A stretch of DNA of 25,101 nt from a virus: positions 1 to 25,101 of the IMG/VR virus record IMGVR_UViG_3300008448_000582. One strand, 5' to 3'. Under the pieces are notes generated by a model, which saw only the letters and a list, made by a program, of their open reading frames with translations, searched no databases and was not told the DNA's origin. The position numbers and the translations under genes were made by a program. Shown piece by piece: positions 1 through 25,101 of this stretch; positions within the stretch are counted from its first letter, which is position 1, and each line of letters begins with the position of its first letter.

Positions 1-135
1 ACATTAAGACTAGCTGCATTAATTTTTAACCTTCGTGATGAAGGACACAACATTAATACAAAGATTGTTAATGTAGGAAATAAAAGCAAACCTAAATATG
101 TTGCACAGTATTCACTTTTAAAAAATAAAAACTAA
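1..135 (+). CDS. C-terminal part of a helix-turn-helix protein (5' end outside window)
   Basis: An open frame runs from the first base to a TAA at 133-135 and encodes 44 residues with no start in the window. The fragment begins TLRLAALIFNLRDEGHNI, which resembles the recognition-helix and wing part of small phage helix-turn-helix proteins (HTH_39-like), followed by a basic tail. A DNA-binding role is likely, but the target cannot be told. The stop overlaps the ATG of the next gene by one base (TAATG), so the two are probably translationally coupled. Seen: the open frame and the overlap. Inferred: the HTH assignment, from a short fragment. Confidence 0.6.
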   Translation, partial: TLRLAALIFNLRDEGHNINTKIVNVGNKSKPKYVAQYSLLKNKN

Positions 136-323
136 TGGAAAAAGAATTAAAAAAGAAGTATGGTGCTTGGAAAAAGCAAACTGCTAAAGGTGAAGTTATT
201 AGCTTTACTATTGAAGATAAAAAATATTCAATGTGGGTTAACACTTATAAGACAGAAGCAAAACACCCTGACTACCAAATTTATGAAGATAATTATAAAC
301 CCAAAGATGATTTAGAATTTTAA
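135..323 (+). CDS. Small conserved phage protein, unknown function
   Basis: This encodes 62 residues rich in Lys, Asp, Glu, Tyr and Trp, with no signal peptide or membrane segment. The central stretch (around GEVISFTIEDKKYSMWVN) has alternating hydrophobic residues and suggests a small beta-sheet. I do not recognise the family. It starts at an ATG overlapping the stop of the HTH gene and ends 2 bases before the DnaA-domain gene, so it sits inside a compact early operon with a probable replication or regulatory role. That role rests on context only. Confidence 0.6.
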   Translation: MEKELKKKYGAWKKQTAKGEVISFTIEDKKYSMWVNTYKTEAKHPDYQIYEDNYKPKDDLEF

Positions 324-325
324 AT

Positions 326-751
326 ATGCAAACAATAGAAGCGAACATTTTAGATTATTATCAAGCACAAAAGAAAAATTTAAGACAATTAAAAAATACT
401 TTAGTAGCATATAATCTATTAGAAAAGGATGACACGAATAGAAGCAATAACAGAGTAACAATGAAAAAGCTAGTTGGATTAGTTGAAGATGTTTTTGACA
501 CAGATGTATTAGCAAAGAATAGAATGCAGAATACTGTATTTGCTAGGAAGGCTGCAGCGTATGTATTAAAGAAACATACTTCATTATCACTAAAGGAAAT
601 AGCACCGTATATAGGTGTTAAAGACCATACAACTGTACTTTATAATGTTTCTACTGCTAGAGATTTAATGACAACTGAAGAATGGTATAAAAATAAAATT
701 GATGAAATTGAAGATGAAATCAAGAAATTTAATACCTTCGTACAGAATTAA
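326..751 (+). CDS. DnaA domain IV-like DNA-binding protein
   Basis: This encodes 141 residues. The C-terminal half (about 65-135) has the shape of the DnaA DNA-binding domain. FARKAAAYVLKKHTSLSLKE forms the first helices, then GVKDHTTVLYNVSTA at 98-112 corresponds to the DnaA signature (G-R-D-H-T-T-V). The AAA+ ATPase of full DnaA is absent, because the first 60 residues are too short and contain no Walker motifs. The protein could bind host DnaA boxes or a phage origin, either helping replication start or competing with host DnaA. Its neighbours are a DUF4373 protein and a nuclease, which fits a replication module. The domain call is strong; the in vivo role is inferred. Confidence 0.8.
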   Translation: MQTIEANILDYYQAQKKNLRQLKNTLVAYNLLEKDDTNRSNNRVTMKKLVGLVEDVFDTDVLAKNRMQNTVFARKAAAYVLKKHTSLSLKEIAPYIGVKDHTTVLYNVSTARDLMTTEEWYKNKIDEIEDEIKKFNTFVQN

Positions 752-756
752 CTAAC

Positions 757-775
757 AACTATGTCGCATATAGTT
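757..775. promoter_or_regulatory. Operator-like inverted repeat between replication genes
   Basis: AACTAT (757-762) and ATAGTT (770-775) form a perfect 6-bp inverted repeat around a 7-bp spacer, GTCGCAT. It is the only obvious structure in the 93-base gap between the DnaA-domain gene and the ATG at 845. The core TATGTCGCATA (760-770) reappears in reverse orientation at 21778-21788, in another non-coding region. It could be a protein-binding site or a short RNA hairpin; no T-run follows, so it is not a clear terminator. Confidence 0.4.
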
Positions 776-844
776 TAAGAACAATATTAGGGGGAGGATG
801 AATTGCTAATGCGACTAGCAAGGATTCCAAACCCTATTTTTATT

Positions 845-1531
845 ATGAAAAACAAATCTTATTATTTTAGCCACGATTACAATGCAGCTAATGACACAAA
901 GGTACTTTTTTTAAGACATCAATTAGGAATGGAAGGTTATGGTATCTATTGGTTTATAATTGAAAGACTAGCAGATGCAGGTGGTAAATTACCGCTAGAA
1001 TTAATACCTGTACTATCTATGCAGATGCAATCTACTGACATTAAAGTTAAAGGAGTGATAATGCAGTTTGATTTATTTAGAATTGATGAAGGTGAATTTT
1101 GGTCAGAAAGGCTTAATGACCATTTGGGATTAAGAGCAAAATTAAGTGAAAGCGGAAAGAATGGAGCAATTTCTAGATGGAAAAATGGGGAGGCTAATGG
1201 GGTGGCTATTGGGGAGGCTAATGCAAAGAAAAGAAAAGAAAAGGAAATAAAAGAAAAAGAAACTAAAGTATATAATAAAGATTTATTTTTAAATAATATA
1301 AATGAATACAAAGAAATACTAGGTGAATCTTATGATGAATTTATTGAATATTGGTGTGAACCTGATAAAAATGGTAAAACACGATATGAACTAGAAAAAT
1401 TTTTTGATGTAAAACGCAGAGTAAATACTTGGATAAAAAACAAATTAAGATATGGAAATACAAAAACATTTAGCACAGGCACTACAAGTGAATCAAGAAT
1501 GGCAACCCTTAAAGAGTGGATACATAGTTGA
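845..1531 (+). CDS. DUF4373 (Lin1244/Lin1753-like) replication-associated protein
   Basis: The N-terminal 100 residues from MKNKSYYFSHDYN match the DUF4373 pattern: YYFSHDYNA-xx-D-xK, a conserved LRHQLGMEGYGIYW helix and a SGKNGAISRW motif. A low-complexity, Lys/Glu-rich linker and a helical C-terminus follow. Such proteins are found in replication modules of Bacteroidota and Firmicutes phages, where they resemble primosome or helicase-loader components. The ATG at 845 fits the usual family start. The same frame is open from a TTG at 803 and an ATG at 809, and a GGGGAGG at 791-797 lies upstream of these, so a 12- to 14-residue extension is possible. The 3' end overlaps the next gene by up to 80 bases. 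Confidence 0.75.
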   Translation: MKNKSYYFSHDYNAANDTKVLFLRHQLGMEGYGIYWFIIERLADAGGKLPLELIPVLSMQMQSTDIKVKGVIMQFDLFRIDEGEFWSERLNDHLGLRAKLSESGKNGAISRWKNGEANGVAIGEANAKKRKEKEIKEKETKVYNKDLFLNNINEYKEILGESYDEFIEYWCEPDKNGKTRYELEKFFDVKRRVNTWIKNKLRYGNTKTFSTGTTSESRMATLKEWIHS

Positions 1532-2192
1532 TAATGAAATACTAAATTCCTTTAATGGTGATAAATTAAATCTAGTCTCACCAATAACATTAAGGGAAAA
1601 TTTAGCTTACATTTTTACTTTGTTAGGATTTAAAAACTATCCTGCAAAAGAAGAAATGGCAATTATAGAAGATTTTATTAGAACTAGTTACCCATTGTAT
1701 ACAATACAAGAATTTAGAATAGCTTTTAAAATGGCGGTGCAGGGTAAGTTAGATTGCAGTACAGAACACTATGAAAAGTTTTCACCCAAGTTTATTGGTC
1801 AAGTGATGGTAGCATACACTAAAAAAGCTAATGAAGTAAGGAAAATAGCAAAACCTATTATAAACGAATTAGAGCCACCAAAACTAACAGATGATGAAAT
1901 AGTATCATTCACGCAGAAAGAATGGCTAGAATCGGCTAGAAATGACTTTAACAGGGTATTTAACGCAGAAAAGGTATTTGATATTTTACTAAAACAGGGT
2001 AAACTTAAATTTGAGACACAGGAAATGCTACAAATTATTAGGATAGTTAGAGAAGATAATATTGAAAAACTTAATAAAATGTATGGAACTGATGCAAAAG
2101 AATTTAATAAAAGAATTAAGGATGAAAATTTTGTTGATACACAATGTAAAAAATTAGCACTTGTCAAATATTTTGAAAACCTATCAAGTTAG
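1452..2192 (+). CDS. Conserved phage protein in the replication module, possible helicase-loader analogue
   Basis: The frame encodes up to 246 residues. The globular part starts near residue 40 (LVSPITLRENLAYIFTLLGF), is mainly helical and contains EFRIAFKMAVQGKL followed by SPKFIGQVMVAYTKK. I associate this arrangement with conserved hypothetical proteins of Flavobacteriia phages next to DUF4373 genes. No ATPase motif is visible. The start is uncertain: the ATG at 1452 overlaps the upstream gene by 80 bases, a GTG lies at 1488, and no in-frame ATG lies between 1452 and the conserved core. A primosomal role is inferred from position only. Confidence 0.65.
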   Translation: MEIQKHLAQALQVNQEWQPLKSGYIVDNEILNSFNGDKLNLVSPITLRENLAYIFTLLGFKNYPAKEEMAIIEDFIRTSYPLYTIQEFRIAFKMAVQGKLDCSTEHYEKFSPKFIGQVMVAYTKKANEVRKIAKPIINELEPPKLTDDEIVSFTQKEWLESARNDFNRVFNAEKVFDILLKQGKLKFETQEMLQIIRIVREDNIEKLNKMYGTDAKEFNKRIKDENFVDTQCKKLALVKYFENLSS

Positions 2193-2361
2193 GTACACCC
2201 ATTACGGAATTGTAAAGTGGTGCTATACAAATAACTTTAAAGACTGCTATTTATCTATACCTGATTTAGAAAACAATAAAGACAGGCTTTTATTCACAAA
2301 AGAATTCTACGAAAAATTATGGATATTTCAGCAAACGAACTTACAAAATGGGCAAAGTTAA
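2161..2361 (+). CDS. Small phage protein, unknown function
   Basis: This encodes 66 residues from a TTG; there is no ATG in the early part of the frame, and a second TTG lies at 2173. The sequence is rich in aromatic residues (TYQVRYTHYGIVKWCYTNNF) with an acidic middle, and it shows no membrane segment. It overlaps the upstream gene by 32 bases and the following nuclease gene by 43 bases, the packing expected of a real coupled gene, but the non-ATG start leaves doubt. I do not recognise the family. Confidence 0.45.
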   Translation: MSNILKTYQVRYTHYGIVKWCYTNNFKDCYLSIPDLENNKDRLLFTKEFYEKLWIFQQTNLQNGQS

Positions 2362-2633
2362 ATTTAGGTTACATAGGTGTAAGACTAAATAGAGTTAATA
2401 ATATACCTTATGGCAGAAGAAAAGGAACTATAGAAAAGGGATGGGCAGACCTGCAAGGGTATAATGAAGAAGGTAAATATGTAATGGTAGAAGTTAAAAA
2501 ACTAGGTGATAAATTAAGTAAAGAACAGATTGAAAGGTTTACCGATTGTTGGAAATGTGGAAGTTTAGTCTATATTTGTACTGAAGTAGAAAACAAACCT
2601 GCTTTAGTGGAATGGACAAAAATAAAATTATAG
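2319..2633 (+). CDS. VRR-NUC / PDDEXK-type nuclease
   Basis: This encodes 104 residues, the usual size of stand-alone phage VRR-NUC domains. The motif order fits the restriction-endonuclease fold: GWADLQGY with Asp44, then VMVEVKK with Glu58 and Lys60 (the D...ExK core), then a Gln at position 70 in KLSKEQIERF. These proteins cut branched or structured DNA and are thought to resolve replication or recombination intermediates. It lies between replication-type genes and a sigma-like factor, with overlaps on both sides. The fold assignment is fairly secure; the substrate is not known. Confidence 0.75.
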   Translation: MDISANELTKWAKLNLGYIGVRLNRVNNIPYGRRKGTIEKGWADLQGYNEEGKYVMVEVKKLGDKLSKEQIERFTDCWKCGSLVYICTEVENKPALVEWTKIKL

Positions 2634-3094
2634 AGCAATATTGGCTTAATGATGAAGTAAATCAGGCATTTGCAAAGATGCAGCCTGAAGAATTGCAATA
2701 TGATTTAAAGGTAGAAGTATTTATGGTTCTACTAGAAATGGATGATGAAAAGTTATTTGGGTTATATGAAAGGAATGAAATAAGATTTTACATAGTACGA
2801 ACTATGTTAAATATGATTAAGTCAGATAGAAGCCAATTTTGGAAAAAGTACAGGAACTATACTGAATATGAGGATAATGAAAAAGCAGAAGTAGAACAGA
2901 ATAGTGTATTAGATATAATGGAAAAAGGTATTGAAAAACTACATTGGTATCAAAAAGAAATATTAAACCTGTACACATTTGAGTTTAATAAAAACGCAAA
3001 AGAGTTAAGTAGAAAGACAGGGATACCTTATATGTCAATCATAAGAACTTTGAAACAAACTAAAAACGAACTAAAAAAACACATTAGGAAATGA
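2612..3094 (+). CDS. Sigma-70-like transcription factor
   Basis: This encodes 160 residues. The N-terminal half (IEQYWLNDEV... through FYIVRTMLNMIKSDRSQFWKKYR) is laid out like sigma region 2, including a basic and aromatic segment where the -10 helix would lie. The C-terminal 50 residues (WYQKEILNLYTFEF, then AKELSRKTGIPYMSIIRTLK) form a helix-turn-helix like region 4. The spacer between them is short and acidic. It probably redirects host RNA polymerase to phage promoters, and the two similar promoters in this window are obvious candidates. It ends in an ATGA overlap with the next gene. Confidence 0.65.
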   Translation: MDKNKIIEQYWLNDEVNQAFAKMQPEELQYDLKVEVFMVLLEMDDEKLFGLYERNEIRFYIVRTMLNMIKSDRSQFWKKYRNYTEYEDNEKAEVEQNSVLDIMEKGIEKLHWYQKEILNLYTFEFNKNAKELSRKTGIPYMSIIRTLKQTKNELKKHIRK

Positions 3095-3330
3095 TTCAAA
3101 TTATTATAACAAGTGTCTGTACATCATTATTTTTTAATTCTATACACAACCTACACCGTAAATGGAAACTCAACTTCAAGCCTTTCAGTTGCGGAAGTTG
3201 TTTGGCTGCGTGGGTTGGGGTCGTATTATATTTCTCACCTAAATTAGTTGTAGATATAGCAAGTGTTGTATTTATATCAGGATTTCTAGGTGCTATTACT
3301 GAAACATTAATTTATAAAATATGGAACTAG
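3091..3330 (+). CDS. Small inner-membrane protein with a CxxC motif
   Basis: This encodes 79 residues. Hydrophobic stretches at about 1-17, 37-50 and 53-75 suggest two to three membrane segments. Between the first two lies FKPFSCGSCLAAWVG, a paired-Cys motif before a Trp, seen in short membrane proteins of Bacteroidota phages (DUF1360-like in general style). It overlaps the sigma-like gene by 4 bases (ATGA) and the next gene by 10. The function is unknown; a possible role is altering the host envelope or excluding superinfecting phages. Confidence 0.6.
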   Translation: MIQIIITSVCTSLFFNSIHNLHRKWKLNFKPFSCGSCLAAWVGVVLYFSPKLVVDIASVVFISGFLGAITETLIYKIWN

Positions 3331-3632
3331 AACACAGAGAATTTTTAAAGGAACACTATAATAATTATGAAACTGCTTTAAGTGGTTATGTAAGAAACCT
3401 AGATTTGCCTGTACTTAAAATGTATGAGCATATTTATAAAACATATATTAACCCTACTTTTATACTTACCATTTGGTGCGGTGATTGTAGGATGGAAATG
3501 ATTTTAAGATTATACGCATATTATATAGCTTTACCAATTAGTGAAAAAGGTGAAATAAAAAATGATTTAAGTGAAGTAATTGAAAATCAAGAAGTTATAA
3601 TTAAAAAAACTAAAAAGAAAAAAAATGGCTAA
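3321..3632 (+). CDS. Small phage protein with CGDCR motif, unknown function
   Basis: This encodes 103 residues, mostly helical. The most distinctive stretch is TIWCGDCRMEMILRLYAYY, with two Cys three residues apart followed by an amphipathic helix. The C-terminus is a Lys-rich tail (KKTKKKKNG). It overlaps the previous gene by 10 bases and the acyltransferase gene by 8, so it belongs to the same transcription unit. I recognise the general pattern from Bacteroidota phages but know of no function. Confidence 0.55.
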   Translation: MELEHREFLKEHYNNYETALSGYVRNLDLPVLKMYEHIYKTYINPTFILTIWCGDCRMEMILRLYAYYIALPISEKGEIKNDLSEVIENQEVIIKKTKKKKNG

Positions 3633-4149
3633 TTATATACATCCAACGGCAATCATAGGTGATAATGTTATACTAGGTGATAACAATTACATTGGTGCTT
3701 ATTGCATTATAGGAGACCCTGCAGAACATAAAGAGTTTTGGAAATATGAACGTAATGTAAATAATAAACATAATGGAATGAGAGAGGTAATTAGTGGTAG
3801 AGTTATTATTGGAAGTAATAATATAATCACAGGATTAGTTACAATAGATGCAGGAACAGAACAAGCAACTTATATAGGTGATAATTGTTTTATTATGAAA
3901 CACGCACATATAGGACACGATTGCACAATAAATAATAATGTTACAATTAGTTGCGGTGCTAAAATTGGGGGGCATTCTGTAATAGGTGAAAAATCTAACA
4001 TAGGATTGAATGCAGTATTACATCAATTTAGCAATATTCACGTAGGTTGTATGATAGGAGCAAGTGCATTTTTTAAAGGAGAATCAGAACCATATACAAA
4101 ATATGCAGGTGTACCTGCTAAATCATTAGGAAAAAATATAATAAAATGA
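3625..4149 (+). CDS. LpxA-like left-handed beta-helix acyltransferase
   Basis: This encodes 174 residues built from hexapeptide repeats (PTAIIGDNVILGDN, YIGAYCIIGD, TYIGDNCFIM, and others), which form a left-handed beta-helix. Resemblance to UDP-GlcNAc O-acyltransferase (LpxA) goes beyond the repeats. HAHIGHDC at 93-100 corresponds to LpxA's AHIAHDC with the catalytic His, VTIDAGT at 72-78 to VTIHRGT, and VLHQFSNI at 131-138 to AVHQFCII. LpxA's C-terminal helical domain (it is about 260 residues) is missing, leaving only a short tail. It probably acylates a sugar or sugar nucleotide. Overlaps of 4 bases with the next gene tie it to two glycosyltransferases. Confidence 0.8.
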   Translation: MANYIHPTAIIGDNVILGDNNYIGAYCIIGDPAEHKEFWKYERNVNNKHNGMREVISGRVIIGSNNIITGLVTIDAGTEQATYIGDNCFIMKHAHIGHDCTINNNVTISCGAKIGGHSVIGEKSNIGLNAVLHQFSNIHVGCMIGASAFFKGESEPYTKYAGVPAKSLGKNIIK

Positions 4150-4733
4150 ACGCAGTAATATTTTTAAACTATCAAAACAATAGTGTTAAAACATTAGGCA
4201 TTAACTTATCTAATGCAGGAACAGATATTGAACAAGTTGTAATAGTAAAAGAAAAAGGTATAGCTAATGCCATTAATGTAGGTTTAAATAAAATAGACTT
4301 TAGTCACATTCAATATGTTACTTTATTATCTAATGATATATTAGAACCTGATAATTGGTTAAGGGTAAGGAATGAATTTATGCAAGATAAAATGATAGGG
4401 ATTTGTGCTATCCCTTTAGTAAATGGCTTTGATGATACTACAGATATAATAGGAAACTTTACAATAAGTAAAGAGGTTATAAAAAATGTAGGTGCTTTCA
4501 ATACTGCACTTGACCCATACGGAGCAATTGACCTAGACTATTGTACACGAGTTAGAGCAGCAGGATTATATACTAAATACATTCGTACAGGTTATGCTAC
4601 TCACATAGAACAGAATGGAATAGATGCTTATGGTTATAACAAGAATGAATTAGTTAAAAGCACTTGGGAATTACATACTAGCAATGTAGCAAATTACTCA
4701 AATGGCAGCAAAACATATTACCTTCCATTATGA
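4146..4733 (+). CDS. GT2-type (GT-A fold) glycosyltransferase
   Basis: This encodes 195 residues, short for the family. Visible GT2 landmarks are GIANAINVGL at 38-47, SNDI at 62-65 where the DxD metal motif normally sits (only the last Asp kept), and a C-terminal block NVGAFNTALDPYG followed by DLDYCTR at 129-135, with His153 after it. This block resembles the acceptor and base region of rhamnosyl- and related transferases. It probably transfers a sugar onto a lipid- or protein-linked glycan. The degenerate DxD may mean altered metal use or reduced activity. It overlaps both neighbours by 4 bases (ATGA). Confidence 0.7.
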   Translation: MNAVIFLNYQNNSVKTLGINLSNAGTDIEQVVIVKEKGIANAINVGLNKIDFSHIQYVTLLSNDILEPDNWLRVRNEFMQDKMIGICAIPLVNGFDDTTDIIGNFTISKEVIKNVGAFNTALDPYGAIDLDYCTRVRAAGLYTKYIRTGYATHIEQNGIDAYGYNKNELVKSTWELHTSNVANYSNGSKTYYLPL

Positions 4734-5734
4734 GAATACTAGCAATAACAAGTAAGTTTAGCGGTGTAGGTTATCATAGGATTATGATGCCTTTAGTTAA
4801 TATGCAGAAAGATTATTGTATGATTACAGATACAATAAATGAAGCAGTATTTGATAACAACTATGACATAGTAATATTCAATAGATTCCTAGCATATACA
4901 GAAATAAGTATGCTTGAGGCTATGCGAAAAAGATACAACTTTAAATTAGTTGTAGATAATGATGACTATTGGATATTACCACCTTCACATATTTTATCAG
5001 ATAGATATAGAGATAGTGATGTTACACAAAGGATAACAGATTTTATTAGAATTGCAGACCTTTGCACCTGTACACACGAAAGGTTAGCAGAAGAAATAGC
5101 AGTATATAATCCTAATGTAGAAATATTTCCTAATGCTTTACCTTATGGCAAAGAGCAGTTTCAAGATAATAAGATAGAATCAGATATGGTTAGATTGTTT
5201 TGGTCAGGTTCAGGTACACACGTTCCTGATTTAGATATATTACGGCAACCAATGAAGAAAATAAACTTCCCTGTTAAAACAGTTATAGCAGGATATAATC
5301 TAGGTGAGAAACATCTTTGGGATAGAATGATAGGAGTATTTACAAACGGCTTAAAGTTAAACCCTACCATATATGACTATGCAGAAATAACAAAATATAT
5401 GGGTGCTTATGCTGACTCTGATATAAGTTTAATTCCTTTAGTAGATAATAAGTTTGGTGCAATGAAATCTAATTTAAAGGTATTAGAAACTGCTGCAAAG
5501 AAAAACCCTGCCATAGTTAGCAATGTGCATCCTTATAAAAATATGCCTGTCTGCTATGTAAATAATCAAACAGATTGGTATAAATGGATTAAGCTATTAA
5601 CTTTTGATGAAGCAGCTAGAATAGAATACGGACAAAAACTATTTGAATTCTGTGAAAGGGAGTTTAACTTTGAGGCTATAAATAACAAGCGTTTTGCTAT
5701 TTATAATAAATTGATAGGCAATGCCAATATATAA
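4730..5734 (+). CDS. GT-B type (GT4-like) glycosyltransferase
   Basis: This encodes 334 residues. The N-terminus MRILAITSKFSGVGYHR has the glycine-rich turn of a GT-B Rossmann domain. YDIVIFNRF and LVVDNDDYW follow, a block I associate with phage and bacterial glycosyltransferases. LFWSGSGTHVPDLDIL opens the second domain, and DISLIPLVDNKFGAMKSNLKVLE is the nucleotide-sugar binding loop (usual form E-G...K-x-L/E). Together with the LpxA-like and GT2 genes it forms a three-gene glycan cassette. Targets may be the host surface polysaccharide or virion proteins; the sequence cannot decide. Confidence 0.75.
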   Translation: MRILAITSKFSGVGYHRIMMPLVNMQKDYCMITDTINEAVFDNNYDIVIFNRFLAYTEISMLEAMRKRYNFKLVVDNDDYWILPPSHILSDRYRDSDVTQRITDFIRIADLCTCTHERLAEEIAVYNPNVEIFPNALPYGKEQFQDNKIESDMVRLFWSGSGTHVPDLDILRQPMKKINFPVKTVIAGYNLGEKHLWDRMIGVFTNGLKLNPTIYDYAEITKYMGAYADSDISLIPLVDNKFGAMKSNLKVLETAAKKNPAIVSNVHPYKNMPVCYVNNQTDWYKWIKLLTFDEAARIEYGQKLFEFCEREFNFEAINNKRFAIYNKLIGNANI

Positions 5735-6143
5735 ATGCTCCAACGGAAAATACAGAATAGGTACAGGAAGTTGTATTTATGATACACAAGAAAAGGCTGC
5801 AGAAGTATGGGCAGCTATTATAGCTAGTGGTAAATATGAGGAGACTTATAATGACTATCCTGAATCAGCTAGTAACAATGCAAAGAGAGCATTGAAATGG
5901 GCAGAAGAAAACGGATGGGGTGAATGTGGAACTGCAGTAGGCAAAGCAAGGGCAAACCAATTAGCAAACAAAGAAAATATATCTAGGGATACAATTGCTA
6001 GGATGGCATCATTTAAAAGGCAACAACAAAATAAAGATGTTCCATATTCAGAAGGTTGTGGAGGTTTAATGTGGGATGCGTGGGGTGGCACTTCAGGTGT
6101 TGAATGGGCAATTAATAAACTAAAACAAATAGATAAGAAATAA
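5721..6143 (+). CDS. Phage structural accessory-domain protein, function unknown
   Basis: This encodes 140 residues in two blocks. Residues 1-40 (MPIYKCSNGKYRIGTGSCIY) form a short Cys-containing module. Residues 46-138 contain SASNNAKRALKWAEENGWG, DTIARMASFKRQQQNKDVPY and GGLMWDAWGGTSGVEWAINK. I know this second block as an accessory module appended to portal, protease or head-morphogenesis proteins of Bacteroidota phages; here it is a separate gene. It overlaps the glycosyltransferase by 14 bases and its stop overlaps the HNH gene start. It is possibly a minor head component. Its biochemical function is not established. Confidence 0.65.
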   Translation: MPIYKCSNGKYRIGTGSCIYDTQEKAAEVWAAIIASGKYEETYNDYPESASNNAKRALKWAEENGWGECGTAVGKARANQLANKENISRDTIARMASFKRQQQNKDVPYSEGCGGLMWDAWGGTSGVEWAINKLKQIDKK

Positions 6144-6397
6144 AAAATCACACTAAAGTATATCTGAACCATTTTGGTTACACAGGTGAGGATTTTATAC
6201 CTTGTGAAACTTGCGGAGCAAGGGCAGTTGATATTCATCACATAGAAGCTAGGGGAATGGGGGGAACAAAGAAAGGGGATACAATAGATAATCTTATGGC
6301 ACTATGCAGAGAGCATCATTTACAATACGGAGACAAGAAACAATATATGGAATTTTTAAAAGAGATACATAAACAAAAATTAGATGGCAAAGATTAA
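6140..6397 (+). CDS. HNH endonuclease, probable ATA start
   Basis: This 85-residue protein has a complete HNH/zinc layout: CETC at 22-25, DIHHIEARGMGG with His33-His34, DNLMALC with Asn51 and Cys56, and EHH at 58-60. HNH proteins beside terminase genes can assist genome-end cleavage, as in HK97, and this one lies about 0.5 kb upstream of the terminases. No ATG, GTG or TTG lies between the upstream in-frame TAA (6134-6136) and the core. The best start is the ATA at 6140, overlapping the previous stop, which would give MKNHTKVYL. I recall Bacteroidota-phage HNH proteins starting MKNHTK, which fits. CTG at 6164 is the alternative. Confidence 0.75.
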   Translation: MKNHTKVYLNHFGYTGEDFIPCETCGARAVDIHHIEARGMGGTKKGDTIDNLMALCREHHLQYGDKKQYMEFLKEIHKQKLDGKD

Positions 6398-6506
6398 AAG
6401 TGATTCTTCAAAATTATCATTCGGTAAAAGGAAAAGGGGTCAAGCAAAGAAATCATTTAACAAACATTCACCTAGACCAAAACAATATAAAGGACAAGGA
6501 AGATGA
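6384..6506 (+). CDS. 40-residue, very basic phage protein
   Basis: This encodes a 40-residue protein beginning MAKIKSDSSKLSFGKRKRGQ and ending KQYKGQGR; about one third of the residues are Lys or Arg. It has no hydrophobic core and is probably disordered and nucleic-acid binding. It overlaps the HNH stop by 14 bases and the next gene by 4 (ATGA), so it sits inside the packaging operon. I recall similar short KKxxNKH...GQGR proteins in Bacteroidota phages without a function. Confidence comes from the overlaps and the strong composition bias. Confidence 0.6.
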   Translation: MAKIKSDSSKLSFGKRKRGQAKKSFNKHSPRPKQYKGQGR

Positions 6507-6856
6507 TAATACTACCTGCACAAATAGAAGGCTTAACTTCTAGGAAGGATAAAACAATAAAGGTAACATTTGGAACACAAGAACTATCACCAAATGATGC
6601 AGCACAGGTATTCCAACTTAATCAAAGGTTCTGTTACATAGCCATCAAAGAAGAACCATTTCAACAGGATGAACTAGATAACATAGATAGCATTAAGACA
6701 GACCTTGAAACAAACAAGACCCCATCACAAAGATTAAGGGGTATATTGTATGTTAGCTATCAACAAGATAACGAAGGATTCAAAGATTTTATGACATACT
6801 ATGTTAGCAAGATGGATAAACTTTGTGAGCATTTTAAGTCTAAATTAGATAAATAA
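6503..6856 (+). CDS. Conserved phage protein upstream of terminase, unknown function
   Basis: This encodes 117 residues. The N-terminal 50 look beta-rich (IKVTFGTQELSPNDAAQVFQ, then FCYIAIKEEPF). The C-terminal half is helical (TPSQRLRGILYVSYQQ, then KDFMTYYVSKMDKLCEHF). There is no membrane segment or known catalytic motif. The position, between a small basic protein and the small terminase, is typical of conserved Bacteroidota-phage genes of unknown role, perhaps packaging-related. Confidence 0.6.
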   Translation: MIILPAQIEGLTSRKDKTIKVTFGTQELSPNDAAQVFQLNQRFCYIAIKEEPFQQDELDNIDSIKTDLETNKTPSQRLRGILYVSYQQDNEGFKDFMTYYVSKMDKLCEHFKSKLDK

Positions 6857-6872
6857 ACAGAATAAAAACAGA

Positions 6873-7232
6873 ATGAGCAAAGAACATTTAATACCATTTG
6901 TAAAGGGTCAGTCAGGGAATCCTAATGGCAGACCTAAAAAGTATGTTAGCTTACTTATTGAACAAGGGTATAAGTTATCTGAAGTAAACGATACAATACA
7001 AAATCTAATGGCAATGAATCAAGAACAACTTAAATCTATACAAGATGATGTATTAGCAACTGCATTAGAAAGAACCATTTGCAAGGCTATATTAAACTCA
7101 ATGAGCAAGGGCAGCCTGTATTCAATTGAAACTTTATTGACTAGGGTATATGGTAAGCCAAAGGAACAGATGGATATTAAATCAGATAATAAAATAGAAG
7201 TTATCTTTGTAGATGGTAAAACTATTTTATAA
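6873..7232 (+). CDS. Terminase small subunit-like (DUF5681-type) protein
   Basis: This encodes 119 residues. The N-terminus FVKGQSGNPNGRPKK is the basic motif of DUF5681 proteins, which commonly occupy the small-terminase slot. The middle (IQNLMAMNQEQLKSIQDD, then TALERTICKAILNSMSKG) is helical and suited to oligomerisation, and GKPKEQMDIKSDN near the C-terminus is common among small terminases. It would recognise the packaging site and load the large subunit. The ATG follows an A-rich leader, and the stop overlaps the TerL start by one base. Confidence 0.75.
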   Translation: MSKEHLIPFVKGQSGNPNGRPKKYVSLLIEQGYKLSEVNDTIQNLMAMNQEQLKSIQDDVLATALERTICKAILNSMSKGSLYSIETLLTRVYGKPKEQMDIKSDNKIEVIFVDGKTIL

Positions 7233-8383
7233 TGCAAATATTCTTACCTAACCCACACGCAAATCAACAGAAGATATTAGAATGCGACAAGCGTTTTAGA
7301 GTGGTGATGTGCGGCAGAAGATTTGGTAAGTCAGAACTGTCACAGATACTTTCAGTCACATATGCGGTTAAAGGCTATTCAGTGGCTTATATTACCCCTA
7401 CTTATGGGTTGGCAAAGGTTTTCTTCAGTAAGCTAACAGAGTCCCTAGAATTGCCTAAAAACAAGTCAGACCTTAAAATAGATTTCCCTAATGGCGGACA
7501 GATTGAATTCTTCACAGGGGAACGATTAGATAATTTAAGGGGTAGAAAATTTCATTTAGTTATCATAGATGAAGCATCATTTATCCCTGAACTTGAATCA
7601 GGATGGCAGAATAGTATTAGACCAACCCTGACAGATTACAAAGGGAAGGCAATATTCCTTTCTACACCTAGAGGTAAGAATTATTTCTATAGCCTATTTA
7701 TGAAGGCAGGTGAAAATGATTGGGCATCGTTTAAATTTACTAGCTATGATAATCCATACATAGACCCACAGGAAATAGATGAAGCAAGAATGCAACTGCC
7801 AAATGTAGTATTTGAGCAGGAATATATGGCAAACCCTAGCGAGAATAGTGCTAACCCATTTGGGAACAAATTCATTCAGGATTGTATAAAACCTATTAGC
7901 AACCAACAAATAGTTGCATTTGGTATTGACCTTGCAAAGTCAGTTGACCATACAGTAATCATAGGATTAGATAATGGGGGTAACGTGGCTTATTTTGACA
8001 GGTATCAAATGGATTGGCATAACACCAAAGAGAATATTAAAAGGCTGCCTAGATGTCCTATATTAGTGGATAGCACAGGTGTAGGTGACCCTATCCTAGA
8101 AGATTTACAAAGGGAAGGGATAGCCATTGAAGGTTTAAAGTTTACGAGTTCAAGTAAGCAGCAGCTAATGGAAGGGTTGGCAACTGCAATACAACAGGGT
8201 AGAATTGGATTCCCTGAAGGGGCAATAACAAATGAACTGCAAGTGTTTGAATATCAGTTCACTGCAAATGGGGTTAAGTATTCTGCACCTAGTGGATTTC
8301 ACGATGACTGCGTAATGGCATTGGCTTTAGCGTGGAATAACTTCAGCATAAAAAGAGGTAATGGCAGGTATACTTTTATGTAA
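7232..8383 (+). CDS. terL: Terminase large subunit
   Basis: This encodes 383 residues, compact but with both catalytic domains. The ATPase shows Walker A CGRRFGKS at 27-34, an Arg-rich region around 102-106, Walker B LVIIDEAS at 109-116 and the coupling motif STPRGKNYF from 144. The RNase H-like nuclease shows Asp233 (GIDLAKS), Asp280 (LVDSTGVGDP) and the pair Asp358-Asp359 (HDDCVMALALA). It pumps DNA into the prohead and cuts it to length. Translation appears coupled to the small subunit by an overlapping start. Confidence 0.95.
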   Translation: MQIFLPNPHANQQKILECDKRFRVVMCGRRFGKSELSQILSVTYAVKGYSVAYITPTYGLAKVFFSKLTESLELPKNKSDLKIDFPNGGQIEFFTGERLDNLRGRKFHLVIIDEASFIPELESGWQNSIRPTLTDYKGKAIFLSTPRGKNYFYSLFMKAGENDWASFKFTSYDNPYIDPQEIDEARMQLPNVVFEQEYMANPSENSANPFGNKFIQDCIKPISNQQIVAFGIDLAKSVDHTVIIGLDNGGNVAYFDRYQMDWHNTKENIKRLPRCPILVDSTGVGDPILEDLQREGIAIEGLKFTSSSKQQLMEGLATAIQQGRIGFPEGAITNELQVFEYQFTANGVKYSAPSGFHDDCVMALALAWNNFSIKRGNGRYTFM

Positions 8384-8416
8384 TTTACCGTTTGTCCTTG
8401 ATAATTACCGTTCATC
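8384..8416 (+). promoter_or_regulatory. Tandem operator repeats upstream of the small-gene promoter
   Basis: Two direct repeats, TTACCGTTTGTC (from 8385) and TTACCGTTCATC (from 8405), lie exactly 20 bp apart, about two helical turns. The ACCG of the second is exactly 38 bp upstream of the TTTGG -33 element. The same pair with the same two spacings occurs on the minus strand at 19454-19486. The position, about 70 and 90 bases upstream of transcription start, suits an activator site. The regulator is unknown. Confidence 0.65.
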
Positions 8417-8444
8417 ACAAAGTTTAAAAATAGTTTAGAAAATG

Positions 8445-8477
8445 TTTGGAAGGTGTATATATCTTATACTATCTTTG
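8445..8477 (+). promoter_or_regulatory. Bacteroidota-type promoter for the small-gene cluster
   Basis: TTTGG (8445-8449) and TATCTTTG (8470-8477) are separated by 20 bp and fit the Bacteroidota primary-sigma consensus (TTTG at -33, TAnnTTTG at -7). Transcription would start near 8483, giving a very short A-rich leader before the ATG at 8500. The -33 region AAATGTTTGGAA(G)GTGT is nearly identical to that of the leftward promoter at 19394-19425. Confidence 0.75.
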
Positions 8478-8499
8478 ATTTATCAAAAACAAACAAACT

Positions 8500-8733
8500 A
8501 TGACAACTTTAACTACAAAAATGACAATCGGTTTTAAATTTCAAGTTAACGGTAAAAACTTTACAAAATTAGTATGTAACAAAAATAGATTTATTGATAT
8601 TACTTTAATTAATGATTTATACAATGTTAAATCATATACTTTAAAAGGTGTTAACGAAGTAAATGTTTCTGAATTAAATGAAGTATTTGCAGAAAATTTA
8701 CAAAATGCAATTATATCAGCATATAAAAACTAA
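8500..8733 (+). CDS. Small protein, first gene of accessory cluster, unknown function
   Basis: This encodes 77 residues. The N-terminal half looks like beta-strands (MTIGFKFQVNGKNFTKLVCN, then FIDITLIN) and the C-terminal part is helical (VSELNEVFAENLQNAIISAY). It has no membrane segment or known motif. The leader AAAACAAACAAACTATG is repeated almost base for base before the next gene. It is the first gene behind a strong promoter shared in design with the leftward cassette. Small early-type genes like this often act on host defence or physiology, but nothing here proves it. Confidence 0.65.
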   Translation: MTTLTTKMTIGFKFQVNGKNFTKLVCNKNRFIDITLINDLYNVKSYTLKGVNEVNVSELNEVFAENLQNAIISAYKN

Positions 8734-8760
8734 TTAATAATAAACCAAAACAAACAAACT

Positions 8761-8886
8761 ATGAAAAATTTAAACACAAAACAACAAGCAGAGATTGAAA
8801 AAGTAATTAAACTTATTAAATTGTATCCTGAATATAATGCAGAATATTTAATTAATATGTTTGAAACTGCATTAAAAAATAACTAA
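8761..8886 (+). CDS. 41-residue helical protein, unknown function
   Basis: The ATG at 8761 begins MKNLNTKQQAEIEKVIKLIK, and the protein ends FETALKNN. It is predicted to be almost entirely helical and somewhat amphipathic. The leader AAAACAAACAAACTATGA repeats that of the preceding gene, strong evidence for a true start. The stop abuts the structured element at 8887-8920. Confidence 0.6.
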   Translation: MKNLNTKQQAEIEKVIKLIKLYPEYNAEYLINMFETALKNN

Positions 8887-8920
8887 CCCCCAAAGTCAGG
8901 GGTGCGACTGACCAACGCAC
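8887..8920 (+). ncRNA. Predicted two-hairpin / kissing-loop RNA element
   Basis: CCCC (8888-8891) pairs with GGGG (8899-8902). GTGCG (8902-8906) pairs with CGCAC (8916-8920). The two loops contain complementary GTCA (8895-8898) and TGAC (8909-8912), so a kissing loop or an alternative 5-bp GTCAG/CTGAC stem can form. It lies between two small genes, 8 bases before the ATG at 8928, in a GC-rich island inside AT-rich DNA. It could control translation or protect mRNA. There is no T-run, so it is not a standard terminator. Confidence 0.45.
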
Positions 8921-8927
8921 ATTTATT

Positions 8928-9101
8928 ATGAAACATCTAAACACAGGAACTATCATTGAATATAAAATTGCTAATGGCATTTGGGTAGAATCAGTAATAT
9001 ACAAAATATCAGATTCTTTTGTATGGTTCAAAGGTTCAGGATTTAGTAGAATAGCAAAAAAGACTTTTGAAAAATATCCTTCTTTATATAGAATAAAATA
9101 A
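8928..9101 (+). CDS. 57-residue protein, unknown function
   Basis: The protein starts MKHLNTGTIIEYKIANGIWV and ends FEKYPSLYRIK. Alternating hydrophobic and polar residues with several aromatics (IWVESVIYKISDSFVWFKG) suggest a small beta-barrel. It lies directly after the kissing-loop-like element, which may control its translation. I do not recognise the family. The ATG, the codon structure and its place in a series of similar genes support it. Confidence 0.6.
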   Translation: MKHLNTGTIIEYKIANGIWVESVIYKISDSFVWFKGSGFSRIAKKTFEKYPSLYRIK

Positions 9102-9109
9102 ATAACTTT

Positions 9110-9190
9110 ATGAAAAACAAACATAACATAGAAGCAGTAATAATATTAGTTGTAGCATTCTTAATAACTGCATATCTACAAAATATTTAA
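9110..9190 (+). CDS. 26-residue single-pass membrane peptide
   Basis: The ORF encodes MKNKHNIEAVIILVVAFLIT plus six more residues. A basic N-terminus is followed by a hydrophobic helix of about 16-18 residues, consistent with a single membrane segment. It parallels the 33-residue membrane peptide that heads the leftward cassette at 19259-19360. Possible roles are small-toxin-like, holin-like or a membrane regulator. The short length lowers confidence. Confidence 0.45.
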   Translation: MKNKHNIEAVIILVVAFLITAYLQNI

Positions 9191-9196
9191 ACTTAC

Positions 9197-9255
9197 TATC
9201 CCTGCTTAATTAAATTAATAACCGTTAGTGGGTTGTCCCAATGGGGGCAGGGATA
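9197..9255 (+). ncRNA. Predicted structured RNA with 9-bp closing stem
   Basis: TATCCCTGC (9197-9205) is a perfect complement of GCAGGGATA (9247-9255), closing a 59-nt element. Inside, TGGG (9229-9232) pairs with CCCA (9237-9240) over a TTGT loop. No ORF covers it, and it separates two short genes. It could be a cis-acting leader, a processing site or a small RNA. Only a short TTTTA follows, so it is a weak terminator at best. Confidence 0.5.
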
Positions 9256-9271
9256 TTTTAAAAACTAAACT

Positions 9272-9451
9272 ATGAAACCATACGAATTAAAACAAAGCCT
9301 ATTAGACAGAATGGAAATAGAAGGTCTAATTGAACGCATTAAGAAACTAGAAATAGAACTATCAATAAAAGACTTGCAAATTAAAACACTTAAAGAAGAT
9401 TTGGATTATTCAAGACAATTAACTTTAATAAACAAAATAAATAATATATGA
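9272..9451 (+). CDS. 59-residue coiled-coil protein
   Basis: The protein starts MKPYELKQSLLDRMEIEGLI and continues IERIKKLEIELSIKD, with regular leucine/isoleucine spacing over about 40 residues: a single coiled coil. The leader AAAAACTAAACTATGAA matches the A-rich leaders of neighbours. Its stop overlaps the next ATG (ATATGA). It may dimerise or bind a partner; no other function is visible. Confidence 0.6.
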   Translation: MKPYELKQSLLDRMEIEGLIERIKKLEIELSIKDLQIKTLKEDLDYSRQLTLINKINNI

Positions 9452-9564
9452 AACTAATAGTAAATGAAGGAAGTTATGAAGCAGATACCTTATGGGGTAT
9501 TATTGTTGAAGTGTTAAAACACAGATTTTGGCATTTAAGAAAGCACGGAAAATGGATGGATTAA
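9448..9564 (+). CDS. 38-residue protein, unknown function
   Basis: The protein starts MKLIVNEGSYEADTLWGIIV and ends FWHLRKHGKWMD. The start overlaps the coiled-coil gene stop by 4 bases, an arrangement typical of coupled genes. Its Trp- and His-rich tail is distinctive. It has no membrane segment or recognisable family. Confidence 0.5.
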   Translation: MKLIVNEGSYEADTLWGIIVEVLKHRFWHLRKHGKWMD

Positions 9565-9579
9565 CTATAAAACTAAACT

Positions 9580-9705
9580 ATGAAAGCAATATTAGAGATT
9601 ACAATAGAACTAACTAGACTAATTTTAGGTACATTATTAGGTATTGTATTACTTACAATTGTTGTATCTTTATGTAAATTTAAAGAACTATGTGGGAAAA
9701 AATAA
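9580..9705 (+). CDS. 41-residue single-pass membrane protein
   Basis: The N-terminus is amphipathic (MKAILEITIELTR), followed by a hydrophobic stretch LILGTLLGIVLLTIVVSL and a CKFKELCGKK tail with two Cys. The leader AAAACTAAACTATGAA copies those of its neighbours. The 3' end overlaps the tail-chaperone gene start by 16 bases, linking the small-gene cluster to the tail operon. Confidence 0.55.
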   Translation: MKAILEITIELTRLILGTLLGIVLLTIVVSLCKFKELCGKK

Positions 9706-10370
9706 GCGTTTGGCAGTACCAACAGATTTACAATGTTCTTAATTCAAAGGATAAGAATGATACTGACCTAGACATTAATGTACGATTAGTGGCAATAGTA
9801 AATAACCTTACAGAAATGCAAGTAGATAGCCTTCCTTTGAATGAATATGCAGAGTTAAGTAAAAGCATTACTTTCTTAAATCAACCGATTAAAGGGAAGC
9901 CTGTTAAGTTTATCAATATATCCTACAACAAAGCATATAGAGTAAACTACGATATAAGCAAGATGCCATTCGCTAGGTACATTGAGAGCAAGGTATTTAG
10001 TGAGGATTTATATGGCAACCTTCACAAGTTGGCAGCTACAATGGTAATACCACAAAAGAGATACTTTGGAATGTTATTTGATATAGACTACGATGCTAGT
10101 AAACATCAAGAATATGCTAACGATATGTTAGAGGCAAAGTTTATAGATGTTTATCACTCTTTGGTTTTTTTTTATCAAGTATACAGAAATTGGATAGAAG
10201 TTTCACAGGATTATATGGCGAACAAACTGACAAAGGAAGGGATGAAGGGGCAGGAAGCAACAGGGGTGGTAGTAAATTTATTGAATATTTTGGATGGCAA
10301 TATAGCACCAAACTTATTGCCGAGTATGAAAATTGCACAGTTACGGAAGCGTATGAACTCACAACAATAG
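9690..10370 (+). CDS. Tail assembly chaperone (G-like) with internal frameshift site
   Basis: This encodes 226 residues, mainly helical. It starts MWEKISVWQYQQIYNVL, a common opening for Bacteroidota-phage tail assembly proteins, and contains NLTEMQVDSLPLNEYAELSK. The reading frame contains a run of nine T (10165-10173) in the register T-TTT-TTT at codons for Phe160-Phe161. Slipping back one base there enters the frame that ends at 10444. By analogy with lambda G/GT, the unshifted and shifted products would chaperone the tape measure protein. The position before tail-tip and tape-measure genes agrees with this. Confidence 0.75.
   Translation: MWEKISVWQYQQIYNVLNSKDKNDTDLDINVRLVAIVNNLTEMQVDSLPLNEYAELSKSITFLNQPIKGKPVKFINISYNKAYRVNYDISKMPFARYIESKVFSEDLYGNLHKLAATMVIPQKRYFGMLFDIDYDASKHQEYANDMLEAKFIDVYHSLVFFYQVYRNWIEVSQDYMANKLTKEGMKGQEATGVVVNLLNILDGNIAPNLLPSMKIAQLRKRMNSQQ
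10165..10173 (+). other. Candidate -1 ribosomal frameshift slippery site
   Basis: Nine consecutive T occur in the zero-frame arrangement GTT-TTT-TTT-TAT, giving a T-TTT-TTT heptamer at 10166-10172, a canonical -1 slip site. The -1 frame is open from 10121 to the stop at 10442-10444. A homopolymer sequencing error is the alternative explanation, but tail assembly chaperones are the classic place for this mechanism. Confidence 0.65.
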
Positions 10371-10444
10371 AATGTTTAAATATACTGTCCTATTTAAAAG
10401 CAAAGACAGATTATGACAATGAGCAAATAAAGAAGGTAAGATAG
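10172..10444 (+). CDS. -1 frame extension of the tail assembly chaperone (T-like domain)
   Basis: After the slip, translation would continue for 90 residues: a Gly/Asp-rich linker (GEQTDKGRDEGAGSNRGG) and then a helical domain (KFIEYFGWQYSTKLIAEYEN, then TIECLNILSYLKAKTDY) that resembles the second chaperone partner of long-tailed phages. The fused product would be about 251 residues, against 226 unshifted. No ATG is available; only a TTG at 10190 could start it independently. The overlap with the zero frame is about 200 bases, longer than usual. Confidence 0.65.
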   Translation, partial: LSSIQKLDRSFTGLYGEQTDKGRDEGAGSNRGGSKFIEYFGWQYSTKLIAEYENCTVTEAYELTTIECLNILSYLKAKTDYDNEQIKKVR

Positions 10445-10461
10445 TTTTTTAGTTTTTGGTT

Positions 10462-10502
10462 AACGACCCCATCCTTAAAAAAGGTGGGGTTAGTTATTTT
10501 TA
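10462..10502 (+). terminator. Rho-independent terminator after the tail chaperone
   Basis: ACCCCATCC (10467-10475) pairs with GGTGGGGT (10483-10490) with one bulged base, around an A-rich loop, and is followed by TTATTTTT. It separates the chaperone genes from the next tail gene at 10525. It may be partial (attenuator-like), because the tail genes downstream need transcription and no strong promoter was found in the 23 bases that follow. Confidence 0.7.
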
Positions 10503-10524
10503 GACCTTTGTCCTATTTATTGGT

Positions 10525-11193
10525 ATGAGCATTAATAAAGCACAGGCAAAGGCAATAGCAGATGGATTCCTGAATACATTAGGTGAAAAGCCTATGAAGG
10601 AAGGTGAATTGCCTGTGGTTGAACGATTGTTAAAAGACTTTGGTGCTGACTTTATATTAAATGCTCAAAAGAATTTAAGGGATAATAACTCAATAGCATC
10701 AGGTAATATTAATGATATAAGGTTGCAGTTCACAAAGTTTGGTACAAGTTATACATTATCATTAGGTTATCCTAAAGGTGAACCTGCTTCAAAGTATTTT
10801 GATTTTGTAAACAAAGGGGTAAAAGGAACTAAAAACATTAAGGCAGATAGTAAGACACCTTATAAATTTAACCCATCTAAAAAAAGCATCCCAATTTCAG
10901 CAGTAGAAGGTTGGCTAGGTTATAACAAACTAAAGGCAGTATCTGTAAAACCTTATAGAAAGCTAGGGGTAGAATCAAAGGCAATAGATAGTAAAAAGTC
11001 TTTAGCTTATGTAATAGCTAGGTCTATACATAGAAAAGGTATTAGGTCAACACATTATTTTGACAATGCAGCAAAAGAAACATTCGGTAAAAACTTCTAT
11101 GAAGTAATGGAAGTGGCATTAGGTAAAGACATTCAAATTAAGATAAAACAAATAGGTAAAGAATTAAGCAATGGCAATAACAATACAAAGTAG
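10525..11193 (+). CDS. Tail-completion / HK97 gp10-like structural protein
   Basis: This encodes 222 residues. Landmarks are KYFDFVNKGVKGTKN near residue 95, a middle block ending in SVKPYRKLGVES, and RKGIRSTHYFDNAAKETFGK near 175-194. This fits Bacteroidota-phage proteins that I associate with the gp10-like tail-completion or neck group. It is mixed alpha/beta with a basic C-terminus. It overlaps the following tail gene by 23 bases. The structural role is supported by context; the exact position in the virion is inferred. Confidence 0.55.
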   Translation: MSINKAQAKAIADGFLNTLGEKPMKEGELPVVERLLKDFGADFILNAQKNLRDNNSIASGNINDIRLQFTKFGTSYTLSLGYPKGEPASKYFDFVNKGVKGTKNIKADSKTPYKFNPSKKSIPISAVEGWLGYNKLKAVSVKPYRKLGVESKAIDSKKSLAYVIARSIHRKGIRSTHYFDNAAKETFGKNFYEVMEVALGKDIQIKIKQIGKELSNGNNNTK

Positions 11194-12397
11194 TCCTGCA
11201 CCTTATAGCAGTATGCACGATGACTTATGGTTCGTTTCAAGTTCAACTAATACAGGTGAACTAGCGTTTAAGTTTGTGTATGATGTTTATGTAAACGGAA
11301 GTCAAGTTAGTAGGACAAAAGTATATCCATCACCTTCAGCAGAAGGTAGCTATGGAGTATTTAACGCATCACCAATGGTAAGGAGTTATGTAACTAATTA
11401 CTTTGAGCCTTCAGGTAGTTCTATTTTGGTGGCATCTAATGATAAAATAAAAGTAGATAGTGAAATAAAGATAGGTGAGGAGTATGTAAGTGGGGGTAAT
11501 TTAGTTACAAGTTTAAACCTTGCATCAGGTGCATTAAGTTCTTACAATTATTATCCACCATTATTTGCAGATATTCTATTTACCAATAACAATACCCCAT
11601 TAGTATTATCTGATTATTACGAAAATTTACTTTTAGAAAACTTTACAGATGATTGGATTACGGAAAGAGACAATGACAATATTACGATTGAGTATGGGGA
11701 TAATTTTTATGCGACTTATTTTAAGATTACTAGCGGTGATTATTCGTGTTGGATTGATGTTGTAAATGAATCAGGTTCAGTAGTAGATACTGCAAGTGGT
11801 AGCATTACTTTTAGTGGTGAGATGAATTTGTTTAATTGTCAAGCAGGGCATATCAATACTTTTGCAGGTAGAACACTTATTACCGAAGATACCTATGGGT
11901 ATAATGTTTATTTAAAAAGAGGTGTGGCAATATCTAGAAAGTTACAATTTATACAAAAGTGCTATCCTAAATACAAGCAGTACAATCTTCATTTCCTTAA
12001 TCGTTTAGGCGGTTGGGATACTATGAAGTTTGCATTGGTTAATAAAAGGTCAACAGAATTACAAAGAGCATCATATAGAAGAAATGATTGGCAATTAAGT
12101 GGAAACACTATGACTAACATAGATGCTTATAATAAGTATAATGAAACTACTTTGAACTATGCTATTCAGCATAAGGATAAGTTTCATCTTATATCGGATT
12201 GGGTTAGTGAGCAGGATTATGAATGGTTAGCACAGTTGTTTGCAAGTACAATTACATATATGGAAGTGCAAGGTGCTTATTTCCCTGTTACAATTAGTAG
12301 CACAAACTATGAGTACAAGTTAGAAAGTAGTGATAAGTTATTTAACTTTGAAATTGACATAGAGGTAGGTAAATATTTAACAAGCCAATTTAGATAA
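11171..12397 (+). CDS. Tail-tip / distal-tail (Dit-like) structural protein
   Basis: This encodes 408 residues, beta-rich, with no signal peptide. It starts MAITIQSSPAPYSSMHDDLW. A block near 270-300 reads YNLHFLNRLGGWDTMKFALV, a pattern conserved in Bacteroidota-phage tail proteins. It ends in a beta-rich domain (TYMEVQGAYFPVTISS) typical of distal tail proteins. Its gene overlaps the next by one base, and the pair probably forms the tail tip that contacts the host. Dit-like is my inference; tail structural is more secure. Confidence 0.65.
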   Translation: MAITIQSSPAPYSSMHDDLWFVSSSTNTGELAFKFVYDVYVNGSQVSRTKVYPSPSAEGSYGVFNASPMVRSYVTNYFEPSGSSILVASNDKIKVDSEIKIGEEYVSGGNLVTSLNLASGALSSYNYYPPLFADILFTNNNTPLVLSDYYENLLLENFTDDWITERDNDNITIEYGDNFYATYFKITSGDYSCWIDVVNESGSVVDTASGSITFSGEMNLFNCQAGHINTFAGRTLITEDTYGYNVYLKRGVAISRKLQFIQKCYPKYKQYNLHFLNRLGGWDTMKFALVNKRSTELQRASYRRNDWQLSGNTMTNIDAYNKYNETTLNYAIQHKDKFHLISDWVSEQDYEWLAQLFASTITYMEVQGAYFPVTISSTNYEYKLESSDKLFNFEIDIEVGKYLTSQFR

Positions 12398-14466
12398 TGA
12401 TTAGTACAGAGATATATGTAGAAGATTATAAGCTAGATTTATTGCAAGATATAAGTACAGAGTTTACTTATGCAATAGATGACATTACTGATTTTGGTAG
12501 TAAAAATACTTCCTTTAGTAAAACTATATCATTATCAGGTACTGCTATTAATAACCAAATATTTGGATTTGTATTTGATTTAGGTAATGCTAATTTCTTT
12601 GATAATACCTTACCAAATGTTAACTATAACTTCAATGCAAGTAAAGCAGCACAATGCAAGATATTTATTGACAAGGTACAAATATTTAAGGGTACATTAA
12701 GAATACTTGAGATAGTTGTAGATGGCAAAACAATAGAATATCAATGTTCTGTCTTTGGTGAATTAGGCGGATTTATAACTGCATTAGGAAATTCAAGAAT
12801 AGAGGATTTAGATTTTAGTGCATATGACCATACTTATAATGTTTCAAATATTACAAACAGTTGGAATAGCATAACAGGTGCAGGTTATTATTACCCATTG
12901 ATTGACTTTGGCAATGTAAGCACAGGAACTTATGGAACATTTAAAAAAGATTTCCAAGTAAGTACATTTAGACCTGCTTTATTTGTAGCTGAATATATAG
13001 ATAAAATATTTGCAGGAACTGATTACACATATACTTTAGATTTAGAAGCAGGTGATTTAGAATTATATAATAGACTTATAATACCACATAATCAAAAGGT
13101 TTTATCTAGTTCAAGCAATGTTCAATTAAAAGCATATCCAATAGACCAAACATATAGTGGAACTGCAGTTGAATTATATTTGCAATTTGGAACAATAACA
13201 TTGGGAAACTTTACATTAACATCTAGTGATACATTATTTACATATACAGGTGCTACTTCAAAGGTAGTAAACATAGATTTTAATGTAAACGCAGAATGGG
13301 CAATAGGTCAAAATGCTACAATGTCTTTAAAGAAAAATGGAACTGCTATTGCATCATATAGTATGGGTAGCGGATTTAGTGGTAATTTTTTCCAAGTAAA
13401 CTTTAATTTAACAGGGGTAACAATTAATCCAAGTGATTATTTTCAGTTGCATATTACTTGGTCATTAGGTAGTCAACCTTATGAGTTTAATAGTTTAAGT
13501 TCTTCAGGATTTAATATGACAACTACTTCAGTAGAAATAGTTCCTATTAATTATGGTGAAAATATTAAAATTAATAATGTAATTCCTAAAGGTATATTTC
13601 AAAGAGATTTCTTTTTGAGTATATGTAAGATGTTTAATCTATATGTTTATGATGATAAGTGGGATGATAAAAAGATAATTATAAAACCTTATATAAATTT
13701 TTATCCTTCAGTTAGTGATAATGCAGAGGATTGGTCTAATAAAGTTGATAGGTCAAAACCATTGAGCATAAAGCCAATGAGTGAACTTAATGCAAGGTAC
13801 TATCAATATAAATACAAGAGTGATAACGATTTTTATAATGAAAACTACACAAAGAAATATAGCGAAGGATACGCAGATAGAATTTATGATACAGAGTTTG
13901 ACTTTGCAAAAGATACAGAAACAACAGAGATAATATTTGCACCTAGTGTTTTATTTCAACAAACAGGAACTGATAAAATATATCCTGCTATTTATAAACT
14001 ATCTAATAACAATACAAAAGAGGATGTTATGGATAGTGTTATAAGAATTATGCAAGTTAAAAAGAAAACAAGTGTAGCAAGTTGGAGCATAATGAATGCA
14101 GCTACTGTATTAAGTAGTCAAACAACTTATGGTTATGCAGGTCATTTAGATGACCCTAATACACCTAATAATGATATTAACTTTGGAGTACCTAAAGAAT
14201 TATCATTTACTCCAACAACATACCCAACTACAAATCTATTTAACGCATATCATAGTAATTATATAGCAGAGATAACAGATAAGAATAGTAAACTATTAAC
14301 TTGTTCTGCCTTGCTTAATACACAAGATATATTGAATTTAGACTTTAGCAAATACATTTGGATAGATGGTGTACTATTCAGGTTAAATAAAGTTGATGGA
14401 TTTAATCCAATGGAATACAACACTACAAAAATAAGTTTATTAAAAGTAATTGAAACAACATACTAA
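12397..14466 (+). CDS. Tail hub / tail-associated structural protein
   Basis: This encodes 689 residues. The N-terminal block DDITDFGSKNTSFSKTISL, followed by NQIFGFVFDL, is a signature of Bacteroidota-phage tail proteins in the Tal/gp27-like hub position. Residues about 255-380 are Thr/Ser/Gly-rich beta-strand sequence that could be an inserted carbohydrate-binding or fibre-like domain. A conserved C-terminal part follows (IFQRDFFLSICKMFNLYVYD). It likely caps the tube and binds host receptors. It begins in an overlap with the preceding stop and ends in an overlap with the tape measure start. Confidence 0.65.
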   Translation: MISTEIYVEDYKLDLLQDISTEFTYAIDDITDFGSKNTSFSKTISLSGTAINNQIFGFVFDLGNANFFDNTLPNVNYNFNASKAAQCKIFIDKVQIFKGTLRILEIVVDGKTIEYQCSVFGELGGFITALGNSRIEDLDFSAYDHTYNVSNITNSWNSITGAGYYYPLIDFGNVSTGTYGTFKKDFQVSTFRPALFVAEYIDKIFAGTDYTYTLDLEAGDLELYNRLIIPHNQKVLSSSSNVQLKAYPIDQTYSGTAVELYLQFGTITLGNFTLTSSDTLFTYTGATSKVVNIDFNVNAEWAIGQNATMSLKKNGTAIASYSMGSGFSGNFFQVNFNLTGVTINPSDYFQLHITWSLGSQPYEFNSLSSSGFNMTTTSVEIVPINYGENIKINNVIPKGIFQRDFFLSICKMFNLYVYDDKWDDKKIIIKPYINFYPSVSDNAEDWSNKVDRSKPLSIKPMSELNARYYQYKYKSDNDFYNENYTKKYSEGYADRIYDTEFDFAKDTETTEIIFAPSVLFQQTGTDKIYPAIYKLSNNNTKEDVMDSVIRIMQVKKKTSVASWSIMNAATVLSSQTTYGYAGHLDDPNTPNNDINFGVPKELSFTPTTYPTTNLFNAYHSNYIAEITDKNSKLLTCSALLNTQDILNLDFSKYIWIDGVLFRLNKVDGFNPMEYNTTKISLLKVIETTY

Positions 14467-16331
14467 TGGCAGAGAATTTAAATTTAAATGTAAACGTTAA
14501 TACATCAGGTGCTGAAGGTTCAATAGGTTCACTTAAAAAGCAACTTCGTGAAGCAACGAATGATGTAATTACATTGTCTGAAAAGTTTGGTGCTACATCA
14601 AAGGAAGCTATTGAAGCAGCAAAGAGAGCAGGTGAGTTAAGAGATAAAATAGGTGATGCAAAAGCGTTAACAGATGCCTTTAATCCTGATGCAAAGTTTA
14701 AAGCATTAAGTGCATCTTTATCAGGTGTTGCAGGTGGGTTTGCAGCAGTACAGGGAGCAATGGCTTTATTTGGTTCTGAAAGTGAGAATGTTCAAAAAAC
14801 TTTATTAAAAGTTCAATCTGCAATGGCAATTTCACAAGGATTGCAAAGCATTGGTGAAAGTGTAGATAGTTTCAAACAATTAGGTGCAGTAATACAAAGT
14901 ACTACATTATATCAATCTGCCTATAATTTTATTATGGGTGATACTGTAGAAGTTACAAAAGAAGCAGTTCTTTCAGTAGAAGCAGAAACAACTGCATTAG
15001 AAGGTCAAGCAGTAGCAACAACTGAAGTTGCTGTTGCATCAACAGGTGCAACTGCTACATTGGAAGCTGAAGCAGTAGCAACAAATCAAGTTACTGTTGC
15101 AACAACAGGAGCAACTATTGCATTAAGAATATTTAGAGCAGCATTAATAGCAACAGGGATTGGTGCTGCAGTATTATTAGTAGGATTATTAGTTGAATCA
15201 TTTATGAATTTTGTAGGTGCAGCAGAAAAAGCAAGACTAGCAAAAATAAAATTTGATAAAGCATTTGTTGAAGGTAGTAAAAAAGCCAATACTCAATATT
15301 TAGAAGATTTAGATGCTTTAAAAGAAATTGATTTAGAAAGAGCAGGTGATGATGAAGATGCTAAATTTCAAATAGAAGAAGATTATAGAAAGAAAAAAAT
15401 AGCTGCATTAAATGAACATTTAAATAAAATAAGAGGCATTGATGTTGATGCTGAAGCTGAAATACAAAAGCAATTAGCAAAATTAACAAATGATGGCACT
15501 ATTAATAGATTACAAAATGATGCTAGATTAAGAAAATTAGCAAATGAAATTAAATTAGAAGAAGAAGTTCGTGCTGCGTTAAGAGAAAAGAAAGCTATTG
15601 ATGATGAATTAGCTGCTTATGAAAAAAGAAAAAAAGGTAAACAAGCAGGGGTTACTGTTAAAGATATTGAACTAGAAGCTAAAAAAGCTAAAGAAGAAAA
15701 AGAAAAAGAGGATGCTGATAAACAACAAGAATTATTAGTTGAAAGCAATAAGAACGGATTAGGTAAAATGCTTACTGATAAAGCAGTTGCATTTACTAAA
15801 GGATTAGAATTAAATAAACAAAATGCAGAGGCTGAAAGCATTATAGAGAAAGAAAAAATTCAAGCTAAACAAGATACTGCTTATGCTATTGCAGATATTA
15901 CTGCAGGGTTATCAAATATAATTGGTCAAGAAACTGCAGCAGGTAAAGCTATTGCAATATCTTCAGCTACAATTGATACTTATTTAAGTGCATCAACAAT
16001 ATTTAAACAAGCAGCTAAAAATCCAATATCAATAGTAAATCCTGCTTATCCTTATTTAATGGCTGCACCTGCAGTATTAGCAGGTATAGCTAGGGTAAGG
16101 CAAATAGCATCTGTAAGTGTTCCTAATGGCGGAGGCGGTGGTGGTATGCCTTCTATGTCATCAGCATCACCAATGATACCACAAACACCAACTGCACAAA
16201 CTACTAATATTAGTCAGCAATCAATTAACGATATAGGCAATCAAGCAGTAAGAGCATATGTGATTGAAAGTGATGTAACTAGCAATCAACAAAGGATAGC
16301 TGCAATAAGACAGAGAGCAAGATTTAGTTAA
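14466..16331 (+). CDS. Tail tape measure protein
   Basis: This encodes 621 residues. The N-terminal coiled coil contains SIGSLKKQLREATNDVITLS. A hydrophobic helix lies at about 217-247 (IALRIFRAALIATGIGAAVL), long Lys/Glu/Ala coiled coils follow to about 470, and then comes a second hydrophobic region near 530 and a Gly-rich stretch (NGGGGGGMPSMSS). This is the usual tape-measure plan. At about 0.15 nm per residue it predicts a tail near 90 nm. It lies downstream of the tail-tip genes, the reverse of the commonest order. Confidence 0.85.
   Translation: MAENLNLNVNVNTSGAEGSIGSLKKQLREATNDVITLSEKFGATSKEAIEAAKRAGELRDKIGDAKALTDAFNPDAKFKALSASLSGVAGGFAAVQGAMALFGSESENVQKTLLKVQSAMAISQGLQSIGESVDSFKQLGAVIQSTTLYQSAYNFIMGDTVEVTKEAVLSVEAETTALEGQAVATTEVAVASTGATATLEAEAVATNQVTVATTGATIALRIFRAALIATGIGAAVLLVGLLVESFMNFVGAAEKARLAKIKFDKAFVEGSKKANTQYLEDLDALKEIDLERAGDDEDAKFQIEEDYRKKKIAALNEHLNKIRGIDVDAEAEIQKQLAKLTNDGTINRLQNDARLRKLANEIKLEEEVRAALREKKAIDDELAAYEKRKKGKQAGVTVKDIELEAKKAKEEKEKEDADKQQELLVESNKNGLGKMLTDKAVAFTKGLELNKQNAEAESIIEKEKIQAKQDTAYAIADITAGLSNIIGQETAAGKAIAISSATIDTYLSASTIFKQAAKNPISIVNPAYPYLMAAPAVLAGIARVRQIASVSVPNGGGGGGMPSMSSASPMIPQTPTAQTTNISQQSINDIGNQAVRAYVIESDVTSNQQRIAAIRQRARFS
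14994..15119 (+). repeat. Two 63-bp tandem repeats inside the tape measure gene
   Basis: Units at 14994-15056 and 15057-15119 encode 21-residue copies, ALEGQAVATTEVAVASTGAT and TLEAEAVATNQVTVATTGAT, each plus one residue. They share GCAGTAGCAACAA at the same offset, exactly 63 bp apart. They lie just before the hydrophobic helix. A unit gain or loss would change tail length by about 3 nm. Confidence 0.75.
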
Positions 16332-16351
16332 TATTTTAAAATTAGATATTT

Positions 16352-17620
16352 ATGAGTATGGAATTACCATTATATATGTTAGAAATTTCTGATGATTTAG
16401 CGGATGATGCTGAAGTGCAATTTGTCGCTTTAGTAGATAGACCTGCCATTCAAAAGAATTGGAATGCCTTTAAAAATGAACAAAAGTTTCAAATCATTAG
16501 TGAAGATAAGCACATTATTAGCGGTTGTGCTATGTTGGCTGACACTCCTATTTTTAGAAGTGATGTTAATTTTGGTGATTATTATGTGGCATTTTCTAAA
16601 GATACTATTGTTAAGATTGTACAGAAATACTTTAAAAAAGGTTATCAAAACAATGTGAACTTAATGCACGACCCTAAACAAATTGAAACAGGGGTAACGA
16701 TGTTTGAAAGTTTTATTAGTGATAAGTCTAGGGGGATTGAACCAATGAAGGGATTTGAAGATGCACCTGATGGCAGTTGGTTTGTATCTATGTTAGTTGA
16801 AAATGATGCAGTATGGCAGCAAGTTAAGGAAGGTAAGATTAATGGATTCTCTATTGAGGGCATATTTAACTACACTCCAAAAATACCTAAAGAACAACAG
16901 GTAATGAGTGAGATATATAAAATATTAGAAGAAGTAGAATTAGGTGGACCGGGAAGCGGAAGGAGACCTGAAGGCGGTGGTGACAATGAACCAACAGGTT
17001 CAGTAAAAACTGTATCTGTTGAAGATAAAGAAGTAAAAGATTTAGTTTCTAAAGCACAGGAAGCAGCACCTGAAGTTGATAAATTAGGAAAAGATTTAGC
17101 AGAAAAATATGGTGCAGTTGTTACTCCTATTAATATGAAATCAGCAGATTCTATTGTAAGAAAAACAAATACAGAAGAAGGTGGTAATTTAGGTAATATA
17201 AAAGATGCAGTTAGGAATACTATAATTACTGATGACCCAATTGCAATGCAAAATATTATTAAAGATTTAAGCAATGACCCTAGAGTAGCAGGTGGTAATG
17301 GCAGAATTAAAACTCAAACTCACGAATCTAATCCATTGGGATATAGTGGTAATTTGGTCAATATAAAGACCGCTAATGGCTTAACTGCAGAAATACAGGT
17401 AAATACACCTAAAATGATTTATGCCAAAGAAAAGCCTGAAAATGCCAAAATGATACTAGGCGAAGCGAAGTATAATCAAATTGCTAAACAGGTAGGAGTT
17501 GAAGGTGGTAAAGGACACGACTATTACGAAAAATATCGTGTATTGGTAGTCGGTAAAGATGATAAACAAAGAAAACAAATAGAGCAGGAATCTAAAAAAT
17601 ATTACAGTAAATTTTTGTAA
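16352..17620 (+). CDS. XkdF-like prohead protease fused to a RelA/SpoT-like domain
   Basis: This encodes 422 residues in two parts. Residues 1-175 are a XkdF-like capsid maturation protease, with GCAMLADTPIFR at 58-69, probable catalytic His106 (NLMHDPKQ) and Ser167 (NGFSIEG). A flexible linker GGPGSGRRPEGGG (198-210) follows. Residues 240-400 look like a (p)ppGpp-synthetase fold: MKSADSIVRK with Lys263 matching the R-I-K-S-x-x-S-I motif, IKDAVRNTII with Asp285, GYSGNL with Tyr331 and AEIQVNTPKM with Glu347. Asp285 and Glu347 match the metal and catalytic acids of Rel enzymes. The protease would mature the capsid; the C-terminal domain may transfer pyrophosphate to nucleotides or tRNA. Seen: the motifs. 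Inferred: activity. Confidence 0.75.
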   Translation: MSMELPLYMLEISDDLADDAEVQFVALVDRPAIQKNWNAFKNEQKFQIISEDKHIISGCAMLADTPIFRSDVNFGDYYVAFSKDTIVKIVQKYFKKGYQNNVNLMHDPKQIETGVTMFESFISDKSRGIEPMKGFEDAPDGSWFVSMLVENDAVWQQVKEGKINGFSIEGIFNYTPKIPKEQQVMSEIYKILEEVELGGPGSGRRPEGGGDNEPTGSVKTVSVEDKEVKDLVSKAQEAAPEVDKLGKDLAEKYGAVVTPINMKSADSIVRKTNTEEGGNLGNIKDAVRNTIITDDPIAMQNIIKDLSNDPRVAGGNGRIKTQTHESNPLGYSGNLVNIKTANGLTAEIQVNTPKMIYAKEKPENAKMILGEAKYNQIAKQVGVEGGKGHDYYEKYRVLVVGKDDKQRKQIEQESKKYYSKFL

Positions 17621-17649
17621 TAGTCAAATAATATTAGTAAATTGTGTAT

Positions 17650-17868
17650 ATGAGAAATGAGAATCTACTTACTGAAATTGCCAATGGAAAAGAGGTATTC
17701 TTTGAAAACAGTTTTGAAGAAATTGCTTTCAGAAATATCCCTGAAGGTGGTTATGAAGGTAAAGAAAAAGGTGCGACCCCATACAAAGTAGAAGGTGCAC
17801 CAAACAAATTGGTTGAAGCTATTTTAGAAGGGAAAATGATTAGTAAGGAAGAATACCAAAAATACTAA
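17650..17868 (+). CDS. 72-residue protein downstream of the protease fusion, possible immunity factor
   Basis: Translation probably starts at the ATG at 17650; a GTG at 17644 would add two residues. The protein is acidic: RNENLLTEIANGKEVFFENS, then an IPEGGYEGKEKGATPYK middle and a helical LVEAILEGKMISKEEYQKY tail. I do not recognise the family. It follows the RelA/SpoT-like domain by 29 bases on the same strand, a usual place for an immunity or antitoxin gene. Its last 29 bases overlap the 3' end of the oppositely oriented HD hydrolase gene. Confidence 0.55.
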   Translation: MRNENLLTEIANGKEVFFENSFEEIAFRNIPEGGYEGKEKGATPYKVEGAPNKLVEAILEGKMISKEEYQKY

Positions 17869-18364
17869 TTAACCTACCTTTTAAATAAAGCCTTTCTAAT
17901 TTATTAGATAAAGACTTATTAAATTTAGAGTATATAATCTTGAATTGTTTTGATTCAGATATATACTTTTTTAATTTGTGGTAGTTTCTGTTCCTGATAC
18001 ATTCCCTGACATTACATATCCTATCACATAGCTTTACTATTGAAGCTATTTCACTTTTAGATATTTCAATATAGTATGTATCTAATGGTGGCTTTTTAGT
18101 TAGTAGTTTAACATTAGTATAAACTTTATTGCTTATCTGTTTAAGTTTATTTTCATATAATGTGGTATCTTCTAATATGTCGTGCAATGCACATACAGAA
18201 AGGATTACATCCATTTTATTACTTTTAATATTGTTTTCATTACAAAACTTTTCTGCTTCAAACCATACATCTAATAAATGATATAGATAAGGTTTTATGC
18301 CATACTGCTGATACTTATGGTATTCAGCAGCAAGTGCAAGTGAGTTATATTTTATTTTATTCAT
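17840..18364 (-). CDS. SpoT-like HD-domain alarmone hydrolase
   Basis: This encodes 174 residues from the ATG at 18364 (the frame is open to 18442; an ATG at 18382 is possible). The HD motifs of (p)ppGpp hydrolases are all present: AAEYHKYQQYGIKPYLYH with His29, CALHDILEDT with His61-Asp62 and Glu65-Asp66, and VKLCDRICNVRE with Asp114 and Asn118. They match A-x-x-H...P-Y...H, HD-x-x-ED and K-x-x-DR-x-x-N-x-R of SpoT/MESH1 hydrolases, and the size fits a small alarmone hydrolase. It probably removes the 3' pyrophosphate from an alarmone. It is the last gene of a leftward cassette and converges on the synthetase-like gene. Confidence 0.8.
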   Translation of the reverse strand: MNKIKYNSLALAAEYHKYQQYGIKPYLYHLLDVWFEAEKFCNENNIKSNKMDVILSVCALHDILEDTTLYENKLKQISNKVYTNVKLLTKKPPLDTYYIEISKSEIASIVKLCDRICNVRECIRNRNYHKLKKYISESKQFKIIYSKFNKSLSNKLERLYLKGRLISIFGILPY

Positions 18365-18374
18365 ATTTAGTTTA

Positions 18375-18953
18375 TTAAGCATACCAACTAGAGTAAACTC
18401 CTTTTTCTTCTTTGCTTTCAATGAAATTGCAGAAACATCCATGCTTTGCTTTTATGTGGTAGCTAATTTCACCATTATAACTGACTGAAAGATTTATTCT
18501 TTTTAATATTGGTTCACCAACAAAAGAATCTTTAACAGGCTTAACATTAGCACACATATAACCTTCAGTACCTGAAACATAAGAACTAGCAATTTCTCTC
18601 AAAATTACTGACTTTTCTTTAACTTCTATGATTTGGTAGAAGTCAATGTTAGTTTGGTCATATCCCCAAGAATTGTAAATGATTGAACCTTCAACAAAAT
18701 TGTGATTCATATTCTTTTGTGCTTCCTTCTTTTTAGCCTTTCTTTCATTTTCAGCATTAATATTTCTTTCAACTCTTTCAATCCATTCAGAACAAAATTC
18801 AGCCATTCTTTCAGGACTTCTGAACCTGTAATTAAATAATGCTTTAGGGAATCTAGCTTTGCTTTTAGCTTTCATACATAGGGCAATATTTAATTCTTCT
18901 TTAACAGTTAGGACATAACCTAGACTTTCATACTTTTCAATTAAATTTTTCAT
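18375..18953 (-). CDS. Conserved mobile-element protein, unknown function
   Basis: This encodes 192 residues. The N-terminal half is helical and basic (KAKSKARFPKALFNYRFRSP, then SEWIERVERNINAENERKAK). The C-terminal half starts at EGSIIYNSWGYDQTNIDFYQ and is beta-rich. The motif SWGYDQTNIDFYQ recurs, as I remember, in hypothetical proteins of Bacteroidota phages and plasmids. No enzyme motif is seen. It is in the same leftward unit as the HD hydrolase, with 10 bases between them. DNA binding or anti-defence is possible but unproven. Confidence 0.65.
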   Translation of the reverse strand: MKNLIEKYESLGYVLTVKEELNIALCMKAKSKARFPKALFNYRFRSPERMAEFCSEWIERVERNINAENERKAKKKEAQKNMNHNFVEGSIIYNSWGYDQTNIDFYQIIEVKEKSVILREIASSYVSGTEGYMCANVKPVKDSFVGEPILKRINLSVSYNGEISYHIKAKHGCFCNFIESKEEKGVYSSWYA

Positions 18954-18972
18954 AGTTTTTAGTTTTTATAAT

Positions 18973-19248
18973 TTAGATAATTTGTTTATATAATTCAGAA
19001 CTTTTAATTTTCTCACCAATAAAGAACCATTTTAATTTTCTCATTAGAACCTGATTAAAATGAGTTTCATTTTCAAAAGCATTAGTATAGACTGCAACAC
19101 CCATATTTACTGCTCTATCAGTAATGTTTGCAAACTCTAAAAAAGTTCCATATTGATTTGGTTCTTTAGAATACTCTTTAAATAATTCTTGAAATAATTC
19201 GGCTTGATGACCATAATAACCTAGTTCAATTGAAATTGTCTTTTCCAT
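18973..19248 (-). CDS. Small protein of the leftward cassette, unknown function
   Basis: This encodes 91 residues starting MEKTISIELGYYGHQAELFQ. It is mixed alpha/beta and acidic in the first half, with a basic helix LMRKLKWFFIGEKIKS near the end. There is no membrane segment. The ATG follows an A/T-rich leader containing TGTTTATTTT on the plus strand. It is the second gene behind the leftward promoter. I do not recognise a family. Confidence 0.6.
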   Translation of the reverse strand: MEKTISIELGYYGHQAELFQELFKEYSKEPNQYGTFLEFANITDRAVNMGVAVYTNAFENETHFNQVLMRKLKWFFIGEKIKSSELYKQII

Positions 19249-19258
19249 AGTGTTTATT

Positions 19259-19360
19259 TTATTTGATTAAAAATTGAATTAAAACTGAAGCAATAGCTGA
19301 AATAATTAAAGTAACAAAAAGTTTAACTTCAATTGGAGCAGGGAGTGTTTTGTGTTTCAT
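19259..19360 (-). CDS. 33-residue single-pass membrane peptide, first gene of leftward cassette
   Basis: The protein is MKHKTLPAPIEVKLFVTLII followed by SAIASVLIQFLIK. The first 12 residues are polar and basic, and the remaining 20 form a hydrophobic helix ending in Lys. Its leader (AAAAACAAACACTATG) is almost the same as that before the first gene of the 8.5-kb cluster. It may be a membrane regulator or small toxin. It is too short for a firm call, but the promoter and leader place its start well. Confidence 0.5.
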   Translation of the reverse strand: MKHKTLPAPIEVKLFVTLIISAIASVLIQFLIK

Positions 19361-19393
19361 AGTGTTTGTTTTTGGTGTCTCTCAATGACATAG

Positions 19394-19425
19394 TAAAAGT
19401 ACACAGGTTTTAAACACATTCCAAA
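19394..19425 (-). promoter_or_regulatory. Leftward Bacteroidota-type promoter
   Basis: Reading the minus strand, TTTGG (19425-19421) is followed after 19 bp by TACTTTTA (19401-19394), a one-mismatch form of TAnnTTTG. The region AAATGTTTGGAATGTGT matches 16 of 17 bases of the promoter at 8442-8458. It drives the four-gene cassette ending in the HD hydrolase. Confidence 0.65.
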
Positions 19426-19453
19426 CATTTGCCCCACTTTTTTTGATTAATTT

Positions 19454-19486
19454 GATGAACGGTAAATAATAAGGATGAACGGTTAA
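19454..19486 (-). promoter_or_regulatory. Tandem operator repeats upstream of the leftward promoter
   Basis: On the minus strand, TTAACCGTTCATC and TTTACCGTTCATC lie 20 bp apart, with the nearer ACCG exactly 38 bp before TTTGG. Both spacings are identical to those at 8384-8449. Because the site lies between divergent genes, the same factor might also affect the scaffold gene that begins at 19529. Confidence 0.65.
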
Positions 19487-19528
19487 GTGATAAACTACCT
19501 TATTTATTAACATTTAAAGAAAAATAAA

Positions 19529-20134
19529 ATGAATCCAAAAGAAGCATTACAACAAATAAGAGCCTTATTTGAAGATATGCCACAAGTAATTGAGCCACAA
19601 GCACCTGTTGCACCTGCAGAACCTGTAGTTACAAAGGTAGAAATGGCTGAATATTCTTTGGCTGATGGAACAAAGGTTATGATTTCTGCATTAGAAATCG
19701 GTGGTAAAGTAGAGATGGCTGATGGCACTCCTGCTCCACAAGGCGAACATCAATTAATGGATGGTACTTCTATCCAAGTAGATGAAACAGGAACAATCAT
19801 TGAAATTTCTTCCCCTAAAGAAGATATTGTAGAAGAAGAACCTGTTGCACCTGCTGCACCTGTTGCACCTGCACAAGATACTACTGCTATGGCAGAAGAA
19901 TTAAAGGCAGAGTTTGCAGAGCAAAAAAGTCAATTAGAAACAAAAATTGCTGAATTAGAGAGCAAAGTAAAACAAGGGTTTGCACAAGTAGCTGAATTAG
20001 TAGAAGCACTTTCAAACACTCCAACTGCTGAACCTACTCAAAAAGCAGCAAACGCTTTTCAATCATATGTAGCTACAAAAGATAGCAAGTATGAGAGATT
20101 AGAGAAATATAGAAACGCAATTTTAAACAAATAA
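19529..20134 (+). CDS. Capsid scaffolding protein
   Basis: This encodes 201 residues, acidic. An Ala/Pro/Val-rich segment (QAPVAPAEPVV) is followed by a beta-like block (YSLADGTKVMISALEIGG) with the repeat form MADGT/LMDGT. A second Pro/Ala-rich linker and a coiled coil at about 125-165 (EELKAEFAEQKSQLETKIAE) follow, then a helical basic C-terminus. This plan and its position directly before the major capsid gene are typical of scaffolds in these phages. It would be a substrate of the prohead protease, whose gene is separated from it by the leftward cassette. Confidence 0.8.
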   Translation: MNPKEALQQIRALFEDMPQVIEPQAPVAPAEPVVTKVEMAEYSLADGTKVMISALEIGGKVEMADGTPAPQGEHQLMDGTSIQVDETGTIIEISSPKEDIVEEEPVAPAAPVAPAQDTTAMAEELKAEFAEQKSQLETKIAELESKVKQGFAQVAELVEALSNTPTAEPTQKAANAFQSYVATKDSKYERLEKYRNAILNK

Positions 20135-20145
20135 ATTTATAAAAA

Positions 20146-21096
20146 ATGTCATTTTCAGTATCAACATTAAGCAACTATACTAAAGAAAACGAAGCACAGT
20201 TAGTGACTTCATCTGTATTAGGTGCAAAAACTGCTGCTCTTATCAAAAGTGCAGGAAACGTAATGGTTGGAGTTAAATCCGCAGAAACCATTAATATTAT
20301 GGATACAGATGCTTTCTTTCAAGCAGGTGGTACTTGCGGTTGGAACGCATCAGGTACAACTTCTTTTACACAAAGAACTGTAACAGTAGGTAAGATTAAA
20401 GTACAAGAGGCTTTATGTCCTAAAGCATTGGAAGCTAAATACTTACAAAAGGCTTTACCAACAGGTAGCCAATATGATTCAATTCCTTTTGAGCAAGATT
20501 ATTCTGATAGAAAAGCTAAAACAATTGCTTCTCAATTAGAGACTGCTTTATGGCAAGGTGATACTACTTCTGCTAATGGTAACTTGAATAAGTTTGATGG
20601 CTTCATCAAATTAATCGGTGCTGCTGCAGGTGTAGTTGATGCTAACGTATCAGGTTATATTTCAGGTGCTCCTTTGAGTTCTATTACTGCTGCAAACGTA
20701 GTTGCATTATTTGATGGTGTATATAGTGCAATTCCTGCTAAAGTAGTAGCTTCTGAAGATATGGTTATTGTTTGTGGTATGGATACATTCCGTACTTACA
20801 CAATTGCATTAAAGAACGCTAATATGTTCAATTATGCTTTTGATGGTAAAGCAGATAGCGAATTTGTACTTCCGGGAACTTCTATTAAAGTAGTAGCTTT
20901 ACAAGGATTAAACGGAACAAACGATGTTTATGCAATGCGTTTAAGCAACTTGTTCTTGGGTACAGATTTACTTAACGAAGAAGAAAAGTTTGAAATCTTC
21001 TTTGCAAAAGAGGCTGATGAAGTTCGTTTTGCAGCAGAATTCAAAATGGGTGTGAACGTAGCATTCCCTGATGAAATCGTTAAAGTAGCAATTTAA
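20146..21096 (+). CDS. Major capsid protein (HK97-like)
   Basis: This encodes 316 residues, cytosolic. Features include FEQDYSDRKAKTIASQLETALWQG, consistent with the long spine helix, then an A-domain region with VVASEDMVIVCGMDTFRTYT and a C-terminal beta block (LFLGTDLLNEEEKFEIFFAK). Position after the scaffold, before a strong terminator, and codon use unlike its neighbours (more C-ending codons, as in highly expressed genes) all support this. Confidence 0.85.
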   Translation: MSFSVSTLSNYTKENEAQLVTSSVLGAKTAALIKSAGNVMVGVKSAETINIMDTDAFFQAGGTCGWNASGTTSFTQRTVTVGKIKVQEALCPKALEAKYLQKALPTGSQYDSIPFEQDYSDRKAKTIASQLETALWQGDTTSANGNLNKFDGFIKLIGAAAGVVDANVSGYISGAPLSSITAANVVALFDGVYSAIPAKVVASEDMVIVCGMDTFRTYTIALKNANMFNYAFDGKADSEFVLPGTSIKVVALQGLNGTNDVYAMRLSNLFLGTDLLNEEEKFEIFFAKEADEVRFAAEFKMGVNVAFPDEIVKVAI

Positions 21097-21102
21097 TTAT
21101 AA

Positions 21103-21131
21103 GGGGAGTTGAAACATACTCCCCATTTTTT
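21103..21131 (+). terminator. Strong rho-independent terminator after the capsid gene
   Basis: GGGGAGT (21103-21109) pairs perfectly with ACTCCCC (21118-21124) over an 8-base loop, followed by A and six T. This would limit read-through from the abundant capsid transcript. Confidence 0.9.
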
Positions 21132-21152
21132 AATAAAATAAAATAAACAAAA

Positions 21153-21671
21153 ATGGCGTGTGCATTAACACAGGGATATACCCTAGATTGTCGTGATTCT
21201 TTAGGTGGAATTACGGAAGTTTATTTTATTGCAAGTTCAGATGTAACTTCTACTACTGAAGCTAGTGGTGTAATTACTGCATTAGTAAAAGCAACAGGTA
21301 AGAGGTTTTATAAATATGAGTTAACCAAAGGAACTTCAATGCTTACAGAGAATGTAGCATCAAATGTTCAAAATGGTACTTTGTATTTTACCCCTGAATT
21401 GACAATAATTTTAAATAAGTTACAAGCTAATACAAGAAATGAAATTCTTTTATTGGCACAGAATAGACTTGTCGCAGTTGCTAAAGACAACAATGGTAAG
21501 TATTGGTACGTAGGTAAAACAAGAGCATTAGACTTAACGGCAGGTAGTGCCGCAACAGGTACTGCTGAAGGAGACAGAAGCGGATATACTTTAACATTTA
21601 CAGGAGCAGAGCCTAGCTTATCCCCTGAAGTTAATAGTACAGTTGCTGCTGCTCTTACAACTGCAGGTTAG
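21153..21671 (+). CDS. Probable tail tube / structural protein
   Basis: This encodes 172 residues, starting MACALTQGYTLDCRDSLGGI, then TEVYFIASSD. It is mainly beta-strand with an Ala/Gly/Thr-rich C-terminus. The start pattern (C-x-L...C-x-D-S-x-G-G-I) is one I associate with Bacteroidota-phage structural proteins, likely the tail tube. It has terminators on both sides, so it is probably a separately expressed, abundant virion protein. The alternative is a capsid decoration protein. Confidence 0.6.
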   Translation: MACALTQGYTLDCRDSLGGITEVYFIASSDVTSTTEASGVITALVKATGKRFYKYELTKGTSMLTENVASNVQNGTLYFTPELTIILNKLQANTRNEILLLAQNRLVAVAKDNNGKYWYVGKTRALDLTAGSAATGTAEGDRSGYTLTFTGAEPSLSPEVNSTVAAALTTAG

Positions 21672-21694
21672 GTTTGTAGTTTTTCATAGTTAGT

Positions 21695-21726
21695 TCCCCT
21701 GCCTAATTCTTTAGGTGGGGGTTTTT
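21695..21726 (+). terminator. Rho-independent terminator after the tail-tube gene
   Basis: CCCC (21696-21699) and CCTAA (21702-21706) pair with TTAGG (21711-21715) and GGGG (21717-21720), with a small internal mismatch and a TTCT loop. A run of five T follows at 21722-21726. Confidence 0.85.
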
Positions 21727-21825
21727 GTGTTATATATATCCACCATAATGTGTCTTAAATGACACTAATGATGGCAATATGCGACATATAACGCACTTTA
21801 TGATGTGCATTTGTCAATCATTTTT

Positions 21826-21852
21826 GAGCCGATTATCAATCATTTACGGCTC
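21826..21852. repeat. Inverted repeat GAGCCG / CGGCTC
   Basis: GAGCCG (21826-21831) and CGGCTC (21847-21852) are perfect 6-bp arms around a 15-base loop. Direct repeats TCAATCATTT (21814-21823 and 21836-21845), 22 bp apart, overlap the first arm and the loop. Confidence 0.55.
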
Positions 21853-21854
21853 AT

Positions 21855-21870
21855 TGAGTAAAATTACTCA
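21855..21870. promoter_or_regulatory. Palindromic operator TGAGTAA-aa-TTACTCA
   Basis: Two perfect 7-bp arms are separated by 2 bp, the pattern of a dimeric repressor operator. The half-site with its context ATTGAGTAAA recurs at 21875-21884, exactly 22 bp after the first copy at 21853, suggesting cooperative binding. Confidence 0.6.
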
Positions 21871-21891
21871 CTCTATTGAGTAAAGTTATTG

Positions 21892-21950
21892 TTTTACTTT
21901 ATTTTACTTTTTTATAAAATAATAAAGTTATAACTTGACTATTTTACTTT
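21892..21950. repeat. Phased TTTTACTTT repeats
   Basis: Copies begin at 21892, 21902 and 21942, spaced 10 and 40 bp, multiples of about one helical turn. The sequence between them is almost pure A/T. Such iteron-like spacing can mark an origin or a multi-site binding region, though AT-rich DNA gives some repeats by chance. Confidence 0.4.
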
Positions 21951-22023
21951 ACCATTTAAAACTAACATAACAATATCTATATGTTACTTTAAAGAACTTG
22001 CAGAGTTTACATTTCCATATAAA

Positions 22024-22042
22024 TCGGTAACAATACTACCGA
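22024..22042. promoter_or_regulatory. Inverted repeat TCGGTA / TACCGA
   Basis: TCGGTA (22024-22029) and TACCGA (22037-22042) are perfect 6-bp arms with a 7-base spacer, in AT-rich non-coding DNA. It is a candidate operator, 160 bases before the next gene. Confidence 0.45.
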
Positions 22043-22203
22043 ATTACCCATCATTTTGACACAATATTTGTAAAATTTGTCCTACTATTTTGCACATATA
22101 TTTCCAATTTATAAACTATTGCATAGGTTTTTCGGAAAAATTCAAGCAGATAAGAACTATATTACTATTTTGCAAACATTCATTATTTCCCTATATATTA
22201 GTA

Positions 22204-22578
22204 ATGATACATTTTACTAAAGGCGAAACAAATACTATTGTGTTAACATTAACTGAAAAGCAGTTATTGACTAACCCAAACTATTTATTTGTATTTACTA
22301 ATAGAAGTAGCAATGAAGTAGTAAGTTTTGTTAAATTAAACGCAACAGATTTAAGTTCATATAAAGATAGGTTCAATGAATTTAGCATTGTAACTAATAC
22401 ATACTTTAATACTGCTTTAGAAGGGCAATACACATACGAGATATATGAACAAGCAAGTACTAGCAACACAAATCCTAGTGGCTTAAACAAGCTAGAAACA
22501 GGGATTATGTGGCTTTCAGGTACTACTATATCATATACAGAATATACAACAACAGACACTTATACAATTAGACAATGA
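22204..22578 (+). CDS. Small structural protein upstream of portal, unknown function
   Basis: This encodes 124 residues from the ATG at 22204 (MIHFTKGETNTIVLTLTEKQ); the frame is open further up but the extension is Phe/Ile-rich and unlike coding sequence. The protein is beta-rich with a C-terminal GIMWLSGTTISYTEYTTTDT. It overlaps the portal start by 4 bases. I recognise it as a Bacteroidota-phage protein that often accompanies structural genes (beta-sandwich, perhaps neck or decoration), but its role is not established. Confidence 0.6.
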   Translation: MIHFTKGETNTIVLTLTEKQLLTNPNYLFVFTNRSSNEVVSFVKLNATDLSSYKDRFNEFSIVTNTYFNTALEGQYTYEIYEQASTSNTNPSGLNKLETGIMWLSGTTISYTEYTTTDTYTIRQ

Positions 22579-24557
22579 TAGATTTAAGAGTATTAACATT
22601 CGCAGAAGCTAGGCAGCCTGAATTCAAAGAGAAGAAAGGTATTGATGGCGGCTACATAAAATATGGGGAAAATAACGATTACCCTGAATATATAGTTGAC
22701 TTATATAACAAGTCATCAAAGCATAGTGCCATTATTAAAAGTAAGGTTCACTACATTACAGGTAATGGTTGGAGTGGTGAGGCAGATGCTCAATCCTTTA
22801 TTGATAAAGCAAACAGAGTTGAATCTTTAGATGATTTAACTAGAAAAGTATCTTTAGACATTGAGATATTTGGCGGTGCTTATATGGAAGTTATTTGGGA
22901 TTTAGCAGGTAATTTAGCAGAGATATGGCATTGTGATTATGTTAAGATACGCACGAATAAAGATAATACGCAGTATTGGTATAAAGAAGATTGGAAAGAT
23001 AACAAAGTTAAGCCTGAAGTAGTTGCTGCATTTAATCCTAAACAACCAATAGGTAAGCAAATTCTATACATAAAAGAGTACAGACCAAACATAGGTATAT
23101 ATGGATTGCCTAGTTACTTTGCTGCACTTAACTATATTGAATCAGACATTGAGGTTTCTAAACATATTTTAGGTAATGCACAGACAGGCTTTTCTGCAAG
23201 TAAACTTATTACCTTACCAAATGGTGAGCCTAATGATGAAGAAAAAAGAAATGTAGATAATAGATTAAGAAAGACTTATAGCGGTGCGGATGGTAAGAAA
23301 TATATGATTGCTTTTGTCAATGACATATCTAGGAAACCTGTCGTAGATGATTTAGGTACAAGTGATTTAACAAAAGAGGATTTTGGTAAGATAGATGAAT
23401 TAATACAAACTAATATTTTTAGTGGGCATCAAGTTACTACTCCATCAATTATGGGTATTGCAGAAGCAGGTAAGTTAGGTAGTAGAACAGAGATGCGTGA
23501 TGGCTACGAGATATTTAAGAATACTTATGTAAACGCTAAACAGATGCACCTAGAAAGTGTATTTAATATGTTAGCTAAATTAAAAGGTGTTGTAAGTGAA
23601 ATAAAAATTATACCTACTGAACCATTAGGAATAGAATTTAGTGAGCAAACAATAGTTTCAGTTGCTCCTAAAGAGTGGGTATTAGAGAAGATAGGAATTG
23701 ATATGACTAAATATGCACCTGCACAAGATGCTGCAGCACCTGCACAAAGTTTATCTGTTAATGAGCATATCAAAGGTTTAAAAGGTCGGGAGTGGCAGAA
23801 TATGCAGCGTATCATTCGTGAATTTACTAAAGGTAAGATTAATAGAGAACAGGCTTCAGCAATGCTTAAAACAGGATATGCGTTAAGTGATGAAGAAGTA
23901 AATACTTGGCTAGGTTCAGAAGAATTAGATGCACAATTTGCAGCACAAGACTTTGGAGTATTTATGGAGTTTGGTGAGTCAAAAGAAAGTTATAACATTT
24001 GGAAATCTAAAAAGCGTTTTAGTGATGAAGCAGACTTTTATATGTTTGCTGATGTAAATCAATTAGAATCAGACATATTAGACCAAATAGCAAAACAAAA
24101 GGATATTACACCTGAAGTATTGGCAGAGGTTTTAGATGAAAGTGTTGAAACTATTAATACAGTTATAAAAGATTTAGAGGATAGAAAGATATTAAAGACT
24201 ACTGAAACTAAAATAGGCAAAGGAATTAATAGCAACATTATAATTTCAAGGGAATTAACACAACCATTGAGCAAGGCAGTAGGTGATACAAAGCCACAAA
24301 CAACTGAAATTTTAGTTCGTTATTCTTATGATTGGATTGCAGGATTTAATAATAGTGATATAACTAATAGTAGACCTTTTTGTAAGGCTTTATTAGGTGC
24401 AAATAAACTATATAGCAGAAGTGATATTGAAATGATGAGTGCAAGATTAGGATATTCAGTTTGGGATAGGAGAGGCGGATGGTGGAATGATAACGGAACT
24501 ATAAGTGAATCTTGCCGCCACGAGTGGAAAACAAATGTAGTAACAAGAAAAAAATAA
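22575..24557 (+). CDS. Portal protein with C-terminal accessory domains
   Basis: This encodes 660 residues. Residues 1-370 form the portal body: GGYIKYGENNDYPEYIVDLY, NKSSKHSAIIKSKVHYITGN, and VTTPSIMGIAEAGKLGSR around 300. After an Ala/Pro linker near 385, two unusual parts follow. A winged-helix-like segment at about 495-540 contains ITPEVLAEVLDESVETINTV. A Cys/His C-terminal module from about 580 contains FCKALLGANKLYSRSDI, a Trp/Gly-rich RRGGWWND and a SCRHEW end. I know the last module as an accessory domain of Bacteroidota-phage structural proteins. The portal forms the DNA entry ring; the extras may bind partners or be delivered. Confidence 0.8.
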   Translation: MIDLRVLTFAEARQPEFKEKKGIDGGYIKYGENNDYPEYIVDLYNKSSKHSAIIKSKVHYITGNGWSGEADAQSFIDKANRVESLDDLTRKVSLDIEIFGGAYMEVIWDLAGNLAEIWHCDYVKIRTNKDNTQYWYKEDWKDNKVKPEVVAAFNPKQPIGKQILYIKEYRPNIGIYGLPSYFAALNYIESDIEVSKHILGNAQTGFSASKLITLPNGEPNDEEKRNVDNRLRKTYSGADGKKYMIAFVNDISRKPVVDDLGTSDLTKEDFGKIDELIQTNIFSGHQVTTPSIMGIAEAGKLGSRTEMRDGYEIFKNTYVNAKQMHLESVFNMLAKLKGVVSEIKIIPTEPLGIEFSEQTIVSVAPKEWVLEKIGIDMTKYAPAQDAAAPAQSLSVNEHIKGLKGREWQNMQRIIREFTKGKINREQASAMLKTGYALSDEEVNTWLGSEELDAQFAAQDFGVFMEFGESKESYNIWKSKKRFSDEADFYMFADVNQLESDILDQIAKQKDITPEVLAEVLDESVETINTVIKDLEDRKILKTTETKIGKGINSNIIISRELTQPLSKAVGDTKPQTTEILVRYSYDWIAGFNNSDITNSRPFCKALLGANKLYSRSDIEMMSARLGYSVWDRRGGWWNDNGTISESCRHEWKTNVVTRKK

Positions 24558-24560
24558 GAA

Positions 24561-25101
24561 ATGTCATTAAATACATTATTCATATCTGTACAAGGTATAA
24601 AAGATAGAACAGGATTACACGCTAATGTAGATGAAAAATTAGTATTGCCTGAAATAAAGACTGCACAGGATATGTATATATTACCTACTTTGGGTAGCAC
24701 ACTTTATAATAGATTACAAGCAGGTATAACTGCAAATAATTTAAACGCTAACGAAGTAATACTTTTAAATAATTATTTAGCTGATTGCTTGATTTATTAT
24801 GTTATGAGTGAACTTCCAATGGGGTTATCATATCAATTTTATAATAAGGGTCTATTAAGAAAGTCAGGTGATAACACAGAAAATCCTTCAATGCAGGATA
24901 TGATTGATGTTGCTAATAGATATAGAACACGAGCAGAATTTTACAAACAAAGAGTAATTAAATATTTAAGACAGAATAATACTTTGTTCCCTGAATATTT
25001 AAACTTTACAAGTGGTATTGATACCATAGTACCTGATTTAGAAGGATACACTTCATCTTTATATTTAGAAGATGGTAGTTGTTATGAGAATAAAAACCTA
25101 G
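24561..25101 (+). CDS. Head-tail connector protein (truncated by window end)
   Basis: The ATG at 24561 opens a frame with no stop to the last base (180 full codons). The sequence starts MSLNTLFISVQGIKDRTGLH and is helical: PEIKTAQDMYILPTLGSTLY, then ADCLIYYVMSELPMGLSY. It resembles DUF6712-like connector proteins that follow portals in Bacteroidota phages. The position directly after the portal supports a connector role. Confidence 0.7.
   Translation, partial: MSLNTLFISVQGIKDRTGLHANVDEKLVLPEIKTAQDMYILPTLGSTLYNRLQAGITANNLNANEVILLNNYLADCLIYYVMSELPMGLSYQFYNKGLLRKSGDNTENPSMQDMIDVANRYRTRAEFYKQRVIKYLRQNNTLFPEYLNFTSGIDTIVPDLEGYTSSLYLEDGSCYENKNL

What the first reader, a model, noticed from the sequence alone, without database searches (positions are those of the whole stretch)
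17840..18364. SpoT-type HD hydrolase encoded on the opposite strand beside the synthetase-like domain
Seen: His29, His61-Asp62, Glu65-Asp66, Asp114 and Asn118 sit in the exact motif spacing of (p)ppGpp hydrolases, and the protein has single-domain size. Known: small alarmone hydrolases, including phage-encoded ones, neutralise toxic alarmone synthetases. Such a hydrolase facing a synthetase-like domain is unlikely to be accidental.
Basis: partly seen in the sequence, partly recalled or inferred. Interest (0 to 1): 0.88.

Follow-up and report, generated by a model that had tools for sequence, protein, structure and literature searches.

The report
Phage protease-toxin with two antidotes
The gene encodes an alarmone-destroying enzyme that travels only with a predicted ATP-draining toxin fused to a phage's capsid-maturation protease, apparently as a second antidote beside a small toxin-blocking protein; the enzyme pair is known from temperate phages, but this carrier, and the independent origin of this hydrolase, appear new.

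Summary
Window 17840-18364 (-) encodes a 174-aa single-domain RelA/SpoT-type HD hydrolase. All named residues are invariant across relatives down to 36% identity. The AlphaFold model matches P. aeruginosa small alarmone hydrolase (PaSAH; TM 0.83), then MESH1; unrelated HD families score far worse.

The "synthetase-like domain" is a Tas1-type (p)ppApp synthetase (profile E 2.7e-52), fused to the C-terminus of an XkdF/S78-type head-maturation protease. A 72-aa gene between them has the fold of Tis1, the immunity protein of Tas1. The HD enzyme is therefore a second immunity, not the only one.

In 62 distinct relatives sampled without using the hydrolase, all 20 with the toxin carry it and none of 42 without do. 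In 13 the same protease carries a Zeta toxin with another partner gene.

This three-part logic is known: Apk2/IapK/Aph1 on MuF proteins of temperate phages. New here: the protease carrier, toxin exchange at that site, the hydrolase on the opposite strand with its own candidate promoter, a hydrolase outside the Aph1 lineage, and no lysogeny genes detected. Verdict: reader supported; new variant of a known kind. Activity and virion delivery are untested.

The parts
17840..18364 (-). Small alarmone hydrolase (HD domain, 174 aa), proposed enzymatic immunity
   Evidence: Catalytic residues invariant; PaSAH 6yvc/6z3n best by profile E 3.6e-13 and by fold, TM 0.83, E 2.4e-6; dN/dS 0.149
16352..17620 (+). 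Head-maturation protease (XkdF/Peptidase_S78_2) with C-terminal Tas1-type (p)ppApp synthetase toxin domain, 422 aa
   Evidence: PF14550 E 9.3e-15 residues 49-171; PF04607 E 7e-4 residues 262-361; Tas1 6ox6_A profile E 2.7e-52
16352..16966 (+). Protease carrier domain, shared with toxin-free relatives that end at about 195-197 aa
17015..17620 (+). Toxin domain (Apk/Tas1-like)
   Evidence: Invariant K42, D64, R67, G109-Y110, E126, Q128 of alignment A2; Tas1 match
17650..17868 (+). Tis1/IapK-like immunity protein, 72 aa (ATG at 17650; GTG at 17644 also in frame)
   Evidence: PF24154 E 0.0095; only PDB profile hit is Tis1 6ox6_B, E 0.09; Foldseek rank 1 Tis1, prob 1.00, TM 0.70, E 0.011, next hit prob 0.30
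18375..18953 (-). Conserved cassette gene of unknown function (192 aa, phrog_37844), directly upstream of the hydrolase
   Evidence: Present in 20/20 Apk and 13/13 Zeta cassettes and in 0 of 29 other intervals
18973..19248 (-). First ORF (91 aa) of the minus-strand gene run; variable between relatives
   Evidence: present in 6/20 Apk and 3/13 Zeta cassettes
19394..19425 (-). Conserved promoter-like block TTTG-N20-TANNTTT(G/A), Bacteroidetes type, for the minus-strand run
   Evidence: Found in both Apk and Zeta cassettes, 24 of 30 distinct upstream regions; consensus match only
19529..20134 (+). Scaffold-like gene downstream of the cassette; fused to the protease in Nonlabens phage P12024L
   Evidence: phrog_24921 C-terminal match; P12024L gp1 is 349 aa
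20146..21096 (+). Major capsid protein candidate, used as an independent sampling marker
   Evidence: phrog_1623, phrog_11320

Best explanation
The HD protein is a metal-dependent alarmone 3'-pyrophosphohydrolase that serves as the enzymatic half of a dual immunity. The phage makes a protease-toxin fusion whose C-terminal domain converts ATP/ADP to (p)ppApp (inferred from the Tas1 match). The adjacent Tis1-like protein blocks the toxin's acceptor site (inferred from fold and adjacency). The hydrolase, expressed from the opposite strand, removes the 3'-pyrophosphate from any (p)ppApp formed and gives ATP/ADP back (inferred from PaSAH and Aph1). The fusion to the protease probably places the toxin inside the procapsid and then in the virion (inferred, less certain). 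Shown here: homology, intact catalytic residues, fold, strict co-occurrence with this toxin and not with the alternative Zeta toxin, and purifying selection.
For: Hydrolase: catalytic residues invariant; PaSAH best by sequence and fold. Literature: PaSAH hydrolyses (p)ppApp about 5-10-fold better than (p)ppGpp (PMC10434055) and protects against Tas1 (PMC8118318). Toxin: Tas1 E 2.7e-52. Blocker: Tis1 fold. Linkage: 20/20 with toxin versus 0/42 without, Fisher 1.1e-16; 8/8 supported independent contrasts, p 0.0078; no hydrolase elsewhere in 10 non-Apk records, present in 8/8 Apk records. Purifying selection. Precedent: Apk2/IapK/Aph1, with Aph1 shown to hydrolyse pppApp and cross-protect (PMC12226406).
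Against: No activity measured. Tis1 similarity is weak by sequence (E 0.0095 and 0.09). The GxN signature reported for adenosine-specific synthetases is GNL here, so acceptor choice is not certain; Aph1-linked relatives L222 and L226 also lack it. Relatives L220, L221 and L224 carry the toxin on MuF without an adjacent hydrolase, so a hydrolase is not obligatory for such toxins. Packaging is inferred from the carrier only.
Confidence: 0.83

Rival explanations
1. The hydrolase is a general phage counter-defence or takeover enzyme: it lowers host (p)ppGpp, or removes alarmones made by host toxSAS or T6SS toxins, and only happens to sit beside the phage's own toxin.
For: SAH-like HD proteins occur in 251 phage records without such a toxin nearby in the ones inspected, mostly Pseudomonas and Vibrio phages. 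It has a separate candidate promoter.
Against: In this phage group it never occurs without the toxin, including in near-full-length Zeta and toxin-free records, and it is exchanged together with the toxin.
Confidence: 0.1
2. The pair is an addiction or toxin-antitoxin style module that protects its own locus or excludes competing phages, and the toxin acts inside the producing cell rather than being delivered.
For: Cassettes swap as units between related phages. FaRel TA loci also pair a synthetase with a SAH and a Tis1-like antitoxin (PMC11782079).
Against: The toxin is fused to a structural-module protease in every case, in both Apk and Zeta versions, which points to use of the capsid.
Confidence: 0.2
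3. HD is a phosphodiesterase or nucleotidase of another HD family.
For: PF01966 generic HD only, below cut-off.
Against: The best non-RSH fold hits (2qgs, YpgQ) have E 1e-2 or worse, against 2e-6 for PaSAH; the ED pair after HD and the DxxxN motif are kept.
Confidence: 0.03

Closest known systems
Apk2 / IapK / Aph1 of MuF prophages (S. pneumoniae, B. caccae, M. haemolytica, P. multocida; PMC12226406)
   Same: Phage head protein with C-terminal (p)ppApp synthetase, a small Tis1-like blocking immunity, and an HD alarmone hydrolase next to it
   Different: Carrier is an XkdF/S78_2 protease, not MuF. The hydrolase is on the opposite strand and lies outside the Aph1 clade (AU p 0.017). No lysogeny genes were found.
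Tas1 (Apk1) / Tis1 of P. aeruginosa T6SS, with genomic PaSAH
   Same: Toxin domain (E 2.7e-52), blocker fold (TM 0.70) and hydrolase fold (TM 0.83) each match best to this set
   Different: Phage structural carrier instead of a PAAR effector; in P. aeruginosa PaSAH is described as a hydrolase that helps defend against Tas1-like effectors, not as Tas1's cognate immunity
Bxa / Bsi / BAH of Bacteroides prophage (PMC11699363)
   Same: Dual immunity: one blocker and one enzyme that reverses the toxin's reaction
   Different: ADP-ribosylation chemistry; MuF carrier
FaRel / ATfaRel (SAH) / AT2faRel (PMC11782079)
   Same: (p)ppApp synthetase flanked by a SAH and a Tis1-like antitoxin
   Different: Free-standing toxin-antitoxin locus, not fused to a virion protein

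Membership tests
Small alarmone hydrolase (RSH hydrolase) | Metal/catalytic residues H, HD, ED, D, N | tested here: met
   H29, H61, D62, E65, D66, D114, N118 invariant in 20 sequences
Small alarmone hydrolase (RSH hydrolase) | Single-domain all-helical HD fold closest to SAH/MESH1 | tested here: met
   pLDDT 90.3; PaSAH TM 0.83, MESH1 TM 0.74
Small alarmone hydrolase (RSH hydrolase) | Hydrolysis of (p)ppGpp or (p)ppApp | not testable with these tools
   needs enzyme assay
Aph1 ((p)ppApp hydrolase of Apk2 loci) | Encoded beside an Apk toxin and its Tis1-like immunity | tested here: met
   20/20 Apk intervals
Aph1 ((p)ppApp hydrolase of Apk2 loci) | Falls in the Aph1 clade with B. caccae 7smg | tested here: not met
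   Aph1 branch 100/98 excludes it; joint clade rejected, AU p 0.017; long branches and 22 sequences only
Aph1 ((p)ppApp hydrolase of Apk2 loci) | Same-strand gene after iapK | tested here: not met
   Opposite strand, tail to tail; L222, L225 and L226 show the same-strand order
Tas1/Apk (p)ppApp synthetase domain | Sequence family and synthetase motifs | tested here: met
   Tas1 E 2.7e-52 over 189 residues; K42, D64, R67, E126 invariant
Tas1/Apk (p)ppApp synthetase domain | GxN signature at syn3 | tested here: not met
   GNL in the window; also variable in other members, including Aph1-linked ones
Tas1/Apk (p)ppApp synthetase domain | ATP/ADP as sole acceptor | not testable with these tools
   needs enzyme assay
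Tis1/IapK immunity | Tis1 fold, encoded directly after the toxin | tested here: met
   Foldseek rank 1, prob 1.00, TM 0.70, E 0.011; adjacent in 20/20
Tis1/IapK immunity | Sequence match above curated Pfam cut-off | tested here: not met
   16.5 bits against a cut-off of 27; relative L225 reaches 30.8 bits
Apk2 / MuF polymorphic toxin | N-terminal MuF domain | tested here: not met
   PF14550 protease instead
Apk2 / MuF polymorphic toxin | Temperate phage | tested here: inconclusive
   No integrase 0/19, resolvase 0/13, rve 0/13, ParA 0/13, HTH_3 0/14; records may be incomplete
Polymorphic toxin system | Conserved N-terminal carrier with exchangeable C-terminal toxins, each with its own immunity | tested here: met
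   Apk and Zeta versions on a protease domain about 90% identical, each with its own partner genes

The most novel reading that the evidence does not exclude
Non-integrating (lytic) phages of flavobacteria load a (p)ppApp synthetase or a Zeta toxin into their capsids as the tail of the maturation protease and inject it with the DNA. Immunity genes on the incoming genome, driven by their own promoter, rescue only cells in which that genome survives, so a host that destroys the phage DNA is killed anyway.
Probability: 0.2. Interest if true: 0.88.

Novelty: new variant of a known kind. Interest (0 to 1): 0.62.

Why it matters
It shows a second type of virion protein, a capsid-maturation protease, used as a carrier for exchangeable toxins, in phages where no lysogeny genes were found. 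A survey of MuF toxins found none with a known toxin domain in virulent phages (PMC5576092), and current models for them rely on lysogens outcompeting non-lysogens; that model would not fit here. It also shows that pairing a blocker with a product-destroying hydrolase arose with a hydrolase outside the Aph1 lineage, which suggests blocking alone is not enough against this toxin chemistry. The family (31 loci, two toxin types, toxin-free controls) makes both points directly testable.

Tried and rejected
HD as the sole immunity: rejected once the Tis1-like gene was found. HD as an Aph1 ortholog: rejected by the tree. HD as a generic HD phosphodiesterase: rejected by fold ranking. Hydrolase as a standing gene of this phage group regardless of toxin: rejected by Zeta and toxin-free relatives. 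My first reading of 6yvc as C. glutamicum RelH was wrong; it is P. aeruginosa SAH. Sigma-70 promoter and terminator scans gave no more than chance; the strict Bacteroidetes promoter pattern gave no excess over the whole window, and only conservation across cassettes singled out the block at 19394-19425. The single genome-collection scan with the toxin profile gave four loci, too few for a wide survey. Papers on XkdF-carried toxins: none found in the held library.

Full report
WHAT IS THERE. The window is a whole IMG/VR viral contig of 25,101 bases. On the minus strand, 17840-18364 encodes a 174-aa protein with the RelA/SpoT-type HD signature. The start at 18364 is the one kept in relatives. 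H29, H61-D62, E65-D66, D114 and N118 are invariant in 20 aligned relatives, down to 36% identity. A profile of these relatives finds P. aeruginosa small alarmone hydrolase first (6yvc, E 3.6e-13), then MESH1, TdSAH, CgRelH and the B. caccae (p)ppApp hydrolase 7smg. The AlphaFold model (pLDDT 90.3) matches the same proteins: 6yvc TM 0.83, MESH1 0.74; the best unrelated HD proteins come only at E 1e-2 and worse. The gene is under purifying selection, median dN/dS 0.149.

THE NEIGHBOUR. The plus-strand gene 16352-17620 begins with an XkdF/Peptidase_S78_2 head-maturation protease domain (PF14550, E 9.3e-15) and ends with a RelA/SpoT-like domain (PF04607, E 7e-4). A profile of the latter matches Tas1, the (p)ppApp synthetase toxin of P. 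aeruginosa, with E 2.7e-52 over its whole length; the next synthetase is at 3e-4. The key residues K, D, R, GY, E and Q are invariant. The GxN signature given for adenosine-specific synthetases (PMC12226406) reads GNL here, and it varies in other family members too, including two that stand beside a 7smg-type hydrolase or its relative.

THE GENE BETWEEN. 17650-17868 (+) encodes 72 aa. Pfam gives Tis1_ImmP at E 0.0095, below the cut-off. Its profile has one PDB hit, Tis1 itself, at E 0.09. Its model (pLDDT 87.7) has Tis1 as top fold hit with probability 1.00, TM 0.70 and E 0.011; the next hit has probability 0.30. It directly follows the toxin in 20 of 20 relatives. I take it as the blocking immunity. 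Its 3' end overlaps the 3' end of the HD gene by 29 bp.

LINKAGE. Relatives were sampled by the protease domain and by the capsid protein, not by the hydrolase. In 62 distinct intervals between protease and scaffold gene, 20 hold the Tas1-type domain, and all 20 hold the Tis1-like gene, the hydrolase and the gene at 18375-18953. Thirteen hold a Zeta toxin instead (PF06414 E 1.6e-24 and 3e-28), with a 56-aa minus-strand ORF in the place of the hydrolase and no hydrolase. One has an unidentified extension and 28 have none; none of these has a hydrolase. Fisher's test gives 1.1e-16, and 1.7e-9 against the Zeta class alone, but relatives are not independent. On the capsid-protein tree there are 8 supported independent contrasts, and the hydrolase goes with the toxin in all 8 (p 0.0078); on the protease tree the 3 supported contrasts agree but are too few to test. 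In 18 records of 30-36 kb the hydrolase is nowhere in the 10 without this toxin and present in all 8 with it.

HOW IT MOST LIKELY WORKS. Shown: the genes, domains, folds, intact active sites, linkage and selection. Inferred from characterised relatives: the toxin turns ATP/ADP into (p)ppApp; the Tis1-like protein occludes the acceptor site (PMC11782079); the HD enzyme cleaves the product and returns ATP/ADP. PaSAH, the closest solved relative, prefers (p)ppApp 5- to 10-fold (PMC10434055) and protects against Tas1 (PMC8118318). Aph1 hydrolases cross-protect broadly but partially, while the blockers mainly protect against their own toxin (PMC12226406), which gives a reason to carry both. Less certain: the fusion to the maturation protease places the toxin in the procapsid. 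In Nonlabens phage P12024L the homologous gp1 is 349 aa, and its family profile (phrog_24921) spans both our protease and our scaffold-like gene, so the toxin sits at a natural protease-scaffold joint. The minus-strand run has its own conserved promoter-like block at 19425-19394, found in both Apk and Zeta cassettes (24 of 30), so the hydrolase need not wait for the head operon. That is a consensus match, not a mapped promoter.

COMPARISON. The same three-part logic is published as Apk2/IapK/Aph1 on MuF proteins of prophages (PMC12226406), and the dual-immunity idea as Bxa/Bsi/BAH (PMC11699363). Loci L222 (Riemerella), L225 and L226 show the toxin, a small Tis1-like or Tis1-sized gene and the hydrolase in series on one strand; L222's hydrolase is 7smg-like at E 3.8e-40. 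The window's hydrolase is not in that Aph1 clade: the Aph1 branch has 100/98 support and the joint clade is rejected (AU p 0.017), with the caveat of long branches and 22 sequences. So it works like Aph1 and is a small alarmone hydrolase, but it is not an Aph1 ortholog, and the toxin is not an Apk2 because it has no MuF domain.

LIFESTYLE. No tyrosine integrase (0/19), resolvase, rve transposase, ParA (0/13 each) or HTH_3 repressor (0/14) was found in near-full-length relatives or, where searched, the window. MuF toxins were not found in virulent phages in the original survey (PMC5576092). If these phages are lytic, the published lysogen-competition model cannot apply. The records may be incomplete, so this is suggestive only.

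VERDICT. The refinements are (p)ppApp as the likelier substrate, a second immunity gene between the two, a protease carrier with exchangeable toxins, and a hydrolase from outside the Aph1 lineage. New variant of a known kind.

Noticed in passing
L055:6001-7461 and L055:7451-7621 (also L054, L056-L058, L060-L064, L066, L067, L080, L086, L087): The same protease carries a Zeta toxin domain in other phages, with a 56-aa minus-strand ORF, not recognised by Pfam, overlapping the toxin's 3' end in the place of the hydrolase; a candidate new antitoxin.
   Followed up: partly
18375-18953 (-): 192-aa gene present in every Apk and Zeta cassette and in no other interval; no confident family beyond phrog_37844. 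A cassette-level gene of unknown role.
   Followed up: partly
19394-19425 (-): Conserved TTTG-N20-TANNTTT(G/A) block shared by Apk and Zeta cassettes and not found at that place in toxin-free relatives.
   Followed up: partly
22575-24557 (+): Portal protein of 660 aa with a weak winged-helix match in its C-terminal part (MarR_2 E 0.0015, residues 493-543), unusual for a portal.
   Followed up: no
L102:6001-6915 (also L104, L133): Third kind of C-terminal extension (about 100 aa) on the protease, unidentified, without partner genes in the interval.
   Followed up: no
L220, L221, L224: MuF-carried relatives of the toxin followed by a small gene and no adjacent hydrolase, and next to an XkdF-like protease gene.
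   Followed up: partly
4146-5734 (+): Two glycosyltransferase-like genes (phrog_7162 E 6e-59; phrog_2456 E 5e-4) upstream of the terminase.
   Followed up: no
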